Shown: positions 1-64,000 of the stretch, in pieces
Layout: each line of letters opens with the position of its first letter
How positions within the stretch are numbered: position 1 is the stretch's first letter
From: Shimia sp. R10_1
GTDB taxonomy: Bacteria; Pseudomonadota; Alphaproteobacteria; Rhodobacterales; Rhodobacteraceae
Assembly (NCBI RefSeq): GCF_017744095.1
Contig: NZ_JAGHQX010000007.1
Coordinates: 1-64,000 of the forward strand
DNA: 64,000 bases
Reading direction: 5' to 3'
The notes under the pieces: model-generated
The model's input: the letters and a program-made list of their open reading frames with translations, nothing else
Told to the model about the DNA's origin: nothing
Database searches by the model: none
Program-made: the position numbers and the translations under genes

Positions 1-1
1 A

Positions 2-82
2 GACCTCATCGACACAGGCTTCTACTACTATGACGCCTCAAACATCGACGACCCAAAAATCCAGGCCGTCCTCTACGACTAA
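2..82 (+). CDS. C-terminal end of a probable sugar ABC transporter substrate-binding protein (partial)
   Basis: Only the last 26 codons lie in the window, open from the left edge to TAA at 80-82. The peptide ends with SNIDDPKIQAVLYD, which resembles the extreme C-terminus of periplasmic ribose/xylose-type binding proteins in alphaproteobacteria. That family match is from memory and rests on very few residues. If correct, a second sugar-uptake operon lies just upstream of the one at 452-4349. Confidence 0.45.
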   Translation, partial: DLIDTGFYYYDASNIDDPKIQAVLYD

Positions 83-90
83 AAAAACAA

Positions 91-111
91 GGCCCGCCAA
101 TCTGGCGGGCC
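91..111. terminator. Hairpin after the partial gene, terminator-like
   Basis: A perfect 9-bp stem (GGCCCGCCA / TGGCGGGCC) with a 3-nt loop begins 8 nt after the stop codon at 82. An A-run precedes it, so the T-tract would be on the minus strand. It probably marks the 3' end of the upstream transcript. Confidence 0.6.
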
Positions 112-391
112 TCACCAGTTCAGAGATGAGTGCAGTGTCGGGGTTTGTCCCGCTGATCAGTCTGGGGTGTCGCAGCCGCGATATGATCCCTGCACCCCCT
201 GAATGAAGAACCACATGCCTGACATGCCGCATGTTGGATCTCACCGCGCAGAAGGCGCGACAATCTACTTGAAGGCGCATCTTTAAGCCTATGATTCAAA
301 TGCGATTTATCTAGAAAAATTTTCAATTTTGAAACCGCCAAACAAAGCGCTGAATATCTGCCCTTGCCACGCCATTTTTTCTAAAAATCCG

Positions 392-421
392 TTGACACTT
401 CAGATATGAAGTGGATTTATA
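392..421 (+). promoter_or_regulatory. Candidate sigma-70 promoter of the sugar ABC operon
   Basis: A perfect -35 hexamer TTGACA (392-397) is followed about 17-18 nt later by an AT-rich TTTATA-like -10 region (415-421). The ATPase start codon follows at 452 after a strong GGAGGAGGAG ribosome binding site. The spacer is almost entirely filled by the palindrome at 396-413, so a bound repressor would block RNA polymerase. Confidence 0.55.
396..413. promoter_or_regulatory. 18-bp palindromic operator inside the promoter spacer
   Basis: CACTTCA (396-402), GATA, TGAAGTG (407-413) is a perfect 7-bp inverted repeat with a 4-nt centre. It sits between the -35 and -10 elements of the sugar ABC promoter. 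The IclR-family gene at 4452, directly after the operon, is the nearest candidate to bind it; that link is inference. Confidence 0.5.
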
Positions 422-451
422 TATGAAACGTCAGCCTTTGGGAGGAGGAGG

Positions 452-2011
452 ATGATTCCAGCATCCACGCTGGCGCAGGAGGATTTCCTAGCGCAGAACA
501 GCAAGATCACAATGCAGCTTCACGGGATTGGAAAATCATTTTCCGGGGTGAGCGTGCTGCGTGATGTGAGCCTTCAGATTTCAGGTGGTGAGATCCACAC
601 ACTGATGGGCGAAAATGGCGCAGGCAAAAGCACACTGGTGAAGATCATCAGTGGCGTGCAGGGGCCGAGCTTTGGGACCATTGAAATTGATGGGCAGGAG
701 GTGCAGTTCAACTCGCCTGCTGAGGCCAACGAGAGTGGCATCGTGATCATGCATCAGGAGTTGAGCCTGATCCCGGAGATGACAGTCGCGCAGAATGTCA
801 TGCTGGGCCAAGAGCCGATGATTGGCGGTGTCATGGTGGACAGCCGCAAGCTGCGTGCAACGGCCCAAAAGGCGCTGAAGAAGTTTGGCTTCTCTCTGGA
901 AGTGGACACGCTGGTGAAAGACCTGCGGGTTGGCGAACAGCAACTGGTGGAGATTGCGCGGGCCTTGCTGATGGATGCGCGGCTTTTGATTATGGATGAG
1001 CCGACCAGTGCGCTTTCACAGGCCGAAGCGGATATCCTGATGGAGGTGGTGCGCGATCTGGCGCAGCAGGGTGTGGCGATTGTCTACATCTCTCACCGTA
1101 TGGATGAGGTTTTTGAAATCTCTGACCGGGTCACGGTTTTGCGCGACGGCGACATGATCGGTACTACGCTGGCGGCGGATACGACACCTGAAGATCTGGT
1201 CCAGATGATGGTGGGGCGGTCTGTTGAAATCAAACCGGTGATCCGCGAGACGCCTGCCGCGTCAGAGACGGTTTTGTCGGTGCGAAATCTGAGTGCAGAG
1301 GCGGGTGGTCGTCAGGTTCTGGACGCGGTGTCCTTCGATCTGCGGCGTGGTGAAGTTCTTGGCATTGGCGGCCTGCTTGGCGCTGGTCGCACCGAATTGC
1401 TTGAGACGATTTTTGGCGCGCGCGGCGACAGCTTTGCCGGGGAGATCCTTGTGCATGGCGAAAGCGTGCGGCTGGCAACCCCGTCTGATGCCGTACGTCA
1501 TGGTTTGGCGTTGATCACCGAGGACCGCAAAGGCAACGGGCTTTTGCTGGATCGCTCCATCGCGGACAATGTGATCTTGCCTTTGCTGCCGCTGAAGTCC
1601 CGCTTTGGTCTGTTGTCAAAAACCCAGCGGGACGTGGAGGCCGAAGATGCGATTGCGCGACTGCGTGTGGCGGCGACCGGTGTGGAGCACGTTGTGGGAA
1701 GTTTGAGCGGGGGCAACCAGCAAAAGGTTGTGCTTGGCAAATGGTTGGCCACATCGCCGAGTATTCTGCTTTTGGATGAGCCAACGCGCGGGATCGATAT
1801 CGGTGCGAAAGATGAGATTTACGATCTGATTGGGCAACTGGCAGATCAAGGTATTTCAGTATTGTTTGCGAGCTCTGAAATATCTGAATTCATGGCGGTT
1901 TGTGACCGCATGATCGTGCTCTGTGACGGGCATGTCGCTGGAGAGCTGACGCGGGACGAGATGTCCGTGGACGCGATCAAAGACCTTTCTATGCAATTTG
2001 ACCAAGCGTGA
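452..2011 (+). CDS. Sugar ABC transporter ATP-binding protein (RbsA/XylG/MglA type)
   Basis: This 519-aa protein carries two ABC domains in tandem, the usual layout for ribose/xylose/galactose importers, and would energise sugar uptake at the inner membrane. Walker A of domain 1 is GENGAGKST (residues 53-61), with the Walker B region LLIMDEP; domain 2 has the signature LSGGNQQKVVLGKW and LLLDEPTRGID. As in most of this family, the second Walker A is degenerate (GLLGAGRTE). A GGAGGAGGAG ribosome binding site lies just before ATG 452; MQLHG, 20 codons in, is an alternative start. The stop overlaps the region where the permease begins. The sugar cannot be read from the ATPase. Confidence 0.93.
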   Translation: MIPASTLAQEDFLAQNSKITMQLHGIGKSFSGVSVLRDVSLQISGGEIHTLMGENGAGKSTLVKIISGVQGPSFGTIEIDGQEVQFNSPAEANESGIVIMHQELSLIPEMTVAQNVMLGQEPMIGGVMVDSRKLRATAQKALKKFGFSLEVDTLVKDLRVGEQQLVEIARALLMDARLLIMDEPTSALSQAEADILMEVVRDLAQQGVAIVYISHRMDEVFEISDRVTVLRDGDMIGTTLAADTTPEDLVQMMVGRSVEIKPVIRETPAASETVLSVRNLSAEAGGRQVLDAVSFDLRRGEVLGIGGLLGAGRTELLETIFGARGDSFAGEILVHGESVRLATPSDAVRHGLALITEDRKGNGLLLDRSIADNVILPLLPLKSRFGLLSKTQRDVEAEDAIARLRVAATGVEHVVGSLSGGNQQKVVLGKWLATSPSILLLDEPTRGIDIGAKDEIYDLIGQLADQGISVLFASSEISEFMAVCDRMIVLCDGHVAGELTRDEMSVDAIKDLSMQFDQA

Positions 2012-2019
2012 GCCGAGAC

Positions 2020-3309
2020 ATGAGTATGACAGACGCCCGTCCCCCTGCAACTTCCAAGCCCAGTGTCGAGCAAAAGGCCGATCGAAACTGGCTGCTACAG
2101 CTTTTGGACAAGACAAAACTTTACTGGGGCCTTGTGGCGCTGATCGTGTTTGGCGCGTTGACCTCGCCACTCTCGTCCAAAGGCAACAATATCTTTCTGT
2201 CGCTTGGCAACCTGACGGATATTCTACGACAGGTTTCCGTGACAGGTATTGTCGCCGTTGGCATGACGCTGGTGATTTTCATTGCTGGGATTGATCTCTC
2301 GGTGGGGTCGATAATGGCGCTTGGCACCGTGATCTGTGCAATGCTGCTGACCCAGTCGGGTTGGACGGCTGCGAGCATGTTTTCTGTACCTGCGACCGGC
2401 GTGATTTTGTTTGTTGTGGTTGCAGCGCTGATCTTTTTTGTGCAGTCGCAGATGCGTGTGGCAAGTACAAAAGATCAGCCGAGCGTGCCCTCAAGGTTGC
2501 CCTCAATGGCGATTGGTCTGGTGGTGGCGCTGGCAGCGATGTTGTGGCTTGGCTTGCAGGTTGATGACAAGTTCGGCGTGATGGGGGTTCTGATTGCCGT
2601 ACCTTGCGTTGGCATCGTCATGGGCACACTCAATGGCGCGCTGATCGTTTATGGCCGCTTGCAGCCTTTCATCGTGACACTCGCAATGATGGTGGGGGCG
2701 CTGGGTCTGGCGCGGGTGATTGCTGGACAGGATACCGCGGTCTATCCAGTCTACACCGGAAGTAATGCGGTGCAGGAATTTGATGTGCTGCGCAGCCTGC
2801 TGTGGGGCGTGGTGCCGGTGCCGGGGCTATTCTTCCTCGCAATTCTCGCAATCTTCTTTGTGCTGACGCGTTTCACCACCTTTGGCAGCTATCTGCTGGC
2901 GATTGGCGGCAATGCGGAGGCCGCGCGTCTGGCCGGGATCAATGTTAAGCGCAATACGATTGTGACCTATGCGATTGCGGGCGGGCTGTCGGCGCTGGCG
3001 GGCATTCTTTATGTTGCTCAATTCCGTCAGGGCAAGCCGGATGCAGGCCTTGGGCTGGAACTCGATGCGATTGCGGCTGTGGTGATCGGTGGCACCAGCT
3101 TGATGGGGGGACGTGGCGCGATCTTGGGCACCTTTGTGGGTGTGCTGATCTTTGGCTTCCTCAGCAATATTTTGCAGCTCAACAACATCGACAGCAACAC
3201 CCAGCTGATCCTGAAAGGTGTGATTATTATTGCCGCCGTCCTGTTGCAGGAAGGCCGGATTGAAGAATTCCTCTCTGCGGTGAAACGCAAGATCCGTGGA
3301 GAGAAATAG
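2020..3309 (+). CDS. Sugar ABC transporter permease (RbsC/XylH type)
   Basis: A polytopic membrane protein of about 429 aa and the channel partner of the preceding ATPase. It has the family motifs VGMTLVIFIAGIDLSVGS near the N-terminus and GGTSLMGGRGAILGT near the C-terminus. RbsC-like permeases are about 320 aa; this one has an extra central segment with added hydrophobic helices (about residues 110-190), closer to the longer XylH type. Several starts are possible: GTG 2008 overlapping the ATPase stop, ATG 2020, or ATG 2026. None has a clear ribosome binding site, so translation is probably coupled to the gene upstream. Confidence 0.9.
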   Translation: MSMTDARPPATSKPSVEQKADRNWLLQLLDKTKLYWGLVALIVFGALTSPLSSKGNNIFLSLGNLTDILRQVSVTGIVAVGMTLVIFIAGIDLSVGSIMALGTVICAMLLTQSGWTAASMFSVPATGVILFVVVAALIFFVQSQMRVASTKDQPSVPSRLPSMAIGLVVALAAMLWLGLQVDDKFGVMGVLIAVPCVGIVMGTLNGALIVYGRLQPFIVTLAMMVGALGLARVIAGQDTAVYPVYTGSNAVQEFDVLRSLLWGVVPVPGLFFLAILAIFFVLTRFTTFGSYLLAIGGNAEAARLAGINVKRNTIVTYAIAGGLSALAGILYVAQFRQGKPDAGLGLELDAIAAVVIGGTSLMGGRGAILGTFVGVLIFGFLSNILQLNNIDSNTQLILKGVIIIAAVLLQEGRIEEFLSAVKRKIRGEK

Positions 3310-3346
3310 CCCTGACCTCGCAGTTTGGAGGACCGGAGATCAGGGC
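3309..3346 (+). other. Intercistronic hairpin between permease and binding protein
   Basis: GCCCTGA (309-315 of the fourth kilobase) pairs with TCAGGGC (340-346), with an inner CCTC/GAGG pairing. It starts over the permease stop codon. Hairpins at this place often stabilise the downstream mRNA so that binding protein exceeds permease; that role is inferred. Confidence 0.4.
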
Positions 3347-3392
3347 ATTTGCCAAACAGCCTACTGGCTGAACCATGACAAGGGAGAAGATT

Positions 3393-4349
3393 ATGCAAAG
3401 AAGAACTTTCGGCAAGAGCCTATGCGTTGCGGCGCTCGCAGTTACAACCAGCGCGACAGCGCTGTTGGCGGCGGACAACTATGTCATTGGCTTTTCACAG
3501 GTGACAACGGTTGAACCATGGCGTGTTCAGTTCAACAAGGACCTGCGGGCGGAAGCGGCGCTGCATGATAATGTGGAGTTGTTGATTGCGGATGCGAATG
3601 ATCGCACCGAGAAGCAGGTTGCGGATGTAGAAAACTTCATCCGTCAGGAAGTGGATGCGATCCTGATCTCGCCAAAAGAATCCGCGGGTCTGACCGGTGT
3701 TGTGGAACAGGCCACAGATGCGGGCATTCCTGTATTTGTGCTCGACCGCAACGTGGACACGGATAAGTTTGTGCAGTGGGTCGGTGGCGACAATGAACTG
3801 ATCGGCCGCGCGGCGGGTCAATTTGCACTGGACAAACTTGGTGGTGAAGGCAGCGCGTCCGGCACCATCGTCGAAATCTGGGGTGGGCTTGGCACGCAAG
3901 CGGCGCACGACCGCGCAAATGGTTTCCATGAAGCGTTTGAGGGTGAAGCCGGTGTGAAATTCCTGCTTGACCAGCAGTCGGGCGACTGGAAGCAGGACAC
4001 GGCTTACGACATCATGTCGACCGCGCTGCGCAACTATGAAGATATCTCCATGGTGTATGGTCACAATGACCCGATGGCCTATGGCGCCTATCTGGCGGCC
4101 AAAGATGCAGGGCGCGCAGATGACATTCTGTTTATCGGCGTAGATGCATTGCCGGGTGAAGGTGTCACTTGGGTGGCCAATGGCGAGCTGGCGGCAACAT
4201 TCCTGTACCCGACTCCAGGCGCTGAAGGGTTGCGTCAGGCGCTGGCCTATCTTGGTGGTGAAAAGGTCGAGAAGTCGGTTGTGATGGGCACAGAAGCGGT
4301 CACCGCTGAAAACGCCGACGATATCCTTAAGCGTAATGGCTTGAAGTGA
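3393..4349 (+). CDS. Periplasmic sugar-binding protein of the ABC transporter (Peripla_BP_4 type)
   Basis: A mature-type type-I periplasmic binding protein of 318 aa. The N-terminus MQRRTFGKSLCVAALAVT is a signal peptide with predicted cleavage near ALLAA-DN. Mature motifs GFSQVTT, DANDRTEKQVADVENFI and VYGHNDPMAYGAY resemble YtfQ and ribose-binding proteins. ATG 3393 is preferred because AGGGAGAAG lies just before it; the frame opens six codons earlier without such a site. It is the last gene of the ABC operon. The ligand, possibly a pentose or galactofuranose-like sugar, cannot be fixed from sequence alone. Confidence 0.9.
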   Translation: MQRRTFGKSLCVAALAVTTSATALLAADNYVIGFSQVTTVEPWRVQFNKDLRAEAALHDNVELLIADANDRTEKQVADVENFIRQEVDAILISPKESAGLTGVVEQATDAGIPVFVLDRNVDTDKFVQWVGGDNELIGRAAGQFALDKLGGEGSASGTIVEIWGGLGTQAAHDRANGFHEAFEGEAGVKFLLDQQSGDWKQDTAYDIMSTALRNYEDISMVYGHNDPMAYGAYLAAKDAGRADDILFIGVDALPGEGVTWVANGELAATFLYPTPGAEGLRQALAYLGGEKVEKSVVMGTEAVTAENADDILKRNGLK

Positions 4350-4391
4350 TCCCCGTGCGGCCCTTGACCTCCCCCAAGGGTCGACAAAGTC

Positions 4392-4418
4392 TGCGCAGGA
4401 GCTTATGGCTCCTGCGCA
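4392..4418 (+). terminator. Rho-independent-like terminator of the sugar ABC operon
   Basis: A perfect 11-bp stem TGCGCAGGAGC / GCTCCTGCGCA (4392-4402 / 4408-4418) with a 5-nt loop lies 43 nt after the binding-protein stop and is followed by a short T-rich stretch. It separates the transport operon from the IclR gene. Confidence 0.7.
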
Positions 4419-4451
4419 ACTTGCTTTAAATTCCTGAGCTTAGCGACCGCC

Positions 4452-5249
4452 GTGACCGAGCCAATCAGCAGACTGCAAAAATACTCAGCACCGGCCCTGG
4501 AGAAGGGGTTGGACATTTTGGAGCTTTTGTCGCTGAGACCCGGTGTCGCGCTGACACATGCAGACATCGCCAAAGGCATTGGCCGTTCAAAGAACGAGAT
4601 TTTTCGGATGATGGTGGTGCTTGAAGAGCGCGGCTACATTCGCCGGGGCGAAGGGGATGTGTTTTTTCTGACACCAAAGCTGGGTGAGCTTGGCGGTGTC
4701 CGAAACCCGACTGGTCAGATGATTGATATTGCGCGCCCTTTGATGGCGCAGCTTTCCCAGAAAATTGAGCAATCCAATCACTTATGGGTCATTGAAGACA
4801 GCAAAATGCGGGTTGGTGCGGCTGCGAGTGCGGCTGGTTCTTACAGTCTTGCATTGAGCGAGGGGGTGCAAGCGCCGGTGTTTGGGTCTTCTGCTGGGGC
4901 GTGTTTCCTAGCGGGCTTGCCGGATGCAGATGCCCGCCTGCAAAAACTCGCCACGATGGATGAGTTTGTCGCGGCAGGTGCGTATGCGCCTTTTGATCAG
5001 GATGTAGAGGATTGCGCGCGTATGGATGTCTGTGTTCTCTCCCATGCTGAGAATGCTGGTATTGTGGAGGTTTCCGCGCCGCTTTGGACCAAAGGTCGCA
5101 CAAAAGTGGTTGGCGCGTTAAGCGTGCCTATGATCCGGAGTGGCGATCGCCCAAATGAAATTGGTGCGGTGGTTGCCGCATTGAAAGAGACCACAGAAGC
5201 CATTCGCGCGAAACTGGTTCTTTTGGCTGTCTTTGAGGAAGTCATCTAA
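4452..5249 (+). CDS. IclR-family transcriptional regulator
   Basis: A 265-aa protein with an N-terminal winged helix-turn-helix (about residues 12-75: ALEKGLDILELLSLRPG, ADIAKGIGRSKNEIFRMMVVLEERGYIRR) and a C-terminal IclR effector domain. The start is GTG 4452; no in-frame ATG fits better. It follows the sugar ABC operon on the same strand after a terminator, so it probably has its own promoter. By position it is the best candidate regulator of the ABC operon through the palindrome at 396-413. The effector domain lacks any feature that lets me name the ligand. Confidence 0.9.
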   Translation: MTEPISRLQKYSAPALEKGLDILELLSLRPGVALTHADIAKGIGRSKNEIFRMMVVLEERGYIRRGEGDVFFLTPKLGELGGVRNPTGQMIDIARPLMAQLSQKIEQSNHLWVIEDSKMRVGAAASAAGSYSLALSEGVQAPVFGSSAGACFLAGLPDADARLQKLATMDEFVAAGAYAPFDQDVEDCARMDVCVLSHAENAGIVEVSAPLWTKGRTKVVGALSVPMIRSGDRPNEIGAVVAALKETTEAIRAKLVLLAVFEEVI

Positions 5250-5270
5250 GACCCAGATTGGGTCTTTTTA
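5248..5270 (+). terminator. Rho-independent terminator of the IclR gene
   Basis: AAGACCC (5248-5254), a 5-nt loop, GGGTCTT (5260-5266) and a T-run. The stem overlaps the stop codon of the IclR gene. The next 140 nt hold no gene that I can see. Confidence 0.85.
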
Positions 5271-5410
5271 TGGGGTGTGTTGTGTGATTAACCGACCCCA
5301 CAGCATCTCATAGTGTCCCAAATCTAAGCCCAGTTTTTACTCCAAAGCACTTATCCTTGCTCCCGCCATGTGGGCTGAGACTACGCCAGCCGCGCGATCG
5401 GTCACAGTGG

Positions 5411-5818
5411 TTACGCGCGGTACACAAGCACCGAACAGGATGCGTGGCGCACCACCCGCGCGGCAGTAGAGCCGAGCAGATAGTCAGACAAATCTGGTTT
5501 ATGTGACGCCATTACAATGCAACCGATGTCATTGTCTGCTGCGTATTCCACAATCGTGCGATAGCTGTGACCGGTGACGATCACCGGTTTGACCTCCGGA
5601 TGGGAGGCGGTTTTTTCCCGCAATAGGTCCTTGGCAGTTTCAAAGCCCTGCTGCAGCAATTTTTCACCGAGAGCGGCTTTTGCCATGCTGTGTGGGGATT
5701 CGTAGACATGCAGAGCGATGATCTCGCCGCTGGGTTTACAGAGCGCCTTGGCAGCTGCAAGTGTTTCGGGTGAAATGTCGTGATTGAGTGCCATGGGCAC
5801 GAGAATTTTATCGTACAT
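5411..5818 (-). CDS. Universal stress protein, UspA family
   Basis: A single-domain Usp protein of 135 aa. It begins MYDKILVPMALNHD and ends with the ATP-binding motif region GSTAARVVRHASCSVLVYR, matching the Gly-x2-Gly-x9-Gly/Ser pattern of nucleotide-binding Usp proteins. ATG 5818 is preferred over ATG 5824 because AGGAG would be only 1-2 nt from the latter. It lies about 41 nt after the zinc dehydrogenase gene on the same strand, so it may be the last gene of the putative DHPS operon. Usp genes are often found next to TRAP transporters; a direct role in catabolism is not established. Confidence 0.88.
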   Translation of the reverse strand: MYDKILVPMALNHDISPETLAAAKALCKPSGEIIALHVYESPHSMAKAALGEKLLQQGFETAKDLLREKTASHPEVKPVIVTGHSYRTIVEYAADNDIGCIVMASHKPDLSDYLLGSTAARVVRHASCSVLVYRA

Positions 5819-5859
5819 TGCCATCTCCTGTTTGCGGCCTCTCGGTGTTCAGCTCGGGC

Positions 5860-6840
5860 TTAACGCCAAGGGGTAAGTATGACTTTGGGCGCGGCCACTG
5901 TGCCTGCGTGCAGCTCTTCAAATGTGCGCACACCCGTTTCGAGCGTACGTTCTTCGAACCACTCCAAGGATCCCAGAGCTCCGGCAAAAAGTGCCTGTGC
6001 GGTGTCCTGAAAATCCTGGGAGGTATAGGTGTAAGTTCCAATAAAGGTCACTTCCTGAAGCGTCATGCGTCGAATGTCCAAACCGCCCAAGTCTTCGCCG
6101 AGGCCGATATGAGCGACCACGCCTCCGGGTTCAACGTGCGACGATGCCGCAGCGCGTGTGGCCGCGATACCGACAGCGTCGATGATGAGCGGCGCAGCGC
6201 GTTCCGGTTTCGGCAGGATCTGCGCGGCACAATGGTCGCTGAGGAACTTGGCGCGGGCTGAATTTGGCTCAACGATGTCGACCATTGGCAGCCCTTGGGC
6301 ACGCAGGCTGAGGTAGCTGGCAAGCCCAATGGCACCTCCTCCGATGACCAATGCGCGCGGTTCCATGGCTGGATGCAGGGCTTCAAGCCCCAATCGTGCA
6401 GCGTGCCATCCCACCGCCAGCGGCTCTGCCAAGGCAGCTTTGCTAAGCGGGACTGCATCCGGGACAGTGACCAGGTTTTCAGGAGGCAGCGCGACAAATT
6501 GTGCGAAGGCACCTTCGCGTGGTGGCATGGAAATGATCTGTCTTTGGGGGCAAAGGTTCTCGCGCCCGGAATGACAGGCCGCGCAATTTCGGCAAGTCAC
6601 CAGTGGGTTGAGTGTCACACGGCGGCCCTTCTCTGGGCCTTCTTCGACGATGCCTGCTGCCTCATGACCGAGGATCAAGGGGGCAGGGCGACGGCTGTCA
6701 TGACCCAAGAAGGCGTGCATGTCTGAGCCACAGATGCCAACGGCCTCCACCCGTATCAGTGTGTCGCGTTCCTGCATGGCGGGCATGGGGACGTCTTGAA
6801 AGCGAAGCGTTTTGGGGGCGTCGTAGATGAGGGCTTTCAT
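5860..6840 (-). CDS. hpsP: Zinc-dependent alcohol dehydrogenase, putative DHPS 2-dehydrogenase HpsP
   Basis: A 326-aa MDR-family dehydrogenase. Catalytic zinc ligands are in GICGSDMHAF and the GHEAAG motif; the structural zinc Cys cluster is CRNCAACHSGRENLC; the Rossmann glycine motif is VIGGGAIGLA. ATG 6840 overlaps the stop of the SDR gene in ATGA and the protein starts MKALIYDAPKT, typical for the family; the frame extends 22 codons upstream without support. In known DHPS clusters HpsO and HpsP interconvert DHPS enantiomers by oxidation and reduction at C2. The name rests on gene context, not on a diagnostic residue. Confidence 0.75.
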   Translation of the reverse strand: MKALIYDAPKTLRFQDVPMPAMQERDTLIRVEAVGICGSDMHAFLGHDSRRPAPLILGHEAAGIVEEGPEKGRRVTLNPLVTCRNCAACHSGRENLCPQRQIISMPPREGAFAQFVALPPENLVTVPDAVPLSKAALAEPLAVGWHAARLGLEALHPAMEPRALVIGGGAIGLASYLSLRAQGLPMVDIVEPNSARAKFLSDHCAAQILPKPERAAPLIIDAVGIAATRAAASSHVEPGGVVAHIGLGEDLGGLDIRRMTLQEVTFIGTYTYTSQDFQDTAQALFAGALGSLEWFEERTLETGVRTFEELHAGTVAAPKVILTPWR

Positions 6841-7598
6841 TTGGCGGTATATCCTCCGTCGACCATAAGGAGCTGACCTGTCACGTAGGCCGAGGCGTGA
6901 GAGCAAAGAAACAACAGGGGGCCGTCGATGTCTGTCATCTGTCCATTACGTCCAATGCAGGTTTGGGCGGCATTGCGAGCAGCGCGGTCTGGATCTTCAA
7001 AGACGGGTTGGGTGAGCTCTGTCGGAAAGAAGCCTGGGCCAATTGCGTTTACGTTGATGCCATCAGAGGACCACGCTTCTGCCATCGCGCGGGTCAGCTG
7101 TGCAATTCCGGCCTTTGTGGCTCCATAGGCAATTCCGCCCGGGAAGGCGCGCGTTGTTTGCAATGAGGCAAAATTGACAATCCGCCCCCATCCTTTGGAT
7201 TTCATGGCGGGCGCAAAGGCTTGGCTGACAAAGAAGGGCGCCGATAGATTTAGGGCGAGGGTCTTGTCCCAGCCGTCAGCGGTGACCTCATCTGCGGATT
7301 GCCGCGTGTTGATGCCTGCTGCATGGATGAGGATATCGGGTGTGCCGAAGGGCGCGGAGACCGCATTTCTGAGATTTGGCAGCCCTTCGCGGTTTGTCAC
7401 ATCAAACGCAACAAAAGCTGACTTTTCGCCAAGCTCTTCGGTCAGTGAGAGGAGTTCTGGTTTGCGACGGGCGACGGCAATGACATTTGCGCCAGCGGCA
7501 GCGAGGGCAAAGGCCGCGCGGCGTCCAAGGCCGGAACTGGCGCCCGTGACACAGGCCGTTTTGCCTGTCAGATCAAAAAGCGCACGGGGATCATCCAT
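6837..7598 (-). CDS. hpsO: Short-chain dehydrogenase/reductase, putative DHPS 2-dehydrogenase HpsO
   Basis: A classical SDR of 253 aa. It has the NAD(P)-binding motif TGASSGLGRRAA, the NAG-like motif HAAGIN, the catalytic Ser and Tyr-x3-Lys (YGATKAG), and the C-terminal VTGQLLMVDGG typical of FabG-like enzymes. ATG 7598 (MDDPRALFDLTGK) overlaps the end of the hpsN gene by 8 nt; the open frame extends 38 codons further but that part is low-complexity sequence inside hpsN. Between hpsN and the zinc dehydrogenase, it is best read as the second enzyme of the DHPS epimerising pair. A generic sugar or gluconate dehydrogenase would look similar. Confidence 0.72.
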   Translation of the reverse strand: MDDPRALFDLTGKTACVTGASSGLGRRAAFALAAAGANVIAVARRKPELLSLTEELGEKSAFVAFDVTNREGLPNLRNAVSAPFGTPDILIHAAGINTRQSADEVTADGWDKTLALNLSAPFFVSQAFAPAMKSKGWGRIVNFASLQTTRAFPGGIAYGATKAGIAQLTRAMAEAWSSDGINVNAIGPGFFPTELTQPVFEDPDRAARNAAQTCIGRNGQMTDIDGPLLFLCSHASAYVTGQLLMVDGGYTAK

Positions 7599-8898
7599 TG
7601 GCGGAAAGATCGAAGTTTTCGCCTGGGAAGTATTTTGCGAGGCGCGCGTCGGCGGCGCGGGCGTGTCCTTCCATGCCTTCAAGGCGTGAGATGCGCGCGG
7701 TGGCCTCTGCAACAGGTTTTGATCCTTCGCGCGTTGCCCGCTGCCATGTCACGATTTTCATGTATTTGTGCACAGACAGCCCGCCTGTGTAGCTGGCGGC
7801 GCGAGAGGTGGGCAACACATGATTGGTGCCGGCGGCTTTGTCGCCGTAAGAGACAGTGGTTTCTTCGCCTAGAAACAGTGAGCCATAGCAGGTGAGGCGG
7901 TCAAGCCACCAATCAGGATCTGCAGTTTGCACTGTCAGGTGCTCTGGGGCGTATTCATCGGAAGTCGCGGCCATGTCTTCGCGGTTGGCGCAGAGGATGA
8001 CCTCCGCATAGTCACGCCAGGCGGCGGAGGCATTGTCGCGGTTCACCTCTGGCAGGGTGGCGATCAGATCGGGGACGCGGGTCAGCACCTCTTCGGCCAA
8101 GGCGCGATCATCGGTGACGAGCCAGACTGGCGAGTTGTAGCCATGCTCTGCCTGACTGACGAGATCGGTTGCGACGATGTGGGGATCGGCGGTGCCATCT
8201 GCGAGGATCAGGCTGTCTGTCGGACCGGCGATCATGTCGATGCCCACGCGGCCAAAGAGGATGCGTTTGGCCTCAGCCACGAACTGGTTGCCGGGGCCGA
8301 CGAGGATATTGGCTTTGGGCAGACCAAAGAGGCCAAAGGTCATGGCAGCAACCCCCTGAACGCCGCCCATCGCTAGAATACGATCCGCACCGCAGATATG
8401 AGCGGCATAGGCAATGGCAGGAGCCACACCCACGCCGGGCTGTGGAGGGGAGCAGGCGGTGATGTGGCGACAGCCTGCGACTTTGGCGGTGGTGACGGTC
8501 ATGATCGCGCTGGCAATGTGGCTGTAGCGCCCGCCGGGGACGTAGCAGCCAGCCGCATCCACCGGGATCGCTTTTTGGCCGGTGATAAAACCCGGGATCA
8601 ATTCGGTTTCAAAGCTTTTTACCGTGCCCTTCTGCATTTCGGCAAAGCGGCGCACATTGTCATAGGCAAACAGAATGTCGTCCTTAAGTTTGTCAGGCAC
8701 CAGTTCTGATGCGTGATCAATGTCAGCCTGTGTCATCAGGGTTGGGCCATCGTATTTGTCAAATCTGGCCGCATATTCCAGCGCCTTTGCATCGCCACCC
8801 GTTTCGATGTCATTGAGGATTGTCTTTACCGTTTCGTGCACATCCGAGGCATCAGATTTTGGGGTCAGCGTTGCTTTCTTCAGATAGGTTCTGGCCAT
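7591..8898 (-). CDS. hpsN: HpsN-type sulfopropanediol 3-dehydrogenase (HisD superfamily)
   Basis: A 435-aa protein of the histidinol dehydrogenase fold. It keeps the zinc-site pattern SQAEHGYNS and EYAPEHLTVQ and the glycine-rich GPGNQFVAEAKR. HpsN oxidises (R)-2,3-dihydroxypropane-1-sulfonate with NAD+ to (R)-sulfolactate in two steps. I favour HpsN over biosynthetic HisD because the N-terminus (YLKKATLTPKSDASDVHETV) and KAIPVDAAGCYVPGGRYSH resemble remembered roseobacter HpsN, no histidine genes are nearby, and a TRAP transporter and two dehydrogenases flank it. ATG 8898 follows AAAGGA; the frame opens 52 codons earlier without support. Sulfolactate-cleaving genes (suyAB) are not in the window. 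Confidence 0.8.
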   Translation of the reverse strand: MARTYLKKATLTPKSDASDVHETVKTILNDIETGGDAKALEYAARFDKYDGPTLMTQADIDHASELVPDKLKDDILFAYDNVRRFAEMQKGTVKSFETELIPGFITGQKAIPVDAAGCYVPGGRYSHIASAIMTVTTAKVAGCRHITACSPPQPGVGVAPAIAYAAHICGADRILAMGGVQGVAAMTFGLFGLPKANILVGPGNQFVAEAKRILFGRVGIDMIAGPTDSLILADGTADPHIVATDLVSQAEHGYNSPVWLVTDDRALAEEVLTRVPDLIATLPEVNRDNASAAWRDYAEVILCANREDMAATSDEYAPEHLTVQTADPDWWLDRLTCYGSLFLGEETTVSYGDKAAGTNHVLPTSRAASYTGGLSVHKYMKIVTWQRATREGSKPVAEATARISRLEGMEGHARAADARLAKYFPGENFDLSANG

Positions 8899-8927
8899 GG
8901 GCGAGGTCCTTTGTTGCGCAAGCAGGG

Positions 8928-11240
8928 TTATTGGCCGTAGATGAAATTGGGCAGCCAGAGAGCGATTTGGGGGAAGAGGAAGATCAGGGTGAGGCCGATC
9001 AATTGGATCACCATGAACTGCATCATGCCGAAATAGATGTCGCGCAGGTCCCATTCCGGCACGACGCCTTTCAAGAAATAGGCAGAGAGCGCCACAGGCG
9101 GGCTGAGCCAGGCTGTTTGCAGGTTTACCGCGACCAAGATCGCGAACCAGACAAGCAGGTCATTGGTGTTTTCAAAGCCCAGATCAAGCGAAGTGACTGT
9201 GGGGATCAGGATGGGCACAATGATCAGCACGATGGGCACCCATTCCAGAGGCCACCCCAGCAGGAAGATCAGGGCCATAATCAACATGAGGATGAGCACA
9301 GGGCTCATGTCGAGCGACAAGAGAAGCTCGGTCAACATCTTTGGCGTCCCAAGGTTGGAGAAGACGGCGCCAAAGAAATTTGAGGCGGCCACCAAAAACA
9401 TGATGAGCACTGTGATTTCCAAGCTCTTCAGAAGGGCCTCATAGAGACCGGGGATCGTGAATTTGCGGTACAGTACCGACAGTACAATCGCGCCGAACGC
9501 GCCGCAGGCAGAAGCTTCAGCCGGTGTAGCCCAGCCCGCGAGAATGGATCCGAGTGCGAAGGCAATCAGCACCGTGGGTGGCACAAGCCCCATGAAGAAT
9601 TCATACCAAAGTTCAGAAAAGTAAAACCCTCCCGGTCGGGTTTTGTTGAGCCAGCCGTAGACGGCAAACATCACTCCAATCCACGCGCAGGGCACCACCA
9701 ACGCGCCGAGCGGAAAGCCAAAGCCCTCTACAAGGCCACGGGTGATAAGCCAGATCAAGAAAACCAACGAGGCCATCACCAGAATGACTTCGAGCAGGTA
9801 GTATGGAGATGTTTCAGGCTGTTCTTCTGGCGGTAGGATTGGGCCGAGATCCGGGTTCAGCCAACAGCGGCCCAGCGAATAAAGTAGGTACAGTCCAGCG
9901 AGCATGATGCCGGGGATGATGGCGGCGCGGAAGAGGTCGGTTACTGGCACTTCGAGCACAGGTCCCATCACAATCAGCATGATGGAGGGCGGGATCAGAA
10001 TGCCCAATGTGCCGCCTGCTGTGATGGTGCCTGCGGCGAGGCGCACATCATAGCCGGATTTGTTCATCGTACGGGCGGCCATAATGCCGAGGATCGTGAC
10101 CGATGCGCCCACAATGCCGGTTGCGGCGGCGAAGATGGTAGAAACAAACAGCACGGCGATGAAGAGGGCGCCGCGGGTGCGGCTCATCATCATCTGCACC
10201 GCTTGGAAGAGCCGCTCCATCAGGCCGGCCTGTTCCATCACGATGCCCATGAAAATGAAGAGGGGTACCGCGACCAGTTGATCAGAGAGCATCACCGAAT
10301 TGGTTTGCAGTGTCATCAGGAACGTGGCGAGTTTGAAATTCGCGCCCCATGTGCCGAAGACAAAACCAAGGAAGATCAGGGTGAAGGAAATTGGGAAGCC
10401 CACAAAGATGGCAAACAGCATCACGGCGAGCATGATGAGGCCGATGGTGGGTTTGTCGATGCCCGGCCCGCTGCCAAAAATGCTTTCCCAGACATCCCCA
10501 AGCGGCAGTACATCGGGGAAGAACACCCCCACGGTGACGACCGTGAGAACAATGGCATAAAACGGCAAGATGCGCAGGAAGATCCGTTCACGCTCTTTTC
10601 CCATCTGATGGAAGGCGCGGAAGAGTTCAGGGAAACCTTGCAGAAACAGCAGCGCGGCGCCGACTGGCATGGCAAGACGTGCTGGCCATAAGATCGGGGC
10701 CCATGTGCTGTCTGCGGCTGTTTCATTTACCAGAAAAGCCTTCAGCCAGTATTCTGTTGAAACCCATGTAAAAAACAGCATCGCGGGCAGGTAGAAGGCC
10801 ATGTAGAGCGTCGCATCGACTGTGGCCTGCGTCTTGGGGGACCAGGTGCGGTAGAGAAAGTCGGCGCGTATATGCACCCCGCGCAACAGCGCGTAGCCTG
10901 CAGCGGCCATGAAAAGTACGCCGCCAATCATGCGGCTGATGTCATAGACCCACAGCGTCGGGCCAAGCCCCCAAGCGGTTGCGACACTGTGCATGCCGTT
11001 TTGGGTGAGGATCGCAAACATATTGCGTGAGACCACTTCAAACACGATCGCGAGGATCAGTGGCAGCATCAGAAGGCAGATCAGCCGTCCCGCCCACATG
11101 TTCAGGATATCGATTGCCGCAGTGATTGGCCGCTGCCACGGCGTCATGTCGTCTGGCGTCTCACCTGGTTGTTCTGTGCGCCTTTCAGCGATCAGCTCAT
11201 CGGTGATGTCGAGCTCGTCTGGTGTCACCTCTTCGGCCAT
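8928..11240 (-). CDS. TRAP transporter fused permease, DctQ-DctM
   Basis: A 770-aa inner-membrane protein. About residues 40-230 form the small four-helix DctQ domain; about 245-770 form the large DctM permease, with the family motifs GIVGASVTILGIMAA and GTLGILIPPSIMLIVMG. DctQM fusion is a known variant in which one polypeptide replaces two subunits. The DctM part has a long insert with extra hydrophobic helices after about residue 470, so the protein is larger than most fusions. It lies between its binding protein (11329-12423) and hpsN (29-nt gap), pointing to uptake of the HpsN substrate, a sulfonate diol, driven by a sodium or proton gradient. Confidence 0.9.
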   Translation of the reverse strand: MAEEVTPDELDITDELIAERRTEQPGETPDDMTPWQRPITAAIDILNMWAGRLICLLMLPLILAIVFEVVSRNMFAILTQNGMHSVATAWGLGPTLWVYDISRMIGGVLFMAAAGYALLRGVHIRADFLYRTWSPKTQATVDATLYMAFYLPAMLFFTWVSTEYWLKAFLVNETAADSTWAPILWPARLAMPVGAALLFLQGFPELFRAFHQMGKERERIFLRILPFYAIVLTVVTVGVFFPDVLPLGDVWESIFGSGPGIDKPTIGLIMLAVMLFAIFVGFPISFTLIFLGFVFGTWGANFKLATFLMTLQTNSVMLSDQLVAVPLFIFMGIVMEQAGLMERLFQAVQMMMSRTRGALFIAVLFVSTIFAAATGIVGASVTILGIMAARTMNKSGYDVRLAAGTITAGGTLGILIPPSIMLIVMGPVLEVPVTDLFRAAIIPGIMLAGLYLLYSLGRCWLNPDLGPILPPEEQPETSPYYLLEVILVMASLVFLIWLITRGLVEGFGFPLGALVVPCAWIGVMFAVYGWLNKTRPGGFYFSELWYEFFMGLVPPTVLIAFALGSILAGWATPAEASACGAFGAIVLSVLYRKFTIPGLYEALLKSLEITVLIMFLVAASNFFGAVFSNLGTPKMLTELLLSLDMSPVLILMLIMALIFLLGWPLEWVPIVLIIVPILIPTVTSLDLGFENTNDLLVWFAILVAVNLQTAWLSPPVALSAYFLKGVVPEWDLRDIYFGMMQFMVIQLIGLTLIFLFPQIALWLPNFIYGQ

Positions 11241-11283
11241 CTGGCACGTCCCCGTTGAAAAGTATTTGTGTTTTATCTGTGTG

Positions 11284-11312
11284 GGTCTGCCCCAAGCAGC
11301 TTGCGGCAGACC
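11284..11312 (-). other. Strong hairpin between TRAP binding-protein and permease genes
   Basis: GGTCTGCC / GGCAGACC (11284-11291 / 11305-11312) plus an inner CAAG/CTTG gives 12 bp with one mismatch and a 3-nt loop. It lies 17 nt after the dctP stop. No T-run follows in the direction of transcription, so it is more likely an mRNA-stabilising or partial-termination element that raises dctP over the permease. Confidence 0.55.
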
Positions 11313-11328
11313 AAGGTGTAACGCAGGT

Positions 11329-12423
11329 TTATTTCAGGCTGTCAGCAAACGCTTTTCCGAGGTTTGCGTTTGAAGTCTGTGCCCCTGCCCAGAACGGAAC
11401 TGCGATTTCGGCAAAGTCTTTTTGGGACTGCCAGACTTCGGCGAAAAATTCATTTTCAGCCGCCGCTGCCTCAAGGGACGCCTGCGCCGCGGTCATGTAT
11501 TCGCTGAAGTAGTCCGTTGGGGTATCATGCAGTTGCACGCCGTGGTTCTCTGTCAGATCCTTGAGCGCCTTGCCGTTCTCAAAAATACGGTAGGACATTG
11601 CCTTTGACAGGGAGGCATTGGCCGCTACTTCCAGGGCTTTTTTCTCTGTATCTGTGAGACCCTCATAGACATCGCCATTGATGTAGAGGTCTGCGTTCAC
11701 AACCACCTGATGCAGACCCTGCAGGTAGTAGTGTTTCAGCACTTTTTGAAAACCAAAGACGGAGTCCGGCTTGGGGCAGCACCATTCAGCCGCGTCAATT
11801 GTGCCTTTCTCAAGCGCGGGCAAGATGTCTCCGCCGCCCATGGCAACTGCCGCCACGCCGATATCGCTGTAAGCTTTCCCTACCATGCCGGGGGGCGCGC
11901 GGAAGCGCAGCTTGCGGAAGTCGTCCATGGAGGCAATCGGTTCTGGGAACCACCCAAGCGCTTCAGGGCCAACCGGTTGCAGCATGAAGCCTTTGACGTT
12001 AACTCCCATTTCGTCCCAGAGGCGGTCATAGAGCTCTTTACCGCCGCCATATTGAAACCAAGACATGAATGCGATGTTGTCCAGTCCAACACCTGCGCCC
12101 GCGATTGGAGCCCCAAAGAGGTTGGCTGCAGGGTGCTTGCCGCCCCAATAGTGGGTCCAGGCAAAGCCCCCCTCGATCAGGCCGCTGTCAACGGCATCAA
12201 GCGTTTCACGCACACCCACAACTGCCCCTGCGGGCAGAACTTCGATCTTCACAGATCCATTTGTCAGAGCGGCCACATCTGCGGCAAACTCATTTAGCAT
12301 TGTCACTTCGTCTGCCTGTGCCGGGATCACGGATTGTACCCGGATCACCGTTTCTGCAAACGCCGCTGATGCGGTCAGGGCGAAGGTCGCAACGCCCACC
12401 GCAACGGATTTCAAATTCAGCAT
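11329..12423 (-). CDS. TRAP transporter solute-binding protein, DctP family
   Basis: 364 aa with a clear signal peptide (MLNLKSVAVGVATFALTASAAFA, cleavage before ET). The mature part follows the DctP fold, including LRFRAPPGMVGKAY, which contains the conserved Arg that contacts the acid group of ligands, and EWCCPKPDSVFGF in the second lobe. The Cys pair in WCCP is the region often carrying EW[VTG] in this family. GGGAGGAAC precedes ATG 12423. It is co-transcribed with the DctQM gene and the HpsN-like enzyme, so a sulfonate such as DHPS is a sensible ligand; sequence alone does not prove that. Confidence 0.9.
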   Translation of the reverse strand: MLNLKSVAVGVATFALTASAAFAETVIRVQSVIPAQADEVTMLNEFAADVAALTNGSVKIEVLPAGAVVGVRETLDAVDSGLIEGGFAWTHYWGGKHPAANLFGAPIAGAGVGLDNIAFMSWFQYGGGKELYDRLWDEMGVNVKGFMLQPVGPEALGWFPEPIASMDDFRKLRFRAPPGMVGKAYSDIGVAAVAMGGGDILPALEKGTIDAAEWCCPKPDSVFGFQKVLKHYYLQGLHQVVVNADLYINGDVYEGLTDTEKKALEVAANASLSKAMSYRIFENGKALKDLTENHGVQLHDTPTDYFSEYMTAAQASLEAAAAENEFFAEVWQSQKDFAEIAVPFWAGAQTSNANLGKAFADSLK

Positions 12424-12539
12424 TTTAGTTCCTCCCTAGATGTATGCCTCCTGGACTTGTTTTTGTCTCACCAAGGCCGAAGGCTTTAACCTGGCGGTGT
12501 CTTTGTTGGCATGTTGCCCTTCCTCTTTTGAAAACTCTG

Positions 12540-14141
12540 TCATGGGGTGGCGTCCTCTAAGATGAGGTCGCTGGCCTTTTCGCCGATCATAATGGCGGGG
12601 GCGTTTGTGTTGCCGCTGACGATACGGGGCATGATGGAGGCGTCGGCCACGCGCAGTCTGTCGATGCCGCGTACGCGCAGACGGGCGTCCACAACGGCAA
12701 GAGGATCGTTGCCCATTTTACAGGTGCCTGTGGGGTGATAGATGGTCACTGCCGTTTTGCGCGCCCATTCCAGCGTGCCAGCTTCATCATCGTAGGCGAT
12801 GTCGCGTCCCGGTGCATGTTCTTCGATGATGTGCGATTTAAGCGGTTCAGTTTGTGCAATTTTGCGTGCGATCTGAATGCCTTTGACGATGGTTTGGCAA
12901 TCTGTATCGGTGGCCAGATAATTGGGATGGATGGCTGGATGGTCGTCCATATTGGCCGACGTCAGCTCCAAATGGCCCGCACTTTCCGGGCGCAGTTGCA
13001 GGACGGACGCCGTGAAAGCAGAGAATTTATGGGGGCCTTCTGCCGGACTGTCCGCACTAAAGGGCTGGATGTGAAATTGGATGTCAGGTGTTTCCAGATG
13101 CGCCGCAGTTTTTAAAAAACCGGTGCCAAGGCTCGCCGCCATTGTCATGGGGCCGCGCTGGGTTGCCGCATACTGCAGCGCAATAGCGGTCTGCTTGAAA
13201 ATATTGCTGGTCTCCACATTTATGGTGCTGAGGCGGGTTTTGAAAACAGGGCGGGCTTGCAGATGGTCTTGCAGGTTTTTGCCGACGCCTGGCAGCGCGG
13301 TTTGGATCTGTACGCCGTGCGGTTTCAAGGTCTCAGGATCGCCGATCCCAGAAAGCATGAGGATATGTGGCGAGCCGATTGCGCCAGCGCTTAAGATAAC
13401 TTCACCCAGCGCGGTTATGGTTGTTGGTTTGCCATTAATGCGCACGCGTATGCCGGTCGCACGACCATTGGCGAGGAGAACTTTCTCTGTCTGGGCGTTT
13501 GTGACAATCTCAAGGTTGTGTCGGTGGCGTGCCGGGCCGAGGTAGGCCACCGCCGAGGAACACCGCCGCCCGCCGCGCATTGTAAGTTGAAAATACCCAA
13601 CTCCTTCTTGATCGGCTCCGTTGTAGTCTGGGTTTCGCTGGTAGCCTGCGGCCTCGGCGGCATCGATCCAACGATCGACCACGTCACGTGTGAGGCGCGA
13701 GTTTTGCACCGAAAGCGGACCTGACGTGCCACGCAACCCGGAATGATCTGGTCCTTCCCACCGTTCTGAGCGCTGGAAATAGGGCAGGACGTCCTCCCAT
13801 GACCAGCCTGTGCACCCCATTTGCGCCCAGCCATCATAATCTTGCGGCTGACCGCGCACATAGAGCAATCCATTGATGGAGCTTGAGCCCCCCAGCACAC
13901 GCCCGCGTGGCCAAGGAATGCCGCGACCTGCGATGCCGGGATCCGGGGACGTGTGATAGCACCAGTCGGTTCGGGGATTGCCCATGGTGCGAAAATACCC
14001 GACGGGAATGTGGATCCAAGGATTGGTGTCGCGTGGCCCGGCTTCGATCAAGGCAACGGTATGCCGCCCATCAGCTGAAAGCCGATTGGCGAGAGCGCAT
14101 CCAGCCGAGCCGGCCCCTACAACGACGTAATCAAACTCCAA
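12540..14141 (-). CDS. GMC-family FAD-dependent oxidoreductase (choline/alcohol dehydrogenase-like)
   Basis: About 533 aa. The N-terminal FAD-binding motif is DYVVVGAGSAGCALA; the GMC signature 1 region is RGRVLGGSSSINGLLYVRG; near the C-terminus are HPTGTCKMG and ASIMPRIVSGNTNAPAIMIGEK, with the catalytic His-Asn type pair. I prefer a TTG start at 14141: GGAGG lies four nt before it and family members begin almost directly at the FAD motif. ATG 14192 would add 17 residues. It is the first gene of the operon carrying the TRAP and HpsN genes and is divergent from an IclR gene. The substrate is unknown; by context it may oxidise a small diol or alcohol. Confidence 0.87.
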   Translation of the reverse strand: MEFDYVVVGAGSAGCALANRLSADGRHTVALIEAGPRDTNPWIHIPVGYFRTMGNPRTDWCYHTSPDPGIAGRGIPWPRGRVLGGSSSINGLLYVRGQPQDYDGWAQMGCTGWSWEDVLPYFQRSERWEGPDHSGLRGTSGPLSVQNSRLTRDVVDRWIDAAEAAGYQRNPDYNGADQEGVGYFQLTMRGGRRCSSAVAYLGPARHRHNLEIVTNAQTEKVLLANGRATGIRVRINGKPTTITALGEVILSAGAIGSPHILMLSGIGDPETLKPHGVQIQTALPGVGKNLQDHLQARPVFKTRLSTINVETSNIFKQTAIALQYAATQRGPMTMAASLGTGFLKTAAHLETPDIQFHIQPFSADSPAEGPHKFSAFTASVLQLRPESAGHLELTSANMDDHPAIHPNYLATDTDCQTIVKGIQIARKIAQTEPLKSHIIEEHAPGRDIAYDDEAGTLEWARKTAVTIYHPTGTCKMGNDPLAVVDARLRVRGIDRLRVADASIMPRIVSGNTNAPAIMIGEKASDLILEDATP

Positions 14142-14190
14142 ATTGCCTCCAATGATCAAAAAATGAGACTTTTTGTCTTGTTTTTTGCTC

Positions 14191-14212
14191 AATTATTGAC
14201 GCTACAATGATT
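14191..14212. promoter_or_regulatory. Candidate IclR operator in the divergent promoter region
   Basis: AATTATTG (14191-14198), six nt, CAATGATT (14205-14212) is an inverted repeat with one mismatch. It lies between the GMC gene and the divergent IclR gene, the usual place for autoregulated control of both. Binding by the adjacent regulator is inferred from position. Confidence 0.4.
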
Positions 14213-14250
14213 CACAGACAAATCAAGAACCTTTCTTACCTAAGGGAAAG

Positions 14251-15018
14251 ATGGCCGAGACTGATCGCATACCGACCAATTTACGCACGTTGATGATCTT
14301 GGAAGTGCTGGGACGCAGCGACCGGGCTATGAGCGCGACGGAGATCAATACAGCGCTGGGCTTGCCAAAACAGACAGTGCATCGGTTGTGCGCAACGCTG
14401 GAGCAGACTGGATTTTTGACGCGGCAAGGCAATTCGCGGCGGTTTCAAGTGGCGCGACGGTTGCGAGAGCTGGGGGCTGGATTGCTGTACAATTCGCGTG
14501 ACCACATCGCACGACGCCAGATCCTCTTGGATGTGGCAGATCAGATTGGCGAGACCGTGAATTACGTTGTGCCGGAAGATGCGGGCATGAGTTATTTGGA
14601 TCGTGTCGAGACGGATTGGGCGTTTCGTATTCAGCTGCCAATTGGCACGCATGTGCCGTTTCACTGCACGGCAAGCGGGAAAAGCTTTCTTGCCAGCCTT
14701 GCGCCGGCGGCACGCAGAAAATGTGTTGCATCGCTTACTTTGCAGCGGATGACACCGGCGACACATACCTCGCAAGATACCCTTCTTGACGAATTGGAGC
14801 TGATTGCAAGTCGTGGGTATGCCTTTGATGAAGAGGAGTTTTTAGAGGGTATGGTGGCGATGGCCGTTCCTGTGAAAGATCCGGCCGGTCGCTTTGTTGC
14901 CGCGCTTGCCTATCATGGGCCGACGCAACGTGTGGTGCTCGCTGAGGCTGTGAAGCAAGTCGATGTTTTGCACACAGCAGCCAAGCGACTGAGTGTCGCG
15001 CTTTTTAGCGAGCACTAG
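14251..15018 (+). CDS. IclR-family transcriptional regulator of the putative DHPS operon
   Basis: 255 aa with an N-terminal winged helix-turn-helix (about residues 8-75: MSATEINTALGLPKQTVHRLCATLEQTGFL) and an IclR effector domain (about 80-250, with the HCTASGKSFLA motif shared by the family). AAGGGAAAG precedes ATG 14251. It is divergent from the GMC-TRAP-hpsN operon across a short promoter region with an imperfect palindrome, so it most likely controls that operon. The ligand may be DHPS or an early catabolite. It is only distantly similar to the IclR protein at 4452. Confidence 0.9.
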   Translation: MAETDRIPTNLRTLMILEVLGRSDRAMSATEINTALGLPKQTVHRLCATLEQTGFLTRQGNSRRFQVARRLRELGAGLLYNSRDHIARRQILLDVADQIGETVNYVVPEDAGMSYLDRVETDWAFRIQLPIGTHVPFHCTASGKSFLASLAPAARRKCVASLTLQRMTPATHTSQDTLLDELELIASRGYAFDEEEFLEGMVAMAVPVKDPAGRFVAALAYHGPTQRVVLAEAVKQVDVLHTAAKRLSVALFSEH

Positions 15019-15060
15019 GCGTTTCAGGGACATCTCAGACGTTTACAACGCGCAAAAAGA

Positions 15061-15088
15061 AAAGCCCCGCACGTTTGTGCAGGGCTTT
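15061..15088. terminator. Bidirectional terminator between iclR and trpS
   Basis: AAAGCCC, one unpaired base, GCAC, a GTTT loop, GTGC, one unpaired base, GGGCTTT. A-rich sequence on one flank and T-rich on the other let it serve both converging genes. Confidence 0.7.
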
Positions 15089-15112
15089 GTACGGTTTCAT
15101 TTGGTGCTGAGA

Positions 15113-16150
15113 TCAGGCGCCGACCATGCCAACAATCTCATAGGTTTTCTTCAAAATCGGTGCCGCAATTTCGCGCGCTTGACCTGCGCCGAGGGCAAGG
15201 ATTTTGTCGATTTCTGCTTGATCCTGCATCAACCGTGCCATTTCGGTGGAGATTGGCGCAAGCTTCTCAACCGCCAGTTCTGACAGCATTGGCTTGAATT
15301 CAGAGAATTGTTTGCCACCCACATCCGCGAGCACCTGTTCGACAGATTGTTCAGACAGACCGGCGTATATGTTGACCAAATTACGCGCTTCGGGGCGGTC
15401 TTCCAGACCTTTGGCTTCAGAAGGCAGGCCCTCAGGGTCGGTTTTCGCCTTGCGAATTTTCTTGGCGATGGTGTCCGCATCATCCGTCATGTTGATGCGG
15501 GAGGCATCAGAAGGGTCAGATTTGGACATCTTCTTTGAGCCATCACGCAATGACATCACGCGGGTTGCCGCGCCTTCGATCACTGGCTCAGTGACAGGGA
15601 AGAAATCCACATCGTAGTCGTGGTTGAATTTGATCGCCACATCGCGGGTGAGTTCGAGGTGCTGTTTCTGATCTTCTCCCACAGGCACATGAGTGGCGTG
15701 ATAGACCAGAATGTCTGCTGCCATGAGAGCAGGGTAGGCCAACAGGCCCAGAGAAGCATTTTGCTGATTTTTGCCAGCCTTGTCTTTCCATTGAGTCATG
15801 CGCTGCATCCAGCCCATGCGCGCGACGCAGTTAAAGATCCAGGCCAATTGGGTGTGTTCGGCCACCGCTGACTGGTTAAAAAGGATCGATTTCTTGGGAT
15901 CGATGCCTGCGGCAATGAAACCGGCGCAGAGTTCACGTGTGGCGCGTTGCAGTTTGGCAGGGTCTTGCCAGACGGTGATGGCATGCAGGTCAACCATGCA
16001 GAACACGGTTTCATGGGGGCCAGCCTCTTGCATGTCGACAAAGCGCTTCATCGCGCCAAGATAATTGCCCAGCGTCAGGCCGCCCGAGGGTTGAATCCCG
16101 GAAAAGACGCGTGGGGTAAAGGTGGAGGACGTTTGGACCGCCTCGTTCAT
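15113..16150 (-). CDS. trpS: Tryptophan--tRNA ligase
   Basis: 345 aa, normal for bacterial TrpRS. This class I synthetase charges tRNA-Trp in the cytoplasm. The HIGH-like motif appears as [14 protein letters not shown], and the KMSKS motif is intact ([10 protein letters not shown]). GGAG lies about seven nt before ATG 16150. It stands alone on the minus strand, divergent from the rhomboid-fold gene and convergent with the IclR gene. In many relatives trpS follows murJ; here the rhomboid-fold and HdeD-like genes lie between them. Confidence 0.97.
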
Positions 16151-16236
16151 AGGAATACTCCGTCTGGATTTGTTAACGCGCTTGGCTTACCTACGGGGTC
16201 AAACCCCGTCAAGAAGGACGGGCAAGGAGTACAGGC

Positions 16237-16923
16237 ATGTCACATCCCGACGATCAAAGCCCCATCAACCCATTGCCGCCTGTTGTGACGGCATTGTTCC
16301 TGATTTTAGCAGGGGTGGAGGCCGTGTTGTGGCTCGGCTCCAAGGGGATACTGGGCGGACCTACCGCAGTGGGTTGGCGGCTTGAAACCATTCAACGCTA
16401 TGCATTTTCTGCAGAAATTTATGACTGGATGGTGACCACTGGCAATTGGCCGATGGAACATGTTGTTCGATTTGTGAGCTATTTGTTTGTGCACGGAAAT
16501 TTCACACACGCGCTGTTTGGCGGTGTTTTGCTTCTGGCGATGGGCAAAATGGTTGGCGAAGTGTTTTCTGGTTGGGCGACACTCGCGATTTTCCTGTTGT
16601 CCGGTGTGATTGGGGCCTTTGGCTATGCTGTGGTTTTGGACAGCGAGATCCCGCTGCTCGGGAGCTATCCCGGGGTCTATGGCCTGATTGGCGCATTTAC
16701 CTTTTTGATGTGGATCCGGCTCGGCGAAGTTGGCGCGCCACAGGCACGCGCGTTTTCGCTCATTGGGATGCTTGTGGGGATTCAGCTGATCTTTGGCCTC
16801 ATCTTTGGCGGAGCGCCAGATTGGGTCGCGGATGTGATTGGATTTGGCACAGGGTTTGCCATATCTTTTGTCCTCACACCGGGTGGCTGGCAGCGCATCG
16901 TGGAAAAAATCCGCCGCCAGTAG
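16237..16923 (+). CDS. Rhomboid-fold membrane protein, predicted catalytically inactive
   Basis: 228 aa with about six hydrophobic helices. The pattern HGNFTHALFGG (86-96) matches the HxxxxHxxxN region of rhomboid proteases, and TM4/TM6 follow in the expected order. Aligned without gaps to GlpG, the catalytic Ser is Tyr144 (GSYPGVYGLIG), the catalytic His is Asp199 (VADVIGFGTG), and the oxyanion Asn is Gly95. All three are absent, so proteolysis is unlikely. It may bind membrane clients as other pseudorhomboids do. It is divergent from trpS and ends 9 nt before the convergent HdeD-like gene. Confidence 0.8.
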   Translation: MSHPDDQSPINPLPPVVTALFLILAGVEAVLWLGSKGILGGPTAVGWRLETIQRYAFSAEIYDWMVTTGNWPMEHVVRFVSYLFVHGNFTHALFGGVLLLAMGKMVGEVFSGWATLAIFLLSGVIGAFGYAVVLDSEIPLLGSYPGVYGLIGAFTFLMWIRLGEVGAPQARAFSLIGMLVGIQLIFGLIFGGAPDWVADVIGFGTGFAISFVLTPGGWQRIVEKIRRQ

Positions 16924-16932
16924 AGGTGCATT

Positions 16933-17463
16933 CTAAGCGGGGTTTTCGCTGTCGATTTTGCGTACAGCGAGCCCCAATGCGAATGCGCTGACGCCGTTGG
17001 ACAAAAGTTCAATGGCGAGAAGCACACCTAGCAAAACCGTGGCGGACTGCGGAAAATTGTTCAAAACCATTAAGCCGAGGGCGATTGAGATCACGCCTGA
17101 GAGCACGAGGGCCAAGCGGGCGCTGCCTTGGAAATTCAAAAGACCAAAGCCCAACTTGAACGCACCTGAGACAAGAAACAGGATCCCGGCGATAAGTGTA
17201 AGCGATAGTAGGCCTTTGAGCGGCTCACCGATGATATGAACACCAATCACTGTGGCGATGAGGCCCAAAAGGATCCCCACAATTTTCGCGCCAGTTGTCT
17301 CTGCTCTGAATGCGGCGAAGACCTGTAGCAACCCCATGATCACAAAACTCCAGGCCACGAACAAGGTGGCTGTGATTGAGGCTGCAAACGGATACACCAG
17401 CGCAACGATGCCCAGTACGATGGCCAATACGCCAACACTCATCAATAGGACAGAATTTTTCAT
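16933..17463 (-). CDS. HdeD-family (DUF308) membrane protein
   Basis: 176 aa with about six transmembrane helices, mostly Leu/Val/Ile/Gly, in the repeated two-helix pattern of DUF308 (for example GVLAIVLGIVALVYPFAAS). E. coli HdeD is linked to acid resistance at high cell density; the molecular function is unknown. ATG 17463 follows GGAG at a good distance; the frame opens 20 codons earlier. It lies 78 nt downstream of murJ on the same strand and may be read through from it. Confidence 0.8.
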   Translation of the reverse strand: MKNSVLLMSVGVLAIVLGIVALVYPFAASITATLFVAWSFVIMGLLQVFAAFRAETTGAKIVGILLGLIATVIGVHIIGEPLKGLLSLTLIAGILFLVSGAFKLGFGLLNFQGSARLALVLSGVISIALGLMVLNNFPQSATVLLGVLLAIELLSNGVSAFALGLAVRKIDSENPA

Positions 17464-17541
17464 TTCCCACTCCATACATAAATCTATGGATCCATCTAAG
17501 GGCGAGTGCGCGGGCGTAAGCAACCGTTTATCTTTAAAGCA

Positions 17542-19089
17542 TCAGCCTTTGCCGCGCTTTGCCGCGCTTCGAAGGTCCTGCATGTCAAAAGCGCCGATCA
17601 CTCGGCCAACCAAAGCGTAGATCGAACCGCTGAGCACGACAAGAAGGCCGAGAGCGAGGTAACGCCACCCCCCTGTGCCAAGCCAGGGTGTGAAGATCAC
17701 CGAAAGCCACCAGAGCGCGCCGCCCATGACAGTGGCTGCAACACATATGCGCCAAAGACGGCGCCTCAATCTGTCGTCAAAGCGCGCGACGTCTCCGAAA
17801 ATACGTGCGCCAAAAGCAAGCTGAAACACCATGACCCATGCGGCGACGGTTGTTGCAATCGCAGGAGCGAGCCATGAAAGATAGGGGGAAAGACCAACAG
17901 CCAAAACAGCATTGATCACCATGGCCCAAACTGCGTATCGAAATGGGCGTTTTGTGTCTTCGCGTGCGAAGAAGAGTGGTTGAAGCAACTTCTGGAGCAC
18001 AAAGGCTGGAAGGCCAACGGCATAGATCGCAAGTGCGACGGCGATGGCTGCGCTGTCGTCTGCGCCCGTTGCACCACGTTCAAACAGCACCGAAACCAAT
18101 GGCAGTGGGATCACCAAAAATGCCACTGCGCAGGGGATCGTCAGGAACATGGAAAATTCACCCGCACGCGAAAAGGCATAGCGCGCACCTTCATCGTCGT
18201 TGGCTTTAAGGCGGCGGGAAAGATCCGGCAGCAAAACGATGCCGACCGCGATGCCAATCACACCAAGCGGCAGCTGATAGAGGCGATCAGCGGCGTAGAG
18301 CCATCCCAGGGCGCCTGTGGTGTCTGAGGCCACAATTTGACCGACCATCAGGTTGATTTGAACGACGCCGCTTGCCAGAGCCGCAGGCACAGCAATACGC
18401 ACCATTTCAGACATCTCTGAGGTGTAGCGGGGGCGTTTAAGTCGAATTTTCAGGCCCGCCTTGCGGGTTGCCGTCCAGACCAGCGCAAGCTGCAGAATTC
18501 CGGCAACCGGGATTGTCCAAATCAGCCACAAAATAACTTCACCACCGATCCAATGTCCGATCAGCAACGCTGGAATGATCAGAATGTTGAGCAAGGTTGG
18601 CGCAGCGGCGGCGGCGGCGAACCGCCCGGTGGCATTCAGAACACCGGAAAACAGCGCGGCTAGCGACATGCACAGGATATAGGGGAAAACAATACGCCCA
18701 TAGCTGACAGTGAGGTCGAAACGCGCATCACCCACGAAACCCTCTGCCGTGAGCCAAACGAGTGCGGGCATGAAAATCATACCAAGCGCGGTGAGGCCAA
18801 GCACTGCTGCTGCCAGCAGACTTAACGCATCACTTGCAAAGCCTTCCGGATCTTCTTTGCCTTCGTATCGTTTGGAAAACATCGGCACAAACGCGGCGTT
18901 GAATGCGCCTTCGGCGAAGAAACGACGAAACATATTGGGGAGGCGGAACGCGGCGACAAAGGCATCCATAACGGGCCCAGGACCGATCAGTCCCAACAAC
19001 AGGATTTCGCGCGCAAAACCGAGGATGCGGCTCGCCAAGGTCCAAAACCCAACAGTCATAAAGCCGCGCATCAGGCGGATCGGCGTCAT
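17542..19089 (-). CDS. murJ: Lipid II flippase MurJ
   Basis: 515 aa, the usual size, with about 14 transmembrane helices. MurJ (MviN) moves lipid II across the inner membrane for peptidoglycan synthesis. The N-terminal RGFMTVGFWTLASRILGFAREILL carries the conserved Arg residues of TM1 and the first loop, and RRFFAEGAFNAAFVPMF is a hallmark of the family. ATG 19089 overlaps the glnD stop in ATGA, so the two genes are translationally coupled. This glnD-murJ pairing is common in Rhodobacteraceae. Confidence 0.96.
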   Translation of the reverse strand: MTPIRLMRGFMTVGFWTLASRILGFAREILLLGLIGPGPVMDAFVAAFRLPNMFRRFFAEGAFNAAFVPMFSKRYEGKEDPEGFASDALSLLAAAVLGLTALGMIFMPALVWLTAEGFVGDARFDLTVSYGRIVFPYILCMSLAALFSGVLNATGRFAAAAAAPTLLNILIIPALLIGHWIGGEVILWLIWTIPVAGILQLALVWTATRKAGLKIRLKRPRYTSEMSEMVRIAVPAALASGVVQINLMVGQIVASDTTGALGWLYAADRLYQLPLGVIGIAVGIVLLPDLSRRLKANDDEGARYAFSRAGEFSMFLTIPCAVAFLVIPLPLVSVLFERGATGADDSAAIAVALAIYAVGLPAFVLQKLLQPLFFAREDTKRPFRYAVWAMVINAVLAVGLSPYLSWLAPAIATTVAAWVMVFQLAFGARIFGDVARFDDRLRRRLWRICVAATVMGGALWWLSVIFTPWLGTGGWRYLALGLLVVLSGSIYALVGRVIGAFDMQDLRSAAKRGKG

Positions 19090-21896
19090 GCGTTGGCCCT
19101 TTCTGCGCCAATTTTGATCGCGTCGCGTAGTTTTTTCTCAAGTGCCTTTTGTTTGTTGTCTGCGTGAAATTTCAGGCCGAACATGTCTTTTACATAAAAC
19201 GTGTCCACCACCTGTTCACCAAAGGTCGCAATCACGGCGGAGGCGATATACACGTTTGAATTGGCAAGTGTCCGCGTGAGATCAAACAACAGGCCCGCGC
19301 GATCGCGGGTGTCCACCTCGATGATGGTGTAGATCTCTGAGCCTTCGTTATCAAAGGTGATGGTTGTGGGAACATTGAAAGCCCGTTCGCGCTTTTTGAT
19401 CACGTCACGGGATTTTATCGCTTCTGTTGTAACCACTTCCCCAGCCAGAGTTTTTTCTATCATCTGGCGTAGGCGGGGCAGGCGCGCGGCTTCATAGGGC
19501 TTGTCTTCCGCATCCTGGATCCAGAAAGCCGCCGTGGCGTAGCCATCTTTTGACGTAAATGTGCGCGCATCCACGATGTTGGCGCCGACAAGCGCCAATG
19601 CTCCACACATACGGGAAAAGATCCCGGGATGGTCCGCCATCGCGAAGCAGACCCGGGTGGCGTCGCGATCGTCATCCGGATGCAGGTCGATACGGACCTC
19701 GTCATCTGGGATATCGCGGAGCAGGGCTGCAAACACTTTGTGTGCTGTGATGTGCAAGCCTTGCCAGTAGGGCTCATAGTGGCGGCCCGTCTCTTTCTTG
19801 AGGTCTTTGGGGGACCAGTCGGCAAGTTCCTTGCGCAACAGTTTTTTCGCTTGCGCGCCGCGGTTTTCGCGTGTGATTGCCTCCATCCCGTTTTCAAGGA
19901 CGAGTTTGGTCTGCCCATAGAGCGCGCGGATCAGGACCGCTTTCCAGTTGTTCCACGTATCGGGCCCCACGCCGCGAATATCGCAAACCGTCAGAACCGT
20001 GAGGAGGTTCAAACGGTCTACGGTTTTCACCGCTTTGGCAAAGTCGCGCACAGTGCGTGGGTCAGCAATGTCGCGTTTCTGCGCCATATCGGACATTAGC
20101 AAGTGATAGCGAACCAACCATTCGACGGTTTCGCTTTCGGTTTTGTTGAGGCCCAGTGCCGGGGCCACTTTGCGCGCGATTTGAGCGCCGAGCACCGAAT
20201 GGTCGATATCCCTGCCTTTGCCGATATCATGCAGGAGCATCGCAACCATCATCACCTTGCGATTTATGCCGTTTTTCAGAATTTCGGAGCTGAGGGGAAG
20301 CTCAGATTGCAGTTCTTCGCGCTCAATTTCCGCAAAATTTGAGATCACCTGAATGGTGTGTTCATCCACAGTATAGGCGTGATACATATTGAACTGCATC
20401 ATCGCGACGATGGGCTCAAACTCCGGGATAAATGCCGACAAAACGCCAAGCTCATTCATGCGGCGTAGGGCGCGCTCTGGATTGCCATGTTTGAGCAGCA
20501 GGCCAAGAAAAATGCGCTGTGCCTCTTTGTCCGCGCGCACTGTTTCATCAATCAGATGGAGGTTGGCAGTTACCAGGCGCATTGCATCTGGATGGATCAG
20601 CATGCCCGTGCGCAATGCCTCTTCAAAAAAGCGCAATAGATTGAGAGGGTCGGCCAAAAATGCCGCTTCATCGGGAACATCAAGGCGGTTGTGCGTGACG
20701 GTGTAGCCCGCTTTCACGCGCGGACGACGCCGGAAAATGCGCTCTAGAAGTGGTTCGGCCTTGGCGTGAATCGCCTCAAGTTTCGTGAGCAGGATGCGCG
20801 TGAGATCGCCAACGGAAGTGGTGTGCCGGAAATAATCCTGCATAAAATGCTCAACTGCGCGCCGCCCTCCTTTGTCGCTGTAGCCCATGTTGTCTGCAAC
20901 TTCGACTTGCATATCGAAAGTGAGTTGCTCACTCGGACGTCCGGCGATCAGGTGCAGGTGGCCCCGTACGGCCCAGAGAAAGTCCTCAGCCGCAATAAAC
21001 CGGCTCAGCTCGTCTTCTCGAAGGACTTCCTTGGCGACAAGTTCGGAGACGTCAGAGATGTGGTAGACATATTTGCCAATCCAAAAAAGCGTTTGCAGAT
21101 CGCGCAGCCCGCCCTTGCCCTCTTTCACATTGGGTTCGACCACATAGCGTTGGCCCTGTTTGACATGTCGCGCGTCTCGTTCATCGAGTTTTGCTTCGAT
21201 AAATTCGCGTTCTGTACCTTGAAACAGGTCTTCTTCTAGGCGTGTTTTGAGTTCGGCGGCGAGCGGTTCAAAACCGCGCAGGAAACGATTTTCCAGGAGT
21301 GCAGTACGAATGGTGAAGTCTTCGCGTCCCAAACGCAGGCAGTCCTTCACCGTACGAGAGCTGTGTCCCACTTTGAGGCGCAGATCCCAGAGAATGTAGA
21401 GCATGGATTCAATCACGCTCTCAGCCCAAGGGGTTATTTTGTAGGGGGTCAGGAACAGAAGATCGACATCTGATTGGGGCGCCATTTCTCCCCGGCCATA
21501 GCCGCCAACCGCAAACAGCGAGAGGCGCTCTGCCTCTGTTGGGTTTGACAGGGGATGAAAGCGCAGGGTGGCCGCGTGAAATGCAGCTGCGATCAGGCAA
21601 TCCGTCAACCAAGAGTATGATCGTGTCATCGCGCGCGCCGCATGTGGGCGTTCGCGAAAGGACGCGGCGATCTGGGCCATGGCCGTTTTCCGGCGGGCCA
21701 TCAACAGGGTTACCAGCTCTTTGCGGAGCTGTGTTTCCTTGCCCTCCTGGGAGAGGATTGCACGCAATTCTTCCTCAACTTCAGCGCAGTGGAAGATGTC
21801 GTCTGGGGCACAAATCAGCCCCGCTTTCGGCGGGGCTGGAAAGAGATTGTGGGCGTTAGAGGCCAGCGCCTGCAAAAGTTGTTGGGGCAGGGTCAA
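19086..21896 (-). CDS. glnD: Bifunctional uridylyltransferase/uridylyl-removing enzyme GlnD
   Basis: 936 aa. Domains in order: N-terminal nucleotidyltransferase with GGYGRGEMAPQSDVDLLFL, a linker with conserved helices, a central HD domain with HDIGKGRDIDHS, and two C-terminal ACT domains that sense glutamine. It uridylylates and deuridylylates PII proteins to signal nitrogen status. ATG 21896 puts the first 41 nt inside the 3' end of the upstream lipoprotein gene, an unusually long overlap; a start nearer GLICAPDDIF is possible but has no better site. It is coupled to murJ at its 3' end. Confidence 0.96.
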   Translation of the reverse strand: MTLPQQLLQALASNAHNLFPAPPKAGLICAPDDIFHCAEVEEELRAILSQEGKETQLRKELVTLLMARRKTAMAQIAASFRERPHAARAMTRSYSWLTDCLIAAAFHAATLRFHPLSNPTEAERLSLFAVGGYGRGEMAPQSDVDLLFLTPYKITPWAESVIESMLYILWDLRLKVGHSSRTVKDCLRLGREDFTIRTALLENRFLRGFEPLAAELKTRLEEDLFQGTEREFIEAKLDERDARHVKQGQRYVVEPNVKEGKGGLRDLQTLFWIGKYVYHISDVSELVAKEVLREDELSRFIAAEDFLWAVRGHLHLIAGRPSEQLTFDMQVEVADNMGYSDKGGRRAVEHFMQDYFRHTTSVGDLTRILLTKLEAIHAKAEPLLERIFRRRPRVKAGYTVTHNRLDVPDEAAFLADPLNLLRFFEEALRTGMLIHPDAMRLVTANLHLIDETVRADKEAQRIFLGLLLKHGNPERALRRMNELGVLSAFIPEFEPIVAMMQFNMYHAYTVDEHTIQVISNFAEIEREELQSELPLSSEILKNGINRKVMMVAMLLHDIGKGRDIDHSVLGAQIARKVAPALGLNKTESETVEWLVRYHLLMSDMAQKRDIADPRTVRDFAKAVKTVDRLNLLTVLTVCDIRGVGPDTWNNWKAVLIRALYGQTKLVLENGMEAITRENRGAQAKKLLRKELADWSPKDLKKETGRHYEPYWQGLHITAHKVFAALLRDIPDDEVRIDLHPDDDRDATRVCFAMADHPGIFSRMCGALALVGANIVDARTFTSKDGYATAAFWIQDAEDKPYEAARLPRLRQMIEKTLAGEVVTTEAIKSRDVIKKRERAFNVPTTITFDNEGSEIYTIIEVDTRDRAGLLFDLTRTLANSNVYIASAVIATFGEQVVDTFYVKDMFGLKFHADNKQKALEKKLRDAIKIGAERANA

Positions 21897-23034
21897 TGAT
21901 CACCACCTTCTTGTCACGGATCGTGGCAACAGCCAGACCGCGCTCGTTTGTTCCATCATTTCGTAGGCGGAAAATGCCATTTACGCCTTGAAAACCAGCC
22001 CCTTGCGTCAGTGCCGAAGAGGTAAGCGCATCGGCATTACCTGCTTTCACAAGGGCACCAATGGCCGCGATGCCATCATATGCCAAGCCACCAATCGGGT
22101 GTGGCAGTCCGCCATAGCTTTGCGCATACCGGCTTTGGAACTGATCTGTCAAAGCAGGATCGGGCATGGCGAACCAGCCACCTTGCACGCCTGGCAGTTC
22201 AAGAGTTTGCGCCGGGATGTCCCAACGCGTGAGGCCCATGAACTGTGTGGTGTCAGGCCCAAGCCCAGCTTCTGGCATCAGCTGTGTCAGAAGTGGCAGC
22301 GCACCTGAGGTGTTGGATGTCAGGAACACAGCATCTGCGAGATTCTGCTCAGCAGTCTGTTTGATCACGTTGACCGCAGCGACCACGCCCTGTTGCGAGA
22401 ATTCGTAGCTGACAGACCCCGCAGCGCGCGCACCTTGCGCTGCAATTGCGTTGTTGATCGCGGTGTTGCCAAGTTCACCAGCGCTGTTTTGCGCATAGAC
22501 GGACATGATCCCATCTTTGCCATTCGCGCGAGCATAGGCGACCAGCCGATTTGCCGTGTTGTCAAATGTTGGCCCCAGGACGAACAGGTTGCCGCCAGCG
22601 ATGGTTGTGTTGTTGGAAAAGGACAGCACATTCACGTTTTTGCTGGCCACAGCGGTTGCCGCAGCGTTTGCCGCTTCGCCAAAGACTGGGCCAAGGATGA
22701 TTTTTGCACCCTCATCCACGGCTTTAATCGCCGCAGCCTGCGCCGTACCGGGATCGCCTGCAGTGGCATACACGCGCAGGTCAATCTGCACGCCATCCAA
22801 ATCTGAAATTGCGAGTTTCGCAGCATTTTCGAGGCTTTGTGCCAGCAGGGCATCGCCAGAGTTGCTTGAACCGGCAGGCACAAGCAACGCAACAGGAACG
22901 GGAGCACTTGGCGAAATACGTTGGCCTGTGTTCAGGCTGGACGGGTCACATGCTGCCATGGCAAGAACCGCAGCACTGAGCGCGGCCCCTTTTACAAAAC
23001 GCTTGGCAGGTTTAAGAAAAGACAAAATTGGCAA
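21856..23034 (-). CDS. LpoA-like penicillin-binding protein activator, lipoprotein
   Basis: 392 aa with a lipoprotein signal (AALSAAVLAMAAC, Cys about residue 29), then a periplasmic binding-protein fold like branched-chain amino-acid receptors, with GPVFGEAANAAATAVASKNVN and GLTRWDIPAQ. In E. coli LpoA this fold activates PBP1a from the outer membrane; alphaproteobacterial members lack the N-terminal TPR part, as here. It is divergent from rsmI, and the same divergent pair is common in proteobacteria. Its 3' end overlaps glnD by 41 nt. Confidence 0.85.
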   Translation of the reverse strand: MPILSFLKPAKRFVKGAALSAAVLAMAACDPSSLNTGQRISPSAPVPVALLVPAGSSNSGDALLAQSLENAAKLAISDLDGVQIDLRVYATAGDPGTAQAAAIKAVDEGAKIILGPVFGEAANAAATAVASKNVNVLSFSNNTTIAGGNLFVLGPTFDNTANRLVAYARANGKDGIMSVYAQNSAGELGNTAINNAIAAQGARAAGSVSYEFSQQGVVAAVNVIKQTAEQNLADAVFLTSNTSGALPLLTQLMPEAGLGPDTTQFMGLTRWDIPAQTLELPGVQGGWFAMPDPALTDQFQSRYAQSYGGLPHPIGGLAYDGIAAIGALVKAGNADALTSSALTQGAGFQGVNGIFRLRNDGTNERGLAVATIRDKKVVIIDPAPTTFAGAGL

Positions 23035-23121
23035 AGCTCCACTCCCGTTGGGGTCGCGCCCGTGATTGAGCCCCGGCCGCGTTGGTGCGAATAATAAACG
23101 AGTGGAAAGGCGGGTCTACCC

Positions 23122-23982
23122 ATGAAATTTCAAACGGTTAAATTGCAGCCCGGGTTGTACTTTGTCGCCACACCTATCGGCACCGCACGAGACATCACAT
23201 TGCGCGCGCTAGACATCTTGGCCTCCGCCGATGTGATCGCGGCAGAAGACACCCGTTCCATGAAAAAACTGTTGGAAATACACGGGGTCTCGCTGAATGG
23301 GCGTCCGGTTCTGTCATACCACGATCATTCTAGCGAGGGGACTCGGGCCAAACTTTTGGCGCATCTGGAGGCGGGGCGCTCGGTCGCTTACGCGTCTGAG
23401 GCGGGCACGCCTTTGATAGCCGATCCGGGTTATCATCTTTCTGTTGCAGCGTCAGAGGCTGGGCATCTGGTGACAAGCGCGCCGGGTCCAAGTGCGATTA
23501 TCACGGCATTGTCGCTTGCCGGCTTGCCGACGGATTCGTTTTTCTTTGCTGGATTTTTGCCAAATGCAAAGAAAGCGCGACAAACGGCATTGGAGGCGCT
23601 GCGCGAGGTGCCGGGTACATTGGTTTTCTACGAATCGCCCAAACGTGTCGCTGCGATGGTGGCCGATGCGGCGGAGGTGCTTGGCGGCGGACGGCAAGCT
23701 GCCGTTGCGCGGGAGTTGACCAAGAAGTTCGAGGAAGTTTTGCGGGGAAGCCTTTCGGATTTGGCTGGCGAATTGCCTGAGCGCCAGATCAAAGGGGAAA
23801 TCGTCGTTCTGATTGATCGTCAGCGCGGTGAAGCGGCAAGGGAGGATGACGTAGAAGATGCCTTGAGGGACGCGCTTGAAACACTGTCGGTGCGGGATGC
23901 CGCGGATGCGGTGGCCAAAGCCTATGGCATCAACCGGCGCAAAGTGTATCAATTGGCTTTGAAGCTTCAGAAGGCGGAGTAA
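23122..23982 (+). CDS. rsmI: 16S rRNA (cytidine1402-2'-O)-methyltransferase RsmI
   Basis: 286 aa, tetrapyrrole-methylase fold. The N-terminus GLYFVATPIGTARDITLRAL and the motifs AAEDTRSMKKLL, SYHDHS and SEAGTPLIADPGYHL are characteristic of RsmI. It uses S-adenosylmethionine to 2'-O-methylate C1402 in the decoding centre of 16S rRNA. ATG 23122 follows AAAGGCGGG. It is followed after 21 nt by the YraN-family gene, a very common pair. Confidence 0.97.
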   Translation: MKFQTVKLQPGLYFVATPIGTARDITLRALDILASADVIAAEDTRSMKKLLEIHGVSLNGRPVLSYHDHSSEGTRAKLLAHLEAGRSVAYASEAGTPLIADPGYHLSVAASEAGHLVTSAPGPSAIITALSLAGLPTDSFFFAGFLPNAKKARQTALEALREVPGTLVFYESPKRVAAMVADAAEVLGGGRQAAVARELTKKFEEVLRGSLSDLAGELPERQIKGEIVVLIDRQRGEAAREDDVEDALRDALETLSVRDAADAVAKAYGINRRKVYQLALKLQKAE

Positions 23983-24003
23983 GTTCAGCCGAAAGGCAGT
24001 GCA

Positions 24004-24375
24004 ATGGGTGACAAGCGCAGGGCAGACACCGGGCTCAACAACTATCTGGCAGGAGCAGCGGCGGAGGAGGTCGTTGAACGCCACTATCTTGACCTTGGGC
24101 TGAGGCTTGCTCGGCGCCGCTGGCGCAGCAAAGCTGGCGAAATTGATCTCATTTTTCACGATGGTGAGACGCTGGTCTTTGTGGAGGTTAAGAAAAGCAA
24201 TTCTATTGAGGCTGCAATGGCGCGCTTGTTGCCAAGACAAGTTGCGCGTTTACGTTTTGCCGCGGAAGATTTTGCCGGGCGCGCGCCGCAGGGGTTGCTG
24301 ACAGAGATGCGATTTGACCTCGCGCTTGTGGATGATCAGGGCTCTGTTCACATCCTCGAAAATGCGCTTTGTTAG
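24004..24375 (+). CDS. YraN/UPF0102 family nuclease-fold protein
   Basis: 123 aa with an endonuclease-like core: AAEEVVERHYLDLGLRLARRRWRSKAGEIDLIFHDGETLVFVEVK contains the E...D-x...E-x-K pattern of Holliday-junction-resolvase-like folds. Function is not firmly known; family members are proposed to act on DNA. AAAGG precedes ATG 24004. It sits in the conserved order rsmI-yraN-gshB. Confidence 0.88.
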   Translation: MGDKRRADTGLNNYLAGAAAEEVVERHYLDLGLRLARRRWRSKAGEIDLIFHDGETLVFVEVKKSNSIEAAMARLLPRQVARLRFAAEDFAGRAPQGLLTEMRFDLALVDDQGSVHILENALC

Positions 24376-24444
24376 ACGTCCGCCCCCATTGCAAGCGGGG
24401 CAGGCATGGGCCATGTAGTTTGAGCAACTCAAGAGGTCTTTGAC

Positions 24445-25380
24445 ATGAAAATTGCCTTCCAGATGGATCCGATCACCGCCGTTGACATCAACGCGGACAG
24501 CTCTTTCCGCATCGCCGAAGAGGCGCAGGCGCGGGGTCATGAGCTGTTTTACTACTCCCCTGATCATCTGGCTTATGAAGAAGGTGAAATCACCGCGCGG
24601 GGGCATTCAATGGTGGTGCGGCGCGAGCAGGGCAATCACGTGGATCTTGGCCCGATGGAACGGGTGAACCTTGCCGACTTTGATGTGGTCTGGCTGCGTC
24701 AGGACCCGCCGTTTGACATGCACTACATCACCAGCACACATCTGCTGGATCGGCTGGTGGGCAAGGCGCTGGTGGTGAATGACCCGTTTTGGGTGCGCAA
24801 CTATCCCGAAAAACTGCTGGTCCTTGATTTTCCAGAGCTGACGCCGCCAACGACGATTGCGCGCGATCTGGACACCATCAAAGAGTTCAAGGCCAAACAT
24901 GGTGATGTGATCCTGAAGCCGCTTTATGGCAATGGGGGCGCCGGGGTATTCCGACTGGACGTCAATGACCGAAACCTGACCTCCCTGCATGAGTTGTTTA
25001 CAGGCTTCAGCCGCGAGCCGCTGATTGTGCAGAAGTTCCTGCCGGATGTGAGCAATGGCGACAAGCGCGTTATTCTCGTGAATGGCGAGCCTGTGGGGGC
25101 GATCAATCGCGTGCCCGCGGCGGGGGAAACCCGCTCCAACATGCATGTGGGCGGGCGGCCCGAGAAAATTGGGCTGACAGAACGCGATCTGGAAATCTGT
25201 GCAGCGATTGGCCCATTGTTGCGTGAGAAAGGTCAGATTTTTGTCGGTATCGACGTGATTGGTGACTATCTGACGGAAATCAATGTGACCTCTCCCACCG
25301 GCATTCAAGAGCTTGAACGCTTTGATGGTGTGAACATCGCCGAGAAAATCTGGGAAGCGATTGAAGCCAAAGTGGCCTAG
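24445..25380 (+). CDS. gshB: Glutathione synthetase
   Basis: 311 aa, usual length for proteobacterial GshB. ATP-grasp ligase that joins glycine to gamma-glutamylcysteine. Visible motifs are AFQMDPI at the start, VNDPFWVRNYPEKLL, LKPLYGNGGAGVFR (ATP-binding Lys and Gly loop), VSNGDKRVILVNGEPVGAINRVP, and GIDVIGDYLTEINVTSPTG. Its TAG stop shares a CTAG with the convergent comM stop. Confidence 0.97.
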   Translation: MKIAFQMDPITAVDINADSSFRIAEEAQARGHELFYYSPDHLAYEEGEITARGHSMVVRREQGNHVDLGPMERVNLADFDVVWLRQDPPFDMHYITSTHLLDRLVGKALVVNDPFWVRNYPEKLLVLDFPELTPPTTIARDLDTIKEFKAKHGDVILKPLYGNGGAGVFRLDVNDRNLTSLHELFTGFSREPLIVQKFLPDVSNGDKRVILVNGEPVGAINRVPAAGETRSNMHVGGRPEKIGLTERDLEICAAIGPLLREKGQIFVGIDVIGDYLTEINVTSPTGIQELERFDGVNIAEKIWEAIEAKVA

Positions 25381-26894
25381 ATGTCTTGGGCACTGCTCAG
25401 GCGGAAGCTGATGGCTTCCGCCAAATGCGGGCGGCGCACGGTGTCGCTTTGATCCAAATCGGCAATTGTGCGGGCCACGCGCAACACACGATGGTAGCCG
25501 CGTGCTGAGAGACCGAAACGCTCTGCCACATGGCTGAGCAGGCTGCGCCCTTCGGCATCTGGCGTTGCGATCTCCTCTAACTGTTGCCCGTGGACATCGG
25601 CATTCACGCGAATTGTTGGGTCATCATGTCCAAAGCGTGCGGTTTGACGGGCCTGCGCAGCTGATACGCGTGCGGCGACGGTTTCTGAGGTGTCCCCGTC
25701 ATTGGGCAAATCGAGATCTTGAAAGCTGACCGGTGGCACTTCAATACGCAAATCCAGCCTGTCCAGCAGCGGCCCTGACAGGCGATCGAGGTAGTCCTGC
25801 CCACAGTCTGGGACACGGGCGCAGGCTTGGGCGGGATCAAACATATGCCCGCATCGGCAGGGGTTGGCTGCCGCGATCAGCATGAACTTGCAAGGATAGG
25901 TCACATGGGCATTCGCGCGTGCGATCATGACCTGACCGGTCTCTATGGGTTGACGCAGGGTTTCGAGTACGGGGCGGCTGAACTCCGGCATTTCGTCCAT
26001 AAACAGCACCCCATTGTGAGCGAGGGAGATTTCGCCGGGGCTGGCCCGTCTGCCGCCTCCCACAATTGCGGCCATAGAGGCGGTGTGATGCGGTTCGCGA
26101 AACGGGCGGCTGCGCGAGATGCCGCCTTGGTCCAACAGACCTGCGATGGAATGAATCATCGATGTTTCCAGGGCTTCTGCGGGGCTGAGAGGCGGCAGGA
26201 TGGTGGGCAGGCGCGCCGCGAGCATGGATTTGCCGGATCCCGGTGCCCCCACCATGAACAGGTGATGGCGCCCAGCAGCTGCGATCTCTAACGCGCGTTT
26301 GGCGCGTTCCTGGCCTTTAACGTCGCGCAGATCTCGGGCGTTTTTGGGGTTGTGTACCTCGCCGGGTTCAGAAGGTTTGAGGGGGGATTGGCCACTGTAA
26401 TGGCGCACCACATCCGCCAGAGTGGCAGCGCCGATCACCTGAGTGGCGGCAACCCATGCTGCCTCGGGGCTGGACACTGCCGGGCAGAGCAGGGTGCGGT
26501 CTTCCTCTGCGGCGCTCATGGCGGCAGGCAGCGCTCCAGTGACGCCGACAAGAGAGCCATCAAGGGAAAGCTCTCCCAAGCTGACGGTGCTTTCTGAGGC
26601 GTCTTCGGGAATGATGCCGATGGCTGCGAGCAATGCGACCGCGATTGGCAGATCAAAATGGCTTCCTTCTTTGGGGAGATCTGCCGGGGAGAGATTGATG
26701 GTGATGCGTTTGGAAGGCAGTGCAATCGCCATTGATGCGAGCGCCGAACGGACGCGATCGCGCGCCTCAGAGACAGCCTTGTCTGGCAATCCGACGATGG
26801 AAAAGGCTGGCAAGCCAGGCGTGAGTGCGCATTGCACCTCAACTTGATGGGCCTCAACCCCTTCAAATGCAACCGTGTATGCACGCGCAACCAT
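25377..26894 (-). CDS. comM: YifB/ComM family Mg-chelatase-like AAA+ ATPase
   Basis: 505 aa. The N-terminal ChlI-like domain (VARAYTVAFEGVEAHQVEVQ) is followed by AAA+ Walker A GAPGSGKSMLA and Walker B GVLFMDEMPEF, then a C-terminal ChlI domain (RGYHRVLRVARTIADL). ComM proteins are hexameric helicase-like motors that aid DNA integration during natural transformation. ATG 26894 has GGAG at the right distance; an in-frame ATG six codons upstream does not. It ends tail-to-tail with gshB. Confidence 0.92.
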   Translation of the reverse strand: MVARAYTVAFEGVEAHQVEVQCALTPGLPAFSIVGLPDKAVSEARDRVRSALASMAIALPSKRITINLSPADLPKEGSHFDLPIAVALLAAIGIIPEDASESTVSLGELSLDGSLVGVTGALPAAMSAAEEDRTLLCPAVSSPEAAWVAATQVIGAATLADVVRHYSGQSPLKPSEPGEVHNPKNARDLRDVKGQERAKRALEIAAAGRHHLFMVGAPGSGKSMLAARLPTILPPLSPAEALETSMIHSIAGLLDQGGISRSRPFREPHHTASMAAIVGGGRRASPGEISLAHNGVLFMDEMPEFSRPVLETLRQPIETGQVMIARANAHVTYPCKFMLIAAANPCRCGHMFDPAQACARVPDCGQDYLDRLSGPLLDRLDLRIEVPPVSFQDLDLPNDGDTSETVAARVSAAQARQTARFGHDDPTIRVNADVHGQQLEEIATPDAEGRSLLSHVAERFGLSARGYHRVLRVARTIADLDQSDTVRRPHLAEAISFRLSSAQDI

Positions 26895-26987
26895 GCCAAA
26901 CTCCACCACCAAAACCGATTAACAAACCTTAAAGAATTGGTAGCGGAGGATGGTTAGCGAAACGTTAACTTAACATGGTCACTGCCA

Positions 26988-27854
26988 TCAGAGGATGGCT
27001 GTGAAAGCGGGCCAAACCTCTGGGTCTGCGGCAGTTTTGTCTCTGCAGAGCGCGTTGCAAAAGCCGAATATACGCCCGTCCATTTCCATAAAATGGGTCA
27101 CTGGTTTGCCTGAATAGGGGCATGTGGCGTTCTCGGAACTTGTGGCCGCAACTGGGATCGCCTTGCGTGGGGTTGGGCCGGGCCAAGCGCGTGTTGCATA
27201 GTCTTTGGCATACCAAGGCAGCGTCTGACCGTTGACCATGCCCATGGCACGCCAGCGGCGAAATGCGGGGTCTGCGAGATGGGCCGCAACATAGGACTGT
27301 GCCATCTCGCCCACGGGCAGATTGTAGCCAGCAATGCGTGCAGCAACTGGTGCAAAAAACGCATCCGCCGCGCTGTAGTCGCCACAGAGCCAAGGGCCGT
27401 TCGCGCCGTAAGCGGCGCGTGCGTGTGCCCAAATGGTTTCCAGCCGCGCAAGATCCGCCAAAACGGCGTCTGAAGGCAAAGCATCTTGATAAGACAGGCG
27501 CAGGTTCATCGGGCAGTCATTGCGCAAGGCAAAGAAGCCTGAGTGCATTTCTGCGGCCAGATTGCGCGCGGTGGCGCGGGCGGCTGGGTCTTTGGGCCAA
27601 ATGCCTGCCTCTGGGTGGCGGCTGGCAAGCTCTTCTGCAATCGCAAGACTGTCAGACAGGACCGCGCCGTCAGGGAGCTTGACGGCCGGAACAGTCCGTG
27701 CCGGCGCGATTTCGCGGAGTTGTGCAGCCACAGACTGATCAGAGAAGTCCACCAACGTTGTGGTGCGAGCAATGCCGAATTTTTCAAATAAGAGCCAGCC
27801 ACGCAGCGACCAGGATGAATAGGCGTAATCGCCAATATAAAGATCGTATGTCAT
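26988..27854 (-). CDS. Glutathione S-transferase family protein with C-terminal Cys/His extension
   Basis: 288 aa. Residues 1-85 are a thioredoxin-like GST domain (SYSSWSLRGW-type active region: AYSSWSLRGWLLFEKF; cis-Pro in TVPAVK), and about 95-215 the helical GST domain. The last 50 residues are extra compared with normal GSTs of 200-220 aa: Cys245, His254, Cys266 and Cys270 (CPYSGKPVTH, FGFCNALCRDK) look like a small metal-binding knuckle of the TRASH/YHS kind. It stands alone between comM and the cobalamin-related pair. The substrate is unknown. Confidence 0.85.
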   Translation of the reverse strand: MTYDLYIGDYAYSSWSLRGWLLFEKFGIARTTTLVDFSDQSVAAQLREIAPARTVPAVKLPDGAVLSDSLAIAEELASRHPEAGIWPKDPAARATARNLAAEMHSGFFALRNDCPMNLRLSYQDALPSDAVLADLARLETIWAHARAAYGANGPWLCGDYSAADAFFAPVAARIAGYNLPVGEMAQSYVAAHLADPAFRRWRAMGMVNGQTLPWYAKDYATRAWPGPTPRKAIPVAATSSENATCPYSGKPVTHFMEMDGRIFGFCNALCRDKTAADPEVWPAFTAIL

Positions 27855-27912
27855 GCGATGAAGCTAGCAAAGCTGAATCCATCACGAAAGAAAAACGTTT
27901 TGATCGAATATA

Positions 27913-28491
27913 TCAAGAAATGTGATTTATTTGGAGTGTCTTCCACCCAGCGTCTGTGACTCTAAAGGAGGTTACAGAGAGATTGTCGATACGATGGCTA
28001 AACGCCTCTTCTGCTGTGAGCATCTCGCCGCGCTGTACCTGCGTAAGGATGACGCCAAAGTGCACGACCGCGATCAGTTTGCCTCCTTTGTGGGTTTCGA
28101 TCAAGCGATCAATGGCGGGGTTCACGCGGGTGCAGACCTCGTTCCAACTTTCGCCGTTTGGGGGGCGCACATCGCCCGGATTCTCCCAATAGGCCCGCGA
28201 CAGGACGGGGTCCTCTGCTTCTATCTCTTTGAAATTCTTAAGCTCCCAATCGCCGAAGTGAATCTCACGCAGCTGTGGGTCGTGTGGCAAGCGCAGGCGT
28301 TTGCGTTGAATTGCGTCTGCCGTGGTGACGCAGCGTACAAGATCTGAGCTGATTACAATGCCATCGTCGGGCAGGTGATCGGAGAGGCGTGCCAGCGCGT
28401 CTGTATCAGACAGGTCGGCAGGCAGGTCAGACCAGCCGACCATCGTCTTTGCATGGGTCGGCCCATGTCGCACCAGATGCAGCTCAGTCAT
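27913..28491 (-). CDS. Histidine phosphatase family protein (CobC-like)
   Basis: 192 aa. The catalytic RHG motif is LVRHGPTHAKT, and the second His is in AVVHFGV. It belongs to the phosphoglycerate-mutase superfamily, which includes alpha-ribazole phosphatase CobC. Its start overlaps the cobU stop in ATGA, so a role in cobalamin nucleotide-loop assembly is plausible. Sequence alone does not separate it from general phosphatases. Confidence 0.75.
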   Translation of the reverse strand: MTELHLVRHGPTHAKTMVGWSDLPADLSDTDALARLSDHLPDDGIVISSDLVRCVTTADAIQRKRLRLPHDPQLREIHFGDWELKNFKEIEAEDPVLSRAYWENPGDVRPPNGESWNEVCTRVNPAIDRLIETHKGGKLIAVVHFGVILTQVQRGEMLTAEEAFSHRIDNLSVTSFRVTDAGWKTLQINHIS

Positions 28492-29009
28492 GGCAGCTGT
28501 CCTTTCAGAACCATAGGCAGCCCGGCAACCACCAAAACGGCCAGATCGGCTTGGTGCGCAAGTGCCTGATTAAGCGCACCCTGCGCGTTGCGAAATTGGC
28601 GGGCAAGTTTGTTTTCTGGCACCACATCCAGACCGACTTCGTTTGAGACAACCACCACACTCGCGTGGCAGTTGCGCAGGGCGGTAAGAAGATTGTCTTG
28701 CTCAACGGCCAGATCGTTTTCAGCCAAAAGGTGATTTGATAGCCACATGGTGGCGCAGTCTAGCAGAACCACCGCATTTGCGGGCAAATTCAAGAGCGCC
28801 TGCGCTGTTTCCAGTGGAGATTCAATGGTTTGCCAGTCTGGTCCGCGCTGAACCAGGTGTCGTTCAACCTTCGCCTCCATCTCTGCATCAAATGCCTGCG
28901 CGGTTGCCAGATATATCCGAGGTTGGCCGGTGGACATCACCAATTTTTCTGCAAAAACAGATTTTCCTGACGCTGCACCGCCCAGTACAAGGCTCAGTTT
29001 TGGAAGCAT
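28488..29009 (-). CDS. cobU: Adenosylcobinamide kinase / adenosylcobinamide-phosphate guanylyltransferase
   Basis: 173 aa, typical CobU/CobP. The P-loop is LVLGGAASGKSVFAEKL; RIYLATAQAFDAEMEAKVERH and LLDCATMWLSNHLL match the family, as does VVVSNEVGLDVVPENKLAR. It phosphorylates adenosylcobinamide and transfers GMP to it in vitamin B12 assembly. ATG 29009 follows AAAGGA; the frame continues upstream to 29603 but without family similarity and through the divergent gene. No other cob genes or cobalamin riboswitch are in the window. Confidence 0.95.
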   Translation of the reverse strand: MLPKLSLVLGGAASGKSVFAEKLVMSTGQPRIYLATAQAFDAEMEAKVERHLVQRGPDWQTIESPLETAQALLNLPANAVVLLDCATMWLSNHLLAENDLAVEQDNLLTALRNCHASVVVVSNEVGLDVVPENKLARQFRNAQGALNQALAHQADLAVLVVAGLPMVLKGQLP

Positions 29010-29140
29010 TTCGGCGTCCTTTTCGAGAGTTGGCGCACCCTGCGGTAAACCGCATGGGAGGGCAAGCGTGAAATCAGCAGATGACGCCAGGGATCTGAAG
29101 CGGACTTGCATCCACCGAACAGGGGCGTATTGGTAAAGCC

Positions 29141-29938
29141 ATGAAACAGATGGTGACAGCAGCTGCTTTGGCGTTTGCCTTGGCAGGCGGTGCAGCAAAG
29201 GCAGAACAGCTTGACCATACCCTTCTGCAGGGTGTGGATGTAGTGTTCTTGGGTGAGGTTCATGACAATCCGGTGCACCACAGTGCGCAGGCAGGGGCAA
29301 CGCTGGCGCTTGCGCCAAAGGCCATAGTCTTTGAGATGTTGACGCCAGATCAGGCGGCGCTTGTAACCCCGGAGTTGCTGGATGACGAAGCCGCCCTAGG
29401 GCAGGCATTGGCTTGGGATGACAGCGGTTGGCCCGAGTTTTCCATGTATTATCCGATATTTGCCGTCTCAGGCGGCGCGCGGATCTATGGTGCGCAGGTG
29501 CCCCGTGGTCTGGCGCGCGAGGTGCTGTCGAGCGGAAACATGGACGCGGCCATGGCTGGGGAAGCGTCGCAATATAAGCTGACAGAGCCTTTGCCAGAAG
29601 CACAGCAAACGGAGCGTGAGGCGCTGCAGATGGAGGCGCATTGCAACGCGCTGCCAGAAGAGATGTTGCCGATCATGGTGATGGCGCAGCGGTTGCGGGA
29701 TGCGCGTCTGGCGCAGTCTGCCACAAAGGCACTGCGCGAGACCGGCGGACCGGTTGTGGTGATCACCGGCAATGGCCATGTGCGCAACGATTGGGGCGCT
29801 CCAACTCTGATGGATCCAAGCATTTCAGTGGTGACATTTGGTCAACTCGAAGCCGAGCCTGAGACTGAGCCGCCCTATGACACATGGGTGGTTACGGCGC
29901 CTGTTGAGCGCGAAGACCCTTGTGCGGCTTTTCAGTGA
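29141..29938 (+). CDS. ChaN-family (heme-binding-like) exported protein
   Basis: 265 aa with a signal peptide (MKQMVTAAALAFALAGGAAKA, cleavage before EQ). The mature part has the ChaN pattern: VVFLGEVHDNPVHH near the N-terminus and VVVITGNGHVRNDWGAP near the C-terminus. Campylobacter ChaN binds haem at the outer membrane; in general the family resembles EreA/TraB-like folds. There is no lipobox Cys at the cleavage site, so it is probably soluble periplasmic. It is divergent from cobU. Confidence 0.8.
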   Translation: MKQMVTAAALAFALAGGAAKAEQLDHTLLQGVDVVFLGEVHDNPVHHSAQAGATLALAPKAIVFEMLTPDQAALVTPELLDDEAALGQALAWDDSGWPEFSMYYPIFAVSGGARIYGAQVPRGLAREVLSSGNMDAAMAGEASQYKLTEPLPEAQQTEREALQMEAHCNALPEEMLPIMVMAQRLRDARLAQSATKALRETGGPVVVITGNGHVRNDWGAPTLMDPSISVVTFGQLEAEPETEPPYDTWVVTAPVEREDPCAAFQ

Positions 29939-29968
29939 GTGACCCGGTTGTGGGATGACTTGTTTCTG

Positions 29969-29984
29969 TAGGCTCTGCAGCCTA
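29969..29984 (+). terminator. Weak hairpin after the ChaN-like gene
   Basis: TAGGCT / AGCCTA with a 4-nt loop, followed by a short pyrimidine-rich stretch, 30 nt after the stop codon. It may end the ChaN-like transcript before coaBC. Confidence 0.4.
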
Positions 29985-30018
29985 ACCTTTGCCAAATCGG
30001 CGTAGAAAGGTCCGCTAA

Positions 30019-31215
30019 ATGCTGACGAACAAACGTATTCTTCTGATCATTTCTGGCGGCATTGCGGCCTATAAATCGCTGGACTTGATCCGCAGGTTGC
30101 GCGAACGCGGCGCGCAGGTCACGCCTGTGTTGACACGATCTGCCGAAGAATTTGTGACCCCGCTTTCGGTTTCCTCACTGGCGGGATCGCAGGTGTATCG
30201 CGATTTGTTTGACCTGACGGATGAGGCCGATATGGGCCATATTCAGCTGTCGCGATCCGCTGATTTGATTGTCGTCGCCCCTGCCACGGCGGATTTGATG
30301 GCAAAGATGGCGCACGGGATGGCCAATGACCTGGCTTCGACATTACTGTTGGCGACAGACACGCCTGTTTTGGTGGCTCCAGCGATGAATGTGCGCATGT
30401 GGGACCACCCGGCAACGCAGCGCAATCTGGCGCAGCTCAAAGGGGACGGGATCTCTTTTGTAGGGCCCAATGAGGGCGACATGGCTTGCGGTGAATTTGG
30501 CCCCGGCCGGATGGCGGAGCCGATGGAGATTGTTGAGGCTGTTCAACGTGCTACATCGGCTGGACCGTTGGTTGGCAGACGTATTTTGGTGACATCTGGG
30601 CCGACCCATGAGCCTATTGATCCGGTGCGCTACATTGCCAACCGCTCGTCTGGGGCGCAGGGCAGTGCGATTGCTGATGCGCTTGTGAAACTGGGCGCTG
30701 ACGTTGTTTTTGTGACCGGCCCGGCGGATGCAGCGCGGCCCGAAGGGGTAGAGCTGATTGAGGTGGAAACCGCTCAGGAGATGCTGACCGCGGTGCAGGA
30801 GAACCTTGCAGTGGATGCGGCGATTTTCTGTGCGGCTGTGGCAGACTGGCGTGTCGCAAGTGCTTCTGACAGAAAGATAAAAAAGACCAAGGGTGGTTTG
30901 CCTGTTCTGGAGTTTGCGGAAAACCCGGACATTCTTGCAACTGTAAGCCAGATGCCCACGGGGCGCCCGCCACTGGTCGTTGGATTTGCGGCGGAAACCG
31001 ATGATGTGATCGAAAACGCAACTGCGAAACGTATTCGCAAGGGGTGTGACTGGATCGTGGCCAATGACGTGAGCCCGGCAACTGGAATTATGGGCGGTAG
31101 CGAAAATGCAGTGACCCTGATTTCCAATGAAGGATCAGAGGCTTGGCCGCGCATGGGCAAGACTGAAGTGGCCGAGAAACTGGCGGCGCGTTTGGCAGAC
31201 GCCCTGGGGGCATGA
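30019..31215 (+). CDS. coaBC: Bifunctional phosphopantothenoylcysteine decarboxylase / phosphopantothenate--cysteine ligase
   Basis: 398 aa, normal for Dfp/CoaBC. The N-terminal CoaC flavoprotein part (about 1-185) has GGIAAYKSLDLIR and APAMNVRMWDHPA, including the PxMNxxMW motif. The C-terminal CoaB part has GPTHEPIDPVRYIANRSSG and KIKKTKGG, the conserved Lys loop. It catalyses two steps of coenzyme A synthesis. It leads into dut and moeB, a conserved order in alphaproteobacteria. Confidence 0.97.
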   Translation: MLTNKRILLIISGGIAAYKSLDLIRRLRERGAQVTPVLTRSAEEFVTPLSVSSLAGSQVYRDLFDLTDEADMGHIQLSRSADLIVVAPATADLMAKMAHGMANDLASTLLLATDTPVLVAPAMNVRMWDHPATQRNLAQLKGDGISFVGPNEGDMACGEFGPGRMAEPMEIVEAVQRATSAGPLVGRRILVTSGPTHEPIDPVRYIANRSSGAQGSAIADALVKLGADVVFVTGPADAARPEGVELIEVETAQEMLTAVQENLAVDAAIFCAAVADWRVASASDRKIKKTKGGLPVLEFAENPDILATVSQMPTGRPPLVVGFAAETDDVIENATAKRIRKGCDWIVANDVSPATGIMGGSENAVTLISNEGSEAWPRMGKTEVAEKLAARLADALGA

Positions 31216-31263
31216 CCCGCTGACGCGGGGCCTCTGGCGGGGATATTTGAGGAATGAGAAGAT

Positions 31264-31725
31264 ATGGTGGCGATTAAGCTGAAGTGGTTGGACGGGGCGG
31301 ATCAGGCGCTTGGATTGCCATCCTATGAAACTGCGGGGGCGGCTGGCGCAGATGTGCGGGCGAATTTTGCAGAGGAGAACAGAGGGGGGCTCACACTGGA
31401 GCCTGGCGCGCGCGCGTTGGTTCCAACTGGTCTTTCTCTTGAAATACCATTGGGTTATGAGGTTCAACTTCGTCCGCGTTCTGGATTGGCGCTTAAGCAG
31501 GGGCTGACGCTTCCGAACTCACCCGGCACCATTGACAGTGACTATCGTGGCCCACTTGGGGTCATTGTGATGAACGCCGGGCAAGAGCCGATTGAGATCA
31601 GTCATGGCATGCGCATTTGCCAAATGGTGGTCGCGCCCGTTGTGATGGCAGATTTTCAGCTTATTCAGGAGCTTAGCGACACAGATCGTGGGACCGGAGG
31701 CTTTGGCTCCACCGGGGTCGGCTGA
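31264..31725 (+). CDS. dut: Deoxyuridine 5'-triphosphate nucleotidohydrolase
   Basis: 153 aa trimeric dUTPase. The five conserved motifs are visible, including [29 protein letters not shown] and the C-terminal arm GTGGFGSTG. It hydrolyses dUTP to dUMP and limits uracil in DNA. GAGGA precedes ATG 31264. Its TGA overlaps the moeB start as TGATG. Confidence 0.98.
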
Positions 31726-32774
31726 TGCTGCTTGTTCTTGTGATAGCGGCGGTTTTGTGGGGGATCGGCCTTTTGATGGGGGCTCCTAAATCTGCGCGCT
31801 TGAGCATGATTTTTGTTTTATATCTTGCTGTTATCGGCATTCAGGCGACCTTTCCGCAAGGGCATCCTCTTGTGGTTTCAACGGGTGGTAGTCTTGCGAT
31901 GTGGCTGATGATCGGCGGTGCCGTGGCTTTGGTGCTGGCCTATTCAACAGCGCTGCAGAAATTGCGCCAGAAAGCCGACGCAAAAGCCGCAGAGGAAACG
32001 CAGAATACAGCCGCACAAAGCCTGTTTTCAGACACCGAACTCAACCGATACGCCCGCCATGTTGTGTTGCGCGAAGTTGGTGGGCTCGGGCAGAAAAAAC
32101 TCAAAGATGCCAAGGTTTTGGTCATCGGTGCCGGGGGGCTGGGATCGCCCGTTCTGCTGTATCTGGCGGCCGCTGGTGTTGGGCGCATCGGCGTGGTGGA
32201 TGACGATGTGGTCGACAACTCCAATCTGCAACGACAGGTGATCCACAAGGATGAGGCCATTGGCACGCCGAAAGTGCTGTCAGCAGCGGAGGCGATGGTG
32301 GCGCAAAACCCTTTTGTACAAGTGGTGCCGTACCCTCGCAGGCTGACCGTCGATGATGCGGAGGAGATCATCGGCGAGTATGATCTGGTGCTGGATGGTA
32401 CGGATAATTTTGACACGCGATACTTGGTCAATGAAGTCTGCGTAGAGCAAGGTAAGCCGCTGATTTCAGGAGCTTTGTCCCAATGGGAAGGGCAGCTCAG
32501 TGTCTTTGATACAGCCAGCAATACGCCCTGTTATCAGTGCATCTTTCCAGAGGCTCCCGCGCCTGAGCTGGCACCAAGCTGCGCGGAGGCTGGGGTGATT
32601 GGCCCGCTGCCAGGGGTTGTGGGAACGATGATGGCTGCGGAGGCTATCAAGGTCATCACTGGAGCGGGTGCAGCCCTGCGCGGTGAGATGATGATCTATG
32701 ACGCGCTTTGGGGCGAAACACGAAAAATAAGTCTGAAGCGTCGCGCGGGTTGCCCCACCTGCGGGCGGCGTTAA
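31725..32774 (+). CDS. moeB: MoeB/ThiF-type adenylyltransferase with N-terminal membrane anchor
   Basis: 349 aa. Residues about 1-80 hold three hydrophobic segments ([19 protein letters not shown], a second about 25-45, a third about 58-78). From about 100 onward it is an E1-like enzyme: LNRYARHVVLREVGGLGQ, ATP-binding GAGGLGSPVLLYLAAAGVG, NLQRQ, DGTDNFDTRYLVN, and the zinc Cys pairs CYQC and CPTC. MoeB activates the C-terminus of MoaD for molybdopterin synthesis; ThiF does the same for ThiS. The anchor places it at the inner membrane. No moa or thi genes adjoin it, so the partner is uncertain. Confidence 0.85.
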   Translation: MLLVLVIAAVLWGIGLLMGAPKSARLSMIFVLYLAVIGIQATFPQGHPLVVSTGGSLAMWLMIGGAVALVLAYSTALQKLRQKADAKAAEETQNTAAQSLFSDTELNRYARHVVLREVGGLGQKKLKDAKVLVIGAGGLGSPVLLYLAAAGVGRIGVVDDDVVDNSNLQRQVIHKDEAIGTPKVLSAAEAMVAQNPFVQVVPYPRRLTVDDAEEIIGEYDLVLDGTDNFDTRYLVNEVCVEQGKPLISGALSQWEGQLSVFDTASNTPCYQCIFPEAPAPELAPSCAEAGVIGPLPGVVGTMMAAEAIKVITGAGAALRGEMMIYDALWGETRKISLKRRAGCPTCGRR

Positions 32775-32945
32775 CCATAAAATTCAACGTCGGTATTGCG
32801 TCTGTATCACGGCGGTAATGCGACGGTGCAAATTTCGGTGCACGGGATGCGTTAACCTTTGTGTACGGTGCCTGTTGCGTGGCTGTCGCAGGCGATTGCG
32901 GCCCTGGCATGGGCTGCTAAGATCGCCGCCAAAGGAGATTCCCGA

Positions 32946-34958
32946 ATGACCAATCCGCTTCTGTCCCACTGGGACACCCCATTTGCGCTCGCGCCATTTG
33001 ACAAGATCAGCGATGAGGATTTCGCGCCTGCGTTTGCCGAAGCGCTGGAGACGCATAAAGCAGAGATTGCGGCCATCGCTGACAATGCGGCGGCGCCGAC
33101 GTTTGCCAATACAATTGAGGCAATGGAAGCGGCAGGGAGCGGGCTCGACAAAGTGCTTTCGGTGTTCTTCTCTGTGGCGGGGGCGGACAGCACACCAGCA
33201 CGCGAGGCTTTGCAGCGAGAGTTTTCCCCGAAACTGGCGGCGCATGGTGCGGAGATTTCTGCGAACAAGGCACTGTTTGGTCGGATCAAAGCGGTATGGG
33301 ATGCGCGCGAGACGCTTGACCTGACAGAGGAACAGCAGCGGGTTTTGATGCTAACCCATCGGGGCTTTGTGCGCGGTGGAGCCGCGCTGGAAGGCGCGGA
33401 TGATACACGCATGAAAGAGATCAAGTCCCGACTGGCAGTGTTGGGCACGGACTTCACCCAGAACCTGCTGGCGGATGAACGTGACTGGTACATGACTCTG
33501 GCAGAGGATGATCTGGAAGGGCTGCCCGGATTTGTGGTGGATGCAGCGCGAGCTGCGGGAGAGGAGAAAGACGCCGGTGGCCCGGTTGTGACCCTGTCGC
33601 GGTCCCTGATCGTGCCATTTTTGCAGTTTTCGCCGCGCCGAGATCTGCGCGAGAAAGCCTTCGCGGCTTGGGCCGCACGTGGTGCGAATGGCGGGGAAAC
33701 GGACAACCGGGAGATCGCTGCGGAGATCCTTTTGCTGCGTCAGGAGCGGGCGGCCCTGTTGGGATACGGCAGTTTTGCAGATTATAAGCTTGAGACGGAG
33801 ATGGCAAAAACGCCCGATGCGGTGCGGGATCTGTTGATGGCGGTCTGGGAACCGGCCAAGGCACGCGCCGAAGCAGATGCAGCTGTGCTGACGGAAATGA
33901 TGCACGCGGATGGTGTGAATGGTGATCTGGCCCCATGGGACTGGCGCTATTATGCGGAGAAGCGGCGCAAGGCGGAGCATGATCTGGATGAGGCGGCGTT
34001 GAAGCCTTACCTGCAATTGGACCGGATGATCGAGGCGAGTTTTGCCTGTGCGACGCGCCTGTTTGGGCTTTCGTTCGAGCCGCTTGATGTGCCGCTGTAC
34101 CATGAGGATTGCCGCGCCTGGGACGTGACGCGAAATGGTGCGCATGTGGCGGTGTTTATTGGCGACTATTTTGCGCGGGGCGGCAAACGCTCCGGTGCTT
34201 GGTGTTCGGCGATGCGCGGGCAGGCGAAGTTCCCGGAGGTGCAGGCGCCTGTGGTGATCAATGTCTGTAACTTTGCCAAAGGCGATCCTGCGCTGCTGTC
34301 TTATGATGATGCGCGCACGCTGTTCCATGAGTTTGGTCATGCGTTGCATCAGATGCTGTCGAATGTGACCTATGAGAGCATTTCGGGCACCTCTGTCGCG
34401 CGCGACTTTGTGGAGTTGCCGAGCCAGCTTTATGAGCATTGGCTGGAGGTGCCGGAGGTTCTGGCAGAATATGCCACACATGCAGAGACCGGCGCGCCGA
34501 TGCCTGAGGAAATGCTGAACAAGGTGCTGGGGGCGGCGAATTTCGATCAGGGTTTCGCCACGGTGGAATATGTGGCGTCGGCGCTGGTGGATCTGGCGTT
34601 CCATGAAGGCGCAGCGCCCAGTGACCCGATGGCAAAGCAGGCGGAGGTTCTGGCGGAGCTTGGCATGCCAGCGGCGATCACCATGCGCCATGCGACGCCG
34701 CATTTTGCCCATGTCTTTGCCGGGGACGGCTATAGCTCTGGCTACTACAGTTACATGTGGTCAGAAGTGATGGATGCGGATGCGTTTGAAGCTTTTGAGG
34801 AAGCTGGGGGTGCCTTTGATGCTGATACGGCGAAGGCGCTTGAGACACATATCCTGTCTGCAGGAGGATCGGTGGAGGCCGATGAGCTCTACAAGCGTTT
34901 CCGGGGTCGATTGCCAGATGTGGAGGCGCTCTTGAAGGGGCGCGGTCTGGCCGCCTGA
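32946..34958 (+). CDS. M3 family oligopeptidase (oligopeptidase A / Dcp-like)
   Basis: 670 aa cytoplasmic zinc metallopeptidase of the M3 family, which degrades short peptides. The catalytic motif is intact: LFHEFGHALHQ, followed downstream by the conserved Glu helix (ARDFVELPSQLYEHW). No signal peptide is visible. AAAGGAG precedes ATG 32946; the frame opens 29 codons earlier in a poorly conserved stretch. It ends before a strong terminator. Whether it acts as oligopeptidase A (PrlC) or peptidyl-dipeptidase Dcp cannot be told by eye. Confidence 0.92.
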   Translation: MTNPLLSHWDTPFALAPFDKISDEDFAPAFAEALETHKAEIAAIADNAAAPTFANTIEAMEAAGSGLDKVLSVFFSVAGADSTPAREALQREFSPKLAAHGAEISANKALFGRIKAVWDARETLDLTEEQQRVLMLTHRGFVRGGAALEGADDTRMKEIKSRLAVLGTDFTQNLLADERDWYMTLAEDDLEGLPGFVVDAARAAGEEKDAGGPVVTLSRSLIVPFLQFSPRRDLREKAFAAWAARGANGGETDNREIAAEILLLRQERAALLGYGSFADYKLETEMAKTPDAVRDLLMAVWEPAKARAEADAAVLTEMMHADGVNGDLAPWDWRYYAEKRRKAEHDLDEAALKPYLQLDRMIEASFACATRLFGLSFEPLDVPLYHEDCRAWDVTRNGAHVAVFIGDYFARGGKRSGAWCSAMRGQAKFPEVQAPVVINVCNFAKGDPALLSYDDARTLFHEFGHALHQMLSNVTYESISGTSVARDFVELPSQLYEHWLEVPEVLAEYATHAETGAPMPEEMLNKVLGAANFDQGFATVEYVASALVDLAFHEGAAPSDPMAKQAEVLAELGMPAAITMRHATPHFAHVFAGDGYSSGYYSYMWSEVMDADAFEAFEEAGGAFDADTAKALETHILSAGGSVEADELYKRFRGRLPDVEALLKGRGLAA

Positions 34959-34974
34959 GGGATCTGAAGTGTTG

Positions 34975-35013
34975 AAAAACCCCGCGCACTCTTGTGACTG
35001 CGCGGGGTTTTTT
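34975..35013. terminator. Bidirectional terminator after the M3 peptidase gene
   Basis: A 14-bp stem AAAAACCCCGCGCA / TGCGCGGGGTTTTT with a 10-nt loop. A and T runs at the two ends allow use by the M3 gene on the plus strand and the lipoprotein gene on the minus strand. Confidence 0.9.
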
Positions 35014-35039
35014 GTGGCGAGGTAAGCCGGGTTTTGAGG

Positions 35040-35423
35040 TCAACCGATGATGTCGTGACCCCGGTTCTGCATGCAACGGATCAACACATCGCGCCGGGTG
35101 TGATCCCGCTCTGATGCGGCTTCGGCTGAGCCGACCAGCCCGCCAACAGCCGCGCCCACAACGGCACCTTCCAGAGCGTCATCTGCGTCTGCTGCGCCAA
35201 TCAAGCCGCCGACAACAGCGCCTGTGGCGGCGTATTCAGTGCCGGTGCCTTCAGTAAATGTCGCTGCTTTGGTGTGGCAGTGGGCATAATCATCATCAAA
35301 ATTGGCATTGCGCGTGCCGTCCACCGTGAGGGGGCGGTCCACTGGCGCTGTGCAGGCCCCAAGGACCATGGAGGCGCAAAGGCAGGCAAGCAATGCATTG
35401 TGGGACAGTTTGCGGTTGGTCAT
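35040..35423 (-). CDS. Small glycine-zipper lipoprotein
   Basis: 127 aa. The signal peptide ends in a lipobox (MVLGAC, Cys about residue 24). The C-terminal half carries a glycine-zipper repeat (TGAVVGGLIGAADADDALEGAVVGAAVGGLVGSAEAA), a pattern found in outer-membrane-associated proteins such as the OmpA-linked SlyB/17-kDa antigen group. Exact function is unknown. It is convergent with the M3 peptidase gene and has its own upstream region. Confidence 0.75.
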   Translation of the reverse strand: MTNRKLSHNALLACLCASMVLGACTAPVDRPLTVDGTRNANFDDDYAHCHTKAATFTEGTGTEYAATGAVVGGLIGAADADDALEGAVVGAAVGGLVGSAEAASERDHTRRDVLIRCMQNRGHDIIG

Positions 35424-35575
35424 GTGTCATTCCTTTGAAAATCGGTTTGTCTTGATGGCGGCTACCTAAGAGGAGTCGTTTTTCAATTCAAGAGGAAAGT
35501 TTTATGTTTTACGATAAAGTTTGCATGTAAGCTTTAATTGCTTTAGTGAGAGGCAACAACTTTTGGAGCAAAATC

Positions 35576-36085
35576 ATGAAATTAGTGGCCCGGCTCGCCA
35601 TGTTGATCACCATTGTCTATTTCACATTCGGCTGGTCTGTTTTGTGGGTCAGCGCGTTTCAGGGGCAGGGGGAAATGCTGGCGGACACGTTTGACATGCC
35701 GCTGGACACGCCAGTGCCTGGCACTTGGGCGTTGGTGGTGGGGATGATCATGATGTGGCCCGCCCTGATCAGTCTTGCACTTGGCTTCTGGGCGCTTGAC
35801 CGGATTTTATTGCTGCGTGACCCGCAGGATTTTTCGCGAATGGGAGACCACTTGCGCCGCTGTGCATGGGCTTTTCTCGGGTTTTGGCTGCTGAATGCGT
35901 TGAATGTGGCCATGCAGCCGATTGTGCTGACCGCACATCTTGCCCCGGAGATGCGCCCAGAATTTGAGCTGATCGACATTGATGTTGATGTGGTGTTCCT
36001 GGTTCTGGCAGCGGTGTTTCTGGCGATCAGTCGATCGCTCAAACAGGCGCAAGAAATTGCTGACGAGAACAGCCAGTTCCTGTAG
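35576..36085 (+). CDS. DUF2975 membrane protein
   Basis: 169 aa with four predicted transmembrane segments (about residues 5-25, 50-75, 95-120 and 140-160). It belongs to the DUF2975 family by its overall layout and by its partner. ATG 35576 follows GGAG; the GTG at 35546 is less likely. The next gene, 8 nt downstream, encodes a small XRE-type repressor. DUF2975 with a YozG-like Cro/CI protein is a recurring two-gene unit of unknown role. Confidence 0.75.
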   Translation: MKLVARLAMLITIVYFTFGWSVLWVSAFQGQGEMLADTFDMPLDTPVPGTWALVVGMIMMWPALISLALGFWALDRILLLRDPQDFSRMGDHLRRCAWAFLGFWLLNALNVAMQPIVLTAHLAPEMRPEFELIDIDVDVVFLVLAAVFLAISRSLKQAQEIADENSQFL

Positions 36086-36093
36086 GAGGCCGC

Positions 36094-36306
36094 ATGCCCA
36101 TTCGCATCAACCTCGACCTTGAACTGGTGAAACGCAAAATGACCTCGCGCGAGTTGGCGCAGGCCATTGGTTTGACGGAAACCAATCTGAGTTTGCTCAA
36201 GTCAGGCAAAGTGAAGGGTATTCGTTTCAACACATTAGAGGCGATCTGCGCGCATCTTGGATGTCAGCCAGGTGACATTTTGGAGTATGTCCCGGAAGAG
36301 GAGTAG
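36094..36306 (+). CDS. Small XRE/Cro-CI family transcriptional regulator
   Basis: 70 aa consisting of almost nothing but a helix-turn-helix: VKRKMTSRELAQAIGLTETNLSLLKSGKVKGIRFNTLEAICAHLGCQPGDILEY. The ending resembles YozG-type regulators. AGGAGG lies a few nt before ATG 36094. It probably regulates itself and the co-transcribed DUF2975 gene. Confidence 0.88.
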   Translation: MPIRINLDLELVKRKMTSRELAQAIGLTETNLSLLKSGKVKGIRFNTLEAICAHLGCQPGDILEYVPEEE

Positions 36307-36367
36307 GTTTCAGGGGCACTTCCCCTGCCGCCTCTGCGATCTGGCGACTTCGGGATATTTTTATAAT

Positions 36368-36399
36368 GAAAAAAGCCCGGGCGGTGCGGCCCGGGCTTT
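36368..36399. terminator. Bidirectional terminator between the XRE gene and the phosphohexomutase gene
   Basis: A perfect 11-bp stem AAAGCCCGGGC / GCCCGGGCTTT (36372-36382 / 36389-36399) with a 6-nt loop. A-run on the left, T-run on the right, so it can stop both converging transcripts. Confidence 0.9.
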
Positions 36400-36425
36400 G
36401 TGTGTTTCTGATGCGCAAGGGCGCG

Positions 36426-37922
36426 TCAGATGGTTTGATCGTACTCGCCAACACCGGGTTCGGTGCGGATCACAGCGTCGATGTCGGCAAAGATGGCGCG
36501 CATTTCTGCTTCGCTTTCGGCACTTTCGATCACCACAACGAGGTTGGGTGTGTTGGACGAGGCGCGCACAAGGCCCCAGCTGCCATTGTCGAGAATGACG
36601 CGGGCACCGTTGACGGTGACGACCTCCTTGATGGCGCGGCCCGCGATGGTTTCGCCAGCCTCGTGTTTGGCCACCAGTTTGGCCACCAGACGTTCGAGAA
36701 TGTCATATTTCTCAGTGTCAGAGGCATAGGGCGACATGGTCGGGGTGGACCATGTTTTCGGCAGGGCCTTGCGCAGGTCAGACATTTTCATGTCTGGGTT
36801 GCGGTCAAGCATTTTGCAGACTTCCACGGCGACGCGCATGCCGCAGTCATAGCCACGCCCAATCGGCTCTGCGAGGAAGTAGTGGCCGGATTTTTCAAAG
36901 CCGGCCAATGCGCCGAGTTCATGCACCCGGCGTTTCATGTGGCTGTGGCCGGTTTTCCAGTAGTCGGTTTTGGCGCCGGTCGCGAGCAGGTCTGGATCAG
37001 CGGCATACAGGCCGGTGGATTTCACATCCGCCACAAAAGTCGCGTCGGGATAGATCTTGCCCAGATCCTTGGCCATGATCACGCCGACCTTGTCGGCAAA
37101 TATCTCTTCGCCCTCGTCATCCACCACGCCGCAGCGGTCGCCATCGCCATCAAAGCCAAGCGCGAGATCGGCGCCGGAGGCTTTCACGCTGTCAGACATG
37201 TCGTGCAGCATCAGCATGGCTTCGGGGTTGGGGTTGTAGTTTGGGAAGGTGTAGTCAAGCTCACAATGGCTCTCGACCACCTCAACGCCGATGCGTTTGA
37301 AGATTTCGGGCGCAAAGGCGGCTGCGGTGCCGTTGCCTGTGGCGCAGACCACTTTGAGCGGGCGCGACATTTTGAAATCACCCACCAGATCGTCGATATA
37401 GGCTTCGCGCACGCCGTCCACGACCTCATGTTTGCCGCCATCATGGGCGTCAAAATCGCCATTGAGCACAATGTCACGCAGTTCCGCCATTTCATCCGGG
37501 CCGTGCGTGAGGGGTTTCTCAAAGCCCATTTTCACGCCAGTCCAGCCGTTGGGGTTGTGAGAGGCGGTGACCATCGCCACAGCGGGCGCATTGAGGTGAA
37601 ATTGAGAGAAATACGCCATTGGTGACAGGGCAGGGCCGATGTCTTTGACGTGAATGCCCGCCTTCATCAGGCCCACGATCAGCGCCATTTTGATGGCCAC
37701 AGAATAGTCGCGGTAGTCATTGCCAACGGCGATCACCGGCTCAATCCCACGGCGGCGCATTTGAGTTCCGAGACCAAAGCCAAGCGCAGTCATGCCAGGC
37801 AGGTTAATCTCTTCCGGAAACTGCCAGCGGGCGTCATATTCACGAAAGCCGGTTGGCTTGATCATCGGATCGCGCAGAAATTCCCATGTATTGGGACGCA
37901 CGTCGGCAATCGGTTTCTTCAT
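36426..37922 (-). CDS. Phosphomannomutase/phosphoglucomutase
   Basis: 498 aa alpha-D-phosphohexomutase. The phosphoserine loop is TASHNPNGWTGVKMG (Ser121), the metal-binding loop GFDGDGDRCG is intact, and a sugar-binding GEKSGH-like loop appears as FEKSGHY. It converts mannose- or glucose-6-phosphate to the 1-phosphate, feeding nucleotide sugars. It lies 58 nt after kdsA at the end of the capsule export operon, so its product is probably used for capsule or lipopolysaccharide. AlgC-like dual specificity is possible. Confidence 0.92.
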   Translation of the reverse strand: MKKPIADVRPNTWEFLRDPMIKPTGFREYDARWQFPEEINLPGMTALGFGLGTQMRRRGIEPVIAVGNDYRDYSVAIKMALIVGLMKAGIHVKDIGPALSPMAYFSQFHLNAPAVAMVTASHNPNGWTGVKMGFEKPLTHGPDEMAELRDIVLNGDFDAHDGGKHEVVDGVREAYIDDLVGDFKMSRPLKVVCATGNGTAAAFAPEIFKRIGVEVVESHCELDYTFPNYNPNPEAMLMLHDMSDSVKASGADLALGFDGDGDRCGVVDDEGEEIFADKVGVIMAKDLGKIYPDATFVADVKSTGLYAADPDLLATGAKTDYWKTGHSHMKRRVHELGALAGFEKSGHYFLAEPIGRGYDCGMRVAVEVCKMLDRNPDMKMSDLRKALPKTWSTPTMSPYASDTEKYDILERLVAKLVAKHEAGETIAGRAIKEVVTVNGARVILDNGSWGLVRASSNTPNLVVVIESAESEAEMRAIFADIDAVIRTEPGVGEYDQTI

Positions 37923-37980
37923 GTCAAATACTCTCTACTAAAATATGCTTCGGGATCGTTGGAAGCGGGATAAAAGCGGG

Positions 37981-38814
37981 TCAGATGGCAATTGGATTGG
38001 CCTTTGCCAAAGCATCAAATTGCATCAGAGAGGTGACAAGCGCACCCATTTGATCAAGCGGGATCATGTTTGGGCCATCAGAGGGGGCATTGTCTGGGTT
38101 TTCGTGCGTTTCGATGAAAACAGCGGCAGTTCCGATACTCACGGCAGCGCGCGCCATGACTGGTGCAAACTCACGCTGGCCACCAGAGCTGCCGCCTTGC
38201 CCGCCGGGTTGCTGCACAGAGTGGGTGGCATCCATCACGACAGGATAGCCGGTTTTTGCCATCTGCGGCAGAGAGCGCATGTCCGCCACAAGCGTGTTGT
38301 AGCCAAACGACGTGCCGCGCTCTGTCAGTAGGATGTTTGTATTGCCGGTGCTTTCGATTTTGGTGACGATATTGCCCATTTCCCAAGGGGCAAGGAACTG
38401 GCCCTTTTTCACATTCACCGCGGCGCCGGTGTTGCCAGCTGCGAGCAGCATATCTGTCTGACGGCAAAGGAATGCTGGGATTTGCAGGATGTCCACGGCT
38501 TTAGCTGCGATGGCGCATTGCTCTTCGGTGTGAACATCGGTCAGCACCGGCACGCCAAAATCTTTGCGAATGCCATCGAGCACGGCAAGGCCGGCGTCAA
38601 TGCCCATGCCGCGAATGCCCGAGAGCGAAGTGCGGTTGGCTTTGTCATAGCTGGCCTTAAACACATATTGCGCTCCGGCCGCTTCGCAGGCTTCTTTCAT
38701 GGTGCCTGCGATCATCTCTGCGTGGTCTTTGCTTTCCAGCTGGCACGGGCCGGCAATCACGGTCAGCGGGAGGTCGTTGCCGATGGTCAGATTGCCAACG
38801 TTTACATGTTTCAT
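37981..38814 (-). CDS. kdsA: 3-deoxy-8-phosphooctulonate synthase
   Basis: 277 aa. The sequence follows KdsA throughout: IAGPCQLESKDHAEMIAG, FKASYDKANRTSLSGIRGMG, VLTDVHTEEQCAI, DILQIPAFLCRQTDML and DATHSVQQPGGQGGSSGGQREF. It condenses arabinose-5-phosphate and phosphoenolpyruvate to Kdo-8-phosphate. ATG 38814 overlaps the kpsE stop as TGATG. Being inside a kpsT-kpsE operon suggests dedicated supply of Kdo for the capsule linker, although it may also serve lipid A core. Confidence 0.96.
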   Translation of the reverse strand: MKHVNVGNLTIGNDLPLTVIAGPCQLESKDHAEMIAGTMKEACEAAGAQYVFKASYDKANRTSLSGIRGMGIDAGLAVLDGIRKDFGVPVLTDVHTEEQCAIAAKAVDILQIPAFLCRQTDMLLAAGNTGAAVNVKKGQFLAPWEMGNIVTKIESTGNTNILLTERGTSFGYNTLVADMRSLPQMAKTGYPVVMDATHSVQQPGGQGGSSGGQREFAPVMARAAVSIGTAAVFIETHENPDNAPSDGPNMIPLDQMGALVTSLMQFDALAKANPIAI

Positions 38815-40448
38815 CACGAAGATACCTGTTCTCTGAGGATGGACGCTGTGAGCGAAATCATCAGATAGATGCCTGAAAAGATGAGGAAGGCCAAGATCGT
38901 GTTTTCAAACTTGCGCGGATAAGAAGGATCTTGCGACGCAACAGGCACCACAGATGTGGTGAGGTAGCGCACTTGCCGGTTTGCCTCCAGCTCGGTCTGT
39001 TTGAGGGTTTGCAGGGCGGATTGCATCAACAGATCCGCCGTGGCGAGATCGGCCTGTGCCATTTGGATCTGGGCGGTTTGCTGTGCCAGAGATGTCTCCC
39101 CTTGTGTGGCCTCTGTCATTTCGCTTTGCAGTCGGGCCAAAAGGCTGTTGAGGCGGCGGATGTCACCGCGCACGCCATCGACACGGGCCTGATTTGGGCG
39201 CGCATTGTCTTCCAGCGCGGCCAGTTGCAGTTCTTTTTCCTGCAGCTGGATTTGCACATTGGAAATCTGTTGGCGCAGGGAGGCGATCACGCCCTCTGGG
39301 TCAAGAATGGTGGTTTCTTGCAAGGCCACCATCGCAGCCTGTGCTTCGCGCCGCTCGGCCTTGGCCTGTTCCAGGCTGAAACGGGCATCTTTCAGCTGGT
39401 CTTCGCGCTTGCGCTGAGACAGATCATCGACGCGTTGTTCGGCATATCCGATCAGAGCCTCCGCAAAGCGGGCGGAGGTTTGAGGATCGGGGGTTGCGAT
39501 TTCCATGCGGATCACGCCTTCGGTCGGATCGTAGCCGATTTTGACGTACTTCTTATAAAGCTTGTAGGCCTTTTCGTTTGAGGCATCCACATCGAGGCGC
39601 TGCACGGGGTCAACCTCAGGCTGGCTGAAGGTGGATTTGAATCCCTCATCCCTATCCAGACGGAGCATCGCATCCTTGGAGGCGAGATAGCTTTGCGTTG
39701 CGATGCTGTCCTGATTGGTGGCAAACTGTGTGCCAGACAAAAGCCCGCCAATACCAGACCCGCCACCTGTCGCGTCGGCTTGTAGGATCAGGAACTCTGA
39801 TTTGGTGGAGTACATTGGTGTTGCAACAGCGTAAAAATACCAGCCTGCAAAGATCGTGGGCAGGAAAACAAAGGCTGACAGACGTGCAAGCAACAGCAAC
39901 AGACGTCTGCGGCGGCGGCGTGCGATGTCTTTTTGGATTTCTCCGATTTCCATCGCGCGCATTTCGGACGGCGAGACGGTTTCTGTTGAGGGGAGGCCCG
40001 CTTTGCCAACAGGTGCGGTTTGGGGCAATTGGATGCGCCCAACAGCAGCAGACTTTTCCGCTTTGTTGGAGGGGATCATATCCAACATGTTGGTGCGTTG
40101 AAACGGATCAATGCCCGCCTTACGCAAAACCCGCACGGCATCATAATCTGAAGTGGCCGGGAGTTCGTTTTTTTGTGCCACACGGCGCGCGAGCCGCAGT
40201 TGACGGCCTGTGAGACCCTCGCGCTTGATTGCGTCAATCTCTGCGTCGGCGCCTTGTGGCGTCGGCTGTGCGGGATCTTGCGCCTGAGGCGTTTGGGGGG
40301 CAGCCCCTTTTTGCGGCAGCACCATTTTCATCTGCGCGCGTGCCTCCGCTGCCTCAGCAGCAGGGGTGCCGCTTATGCCCTGCGCGCCGTCGGCGATTGG
40401 CTCTGAGCGCCGGATGCGGAATTTCTTAGCCCTGGGTTTGGTAGTCAT
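38814..40448 (-). CDS. kpsE: Capsule polysaccharide export inner-membrane protein, KpsE/BexC family
   Basis: 544 aa. Residues 1-about 185 form a Pro/Gln/Ala-rich, then basic, cytoplasmic region; a transmembrane helix follows (about 186-210, after RRRRRR); the periplasmic part (about 215-510) has long coiled coils rich in Gln and Glu; a second helix lies at the C-terminus. E. coli KpsE is about 380 aa, so the N-terminal region is an added extension. KpsE links the ABC exporter to the outer-membrane channel. It overlaps kpsT by 23 nt and kdsA by 1 nt. Confidence 0.88.
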   Translation of the reverse strand: MTTKPRAKKFRIRRSEPIADGAQGISGTPAAEAAEARAQMKMVLPQKGAAPQTPQAQDPAQPTPQGADAEIDAIKREGLTGRQLRLARRVAQKNELPATSDYDAVRVLRKAGIDPFQRTNMLDMIPSNKAEKSAAVGRIQLPQTAPVGKAGLPSTETVSPSEMRAMEIGEIQKDIARRRRRRLLLLLARLSAFVFLPTIFAGWYFYAVATPMYSTKSEFLILQADATGGGSGIGGLLSGTQFATNQDSIATQSYLASKDAMLRLDRDEGFKSTFSQPEVDPVQRLDVDASNEKAYKLYKKYVKIGYDPTEGVIRMEIATPDPQTSARFAEALIGYAEQRVDDLSQRKREDQLKDARFSLEQAKAERREAQAAMVALQETTILDPEGVIASLRQQISNVQIQLQEKELQLAALEDNARPNQARVDGVRGDIRRLNSLLARLQSEMTEATQGETSLAQQTAQIQMAQADLATADLLMQSALQTLKQTELEANRQVRYLTTSVVPVASQDPSYPRKFENTILAFLIFSGIYLMISLTASILREQVSS

Positions 40449-41085
40449 AGAGCTGCTTCGCTTCTTCCAAGGTGTCGAACATGTGGAGCTTGCCGTTCAG
40501 CAGAACGGCGGCCGAGCGCGCAAATTTCTCAAGAACCTGCGGCTGGTGTGACACGATCACGATTGTGGTGGTGCGCAGGCGTTCGCGCAGCACATCACCG
40601 GCTTTTTTGTTAAACTCGACATCTGTCGAGGAGGGCATGCCCTCGTCAATCAGATACATATCAAAATCCAGAGCAAGCATCAGCGCAAAGGTGAAGCGCG
40701 AGCGCATGCCGGAGGAATAGGTGCCCAGAGGCTGATCGAAGTATTCGCCAAGATTGCAGAGCCAGCGACAGAAGGCTTCAACATAATCCGGGTCAAGGCC
40801 ATAGAGCCGGGCGATATAGCGGCTGTTTTCCACGGCGGTGTGTTTGTTCACAACGCCCCCCATGAACCCCAATGGGAACGAAATACGGCAGTCGCGCCGG
40901 ATCACGCCTTCATCCGGTTTTTCAAGGCCAGCCATCATATTGATCAACGTGGTTTTGCCGGTGCCATTGGGCGCAAGAATGCCCAGAGAGTTTCCCAAGT
41001 CCACGCGAAAAGACACCTGCTCAAGGATGACCTTGCGCTGTGTGCCGGTCCAGAAGGACTTACTCACGTTGTCGAACTCGAGCAT
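40426..41085 (-). CDS. kpsT: Capsule polysaccharide ABC exporter ATP-binding protein, KpsT family
   Basis: 219 aa. Walker A is LAPNGTGKTTL, the signature helix is YSSGMRSRFTFAL (the modified form typical of polysaccharide exporters rather than LSGGQ), and Walker B is MYLIDEGM. It would power export of a Kdo-linked capsular polysaccharide. I prefer ATG 41085 because AGGAG is seven nt upstream; ATG 41109 has no such site. The permease partner KpsM is not encoded next to it or anywhere in the window, so it must be elsewhere. Confidence 0.9.
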   Translation of the reverse strand: MLEFDNVSKSFWTGTQRKVILEQVSFRVDLGNSLGILAPNGTGKTTLINMMAGLEKPDEGVIRRDCRISFPLGFMGGVVNKHTAVENSRYIARLYGLDPDYVEAFCRWLCNLGEYFDQPLGTYSSGMRSRFTFALMLALDFDMYLIDEGMPSSTDVEFNKKAGDVLRERLRTTTIVIVSHQPQVLEKFARSAAVLLNGKLHMFDTLEEAKQLYDYQTQG

Positions 41086-41305
41086 GCACTGCTCCTGAAT
41101 ACTGCTCATGAAGGCGTGGACTCGATGGAGTATAGCCTGCGATTGTTAACGCTCTGTCGGCGATTTGTCCCAATATGAAGGATTGTAGGTCGTATTAGCA
41201 ACTATCTGCGGCAAGATTGCGGCGATAACGACAGAAAATTGAAGCGTATTTCTCACAATTTGTGGTGGGCTGCTGTTGAGGGGCCGAAAGAACGCCCTCC
41301 AGACG

Positions 41306-41334
41306 AAAAAAGGCGCTGCAATCTGCAGCGCCTT
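41306..41334 (-). terminator. Terminator of the metal permease operon
   Basis: A perfect 11-bp stem AAGGCGCTGCA / TGCAGCGCCTT with a 3-nt loop, preceded on the plus strand by an A-run that becomes the T-tract for minus-strand transcription. It lies 23 nt after the permease stop. Confidence 0.85.
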
Positions 41335-41356
41335 GGAATGCTCGGTTGGGTCTTTA

Positions 41357-42391
41357 TCAGGCGACTGCCTGCCAGACAGAGCCTGCGATCAGAGCGCCCA
41401 GCATGGCGTAGCCGAAATAGGCGGCAAACACGCGCGGCTTTACAAGGGCCCAGACAGCGATGGCTGCCGGGATACAGCTGACCCCCCCCGCGATGACAAA
41501 AGACATGGCGGCGCCGTTGGACATGCCCTGCTCCAGCAGACCCGCGACCAGGGGCACGGCGGCGTAGCCATTGAGGTAGGCCGGTGCGCCAACCAATGCG
41601 CCGAGCACGATCGGGCGGAAACCATCCCCCCCCAGAACCTGAGCAATCCATTCTGCGGGCACATAGTGGATCATCAGGGCTTCGATCACATAGGCGAGCA
41701 GCAACCATTTGAGCAGGAAGATGCCGTTTTGAAGGGTTGTTTCACGGAAGATCACGCGGCGGTCGCTGTCTTGCCAGAACTTCCATTCAGGTTTGCCTGA
41801 GAAGGGTTTCTTTGCACCGCAGCACCCGCCAACTTGCGGTTTCTCACGCAGTGGATCCGTGAACACGGGGGTAGATTTCAAAAGCATTGTTCCAAACCCA
41901 CCGAGCAGGCCGAGGCCAATGGCAGACAGTGTTTTGGCGATGGCAAATTCAAAGCCGAGCGTGCCGGAGGTGATGGCAAACATCGCTGGGTCCATCAGCG
42001 GAGAGGCCAGCCAAAACGCCATGACGGCAGAAAGCGGCGCCCCAACAGCGAGCAAAGCGGCGATAAAAGGGATCACTTCACAAGAGCAGAAGGGCGACAG
42101 GCCCCCCAGAAGCGCCGCCAGAAAGATCATCCGGGTTTCGCGGCCCTCAAAGGCTTTGGCGAGCAGAGTCTCTGCGCCGGTTGCCTTGAGATAGCCAATT
42201 GCAAAGACCGCAAAGAGGATGAAGGGGGCCGTGTGCATCAGCGCCCCGGTTGTGAAATTCACCGTGGGTATGAATTGCGGCCAATCGAGCACCGCCACGG
42301 CGAGTAGGATCACAATGCTGGCCGCCCATGCCGAGTCGATGCGGGCCAGGGTTTTGCGCAGGGGGGATGGGGCTTGCGTGAGATCAGTCAT
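41357..42391 (-). CDS. Metal permease of the SO_0444/ArsP-like (DUF318) family
   Basis: 344 aa with about eight to ten transmembrane helices. The motif LLGGLSPFCSCEVIPFIAALL contains the CSC pattern of this family, and a hydrophilic central loop contains GGCCGAKK, a likely metal-binding Cys pair. GAPAYLNGYAAVPLV is also conserved. Family members export copper, zinc or organoarsenicals. ATG 42391 is preferred (AAGGA eight nt upstream) and lies inside the end of the arsR gene. With ArsR control, metal-induced efflux is the simplest reading. Confidence 0.82.
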   Translation of the reverse strand: MTDLTQAPSPLRKTLARIDSAWAASIVILLAVAVLDWPQFIPTVNFTTGALMHTAPFILFAVFAIGYLKATGAETLLAKAFEGRETRMIFLAALLGGLSPFCSCEVIPFIAALLAVGAPLSAVMAFWLASPLMDPAMFAITSGTLGFEFAIAKTLSAIGLGLLGGFGTMLLKSTPVFTDPLREKPQVGGCCGAKKPFSGKPEWKFWQDSDRRVIFRETTLQNGIFLLKWLLLAYVIEALMIHYVPAEWIAQVLGGDGFRPIVLGALVGAPAYLNGYAAVPLVAGLLEQGMSNGAAMSFVIAGGVSCIPAAIAVWALVKPRVFAAYFGYAMLGALIAGSVWQAVA

Positions 42392-42728
42392 GGTCATGGT
42401 CCTTGCAGGTCTGCAGCTCATCAGCGCAGCATTCTTTGAGCAGAAAGGCTGACAGATCGCGCACCGCGTCATAGGCGACAGCGGCACAAATGATCGAGCG
42501 GCCCTGTTTTTGCTGTGTCACAAGCCCGGCTTGGGCGAGGATTTTCATGTGATGCGTGAGGGTGGAACCGGTGACGCCGGTGCGTTTCCCAAGTTCACCA
42601 ATGGAAAGCCCGTCTGCACCGGCCCGCACAAGACAGCGCAGCACGGCGAGGCGTTGCTCTGATCCTAGGGCGGCGAAGGTGGAGGCGGCCACTTCAAGAG
42701 AGATATCGGAGGAACTATTGTGTTTCAT
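42384..42728 (-). CDS. ArsR-family metal-responsive repressor
   Basis: 114 aa winged helix repressor: SIGELGKRTGVTGSTLTHHMKILAQAGLVTQQKQGRS. It lacks the classical CVC arsenic site; candidate metal ligands are the Cys pair in KECCADEL, the Cys in LQTCKDH, and the C-terminal HDHD. It is the first gene of the permease operon and starts within an inverted repeat, so autoregulation is likely. Confidence 0.9.
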   Translation of the reverse strand: MKHNSSSDISLEVAASTFAALGSEQRLAVLRCLVRAGADGLSIGELGKRTGVTGSTLTHHMKILAQAGLVTQQKQGRSIICAAVAYDAVRDLSAFLLKECCADELQTCKDHDHD

Positions 42729-42749
42729 ATTTCTAAAAATATCGAAATA
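42728..42749. promoter_or_regulatory. First ArsR operator candidate, overlapping the arsR start
   Basis: TATTTC (42728-42733), ten nt, GAAATA (42744-42749). It shares the half-site with the perfect palindrome at 42767-42790. Position over the arsR start codon fits repression of translation initiation region or promoter. Confidence 0.45.
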
Positions 42750-42766
42750 AAGTCTTCGTGCAAGGG

Positions 42767-42790
42767 TTATTTCGAATATTGTCGAAATAA
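42767..42790. promoter_or_regulatory. Second ArsR operator, perfect palindrome
   Basis: TTATTTCGA (42767-42775), six nt, TCGAAATAA (42782-42790): a perfect 9-bp inverted repeat. It lies between the divergent arsR and uracil-glycosylase-like genes, 24 nt before the latter's start, so both directions may be regulated. Confidence 0.7.
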
Positions 42791-42814
42791 CTGTCGGCGG
42801 GTATCTGTTCTGGC

Positions 42815-43396
42815 ATGTCGTTGATCGAAGAGATTCAAGCCTGCCGCCTCTGCACGGACCGCTTTGCGCATACTGCCACGGCGCATATCCCGCGCCCTGT
42901 GGCCTGGTTTCGCCCTGATGCGCGCATTTTGGTGGTTGGACAGGCGCCGGGTGCGCGCGTGCATGAAAGCGGCCGACCTTTCACCGATCGGTCAGGGGAT
43001 CGGCTTCGGGAATGGATGGGCGTGCAAAATGCTGTTTTTTATGACCGATCACGTATCGCCATAGTGCCTATGGCGTTTTGTTTTCCCGGCTACAACGCCA
43101 AGGGCAGCGATCTGCCACCTCCGCCGATTTGCGCAAAAACATGGCGCAGTGACGTGATGGAAACGCTTGCAGATGTGTCGCTGACTTTGGTGATTGGCGG
43201 CTATGCGCAGAAATGGCATTTGGGCACTAAGACCGGCGTGACAGACACTGTGGCGCAGTGGCGTCGCTTTGCGCCGCATGTCTACCCCTTGCCTCATCCG
43301 TCCTGGCGCAATACGGCATGGCTGAAGAAACATCCGTGGTTTGCTGAGGAGCTGTTGCCCAGCCTGCAGGCCCGTATCAAGGAGGCTCTGGCGTGA
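42815..43396 (+). CDS. Uracil-DNA glycosylase superfamily protein
   Basis: 193 aa. Motif 1 is GQAPGARVHESGRPFTDRSGDRL, like family 4 and related uracil-DNA glycosylases; motif 2 is PLPHPSWRN. An N-terminal CRLC pair exists, but the four-Cys iron-sulfur arrangement of family 4 is incomplete, so it belongs to an atypical branch. It may remove uracil or other damaged bases. No clear ribosome binding site precedes ATG 42815. Its end overlaps the SseB-like start by 4 nt. Confidence 0.8.
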   Translation: MSLIEEIQACRLCTDRFAHTATAHIPRPVAWFRPDARILVVGQAPGARVHESGRPFTDRSGDRLREWMGVQNAVFYDRSRIAIVPMAFCFPGYNAKGSDLPPPPICAKTWRSDVMETLADVSLTLVIGGYAQKWHLGTKTGVTDTVAQWRRFAPHVYPLPHPSWRNTAWLKKHPWFAEELLPSLQARIKEALA

Positions 43397-44184
43397 GCGA
43401 CATGACCCCACTGGATCAGGCCCATGCGGCTATGGAAGCGGCCCCGCAGGAGGATGCGGCGCGGTTGCGGTTTTATGAGCGGCTGGCAGATGCGGAGCTG
43501 TTTCTGCTGCTGGAAAAAGAGGCCGAGGGCGACAAGATTGCGCCAGAGATTTTTGAAACCTCTGATGCAAGCTTTGTGCTGGTGTTTGACACAGAAGAGC
43601 GTCTGGCGCAGTTCGTGGGCCGCGTCGCGCCTTATGCCGCGCTGTCTGGCCGGATCATTGCTTCCATGCTTGCAGAGTCAGGTATTGGGCTTGCGGTGAA
43701 CCCGGAGGTGGCCCCGTCTTCCATCCTAATCCCCGGTGAGGCGCTTGGCTGGCTCTCTGAAACGCTGACTCATGCGCCTGATGAGGTTGAGGCCAAAGTC
43801 GAGAGCTTTGCCCCGCCCAAAGGCCTGCCGGAACATCTGATCACTGCGCTGGATATGAAGCTTTCCACTGCGGCGGGGCTGGCCAAGATGGCCTATCTTG
43901 TGGCCACCAGCTATGAGAATGGCAGCCGCTCTCACATGCTGGGATTTGTGGACACATTGCCTGGCTCCGAAGGCGCGCTTGCCAAAGCGGTGAACGAGGC
44001 GTTGACGTTTTCCGGGATCGAGGCGGGGAGCCTTGATGTGGGGTTCTTTGCCGCAAAAGATCCGGTGGCAGCCCAGCTGGCGAAATCCGGACTGCGCTTT
44101 GATCTGCCGGAGCCGCCCAAGGCGCAGGAGTACAAACCTGTTGCCCCGGGCAGCGATCCGGACGCGCCGCCGCGCCTGCGCTAG
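43393..44184 (+). CDS. SseB-family protein
   Basis: 263 aa without signal peptide or membrane helix. The N-terminal domain (LRFYERLADAELFLLLEKEAEGDKIAPEIFETSDASFVLVFDTEERLAQF) is the SseB N-terminal domain. Members have no settled function. The start is GTG 43393, with AAGGAGG seven nt before it and a 4-nt overlap with the preceding stop; ATG 43402 is an alternative. Confidence 0.8.
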   Translation: MSDMTPLDQAHAAMEAAPQEDAARLRFYERLADAELFLLLEKEAEGDKIAPEIFETSDASFVLVFDTEERLAQFVGRVAPYAALSGRIIASMLAESGIGLAVNPEVAPSSILIPGEALGWLSETLTHAPDEVEAKVESFAPPKGLPEHLITALDMKLSTAAGLAKMAYLVATSYENGSRSHMLGFVDTLPGSEGALAKAVNEALTFSGIEAGSLDVGFFAAKDPVAAQLAKSGLRFDLPEPPKAQEYKPVAPGSDPDAPPRLR

Positions 44185-44221
44185 CGCTCTTTTTCCTTTT
44201 GCCCCCAATATTCCGGGGGGG

Positions 44222-44243
44222 CTGTGGCAGCGTGCTGCCACAG
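44222..44243. terminator. Hairpin between converging sseB-like and hydroxyacid dehydrogenase genes
   Basis: CTGTGGCAGC and GCTGCCACAG form a perfect 10-bp inverted repeat with a 2-nt centre, next to a second C/G-run hairpin at about 44201-44220. No T-run follows on either strand, so it may act as an mRNA end protector. Confidence 0.45.
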
Positions 44244-44266
44244 AGGGGCTGGCCCCTTGTGCGCCT

Positions 44267-45196
44267 TCAATATCCCGCGCTGCGGTCGACCAGATGCAGA
44301 AACGGTTCGCCTGCCACACCGCGTCGGATGTTTTCGGCAATCACCAGACTCGCGGTTTCTGGGCGGGTTTCTGAGGCGATATGCGGTGTGACCGTCACAT
44401 TGGGATGCGCCCAATAGGGATGATCGGTGGGCAGGGGCTCCACACGGAAGACATCCAGCGTGGCATGGGCGATGTGGCCGCTGTTGAGCGCTGCCAGCAG
44501 GGCGTCATCGTCGATCAGCGGACCGCGCCCGGGGTTCACGATCATTGCGCCCTCGGGCATTTGCGCCAAACGCGCGGTGTTCAGCAGATTTTCGGTGGCA
44601 GGCGTTTTGGGCAATAGCAGCACCAGAATATCTGCCCGTGAAAGCGCCTGCGACAAACCATCGTACCCAGAGAGGCAAGTGACACCGGCCACCTCTTTGG
44701 GCCGGCGGCTCCAGCCGGTCACGTCAAAGCCGATCTGGCTGAGCGAGGTGGCGCAGGCGCTGCCAAGTTCACCAAGACCGAGCACAGTGACACGTCGATT
44801 TTGCGCGAGTGGCGGCACGTGAGGGGCCCAGGTGCCGTCTTGCCCGAGAATATTGCGGTCCATATCGAGGTGGTGGCGCATGACATGACCGACCACCCAT
44901 TCTTTCATGCCCTGCGTCATGCCCGGATCCACCATGCGAGCCAGCGGCACGTGCAGTGTGGGGTTGCCGACGATACCCTCCACGCCTGCCCAGAGGTTCA
45001 ACACCGCTTTGAGACGGGTGTAGGGGGTGAAATCCTGCACCGCGCTGTTGGGGGCGTAGACGATGTAGTCCACCTCTTCGGGGGCAAAATCGACTCGCAG
45101 ATCGGCGGTGAGGCCTTGCGCGTTGAAGGCGCTGTTCAGGTGTGGCGCATAGGTCTGCCAGCGGTCTGGTGTGGCGGCAAATAGCACGTTGGTCAT
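44267..45196 (-). CDS. ghrA: 2-hydroxyacid dehydrogenase, glyoxylate/hydroxypyruvate reductase A type
   Basis: 309 aa D-isomer-specific dehydrogenase. The Rossmann motif is VLGLGELGSACA, the catalytic Arg is in NPGRGPLI, and the His is in VTPHIASET. The short N-terminal domain (VLFAATPDRWQTYAPHLNSAF) matches GhrA rather than GhrB or SerA. It would reduce glyoxylate or hydroxypyruvate using NADPH. ATG 45196 overlaps the VOC gene stop in ATGA. Confidence 0.88.
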   Translation of the reverse strand: MTNVLFAATPDRWQTYAPHLNSAFNAQGLTADLRVDFAPEEVDYIVYAPNSAVQDFTPYTRLKAVLNLWAGVEGIVGNPTLHVPLARMVDPGMTQGMKEWVVGHVMRHHLDMDRNILGQDGTWAPHVPPLAQNRRVTVLGLGELGSACATSLSQIGFDVTGWSRRPKEVAGVTCLSGYDGLSQALSRADILVLLLPKTPATENLLNTARLAQMPEGAMIVNPGRGPLIDDDALLAALNSGHIAHATLDVFRVEPLPTDHPYWAHPNVTVTPHIASETRPETASLVIAENIRRGVAGEPFLHLVDRSAGY

Positions 45197-45603
45197 GTGG
45201 CAAACACTCCGGACATGTCAGCAAAGCCTTTGATCTCAATTGGGTTTCCAGAAGGATCCGTAAAGAACATGGTGCTTTGTTCGCCGGGTTCACCGGCAAA
45301 ACGGGTGAAAGGTTTGAGCACAAATTCGACGCCAGCGGCGCTGAGTTTTTCAGCCAGCGCATCCCAGTCTGCTTTGGGCAAGATCACCCCGAGGTGGGGC
45401 ATGGGCACGAGATGGTCTCCCACATGGCCGGTGGTTGCGGTGGCAAAAGGTTCGCCAAGGTGCAGAGACAGCTGGTGGCCAAAGAAGTTGTAGTCGACCC
45501 ATGTGTCAGTGCTGCGGCCTTCGGCACACCCCAGAAGGTCGCCGTAAAAGGCGCGCGCTTCTGCCAGATCGCGGACGTTATAGGCCAGATGAAAGATGCT
45601 CAT
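45193..45603 (-). CDS. VOC family (glyoxalase-like) protein
   Basis: 136 aa with the vicinal-oxygen-chelate fold: FHLAYNVRDLAEARAFYGDLLGC at the start and MFFTDPSGNPIEIKGF near the end, with likely metal ligands His5 and a Glu in the last strand. Probably a small lyase or dioxygenase-like enzyme; the substrate is unknown. It is coupled to the hydroxyacid dehydrogenase gene by a 4-nt overlap. Confidence 0.85.
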   Translation of the reverse strand: MSIFHLAYNVRDLAEARAFYGDLLGCAEGRSTDTWVDYNFFGHQLSLHLGEPFATATTGHVGDHLVPMPHLGVILPKADWDALAEKLSAAGVEFVLKPFTRFAGEPGEQSTMFFTDPSGNPIEIKGFADMSGVFAT

Positions 45604-45675
45604 ATCTGTGGCTCTCCCTGCATTTCCATTTTTGCGCAGAGAGGGCCACAGTTGGTGCGCGAGTGCAAGGGCGAC

Positions 45676-46815
45676 TTAGCGGGGTCGATGTACGTGGGCG
45701 CTTTGAATAAGGCCGAAGCCAACCATCAGAACCAGCATGGCAGAGCCGCCATAACTGACCAGCGGCAGGGGCACGCCCACAACCGGTGCAAGGCCCATGA
45801 CCATGGACATATTCACCGCAAAGAACAGGAAGAAGGCCCCGGCGATGCCCAATGTGAGCAGCGCGGCATAGCGATCCCGGTTGGAGATAGCGGAGGCGAC
45901 GCAGAAAACAATGATCAGCGCATAGAGCGACAAGAGTGAGATTGCGCCCACATAGCCGAACTCTTCGGCCAGGGTGGTGAAGATGAAGTCGGTGTGTTTT
46001 TCCGGCAGGAAGTTCAGGCGACTTTGGGTGCCCTGCATGAAGCCGCGGCCGGTCCAGCCTCCTGAGCCAAGCGCGATTTTTGATTGGGTGATGTGGTAGC
46101 CAGCCCCAAGAGGATCCTGAGAGGGGTCAAGAAAGGTGTCGATGCGGCGATATTGGTAGTTCTTCAGGAGTTGCCAACTGGTGCCACGGGACTGGAACAC
46201 CGCGACCACGACGCCCACCCCCATGCCAATGACGGTGACAAAATAGCCCCAATGCACCCCGGCAAGGAACATCACCATCGCCCCGCCGATGACCAGCAGG
46301 AGCGAGGTGCCCAGATCAGGCTGGCGCAAGACCAGCGCTGTGGGCAGAAGGATCAGCAACACAGGCAGGATGACCCAGAGAATGCGCGAGGTTTTTTCCG
46401 TGGGGAGCCAGTCGTAATAGGCTGCAAGGCACATCACGAGGGTGATCTTCATCAGCTCAGAAGGTTGCAGGCGCATGAAGCCGAGGTCGATCCAGCGCTG
46501 CGCACCCATGCCGACGCTGCCCATGACCTCCACACCCACAAGCAGAGCGAGGCTGACCAGGTAGGCAAAGCCCGACACGGAGCGCCAGAACCAGATTGGC
46601 ACCATGGCCACAATGAACATGACGATCACGCCCATCACATAGCGCTTCATCTGCGGCTCTGCCCATGGCGTGAAGGAGCCTCCGGCCACGGAATAGAGCA
46701 TCAGAAAGCCGGCGCCCGCGACGGCGGTCACCAAGAGAAGCAGTGCCCAATTGAGGTAGAGCACTTTGCGCAGGCCGGTGGGAACGTGTTTGACGTTATA
46801 TTCGAGATAACTCAT
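45676..46815 (-). CDS. rodA: Rod shape-determining peptidoglycan polymerase RodA
   Basis: 379 aa SEDS-family membrane protein with about ten helices. Family motifs: YITKS-like YHITQSKIALGSGGWTGRGFMQGTQS, and the catalytic Asp region FLPEKHTDFIFTTLAEEFGYVG. It polymerises glycan strands with PBP2 during elongation. It is the last gene of the mreBCD-mrdA-rodA operon, 17 nt after mrdA. Confidence 0.97.
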   Translation of the reverse strand: MSYLEYNVKHVPTGLRKVLYLNWALLLLVTAVAGAGFLMLYSVAGGSFTPWAEPQMKRYVMGVIVMFIVAMVPIWFWRSVSGFAYLVSLALLVGVEVMGSVGMGAQRWIDLGFMRLQPSELMKITLVMCLAAYYDWLPTEKTSRILWVILPVLLILLPTALVLRQPDLGTSLLLVIGGAMVMFLAGVHWGYFVTVIGMGVGVVVAVFQSRGTSWQLLKNYQYRRIDTFLDPSQDPLGAGYHITQSKIALGSGGWTGRGFMQGTQSRLNFLPEKHTDFIFTTLAEEFGYVGAISLLSLYALIIVFCVASAISNRDRYAALLTLGIAGAFFLFFAVNMSMVMGLAPVVGVPLPLVSYGGSAMLVLMVGFGLIQSAHVHRPR

Positions 46816-46832
46816 CTGTGCGCGCTTCCCGA

Positions 46833-48773
46833 TCAGGCCCGATTGCGTCGGGTGATTTCCCGGTTTGGTGCGAGTTTTTCCATCTCTTTTTGCTGCGCTT
46901 TGATTTTCTCGCGGTCTTTGGCTGGATAGGCCGTCAGAGGGGGCGGGCCGCCATAAAGCGCCTGAAGCGTGATGTCGCGGCCAATTGGTGTGGCTGCTTT
47001 GGAGCCGCTGCCGTGTTCGACCACTACCGCCACGGCGATTTTGGGGTTGTCAAAGGGGGCGTAGTTCACAAAGAGCCCGTGGTCGCGACGCCCCCATGGC
47101 AGGTCTTCGTTGCGGGTCACACCGCGGGCGCGTTCGGCCGCAGTGATGTTGCGCACCTGCGAGGTGCCTGTTTTGCCCGCGATGCGATAGCGATCCTCGA
47201 TGATGCGCTGGCTGTAGGCTGTGCCTCGCCGGTGATTGGACACGGCGTACATCCCACGCTGCACCTCGGCGAGATGGGCTGGGTTGATGTCGAGTTCGGG
47301 CATGTCAGGCACGGGTTGTTCGACACCGTTGATGGATTTCACAAGACGCGGTGGGATGGCTTTGCCGGTGGCCAGTCGCGCTGTCATCACCGCCAATTGC
47401 AGCGGGGAAGCAAGAACGAAACCCTGCCCGATGGAGGCGTTGGCGGTGTCCCCCACCACCCAATCCTGTCCTCGTACCGAGGATTTCCACTCCCGCGAGG
47501 GATTGAGGCCGCGCGCCACACCTGACAAGGGCAGGTCAAATTTCTGGCCGATGCCAAATCGGGCGGCGACCTCAGACATTTTGTCGATGCCAACCTGAAT
47601 CGCGAGGTCGTAGAAATAGACATCGCAGCTTTCGCGTAAGGCTTGCACAAGATTCATATGCCCATGGCCACCGCGCTTCCAACAGTGGAAGCGACGGTTG
47701 GAAATTTTCATATGACCCGGACAATAGACGGTGTCTTCAAAGCCGACGATGCCCGCTTCCAAGGCCGCGAGCGCGGTGATCATCTTGAAGGTAGAGCCCG
47801 GAGGGTAAGTGCCCTGCACCGATTTGGCGGCAAGGGGGCGGTGATCATCGCTGGTCAGTTTGCCGTAGTCGGCGACGGAGATGCCTTCGACAAAGAGATT
47901 TGGATCAAAGGAGGGCGCTGAGGCGATTGCCAAAAGATCGCCTGTTTCACAGTCCATGACCACGGCTGCGGCGCTTTCGTCTCCGAGGCGGGCCTGCGCG
48001 TAAGATTGCAGCGCGTGATCAATGGTCAGTTGGACATCATCGCCTTGTTCGCCTTCGCGGCGGTCGAGTTCGCGCATCACACGGCCAACCGCGTTGACCT
48101 CCACCTGTTTGGTTCCGGCGGTGCCGCGCAAATCATCTTCCATGCGGCCTTCAAGACCCACTTTGCCAATCTGAAACCTCGGAATGCGCAGCAGCTGATC
48201 CGGGTTGTCGATTTTTGAGAGGTCATAGTCAGAGATCGGGCCAACATAGCCAAGCACATGGGCGAGATCGTCTTTGAGCGGGTAATAGCGCGACAGGCCC
48301 ACTTCGGGGGTGATGCCGGGAAGGGCGGGGGTGTTGACGGCAACCCGCGAGAGCTCTTCCCAACTCACACGATCTGCGATGGTGATGGGCAGGAAGGGGG
48401 GAGAGCGGCGCATTTCTGTCATCGCGCGGTCCAACTCGTCTGGATCCAGCTCTACCAAGGTGGCGAGTTTGGCGATGACCTTATCCACATCGTCGGTGTC
48501 TTCGGGCACCAGAATGATCCGGTAGGAGGGTTCATTGCGGGCCAGTACGATGCCGTTGCGATCAAAGATTTCGCCGCGTGCGGGAGGTATCAAACGGATG
48601 TTGATGCGATTTTCTTCGGCCAGCAGGCGGTATTCATCCGACTGATCAAGCTGCAAGTGGCGCATGCGAAAGCCAAGACCGGTCATGAAAGCGGCCATGC
48701 TGCCTCCCAGGAGCAGCGCCCGACGGGAGAAACGACGGTGTGTTTCTGTCAGCTCAGTCGGTGTTTTGCGCAT
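46833..48773 (-). CDS. mrdA: Penicillin-binding protein 2
   Basis: 646 aa. One N-terminal transmembrane anchor (about 20-40) follows MRKTPTELTETHRRFSRR. The transpeptidase motifs are SxxK in PPGSTFKM, SxN-like in RESCDVYFYD region, and KTG in RIAGKTGTSQVR. It cross-links peptidoglycan for cell elongation. ATG 48773 overlaps the mreD stop as TGATG; the open frame continues 70 codons upstream, antiparallel to nothing but inside mreD, and is not used. Confidence 0.96.
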   Translation of the reverse strand: MRKTPTELTETHRRFSRRALLLGGSMAAFMTGLGFRMRHLQLDQSDEYRLLAEENRINIRLIPPARGEIFDRNGIVLARNEPSYRIILVPEDTDDVDKVIAKLATLVELDPDELDRAMTEMRRSPPFLPITIADRVSWEELSRVAVNTPALPGITPEVGLSRYYPLKDDLAHVLGYVGPISDYDLSKIDNPDQLLRIPRFQIGKVGLEGRMEDDLRGTAGTKQVEVNAVGRVMRELDRREGEQGDDVQLTIDHALQSYAQARLGDESAAAVVMDCETGDLLAIASAPSFDPNLFVEGISVADYGKLTSDDHRPLAAKSVQGTYPPGSTFKMITALAALEAGIVGFEDTVYCPGHMKISNRRFHCWKRGGHGHMNLVQALRESCDVYFYDLAIQVGIDKMSEVAARFGIGQKFDLPLSGVARGLNPSREWKSSVRGQDWVVGDTANASIGQGFVLASPLQLAVMTARLATGKAIPPRLVKSINGVEQPVPDMPELDINPAHLAEVQRGMYAVSNHRRGTAYSQRIIEDRYRIAGKTGTSQVRNITAAERARGVTRNEDLPWGRRDHGLFVNYAPFDNPKIAVAVVVEHGSGSKAATPIGRDITLQALYGGPPPLTAYPAKDREKIKAQQKEMEKLAPNREITRRNRA

Positions 48774-49306
48774 CAGTTTGCCCCCAAGCCACCGTCCGGT
48801 GCCGTTGTGCGCCGGACGCCAAAGAGAAAGTGAGAAAGCACCACAATTACAGGATAGATCGCAATGTTCATGATCACTTGCATCAACATAAGCCCGAGTG
48901 GCGGAACCGGCAACAGCATGAGGCTCGCGATAACGCGGTAGCTTACGGCGATCACAAGCATGAAACCCGAGGCGGTGAGCCACTCATAAGCAAAGGTGGC
49001 TTCGCGCAGGCGAAAGGAGCGATTGCGCTGCACCTCTGAGACCAACAGCACGATGGCGGCAGCCAGACCCGGTGGGCGCAACAATAAAAAATCCGCGAGC
49101 AGAAATACGATCGCGACAAGCCAGCTCGGAACATACTCGGGTTTGCGCAGGGCCCAGACAAGGGTGAGCACCACCATGAAATCGGGGCCTGCCCATCGGC
49201 GTGGTGAGGTTTCCAGCGGCAAAAGTTGCGCAAATAGCAGCGCCAGGCTCAGCATCGCAAAGACGCCACGCATCATCCATTTGCGGGAGGGGGCCGTCTC
49301 AGCCAT
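48773..49306 (-). CDS. mreD: Rod shape-determining protein MreD
   Basis: 177 aa with five to six hydrophobic helices, as in MreD. It is an inner-membrane part of the elongasome. I prefer ATG 49306 (MAETAPSRKW), which has GGAAGAG upstream and overlaps the mreC stop by 8 nt; ATG 49321 is five codons earlier. It lies in the fixed order mreB-mreC-mreD. Confidence 0.88.
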   Translation of the reverse strand: MAETAPSRKWMMRGVFAMLSLALLFAQLLPLETSPRRWAGPDFMVVLTLVWALRKPEYVPSWLVAIVFLLADFLLLRPPGLAAAIVLLVSEVQRNRSFRLREATFAYEWLTASGFMLVIAVSYRVIASLMLLPVPPLGLMLMQVIMNIAIYPVIVVLSHFLFGVRRTTAPDGGLGAN

Positions 49307-50192
49307 CAGTCTCTTCCACAAACACCTCTGGGGTCAGCGGTGCGATCAGAGTGCCTGTGGTTCCGGGGGTTTCCTGACCATGGTGGCGCAGCACGCGCAG
49401 AAACTCGAGCCGTTCATAATCAGCGGCCAGGCGGACACGCAGTCGGCCGGACGGGTCGGTGGCAACCTGGCCAATCAGCAGCCCTCCCGGGAAGACCCCG
49501 CCGTCGCCAGAGGTGACCACACGGTCGCCGGGGCGGACCAGATCAGGTGTTTCCAAAAAGTCGACATGCGGCGCAACGGTGTTGTCGCCGACGATCAAGG
49601 CGGACTGGCCTGAGGGTTGAATGCGGGCGGGAATGCGGCTGGAGCTGTCGGTGAGCAACATCACGCGCGAGGACGAGGCCCCAACGCCAGAAATGCGCCC
49701 CACAAGGCCGATGCCGTCCATGGCCGCCCAGCCGTCGACGATTCCATCGCGCGCGCCGATGTTGAGAAGGACGGACTGACGGAAAGGAGAGCCGCTGTCG
49801 GCCAGAACCACGCCGGTGATATAGGTGAGCTGGGGATCAAGACGCACATTGTTGAGATCCAGCAAGCGCGCATTTTCCTGACGCAGCTGGATGGCAGCTT
49901 CTTTCCAGGCTTTCATCTGCTGAAGTTCGCGACGCAGCTCACGGTTTTGGTCTGCTATGCGCTGATAGCTTTGAAAATCGCGCAGCAAATTCACAGTCCC
50001 GGTGACGGGCGCCATGGCCCAGTCAAAATTCGGAACAACCGCATCAGTGATCTGCGCGCGGAAACGCTCCACACGTGGGCTGTCAATGCGCCAGACCAGA
50101 AAGATCCCGATCAGGATCAGCAGAAGCACGCCAAGAAGGAGCCGCCGAAGCGGTGCGGAAAAATCCTCGCCCTGGTTGCGGTCTCTGGCCAA
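49299..50192 (-). CDS. mreC: Rod shape-determining protein MreC
   Basis: 297 aa with one N-terminal transmembrane helix (about residues 18-35, RRLLLGVLLLILIGIFLVW), a coiled coil (about 68-105, NRELRRELQQMKAWKEAAIQLRQENARL), and the periplasmic beta domain with GLVGRISGVGASSSRVMLLTD and VVTSGDGGVFPGGLLIGQV. It organises the elongation machinery. It is 81 nt downstream of mreB. Confidence 0.96.
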   Translation of the reverse strand: MARDRNQGEDFSAPLRRLLLGVLLLILIGIFLVWRIDSPRVERFRAQITDAVVPNFDWAMAPVTGTVNLLRDFQSYQRIADQNRELRRELQQMKAWKEAAIQLRQENARLLDLNNVRLDPQLTYITGVVLADSGSPFRQSVLLNIGARDGIVDGWAAMDGIGLVGRISGVGASSSRVMLLTDSSSRIPARIQPSGQSALIVGDNTVAPHVDFLETPDLVRPGDRVVTSGDGGVFPGGLLIGQVATDPSGRLRVRLAADYERLEFLRVLRHHGQETPGTTGTLIAPLTPEVFVEETDG

Positions 50193-50273
50193 GATGCCTC
50201 CGGTGATTTTGGGTGTGTCCCATACTACACCGCCGGATGGCTCTCGCCAAACCGGCCGCGTATTTTGGAAAAA

Positions 50274-51562
<1,289 letters not shown>

Positions 51563-52354
51563 ATGCTGTCATACCAACATATCTATCACGCCGGAAATCT
51601 TGCAGATGTTCAGAAGCATGCGCTTTTGGCGGTTATGCTCAACTATATGGTGCAAAAGCCCAAACCGTTGAGCTACCTTGAAACCCATGCCGGGCGCGGG
51701 GTTTACCAGCTGGATGCAGAAGCGGCGGTCAAGACGGGGGAGGCGGTTGCTGGCATTGGGCGCGCCGAAGACTGGTTTGACAAAGACCACCCCTACATGC
51801 GGGCGCTGGAGGCGGTGCGCGCGAAACATGGGGCGGCAGCCTATCCCGGATCGCCGGCTTTGGCGGCAGCCCTCACGCGCACAGATGACACGCTGCAGTT
51901 CTGTGAGTTGCATCCCCAAGAAGCCACCGCGTTGCGTGGGGCGATGCGGGGCAGCGGGGCGAAAGTGCATCAAAAAGACGGGTTTGAAACCGTGATGGGC
52001 ATTTGCCCGCCGACGCCAAGGCGCGGCGTGCTGCTGATCGACCCGAGCTATGAGATTAAAAGTGATTACAAGGTGTTACCCAACATCATTGCCCAGTTGC
52101 ATCGCAAGTGGAATGTGGGTGTGATCGCGTTATGGTACCCGATTCTACGCGATGGGCTGCATCGGCCGATGATCGATGGCTTGAAAGAAAAGGCGTTGCC
52201 GAAAGTGTTGCATCACGAAGTGACCTTTCCAGCAGCGCGCGAGACCCATCGTATGATTGGATCAGGCATGTTCATCGTGAACGCGCCGTTCGGTCTTGAG
52301 CAAGAAGCCGCTCATCTGACCGCAAGATTTGACGCTTTGGCACGCCGCTCCTGA
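51563..52354 (+). CDS. rlmJ: 23S rRNA (adenine2030-N6)-methyltransferase RlmJ
   Basis: 263 aa. The start MLSYQHIYHAGNLADVQKHALL and YLETHAGRGVYQL are characteristic, and the catalytic DPPY-type motif appears as IDPSYEIKSDY, as expected for RlmJ. It methylates A2030 in 23S rRNA using S-adenosylmethionine. It stands alone between mreB and the sulfatase operon. Confidence 0.94.
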   Translation: MLSYQHIYHAGNLADVQKHALLAVMLNYMVQKPKPLSYLETHAGRGVYQLDAEAAVKTGEAVAGIGRAEDWFDKDHPYMRALEAVRAKHGAAAYPGSPALAAALTRTDDTLQFCELHPQEATALRGAMRGSGAKVHQKDGFETVMGICPPTPRRGVLLIDPSYEIKSDYKVLPNIIAQLHRKWNVGVIALWYPILRDGLHRPMIDGLKEKALPKVLHHEVTFPAARETHRMIGSGMFIVNAPFGLEQEAAHLTARFDALARRS

Positions 52355-52620
52355 GCGCCACACTGGCTGCATATCCGCGCGGCTCACGCTATGCAGCAAG
52401 GGCGATGGCGTGTCTGTTCGCTGGAAAAACCTGTTGAAAATTAAATATTTATGCGCGCAGGGATTGAAAACCTTACCTTGTGTGTATGGAGTGGCGGGTT
52501 GACAACCTTGGGTGGATAATCGAAAACGGCGCACGTTACACTTGCCTGATTTTTTTGGACTTTTCGACAAAACCATCGTTTCATAGAGTGCAGGTGTATT
52601 TTTTTAAGGAGTTCTGAGCG
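52355..52620. other. Region upstream of the sulfatase operon (266 nt)
   Basis: AT-rich relative to its flanks, and presumably carries the promoter of the long operon that follows. AAGGAG (about 52605-52610) is a good ribosome binding site for the sulfatase. A TTGACA at 52499-52504 has no -10 box at normal spacing. No gene is visible. Confidence 0.5.
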
Positions 52621-54210
52621 ATGATATTATCGCCTCTTAAGACCGTCCGAGCGTTTTCGGCGGTCGCAGCGGTTCTAACGACAGTTGCAACAGCCGTGTC
52701 GGCGCAAGACAAACCAAACATCCTGGTGATTTGGGGCGATGACATTGGCCAGTCCAACATCTCCGCCTACACCATGGGCATGATGGGCTATCGCACACCC
52801 AACATCGACCGTGTTGCAAACGAAGGTATGATCTTTACCGATTACTATGGTGAGCAGTCCTGTACCGCTGGCCGTGCGTCCTACATCATGGGGCAATCGG
52901 TGTTCCGCACCGGGCTTTCCAAAGTGGGCCTTCCGGGCGCTGAGCTTGGCATGCAAGAGGAAGATCCGACCATCGCAGGCATGCTGAAAGCGGAAGGCTA
53001 CGCGACCGGTCAGTTCGGCAAAAACCACCTTGGCGACAAGGATGAGCACCTGCCGACGAACCACGGTTTTGACGAATTCTTTGGCAACCTCTACCACCTG
53101 AATGCCGAAGAAGAGCCCGAAAACGTTGACTACCCAGGCGACACCGTGCTGCCTGATGGCCGCACTTTCCGCGAAGCGTTTGGCCCACGTGGTGTGATTA
53201 AGTCTTCTGCGGATGGCGAAATCGAAGACACCGGCCCGCTGACCAAAAAGCGTATGGAAACCGTAGATGAAGAAACGCTGGCGGCTGCCATCGACTTTAT
53301 CAAACGCGCCAATGATCAGGGCAAACCTTTCTACGTTTGGTGGAACGGTACACGCATGCACTTCCGTACTCACGTGCAGGAGACCATGCGCGAGAAAGCC
53401 AACCAGATCACTGGTAAGTCCCTGGATGAATACTCTGCCGGTATGATTGAGCACGACATGCATGTCGGCCAATTGCTTGACCTGCTGGACGAGCTGGGCA
53501 TCGCAGACAACACCATCGTTCACTATTCCACCGACAACGGCCCCCACTACAACACCTGGCCTGATGCGGCATCCACCCCTTTCTTTGGTGAGAAAAACAC
53601 CAATTACGAAGGTGGCTGGCGTGTGCCGTCCATGGTGCGTTGGCCTGGCAAAATCGAAGCAGGTTCTGTGAGCAACGAAATCGTGCACCACATGGATTGG
53701 TTCCCAACCCTTCTGGCGGCGGCTGGCCGTCCCGACATCAAGGAAGAACTGAAAGCTGGGGGTGTTCAGGCGATTGGTCGTGAGTACAAGGTGCACCTGG
53801 ATGGCTACAACATCCTGCCAATGCTGACCGGTGAGACGACTGAAAGCCCGCGTAACGAGATCTTCTACTTCTCTGACGATGGCGACCTGACCGCGCTGCG
53901 TTATCAGGACTGGAAGTTCATCTTTATGGAGCAGAAAGAGTACAAAACGCTGCGCGCATGGATCGAACCGTTCACCGTGCTGCGTCTGCCTCTGATCATG
54001 AACCTGCGTCGCGACCCATATGAGCGTGCCTATCAGACTTCCAACACCTACTATGACTGGCTGCTGGATCGTGCGTACTTCCTCGTGCCTGCGCAGCAGT
54101 ATGTGGGGCAGTTCCTGGCCACATTCCAGGAATTCCCGCCACGTCAGAAAGCGGCAAGCTTCAGCCTGGATCAGGTGATGGAAAAAATGTCTTCGCCAAT
54201 TGGTGACTGA
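52621..54210 (+). CDS. Secreted Cys-type sulfatase (arylsulfatase family)
   Basis: 529 aa. The signal peptide ends at ATAVSA before QDKPN. Metal ligands are the DD in VIWGDDIGQ (Asp40-41) and the DN in STDNGPH; the formylglycine motif is SCTAGRASYIMG, with Cys81 as the residue to be oxidised (CxAxR); the helper Lys/His are in GKNHLGD. It would cleave sulfate esters in the periplasm or outside. A formylglycine-generating enzyme is required for this type but none is encoded in the window. It is the first gene of the MoxR-VWA-cytochrome cluster. The substrate (aryl, polysaccharide or lipid sulfate) is unknown; a phosphonate-ester hydrolase is a less likely alternative. Confidence 0.93.
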   Translation: MILSPLKTVRAFSAVAAVLTTVATAVSAQDKPNILVIWGDDIGQSNISAYTMGMMGYRTPNIDRVANEGMIFTDYYGEQSCTAGRASYIMGQSVFRTGLSKVGLPGAELGMQEEDPTIAGMLKAEGYATGQFGKNHLGDKDEHLPTNHGFDEFFGNLYHLNAEEEPENVDYPGDTVLPDGRTFREAFGPRGVIKSSADGEIEDTGPLTKKRMETVDEETLAAAIDFIKRANDQGKPFYVWWNGTRMHFRTHVQETMREKANQITGKSLDEYSAGMIEHDMHVGQLLDLLDELGIADNTIVHYSTDNGPHYNTWPDAASTPFFGEKNTNYEGGWRVPSMVRWPGKIEAGSVSNEIVHHMDWFPTLLAAAGRPDIKEELKAGGVQAIGREYKVHLDGYNILPMLTGETTESPRNEIFYFSDDGDLTALRYQDWKFIFMEQKEYKTLRAWIEPFTVLRLPLIMNLRRDPYERAYQTSNTYYDWLLDRAYFLVPAQQYVGQFLATFQEFPPRQKAASFSLDQVMEKMSSPIGD

Positions 54211-54238
54211 TCCTGAGCTGATCTGAGTTTGACAAAAT

Positions 54239-54262
54239 GCCATCCCGCGATTGCGGGGTGGC
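54239..54262 (+). other. Hairpin between sulfatase and HAD genes
   Basis: GCCATCCCGC, GATT loop, GCGGGGTGGC: ten pairs including one G-U, followed by a T-rich tract. It lies 28 nt after the sulfatase stop and 40 nt before the HAD start. It could be a partial terminator that lets the sulfatase be made in excess of the genes that follow. Confidence 0.6.
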
Positions 54263-54302
54263 ACCAAGATTTTCACTATTTTTTCTTTGGAGTGATTGGG
54301 TG

Positions 54303-55298
54303 ATGCGAAAGCTTGCGCATATGGCCGCCTTTGTTGTGAGTGGCGTTGGAGTAACCTCTGGAATGGCGCTGGCAGATCCTTTGCCCTCGTGGAACGATAC
54401 TGACGCAAAAGCGCGGATCATTTCCTTTGTTGAGGCTGTGACCGATCCTGCCTCTGAAGACTATGTGACCCCGGCAGATCGCATTGCGACCTTTGACAAT
54501 GATGGCACGCTTTGGGCCGAACAGCCGGTGTATTTCCAATTGATTTTTGCGGTCGATCAGGTTGCCAAATTGGCGGAGCAGGATCCGTCGATTTTGACCA
54601 GCGACGCGCTGCGTGCAGCGGCGGCAGGCGACTATGAGGCGCTGGCAGCGACTGGCAAAGAAGGTCTGATTGAGGTGCTTGCGGCCTCTCATACCGAAGT
54701 GTCACTCTACCAGTTCCAACAGGATGTTACGGCTTGGTTGGAGGAGGCGCGTCACCCCAAAACTGGCCTGCGCTATGATGAGATGACCTATCAGCCGATG
54801 CTGGAGCTTTTGCGCTATCTGCGGGATGAAGGGTTTGCGACCTATATCGTTTCCGGCGGCGGTATTCAGTTTATGCGGGTCTTTGCGGAGGATGCCTATG
54901 GCATTCCCCCCAATCAGGTGATCGGCAGCTCTATCACGTCGACTTATGAAGTTGTGGATGGCGTGCCGGTGATCATGAAGGGCGCGGAGCTGTTCTTCAA
55001 CGATGATAAAGCGGGCAAGCCGATCGGGATCATGCACCATATTGGCAAACAGCCGATTTTGGCAGGCGGCAACTCTGATGGTGATTTTGAGATGCTGGAG
55101 TTTTCGACCTCTGGTGAGGGCGCGCGTCTGGGTCTGTATGTGCATCACACAGATGCAGAGCGTGAATGGGCCTATGATCGTGAAGGGCATATCGGCGTCT
55201 TGAACCGTGGACTGGACGAAGGCCCGGATCGCGGCTGGCTGATTGTGGACATGGCACAGGACTGGTCCAAAGTTTTTGCGAAAACCAAAGCTGAGTGA
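54303..55298 (+). CDS. Exported HAD-superfamily phosphatase
   Basis: 331 aa with a signal peptide (cleavage after GMALA, before DPLPSW). HAD motif I is ATFDNDGTLW (Asp65 nucleophile, Asp67), motif II is YIVSGGG, and the acidic motif is GNSDGDFEML. The cap between motifs I and II is helical, as in phosphoserine-phosphatase-like enzymes. It would remove phosphate from a small substrate in the periplasm. GGAG lies upstream of ATG 54303; the frame opens 22 codons earlier in the hairpin region. It ends 8 nt before moxR. Confidence 0.88.
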   Translation: MRKLAHMAAFVVSGVGVTSGMALADPLPSWNDTDAKARIISFVEAVTDPASEDYVTPADRIATFDNDGTLWAEQPVYFQLIFAVDQVAKLAEQDPSILTSDALRAAAAGDYEALAATGKEGLIEVLAASHTEVSLYQFQQDVTAWLEEARHPKTGLRYDEMTYQPMLELLRYLRDEGFATYIVSGGGIQFMRVFAEDAYGIPPNQVIGSSITSTYEVVDGVPVIMKGAELFFNDDKAGKPIGIMHHIGKQPILAGGNSDGDFEMLEFSTSGEGARLGLYVHHTDAEREWAYDREGHIGVLNRGLDEGPDRGWLIVDMAQDWSKVFAKTKAE

Positions 55299-55306
55299 GC
55301 AGGACA

Positions 55307-56296
55307 ATGACGCCAAGAGAGCAGATTGAGCGCCTTGCGGCCCAGATGGGCGAAAGCATCATTGGTCAGCGTGATGTGATCGACCGGTTGTTGATTGGCC
55401 TTTTGGCAAACGGCAACCTGTTGCTGGAAGGCCTGCCGGGGCTTGCAAAAACGCGCGCGGTGAAAGCCTTGGCGAAGAACCTGGAGTGTGACTATGCACG
55501 CATCCAGTTCACACCAGACCTGTTGCCGGCGGATGTGACCGGCACGGAGATGTATTTCCAAAGCGAAGGCGGCGGCCAATTCAAATTCCAGCCGGGTCCG
55601 ATTTTTGCCAATCTGGTGCTGGCGGATGAGATCAACCGGGCGCCTGCAAAAGTGCAGGCGGCCTTGCTTGAGGCGATGGAAGAACGACAGGTGACAGTTG
55701 CGGGGACAACCCACAAGATGGCACCGCTGTTTATGGTTCTGGCGACGCAAAACCCGGTGGAGCAGGAAGGCACCTATCCGCTGCCTGAGGCGCAGATGGA
55801 CCGGTTTCTGATGCATGTGCGGATTGACTATCCCCCGCTTGAGGATGAGGTGAAGGTGATCCGGCTGGTGCGCGCCGAAGAGCAGGCGGCGCTGGCTGAT
55901 ACCCAGTCTGAAAAGACATCCAATGCGGATGCACCGATGTCGCAAGAGGTGGTTTTTGCAGCGCGTCGCGAGATTGCGACGCTGCATTGTGCCGAGGCGA
56001 TGGAAACCTATATGGCGACCATCGTGCAGGCCACACGGACGCCGGCAGACTTTGATGGCGACCTTGCCAAATGGATCGACATCGGCGCGAGCCCGCGTGC
56101 GTCGCTGGCGCTTGATCGGTGCGCGCGGGTGCATGCATGGCTGGCCGGGCGCGATTATGTCGACCCGGAAGATGTGCGCGCGATTGCACCTGACGTGCTA
56201 CGCCACCGTTTGGCGCTGAGCTATGAAGCGCAAGGCAGCGGTGTCTCTGCTGATCAGGTGAGCGCGCGCGTTTTGTCTGTGGTGGCTTTGCCATGA
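55307..56296 (+). CDS. MoxR-family AAA+ ATPase
   Basis: 329 aa. The MoxR-type Walker A is LLLEGLPGLAKTRAVKAL, Walker B is LVLADEINRAPAKVQAALLEAMEERQV, sensor 1 is VLATQNPVEQEGTYPLPEAQMDRF. MoxR proteins act with VWA-domain partners as chaperones in assembly or metal-cofactor insertion. ATG 55307 has AGGA upstream; GTG 55295 overlapping the previous stop is an alternative. It is followed by DUF58 and VWA genes, the classic MoxR arrangement. Confidence 0.94.
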   Translation: MTPREQIERLAAQMGESIIGQRDVIDRLLIGLLANGNLLLEGLPGLAKTRAVKALAKNLECDYARIQFTPDLLPADVTGTEMYFQSEGGGQFKFQPGPIFANLVLADEINRAPAKVQAALLEAMEERQVTVAGTTHKMAPLFMVLATQNPVEQEGTYPLPEAQMDRFLMHVRIDYPPLEDEVKVIRLVRAEEQAALADTQSEKTSNADAPMSQEVVFAARREIATLHCAEAMETYMATIVQATRTPADFDGDLAKWIDIGASPRASLALDRCARVHAWLAGRDYVDPEDVRAIAPDVLRHRLALSYEAQGSGVSADQVSARVLSVVALP

Positions 56297-56312
56297 GCTG
56301 GGACGTCTGACC

Positions 56313-57296
56313 ATGAGCCGCCGCGCCAGCATATCGCGCATGGGGCTATCAGCGGCCAGTGTTGAGGCGACGGATGACTGGGATTTGCGGGTGCATGTGA
56401 CGCTGCCGCATTTGCAGAGTTTTCGGGCCGCCGCACGGGCCATATCTTTCTTGCCGCACCAGCCTGCACGCTCTGCGTTGCAGGGCAGACACCGTGCGCG
56501 GATACGCGGGCGGGGTCTCGATTTTGAAGAGCTGCGCAACTATTTGCCCGGTGATGATGTGCGGGCGATCGACTGGAAAGTCACCGCGCGATCCGGCGCG
56601 CCTTATGTGCGGGTCTATAACGAGGAGCGCGACCGACCGACTCTGATCGTGGTGGATCAGCGCATGTCGATGTTCTTTGGCACGGTGCAAAACACCAAAT
56701 CGGTCACTGCGGCTGAAACAGCGGCGATTGTGGCGCATCGCGTGATTGATCAGGGCGACCGGCTGGGCGGTATTGTTTTTGGCGATCAGGCGGTTGAAGA
56801 GTTGCGCCCCGGACGTGGCGCAACGGCATTGACCCGCTTCTTGAGTGTTTTGACACAGGCCAATCAGCGGCTGCATGCGGATGCTGCCAAAGTGAAACCG
56901 ATGGCGATGAATGCGGTGCTGCGCGCGGTGTCTCGGTTGGCCACGCGGGATCATTTGGTGATCGTGATCAGCGATTTTGACGCGGCAGATGCGGAAACAG
57001 AGCGCCATATGGGCGCGATTGCGCAGCACAATGATGTTGTGTTGGCTTTGGTGACAGACCCCACCGCTGAGAGTTTGCCAGAACAGGGCGCGGTGACGGG
57101 AACGGACGGTCAGCAGCAGGCGCGGCTTGATATGGCGGCAGAGGGCGTGCGGGCAGGGGTTTTGTCTGTGGCTGCGGATCGTACAGACCTCGTGATGGGT
57201 TGGCAGAAGAAGATGAAACTGTCCGTTCTGCCACTGACCACTGCACAGGACACGCTGCCGCAGATTGTGGCCCTGATGGGAGGCGCGCGGCGATGA
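56313..57296 (+). CDS. DUF58 domain protein
   Basis: 327 aa, soluble. The DUF58 core is RARIRGRGLDFEELRNYLPGDDVRAIDWKVTARSGAPYVRVYNEERD, followed by a VWA-like half with VVDQRMSMFFGT, where DxSxS is replaced by DQRMS, a form I recall in many proteobacterial DUF58 proteins. It regularly pairs with MoxR. Its stop overlaps the DUF4381 start in ATGA. Confidence 0.9.
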   Translation: MSRRASISRMGLSAASVEATDDWDLRVHVTLPHLQSFRAAARAISFLPHQPARSALQGRHRARIRGRGLDFEELRNYLPGDDVRAIDWKVTARSGAPYVRVYNEERDRPTLIVVDQRMSMFFGTVQNTKSVTAAETAAIVAHRVIDQGDRLGGIVFGDQAVEELRPGRGATALTRFLSVLTQANQRLHADAAKVKPMAMNAVLRAVSRLATRDHLVIVISDFDAADAETERHMGAIAQHNDVVLALVTDPTAESLPEQGAVTGTDGQQQARLDMAAEGVRAGVLSVAADRTDLVMGWQKKMKLSVLPLTTAQDTLPQIVALMGGARR

Positions 57297-57823
57297 GTGA
57301 GACCGCAGCTGAGACCCCAACCGAGACCTCTGAGGCGCAGGCCGACAGTCTTGTCGGGCTGATCAATCAGCTGGCAGAGGTGCCAGAGCCTGAGGCGGTT
57401 TCGATGATGCCGCAAACGGTGGGATGGGCCGTATTGGCTGGGATGCTCTTACTGGTGCTGATGGCGTGGGTCTGGCGCATCTGGAAGCGCTATCAGGCCA
57501 ATGCCTACCGCCGCGAGGCGCTCGTTGCCCTGGAACAGGTTTCTGAAGATGCGGCAGCGATTTCGGCGCTTTTGAAACGCACTGCGTTGACCGCTTATGG
57601 CCGCAGCCGTGTGGCCGCGCTCAGCGGTGAGCGCTGGCTGGCGTTTCTGGACGCAACGATAGGGACCAGCGAACCGGCGTTTTCAAACGGGGCGGGGCAT
57701 GTGCTGGCGCAGGCGGCTTATCGGCCGGAGCCGGTGCCTGCAGGGCCGGACTTGCAGGATTTGGCGCGGTGGTGGATCAAACACCACCCGAGTGCCTCCG
57801 ATCTGGAGGGGCGCGATGTTTGA
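57293..57823 (+). CDS. DUF4381 membrane protein
   Basis: 176 aa. One central transmembrane helix (about residues 42-62, GWAVLAGMLLLVLMAWVWRIW) is preceded by an acidic periplasmic-side segment and followed by a cytoplasmic helical part (YRREALVALEQVSEDAAAISALLKRTALTAYGRSRVAALSG). DUF4381 is a recurrent accessory of Bat-type operons with unknown function. The start ATG 57293 overlaps the DUF58 stop by 4 nt, and its end overlaps the next start by 8 nt. Confidence 0.85.
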   Translation: MSETAAETPTETSEAQADSLVGLINQLAEVPEPEAVSMMPQTVGWAVLAGMLLLVLMAWVWRIWKRYQANAYRREALVALEQVSEDAAAISALLKRTALTAYGRSRVAALSGERWLAFLDATIGTSEPAFSNGAGHVLAQAAYRPEPVPAGPDLQDLARWWIKHHPSASDLEGRDV

Positions 57824-58799
57824 GCTGACCCATCCATTTGTACTGTTGTTGTGGCCGCTACCGGTTTTGGTGCGTTGGCTGCTGCCTGCCTATCATCAGC
57901 GCGAATCTGCTGTGCGTTTGCCCTTCTTTGAAGCATTGGCAGAGGCGGCGGGCGTTTCGCTGCGCGAGGGGGCAATGGTGGTGGCGCACAAACGTTGGGC
58001 GCTGGTGGCGGGCTTTGTGATCTGGAGCCTTGTGGTGGCGGCGTTGAGTGGGCCGATGCGGCTGGGACCGCCGCAGGAGATCACCAAGGCAACACGCGAT
58101 GTGATCCTTGCGATCGATATTTCCGGCTCCATGGACACTGTCGATTTTCCGGGGGCTGATGGCGACGCGCAACAAAGGTTTGCCGCGGTGCAGGATGTGG
58201 TTGGCGCCTTTTTGCAGGGCCGCGAGGGCGACCGGGTGGCGTTGATTGTGTTTGGCTCGCGCGCTTATGTGCAGGCGCCACTGACCGAGGATCTCGCAAC
58301 TGTTGGGGCCATGCTTGGCCAAACAGAGGTGGGTATGGCTGGGCCGCATACTGCGCTTGGGGATGCGATTGGTTTGGCGATCCGCACCTTTGAAGCCAGC
58401 GAAATCGACGAGCGTCTGTTGATTTTACTGTCTGACGGCAATGACACCGCGAGCCGGATGAGCCCTGTGAATGCGGCTGAGATTGCCAAGGACAACGGCG
58501 TGACCATGTTTGCAGTTGGCGTCGGGGACCCTGAGGCCAGCGGTGAAGATCAGCTGGATATGGGGCAGCTTTCTGATCTGGCAGAGCGCACGGGCGGGCA
58601 GGCGTTTTTTGCCGCTGATGCGGAAGCGCTCGATCAGATCTACGCGGAGATTGACAGTCTGACACCCCGCGAAGAAGACAGCATCAGCTGGCGACAGAAA
58701 GAGCCGTTGGGGCACTACTTGTTGCTTGCGGCGGTCTTTGTCGGGCTGATCCTGTTGTTTTCGGCAGCGATGCGCATGCCACGGAGGGACGCGGCATGA
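57816..58799 (+). CDS. batA: BatA-like membrane VWA protein with intact MIDAS
   Basis: 327 aa. Two N-terminal transmembrane helices (about 5-22 and 52-72), a von Willebrand A domain, and a C-terminal helix (about 298-320). The metal-ion-dependent adhesion site is complete: LAIDISGSMDTVD (DxSxS), with a Thr in TALGDA and the DG of LSDGNDT. In Bacteroides Bat proteins this domain faces the periplasm and binds partners in a Mg-dependent way. GGAGGGGCGCG precedes ATG 57816. Coupled to the next gene by 4 nt overlap. Confidence 0.9.
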   Translation: MFELTHPFVLLLWPLPVLVRWLLPAYHQRESAVRLPFFEALAEAAGVSLREGAMVVAHKRWALVAGFVIWSLVVAALSGPMRLGPPQEITKATRDVILAIDISGSMDTVDFPGADGDAQQRFAAVQDVVGAFLQGREGDRVALIVFGSRAYVQAPLTEDLATVGAMLGQTEVGMAGPHTALGDAIGLAIRTFEASEIDERLLILLSDGNDTASRMSPVNAAEIAKDNGVTMFAVGVGDPEASGEDQLDMGQLSDLAERTGGQAFFAADAEALDQIYAEIDSLTPREEDSISWRQKEPLGHYLLLAAVFVGLILLFSAAMRMPRRDAA

Positions 58800-60394
58800 G
58801 CGAGTCTGTGTTCTGGGTCTATGTTGAGGCGTTCCACTTTTTGCGTATCTGGGTGTTTGCTGCGGCTGTGCCTGTGCTTTGGATCTGGTGGCAGATGCGG
58901 CGCAGGCAGGGCGCGCAGGCCAGTGAGACGGATTGGATCGCACCGCATTTGGTGCAGGCGTTGACCGTGCCGGGGACCGCCCGCAAAGGTGTGCAGCCGA
59001 TTGACGTGATTGCGCTGGTGATGCTCTTGTTGATTGCCGCCGCCGCAGGGCCAAGCTGGACACGTGCGCCTGCGCCGTTTGCGGCACAAACCGCGCCTTT
59101 GGTGATCGCGTTGCAGGTGTCGCCCTCGATGGAGGCCACCGATGTGGCCCCGGATCGGCTGGAACGCGCAAAGCAGAAGGCGCGGGATTTGCTGGAGTTG
59201 CGTGCAGGCGCACGTACGGCGCTTGTGGCCTTTGGCGGCAGTGCGCATGTTGTGGTGCCGATGAGCGAAGATCCCAGCGTGATGCAGCCGTATCTGGAGG
59301 GGTTGCGGCCTGATGTGATGCCCATTGAAGGGCAGGATGTGGGCGCAGGCTTTGATGTGGCGCGCACCCTGCTGGCGCGGGAGGCCGCTGCCGGTGGCGT
59401 GGTCTTTTTGCTCGATGATTTGTCTGCGGCAGATGCGACCGCTCTGGAAACCGCATGGCGCGATGGTGGTGCGGCGGAGGGCGCAGAGGAGGATGAAGAG
59501 GCGGCGATTGCGCAGGCCTCTGTTGCCTCGATGAGCTTTCTCTATTTGTTGCCGGATGGCAGTGCGCTTCCTGCAGGACCGGAGGGCAGCTTTTCGCAAG
59601 CGGTCACGGCTGATGGGCGCGATGTAGCTGCGATTGAGCGCTCTTTGGCCTCAGCCTATCAGCGTGCGCAGTTGAGTGACGCAGCGCAGCCTTGGGAAGA
59701 TCGCGGCGCATGGTTTGCCTGGCCCGCAGCACTGTTGCTGCTCATTTGGTTCCGGCGTGGCATGGCTGTGCGTTGGGCGGCACAATTGGCCGTGGCGCTC
59801 TGGTTTGTGCTGCCTGCAACCGAAGCACAGGCCGAAGGCTGGCGTGACTGGTTTTTGACTGCAGATCAGCAGGGCTGGATCGCCTATCAGCGCAAGGACT
59901 ACGAAACGGCGGCCGCGCGGTTTGAAGACCCTTATTTGCGCGGTGTCGCGCTTTATCGTGATGGGCAATATGAAACGGCGGCGCAGGAAATGGCGCGAAT
60001 TGAAACGGCGGATGCTGCCTTTATCGAAGGCATGTCGCAGTTGAAATCACGTGGCTATCGGGATGGGGTGCGCGCCTTTGAGAGGGCGTTGGCGATTGAT
60101 CCCAACCACGCTGGTGCGCAGCAAAACCTGCCCATCGCCAAAGACATTGTGACCTATGTGGAGACCACACGCGCGCAATCAGACACTGGCGAAGAGTCGG
60201 GTATCGGCGCCGATGACACGGTGTTTGACAATGAAAGCGGGCAGGGCGCGGAGACCCAGATAGAAGCCTCTGAGGAAGAGGCCGCTGGCGGTCATCTGTC
60301 TGCCGAACAATGGATGCGCACCGTAGACACGCGCACCGAAGACTTTTTGCGACAGCGGTTTCGTTTGGAAGCCGCTCAGCCAACTGGAGATTAA
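58796..60394 (+). CDS. batB: BatB/BatC-like membrane VWA-TPR protein with degenerate MIDAS
   Basis: 532 aa. Two N-terminal helices (about 14-32 and 66-82), a VWA domain, a third helix region around 300-345, then TPR repeats (GWIAYQRKDYETAAARFEDP, GVALYRDGQYETAAQEMARI, RDGVRAFERALAIDPNHAGAQQNL) and an acidic Gln/Glu-rich tail. The MIDAS reads ALQVSPSMEATD, so the first Asp of DxSxS is Gln. It appears to join BatB and BatC functions in one chain. Metal-dependent binding by this VWA domain is doubtful. It starts in a 4-nt overlap with the batA-like gene. Confidence 0.88.
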   Translation: MSESVFWVYVEAFHFLRIWVFAAAVPVLWIWWQMRRRQGAQASETDWIAPHLVQALTVPGTARKGVQPIDVIALVMLLLIAAAAGPSWTRAPAPFAAQTAPLVIALQVSPSMEATDVAPDRLERAKQKARDLLELRAGARTALVAFGGSAHVVVPMSEDPSVMQPYLEGLRPDVMPIEGQDVGAGFDVARTLLAREAAAGGVVFLLDDLSAADATALETAWRDGGAAEGAEEDEEAAIAQASVASMSFLYLLPDGSALPAGPEGSFSQAVTADGRDVAAIERSLASAYQRAQLSDAAQPWEDRGAWFAWPAALLLLIWFRRGMAVRWAAQLAVALWFVLPATEAQAEGWRDWFLTADQQGWIAYQRKDYETAAARFEDPYLRGVALYRDGQYETAAQEMARIETADAAFIEGMSQLKSRGYRDGVRAFERALAIDPNHAGAQQNLPIAKDIVTYVETTRAQSDTGEESGIGADDTVFDNESGQGAETQIEASEEEAAGGHLSAEQWMRTVDTRTEDFLRQRFRLEAAQPTGD

Positions 60395-60399
60395 GGCAC

Positions 60400-61680
60400 G
60401 TGCGGTTTGTTTTGAACGTTTTGAGTGTTTGGCTGATATGGGCAGGGCTTGCACTGGCACAGGATGCGCCAAAACTGGACGTGGTCTTTGAGGAGACGGA
60501 AACGATACCGGGGCAGCCCCTCACGCTGAGGTTAACAGTTTTGGTGCCGACCTTCATGCCGGAGCCACCGGTTTGGCCCGATCTGGAAAGCCCCAATCTG
60601 ATGGTGCGTTTGCCAGAAAAAGCAAGCTCGCCAACGAGCAAGTCTGTGAACGGTGAGACATGGTCAGGGATTTCGCGGCGCTATCAGATCACACCGATGG
60701 TGCCGGGCAGTTTTGTGATTGCGCCGGGCGTTGTGCGGGTGACCTATCAGGGCGATGCCGGCGGCGTACAGCAGGCGGAATTGCCCGTACCGGAGATTTC
60801 CGTGGTTGGCGTGCTGCCGGAAGGGGCCGAAGGGCTTGATCCCTTCCTTGCTGCGCAGTCGCTGACTTTGTCGCAAAATATCGAAGGGGAAGCGGAGGGC
60901 CTTGCGGCAGGTGGGAGCCTGACCCGCGTTGTGCAGGCCGAGATCAAAGGTGTTTCCCCGTTGTTCATACCACCGCTTACGCCGGAACAGGCGCCAGATG
61001 GTTTGCGTGCCTATCCTGAAAGCCCTGTCGTTGAAGAGAAAGACGATCGTGGGATCCTTTCGGGCACGCGCTCTGAAAAGACTGTTTATGTTGCGGAAGC
61101 TGCCGTTGATGGCGCGCTGCCAGCGATGACGTTGAAGTGGTACAATTTGAAGACCAAGAGCGTGGAGGAGACGACTTTGCCGGAGGTGGCTGTCCATGCG
61201 GACGCGCCTGCAGCCGGAGGGCTGTTGCCCGGTGCTGACACGCGGTCAGGTTTGGATCTGCGGCTGATTGGTGTTGGGGCGGTGCTCCTGCTTGGGCTGC
61301 TGGGCGCTTGGAGCGTACGCGGGCGGATACTGCGCGGCCTTTGGCGGTTGCAAAGCCAGTGGCGCGCCAGTGAAATATATGCATGGCGCGCAGTAAAAGA
61401 CTCTGTGCGCCGCCATGATTTGAGCGGATCACGCACGGCGTTTTCTGTTTGGCGAGACCGTATGAATGGATACGCGGTGCCCCAGGAGGATGCGGTTGAA
61501 GACGCATTTCTGGCGCTTGGCAGCGGGTTGTTTGGCACGCAGACTGCAGCAGACCAACCTGCGCACTGGCGTGAGCTAAATGCGGCGTTGAAAGACCTGC
61601 GGCGCGCGTTGCATAAGGGACGTCGTGTGAGACACCTAGCTTTGGCAGCACTCAATCCGGTGTCTGCAGCCAGGAAATAA
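60400..61680 (+). CDS. batD: BatD-like membrane-anchored protein
   Basis: 426 aa. A signal peptide (start VRFVLNVLSVWLIWAGLALA, cleavage before QDAPK) is followed by beta-rich periplasmic domains (about 25-290), a transmembrane helix (about 292-312, LIGVGAVLLLGLLGAW) and a cytoplasmic helical tail rich in Arg and Trp. This is the BatD layout. The start is GTG 60400, 5 nt after the previous stop; no ATG fits the signal peptide. It is followed 10 nt later by the octahaem cytochrome gene. Confidence 0.82.
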   Translation: MRFVLNVLSVWLIWAGLALAQDAPKLDVVFEETETIPGQPLTLRLTVLVPTFMPEPPVWPDLESPNLMVRLPEKASSPTSKSVNGETWSGISRRYQITPMVPGSFVIAPGVVRVTYQGDAGGVQQAELPVPEISVVGVLPEGAEGLDPFLAAQSLTLSQNIEGEAEGLAAGGSLTRVVQAEIKGVSPLFIPPLTPEQAPDGLRAYPESPVVEEKDDRGILSGTRSEKTVYVAEAAVDGALPAMTLKWYNLKTKSVEETTLPEVAVHADAPAAGGLLPGADTRSGLDLRLIGVGAVLLLGLLGAWSVRGRILRGLWRLQSQWRASEIYAWRAVKDSVRRHDLSGSRTAFSVWRDRMNGYAVPQEDAVEDAFLALGSGLFGTQTAADQPAHWRELNAALKDLRRALHKGRRVRHLALAALNPVSAARK

Positions 61681-61690
61681 AGGGAGCGAC

Positions 61691-63685
61691 ATGGCCCATT
61701 TTTTGCAGGCGTTTCTCGCCTTGCGCACGCCTGCGGGTGCGATATTCGGCTTTGTTGCTCTTGTGTCTCTGGCACTGGCAACGGGAGCAGCGGCGCAGAC
61801 TGCCAATGCCTCCGAACAGGCAGACGCCGCATATGCACCCGCCTATGTTGGGTCAGAGACCTGTGTTTCTTGTCACGAAGGAGAGACTGATGCTTGGCGG
61901 GCCTCTCACCATGCCCAAGCCTGGCGCATGCCCAGCGACGCGGTGCTGATCGGAGCCTTTCAAGGGGAAGTCTTTGAACATGATGGGATGTGGGCGCAGT
62001 TTGACACCCTAGAGGGTGCGCGCACGGTTACAGTGCGCGAAAAAGACGGTGTGGAGACGGTTTACACACTGCACTCTGTGGGGGGGACGTTCCCCCTGCA
62101 GCATCTGATTTTGGAAACGGGGCTTGGCCGTCTGCAAAGTTTCGATGTGGTTTGGGATGTGCAGGAAAAGCGGTGGTTCCACCTCTATCCTGAGCAGGAT
62201 TTGCCGCCGCAAGATGCCTATCACTGGTCTGGGGCTTACAAGAACTGGAACGCGCGCTGTGCGGAGTGTCATGCCACGGGTTTTGAGAAAAACTATGATT
62301 TTCAGCGCAAGCGCTATGCCTCAACACAGGTGGAAATCGGTGTGGGCTGTGAAGCCTGTCACGGGCCGGGGCAGGCACATCTGGATTTGGTCGCAGGTCA
62401 GCCTGAGGTGCATTATCAAGTTGCTTTGACCGACTGGGGATTTTCAGCGGATATGTCTGAGCCGCAGGCGGCCATGGAGCAATGTGCAGGGTGCCATGCG
62501 CGCCGGGAAGCTTTTGGTGACGGCAATCCGTTGCCCGGAACGGCATTTGCCGATGCTTATAATTTGGCGATGCTGCGCCCCGGCCAGTATCATGCCGACG
62601 GGCAGATCCTGGATGAGGTTTATGTCTATGGCTCTTTCCTGCAATCCAAAATGCATCAGCAGGGCGTGACGTGCGCAAATTGCCATACCCCACATAGCGC
62701 AGAGTTGCTGGCGGAGGGGGATGCGATCTGTACGCAGTGCCATTCAGAAGCGGGGAACCCGGATTTTCCAACCTTGAACCTGACGGACTACCAATCGCCT
62801 GCGCACACCCATCACGCGGAGGGCAGCGAAGGGGCGCAATGTGTAAACTGCCACATGACGGATCAGGTCTACATGGGCAATGATTGGCGTCGAGATCACA
62901 ATTTCCGTGTCCCAAGGCCGGATGTGTCCGCGCGGCTGGATACGCCGGATGCCTGCACGCGCTGTCATAGCGATCAATCTGCGGAGTGGGCCGCCGATCA
63001 GGTGGCAGGCTGGTTCCCAAATGGGCGCTGGACCGAGCCCCACTATGGCGATGTCTTGGCGCGTGGCCGGGCCAACCCGCAGGCCGCAGCTGCGGATTTG
63101 CTGGCGTTGGCGCAGGATGACAGTCAGGCTGATCTGGTGCGGGCCAGTGCACTGTGGCTGCTGGGGCCAGGTGCGACCAGCTTGAACCTGCAGGAAATCG
63201 GTGCCTTTTTGGAAGACGAAGACCCACAGGTGCGTGTTGGCGCGCTTCAAGCGCTCAGATCGCGCGCGGCGGTGGCGGCGGCGCCTTACTTGATAAAGGG
63301 ATTGCAAGATGATGTGCGGGCGGTGCGGATCGCGGCGGCACGTGCCATCATGAGCCAGCCCGCACATCGCTTGCCAGAGAGTTTGCGTGGCTACATGCGC
63401 CAAGCGTTTCAGACTTTTGGCGGCATGGTGCGCAATCAAATGGATTTTGCAGAGGCGCATTTGCAGATGGCAGGCTATGCGATGGTTGCTGGCGACACGC
63501 GATCCGCGGCGGGTGCATTGACGGAAGCGGTGCGCATTAATCCGCAAAACGTGCAAGCCTGGGCGACTTTGGTGCGGCTGACCGCAGAGCTGCGCGGGCG
63601 CGCTGCGGCCAAAGACACGCTTGAGCGGGCTTTGGCGCTCAATCCCGGTGACCTGACCTTGCTGTCTTTGGAGCGCCAATTCTGA
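61691..63685 (+). CDS. Secreted eight-haem c-type cytochrome with HEAT/TPR-like C-terminal repeats
   Basis: 664 aa. The signal peptide ends about residue 36 (GAAA before QTANA). Eight CxxCH sites start at Cys58, 190, 220, 265, 328, 347, 384 and 422 (CVSCH, CAECH, CEACH, CAGCH, CANCH, CTQCH, CVNCH, CTRCH), like the c554/doubled-CxxCH group. Residues about 460-560 form HEAT-like helical repeats and about 590-660 TPR-like repeats ending at LLSLERQF. Haem is attached in the periplasm. GGGAG precedes ATG 61691. It is the last gene of the MoxR-VWA operon; its electron partners are not known. Confidence 0.9.
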   Translation: MAHFLQAFLALRTPAGAIFGFVALVSLALATGAAAQTANASEQADAAYAPAYVGSETCVSCHEGETDAWRASHHAQAWRMPSDAVLIGAFQGEVFEHDGMWAQFDTLEGARTVTVREKDGVETVYTLHSVGGTFPLQHLILETGLGRLQSFDVVWDVQEKRWFHLYPEQDLPPQDAYHWSGAYKNWNARCAECHATGFEKNYDFQRKRYASTQVEIGVGCEACHGPGQAHLDLVAGQPEVHYQVALTDWGFSADMSEPQAAMEQCAGCHARREAFGDGNPLPGTAFADAYNLAMLRPGQYHADGQILDEVYVYGSFLQSKMHQQGVTCANCHTPHSAELLAEGDAICTQCHSEAGNPDFPTLNLTDYQSPAHTHHAEGSEGAQCVNCHMTDQVYMGNDWRRDHNFRVPRPDVSARLDTPDACTRCHSDQSAEWAADQVAGWFPNGRWTEPHYGDVLARGRANPQAAAADLLALAQDDSQADLVRASALWLLGPGATSLNLQEIGAFLEDEDPQVRVGALQALRSRAAVAAAPYLIKGLQDDVRAVRIAAARAIMSQPAHRLPESLRGYMRQAFQTFGGMVRNQMDFAEAHLQMAGYAMVAGDTRSAAGALTEAVRINPQNVQAWATLVRLTAELRGRAAAKDTLERALALNPGDLTLLSLERQF

Positions 63686-63812
63686 GTGCTTTTTTGCCTT
63701 TCACGGTGAAACAGCAAAAATCTCCGGGTTTTCAGATTGTTAATTCTGTGCTCCCATTGTTTCAGAAGCCCCGGATGATTATCAATATCGTCTAACGGAC
63801 GGGAGGGCATTT

Positions 63813-64000
63813 ATGCGCGACGGCACAGTGCTGGCGATCATCGCCATTTTACCATTTCTGGGCGCCTTGGTGCCCGGGGTGATGATCCGGGCGGGGCGCA
63901 ATGCGTGTGCCACTTTTGCCGCGGTACCAACCGCGCTTGCGCTCCTATTGTTGCTGACACAGGCGCCTGCTGTGATGCGTGGCGAGGTACTGACCACATC
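63813..64000 (+). CDS. Na+/H+ antiporter subunit A, N-terminal fragment (partial)
   Basis: The frame from ATG 63813 runs off the right edge after 62 codons. It begins MRDGTVLAIIAILPFLGALV and continues with hydrophobic helices, as in MrpA/MnhA/PhaA, the large NuoL-like subunit of multisubunit cation/proton antiporters. GGGAGGG lies before the start. Only the first two helices are visible, so a related NuoL-type gene cannot be excluded. Confidence 0.65.
   Translation, partial: MRDGTVLAIIAILPFLGALVPGVMIRAGRNACATFAAVPTALALLLLLTQAPAVMRGEVLTT

Follow-up and report, generated by a model that had tools for sequence, protein, structure and literature searches.

An octahaem cytochrome in the activator position of a sulfatase–MoxR/Bat operon suggests a third route of sulfatase activation

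A stretch of 64,000 nucleotides from Shimia sp. R10_1 (contig NZ_JAGHQX010000007.1, positions 1 to 64,000; hereafter the window) contains a nine-gene operon that begins with a secreted Cys-type sulfatase. Searches of this genome found no match to PF03781, for the oxygen-dependent formylglycine-generating enzyme FGE, or to TIGR03942, for the radical-SAM maturase anSME. Two formylglycine-generating systems are described, and FGE acts on Cys (PMC3920027). The last gene of the operon, for a secreted octahaem cytochrome c, occupies the position that FGE or anSME has in related operons, which suggests an unrecognised third route of sulfatase activation. The features of the operon are as follows.

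52621..54210, + strand: secreted Cys-type sulfatase (PF00884), motif SCTAGR at residues 80–85, C81 codon at 52861–52863
54211..54302, + strand: intergenic gap with an 11-bp hairpin, from folding of 54208–54302
54303..55298, + strand: secreted HAD-family hydrolase (PF12710; Pfam, solved relative 4ovy)
55295..56296, + strand: MoxR AAA+ ATPase (PF07726 AAA_3, AAA_lid_2; Pfam, MoxR tree)
56313..57296, + strand: DUF58 (VWA-like) protein (Pfam)
57293..57823, + strand: DUF4381 protein (Pfam)
57816..58799, + strand: VWA protein, BatA-like (Pfam, NCBIfam)
58796..60394, + strand: VWA and TPR protein, BatB-like (Pfam: VWA_2, weak TPR)
60400..61680, + strand: BatD family protein (relatives with PF13584 or the name BatD)
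61691..63685, + strand: secreted octahaem cytochrome c with eight CxxCH motifs and HEAT/TPR, candidate sulfatase activator

The nine plus-strand genes at 52621–63685 were all open, and their order and gaps agreed with those given in the initial annotation. With the HAD start placed at 54303, 92 nt separate the sulfatase and HAD genes; the HAD–MoxR spacing is 8 nt with an ATG start at 55307 or −4 nt with a GTG start at 55295; and the junctions after MoxR are 16, −4, −8, −4, 5, and 10 nt. The hairpin that had been described in the 92-nt gap was recovered by folding of 54208–54302 (−30.5 kcal/mol, z = −2.57). A scan for promoters and terminators gave counts not clearly above those for shuffled sequences (promoter-like, 6 versus 3.8 with an SD of 2.2; terminator-like, 13 versus 12.8). 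Pfam confirmed the families proposed for the sulfatase, HAD, MoxR, DUF58, DUF4381, VWA, VWA-TPR, and multihaem proteins, the last of these with HEAT/TPR matches as well. No Pfam model scored for the window BatD protein, and its membership of that family is instead supported by its relatives: PF13584 is present in several of them, P0151 included, and several bear the name BatD. The presence of a MoxR protein with AAA_3, DUF58, VWA proteins, and BatD within one operon identifies a MoxR/Bat module; we refer to the MoxR, DUF58, DUF4381, VWA, VWA-TPR, and BatD genes together as the Bat genes. Among papers on sulfatases with MoxR, a multihaem cytochrome, or formylglycine in an open-access library, we recognised nothing as this operon.

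The window sulfatase matched PF00884 with an E value of 1.5e-48 and contains the (C/S)-X-(P/A)-X-R motif, which together assign it to the S1 sulfatases; this motif defines the formylglycine type (PMC6189696). SCTAGR was invariant across 19 aligned sequences including that of the window. Among the loci scored, Ser-type sulfatases occurred beside anSME only, accounting for five of the seven sulfatases linked to that enzyme. Cytochrome-linked sulfatases (n = 44) contained SCTAGR in 41 cases and CSPTR in two, with one being a cut fragment; FGE-linked sulfatases (n = 19) contained SCTAGR in 18, with the motif absent in one; and all 41 sulfatases with no activator linked contained SCTAGR. The cytochrome also adjoins other Cys-type (CSPTR) sulfatases (L098, L111, L115–L118; PF00884 verified for L111, L115, and L117). 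An unmodified Cys might itself be active, with the cytochrome keeping the thiol reduced or reversing its over-oxidation in the periplasm, and a choline sulfatase without the modification does turn over, if slowly (PMC6189696). Within this operon frame, however, the sulfatases of close relatives pair Ser with anSME or Cys with FGE. Given that these pairings point to formylglycine chemistry in this sulfatase family, we regard activity of the unmodified Cys as quite improbable.

Comparison of loci showed that the sulfatase-plus-Bat frame, usually with the HAD gene, is a recurrent arrangement in which a single gene is exchanged and encodes FGE, anSME, or the octahaem cytochrome. Among 40 Bat-plus-sulfatase loci, from a set picked around the cytochrome or the sulfatase and biased in its counts to that extent, the cytochrome was present in 24, FGE in 6 (5 of them also with HAD), anSME in 5, and none of the three within the fetched stretch in 5; anSME was found beside a sulfatase without Bat genes at two further loci. 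The remaining eight genes form a single contiguous run in the anSME operons L226, L232, and L244. None of the 123 loci contained two activator types in the stretch that was fetched, an exclusion that is valid only within ~9 kb, given that in five genomes of one genus (g152; G124, G239, G309, G389, G409) anSME lies ~10–20 kb from the cytochrome and so outside the compared stretches. Activator type changed 12 times on a sulfatase tree of 59 typed rows, some of them from one locus (the tree omits L009–L012, L014, L017, L091, L092, and L249–L251, as well as all sulfatases that are shorter than 400 residues or lack S(C/S)TAGR). Given that the constant partner of the Bat genes is the sulfatase and not the cytochrome, and that an arylsulfatase–HAD–cytochrome set also occurs without an annotated Bat gene within ~9 kb, the cytochrome appears to be an exchangeable activator of the sulfatase rather than a Bat client or something that connects sulfate-ester use with respiration.

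On a reading that follows the initial annotation, the hydrolases and the cytochrome are all matured by the MoxR/Bat module, and the cytochrome is an ordinary electron carrier through which the use of sulfate esters is coupled to respiration. The operon is tight, and its Bat paralogue is separate: the sulfatase-linked MoxR was distinct from the other MoxR in all six genomes with a second DUF4381 locus, which were fetched for that locus (L009–L012 and L014 are omitted from the MoxR tree). A dedicated role for the module fits these observations, and the initial annotation is supported to this extent. Against the cytochrome as a client of the module, Bat genes are present in 11 FGE or anSME sulfatase loci that have no cytochrome, and 15 cytochrome–sulfatase loci, as well as cytochrome–sulfatase pairs on plasmids, have no Bat genes in the stretch. 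We consider this reading as a whole to be very doubtful. Bat as a cytochrome maturation machine was rejected as the main reading on the basis of its linkage to FGE and anSME sulfatases without a cytochrome, and Bat as the formylglycine generator was rejected because it shares loci with both of those enzymes.

The juxtaposition of hydrolase, cytochrome, and Bat genes, conservation of which the initial annotation had named as a test, recurred across Pseudomonadota both inside and outside the class of the window, and the proposal thus withstood that test. All nine genes were present in the same order in 8 of 14 related named loci, and the phosphatase was the sole difference in two more; Bat genes and sulfatase, usually with HAD, recurred in more distant members of the Pseudomonadota, where another gene takes the ninth place. 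Of the 123 loci, 38 encode a HAD protein and 7 a PF01663 (PafA-like) phosphatase, and no locus encodes both. The cytochrome lay within 15 kb of the sulfatase subfamily in 19 of 35 cytochrome-holding Pseudomonadota genomes, and within 3 kb in 14. For a genome that encodes two sulfatases of this subfamily, ~1.4% would be expected by chance, and the sulfatase–cytochrome linkage thus exceeds chance. The profile searches scored only the best three first-look candidates per genome. Among 59 cytochrome loci, 16 fell below both the sulfatase and Bat thresholds; four of these adjoin a CSPTR sulfatase (L098, L111, L115, L116), a contig end truncates two (L017, L099), and the other 10 have no such sulfatase, which counts against a role in sulfatase activation.

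Exchange with FGE and anSME in otherwise matching operons was accompanied, with exceptions, by complementarity across genomes. FGE proteins carry a paired-Cys motif, GGSxLC...C..YR, which was present in eight fetched proteins and in further ones; we called true FGE by this motif on the best PF03781 match per genome and anSME by the curated TIGR03942 cut-off, with several genomes showing weaker matches to both families. The sulfatase was present in 47 of 398 Pseudomonadota genomes sampled. FGE or anSME was found in all 19 of these without the cytochrome, and neither was found in 17 of the 28 with it, including the window's genome and one (G275) that is 87% complete (Fisher p = 8e-6, uncorrected for relatedness; the count omits one row, a second piece in G074). 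The other 11 of the 28 also hold FGE or anSME, which counts against a third system. Among 35 genomes of the same genus and family, all 22 that encode the cytochrome also encode the sulfatase subfamily, whereas none of the 13 others does, with G032 (marginal cytochrome match, E = 5e-4) being grouped among the latter. Cys-type PF00884 proteins are not strictly confined to genomes with FGE, anSME, or the cytochrome: G006 and G022, of the same genus and with all three below cut-off, each encode one choline-sulfatase-like CAPGR protein (G020, a third such genome, lay outside the FGE/anSME search). Given these proteins and the four Cys-type PF00884 members other than SCTAGR in the window's genome, it is clear that Cys-type members can occur anyway where no known activator does, which counts against the proposal.

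The window cytochrome contains exactly eight CxxCH motifs, at residues 58–426, together with a β-rich insert (~93–164) and a HEAT/TPR domain (~430–664), and the motif count was likewise exactly eight in the cytochrome of every annotated locus with such a gene (n = 59). In a 60-row alignment, the eight CxxCH motifs were invariant and only six other His residues were so, suggesting that two haems may be without a His distal ligand. The structure model of the haem domain was poor, and a fold search with this low-confidence haem-region model yielded one match at E ≤ 0.001, to OcwA (6i5b, E = 2.8e-6, 15% identity); a sequence match to MccA (E = 5e-6) covered one short stretch only. We did not assign the protein to a known octahaem enzyme (HAO, MccA, OTR/ONR) on such short sequence matches and a low-confidence fold match. 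Pfam revealed no PF03781 domain, and Pfam and NCBIfam revealed neither a radical-SAM, SPASM, or TIGR03942 domain nor a CCP_MauG domain, so that the protein does not classify as FGE, anSME, or MauG/bCCP. At two anSME loci (L214, L230), anSME adjoins a haem-free secreted protein like the HEAT/TPR half of the cytochrome; besides each other, the two proteins matched only cytochrome COOH-terminal halves in our ORF set at a threshold of 1e-4, with E values down to 4e-35. No such homologue was found at the other five of the seven anSME loci. Away from any sulfatase, the L097 cytochrome gene lies beside genes for an apparent GMC-type oxidoreductase and a small cytochrome, as judged from translation, and that of Qingshengfaniella (L304) has genes for a Gfo/Idh/MocA oxidoreductase and a sugar-phosphate isomerase as neighbours.

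The cytochrome might instead act on the product side, accepting electrons when the alcohol or sugar that the sulfatase and phosphatase release is oxidised, with its alternation with FGE and anSME reflecting lineage and habitat. Its secretion and multiple haems, the copies with oxidoreductase neighbours at the two sulfatase-free loci just described, and a short-chain-dehydrogenase-like family, recognised by sequence, in 6 of 54 clustered loci are consistent with such a role. That family is missing from the other 48 loci, however, and a product-side role leaves unexplained the known activator in each of the 19 cytochrome-free genomes, the Ser/Cys pattern, and the haem-free homologue beside anSME. 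We thus consider it unlikely.

We infer that the cytochrome performs the same job as FGE and anSME. A third formylglycine-generating system, with the cytochrome as either the generator or the oxidant for it, the Bat module as a dedicated sulfatase chaperone, and the chemistry as we infer it below, has in our view somewhat better than an even chance of being correct. More tentatively, and with a little less than an even chance, the octahaem HEAT/TPR cytochrome would itself constitute a third class of formylglycine-generating enzyme, modifying Cys-type sulfatases by haem chemistry after their export to the periplasm, passing electrons to respiration, and served by a dedicated AAA+/VWA (Bat) chaperone. 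In the main reading, the nine genes would be a self-contained operon for sulfatase activation. The sulfatase would leave by Sec export before oxidation of Cys81, which would undergo two-electron oxidation at a haem whose site is open or exchangeable; the resulting thioaldehyde would hydrolyse to formylglycine, and the electrons would reach the respiratory pool by way of the haem chain. Docking of the sulfatase or the Bat proteins may be the task of the HEAT/TPR half, and MoxR with the VWA, DUF58, and BatD proteins may serve, by analogy with NorQ/NorD, as a dedicated AAA+ chaperone that presents or folds the sulfatase. A weaker form of the proposal, in which the cytochrome is an essential electron acceptor for an unseen generator, fits the same data.

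With 17 of 47 sulfatase-bearing genomes being without FGE and anSME, a named and clonable candidate makes this gap directly testable. If the proposal is true, protein-modifying enzymes would include a new kind, a multihaem cytochrome, which could be used to produce sulfatases in active form and proteins with aldehyde tags. A defined client would also be available for the MoxR/Bat modules, which are widespread but poorly understood. Among known systems, FGE (SUMF1-type, PF03781) occurs beside the same sulfatase and Bat genes in six loci, whereas the window gene encodes an octahaem cytochrome without an FGE domain. The radical-SAM enzyme anSME/AtsB (TIGR03942) occupies the exchangeable slot in five Bat loci, whereas the window protein is without a radical-SAM domain and the sulfatases linked to anSME are mostly of the Ser type. 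A third sulfatase maturation system was reportedly inferred from E. coli mutants by Benjdia in 2007; it shares with the window a Cys-type sulfatase without a known activator but is known from deletion mutants of E. coli. MauG is a dihaem enzyme that builds a protein-derived cofactor and resembles the proposed activator as a c-type multihaem protein that oxidises a residue of another protein, but no MauG/CCP domain was among the matches of the window protein. With regard to OcwA and the NrfA/HAO/MccA enzymes, the likeness consists of the single low-confidence fold match and the weak MccA sequence match; OcwA, which carries out enzyme-like reactions, contains a three-helix bundle and nine haems, two of them open (PMC6703420), whereas the window protein combines eight haems with a HEAT/TPR half. 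Finally, MoxR/VWA and Bat modules such as NorQ/NorD (PMC9976466) share with the window MoxR, DUF58, DUF4381, two VWA proteins, and BatD in a conserved order, but the paralogue in the window is a separate one that is linked to a sulfatase.

The order, strand and spacing of the nine genes at 52621–63685 (plus strand) were as described in the initial annotation, and a domain search agreed with the content it had assigned to them: a sulfatase, a HAD protein, the Bat genes (MoxR, DUF58, DUF4381, VWA, VWA-TPR and BatD) and an octahaem cytochrome. The window covers 64 kb of a contig of 271,585 bases in a genome of 4.37 Mb, and its cytochrome and BatD are 98% and 96% identical, respectively, to proteins of Shimia sp. 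MMG029. The operon is preceded by rlmJ and a minus-strand mre cluster and followed by MrpA-type antiporter genes, with the Mrp and mre names being those we presume from recognising the translations. The interval between the first two genes is perhaps a processing or attenuation site:

54211–54302, strong 11-bp hairpin between the sulfatase and HAD genes

A second secreted sulfatase with the active-site motif SCTAGR is encoded elsewhere in this genome (G000:C2:42333-43823, locus L182), and no partner genes of the nine-gene operon were found within ~9 kb of it.

Scanning of the named genomes that hold the cytochrome yielded 14 loci, and the gene order, whose conservation had been proposed as a check, was retained for all nine genes on the same strand in eight of them:

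L008–L012, L014, L015 and L018: full nine-gene loci
L013 and L016: HAD slot occupied by a PF01663 alkaline-phosphatase-like gene, in two parts in L013
L017 and L019: interrupted by contig ends
L020: Bat block present, with sulfatase and cytochrome on opposite strands
L021: cytochrome alone

Six plasmid regions were examined among 146 records with a match. The Alloyangia pacifica plasmid carries the full gene set. An arylsulfatase-HAD-cytochrome group is present on plasmids of Rhodobacteraceae SC52, Roseibium aggregatum, Rhizobium leguminosarum (pRL11) and Sinorhizobium meliloti (pSymA); in these four regions Bat genes are not annotated within ~9 kb, although plasmid gene tables are incomplete. 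The Qingshengfaniella plasmid has the cytochrome without arylsulfatase, HAD or Bat. The cytochrome was detected in 20 of 24 genomes of the window's genus; among 398 Pseudomonadota genomes, 35 matched the cytochrome profile (E ≤ 1e-40), 47 matched the sulfatase-subfamily profile (E ≤ 1e-100) and 170 contained DUF4381.

The HAD position is a second exchangeable slot, given that 38 of 123 annotated loci contained HAD, seven contained PF01663 and none contained both. Its role may be phosphatase-like chemistry.

54303–55298, plus strand: HAD gene in the window
L013, L016, L019, L082, L092, L099 and L245: loci with PF01663

In our reading, a sulfatase-activation system exists in three forms, of which the nine-gene operon is one; this is built on observed linkage, exchange of the ninth gene, genomic complementarity, a Ser/Cys motif pattern and, in two loci, the loss of a domain. 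The surroundings of cytochrome and sulfatase matches were fetched and annotated with profiles built in this analysis. Cytochrome-free Bat operons whose sulfatase belongs to this subfamily recurred with the oxygen-dependent formylglycine-generating enzyme FGE (L186, L191, L228, L231, L238 and L240; HAD in five of the six) or the radical-SAM maturase anSME (L214, L226, L230, L232 and L244; HAD in three of the five), both of which activate sulfatases. L226, L232 and L244 show a contiguous run of sulfatase, anSME, MoxR, DUF58, DUF4381, VWA, VWA-TPR, BatD and HAD. No two among FGE, anSME and the cytochrome occurred together in any of the 123 annotated loci. The 40 loci with Bat and sulfatase comprised 24 with the cytochrome, six with FGE, five with anSME and five with none:

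L209: cytochrome ~11 kb from the sulfatase, just beyond the fetched stretch
L248: anSME just beyond the fetched stretch
L200: FGE elsewhere in the genome
L210 and L219: cytochrome elsewhere in the genomes, best PF03781 match without the FGE motif, no anSME over the cut-off

Given that anSME lies ~10–20 kb from the cytochrome in five genomes of one genus, g152 (G124, G239, G309, G389 and G409), the exclusion is local, which weighs against the activation reading. Three FGE-type operons encode an extra protein of 858–879 residues (L228, 10813–13389; L231, 10754–13393; L238, 10685–13279), the L228 copy of which has a spermidine-synthase domain.

At the genome level, FGE was called from PF03781 together with a paired-cysteine motif on the best match, and anSME at the curated TIGR03942 cut-off. 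FGE or anSME was present in all 19 sulfatase-bearing genomes that lack the cytochrome; the 28 with it comprise four with FGE, seven with anSME and 17 with neither (Fisher p = 8e-6 for the 47 genomes, uncorrected for relatedness). Within the window's genus and family (35 genomes), the sulfatase subfamily was present in 22/22 with the cytochrome and 0/13 without, the latter including G032 with its marginal cytochrome match (E = 5e-4). Profile searches of the window's genome yielded neither a PF03781 candidate nor a TIGR03942 match. Absence of a known activator is not confined to the nine-gene operon, as other Cys-type proteins show, and this weighs against the activation reading: G006 and G022, of the same genus and lacking cytochrome, FGE and anSME over the cut-off (the FGE and anSME searches covered these two), each have one choline-sulfatase-like CAPGR protein, as does G020, and the window's genome has four further Cys-type PF00884 members, not of the SCTAGR type. 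Given that slow activity of unmodified choline sulfatase is described in PMC6189696, such proteins need not disprove the activation reading.

A quick tree of 99 sulfatases contained at least 12 activator-type changes among 59 typed rows, some from the same locus, indicating that exchange was repeated. Six genomes were fetched because they have another DUF4381 locus. In the MoxR tree, the Bat MoxRs of these genomes that are not linked to the sulfatase formed one supported clade, from which their sulfatase-linked MoxRs were excluded; the sulfatase-linked Bat set is therefore a separate paralogue. The second MoxR of the window's genome was still more distant.

Motifs read over all annotated loci were SSTAGR (5/7) or SCTAGR (2/7) for anSME-linked sulfatases, SCTAGR for 18 of 19 FGE-linked ones, SCTAGR (41), CSPTR (2) or a motif-less fragment (1) for 44 cytochrome-linked ones, and SCTAGR for all 41 with none linked. 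The remaining FGE-linked protein, a 645-residue sulfatase-family member (L194, 10805–12742), had no (C/S)-X-(P/A)-X-R motif. This pattern is consistent with the reported acceptance of Ser or Cys by anSME and action of FGE on Cys (PMC3920027), and suggests that the cytochrome requires a thiol.

The anSME operons L214 and L230 (g152) retain a secreted, CxxCH-free protein of 343–364 residues; across the entire ORF set, the two copies match each other and otherwise C-terminal halves of the cytochromes. In these two loci the haem half is thus absent where anSME is present, and the HEAT/TPR half is kept. The protein was not found in the other five anSME loci. Between it and anSME in L214, positions 6782–7369 encode 195 residues that begin like a signal peptide and match no Pfam model. 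Against the activation reading, 16 of 59 cytochrome loci fell below both sulfatase and Bat thresholds: a CSPTR sulfatase adjoined four, a contig end cut two, and in ten (L021, L094, L095, L097, L101, L104, L105, L109, L119 and L120) neither sulfatase nor Bat was found in the stretch. CSPTR sulfatases (~560–880 residues) adjoin the cytochrome in L098, L111, L115, L116, L117 and L118, what looks like a GMC-type oxidoreductase adjoins it in L097, and a short-chain-dehydrogenase-like family, also a contrary result, recurred in 6 of 54 loci.

The cytochrome would carry out or mediate the oxidation of Cys81 of the window sulfatase to formylglycine, with the HEAT/TPR half possibly providing docking, and MoxR/Bat may act as a chaperone by analogy with the NorQ/NorD model (as presented in PMC9976466). 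Across 60 aligned cytochromes, the eight CxxCH motifs were invariant, as were only six further His (74, 230, 335, 372, 375 and 403) and Met 321, 389 and 395, which would allow some haems to be open or Met-ligated. The predicted cytochrome model is confident solely for the HEAT/TPR half and some of a beta insert (mean pLDDT, 67.9), and the single match of this low-confidence model at E ≤ 0.001, a possible structural likeness, was OcwA, which is described as having two open haems and as reactive towards nitrite and hydroxylamine (PMC6703420).
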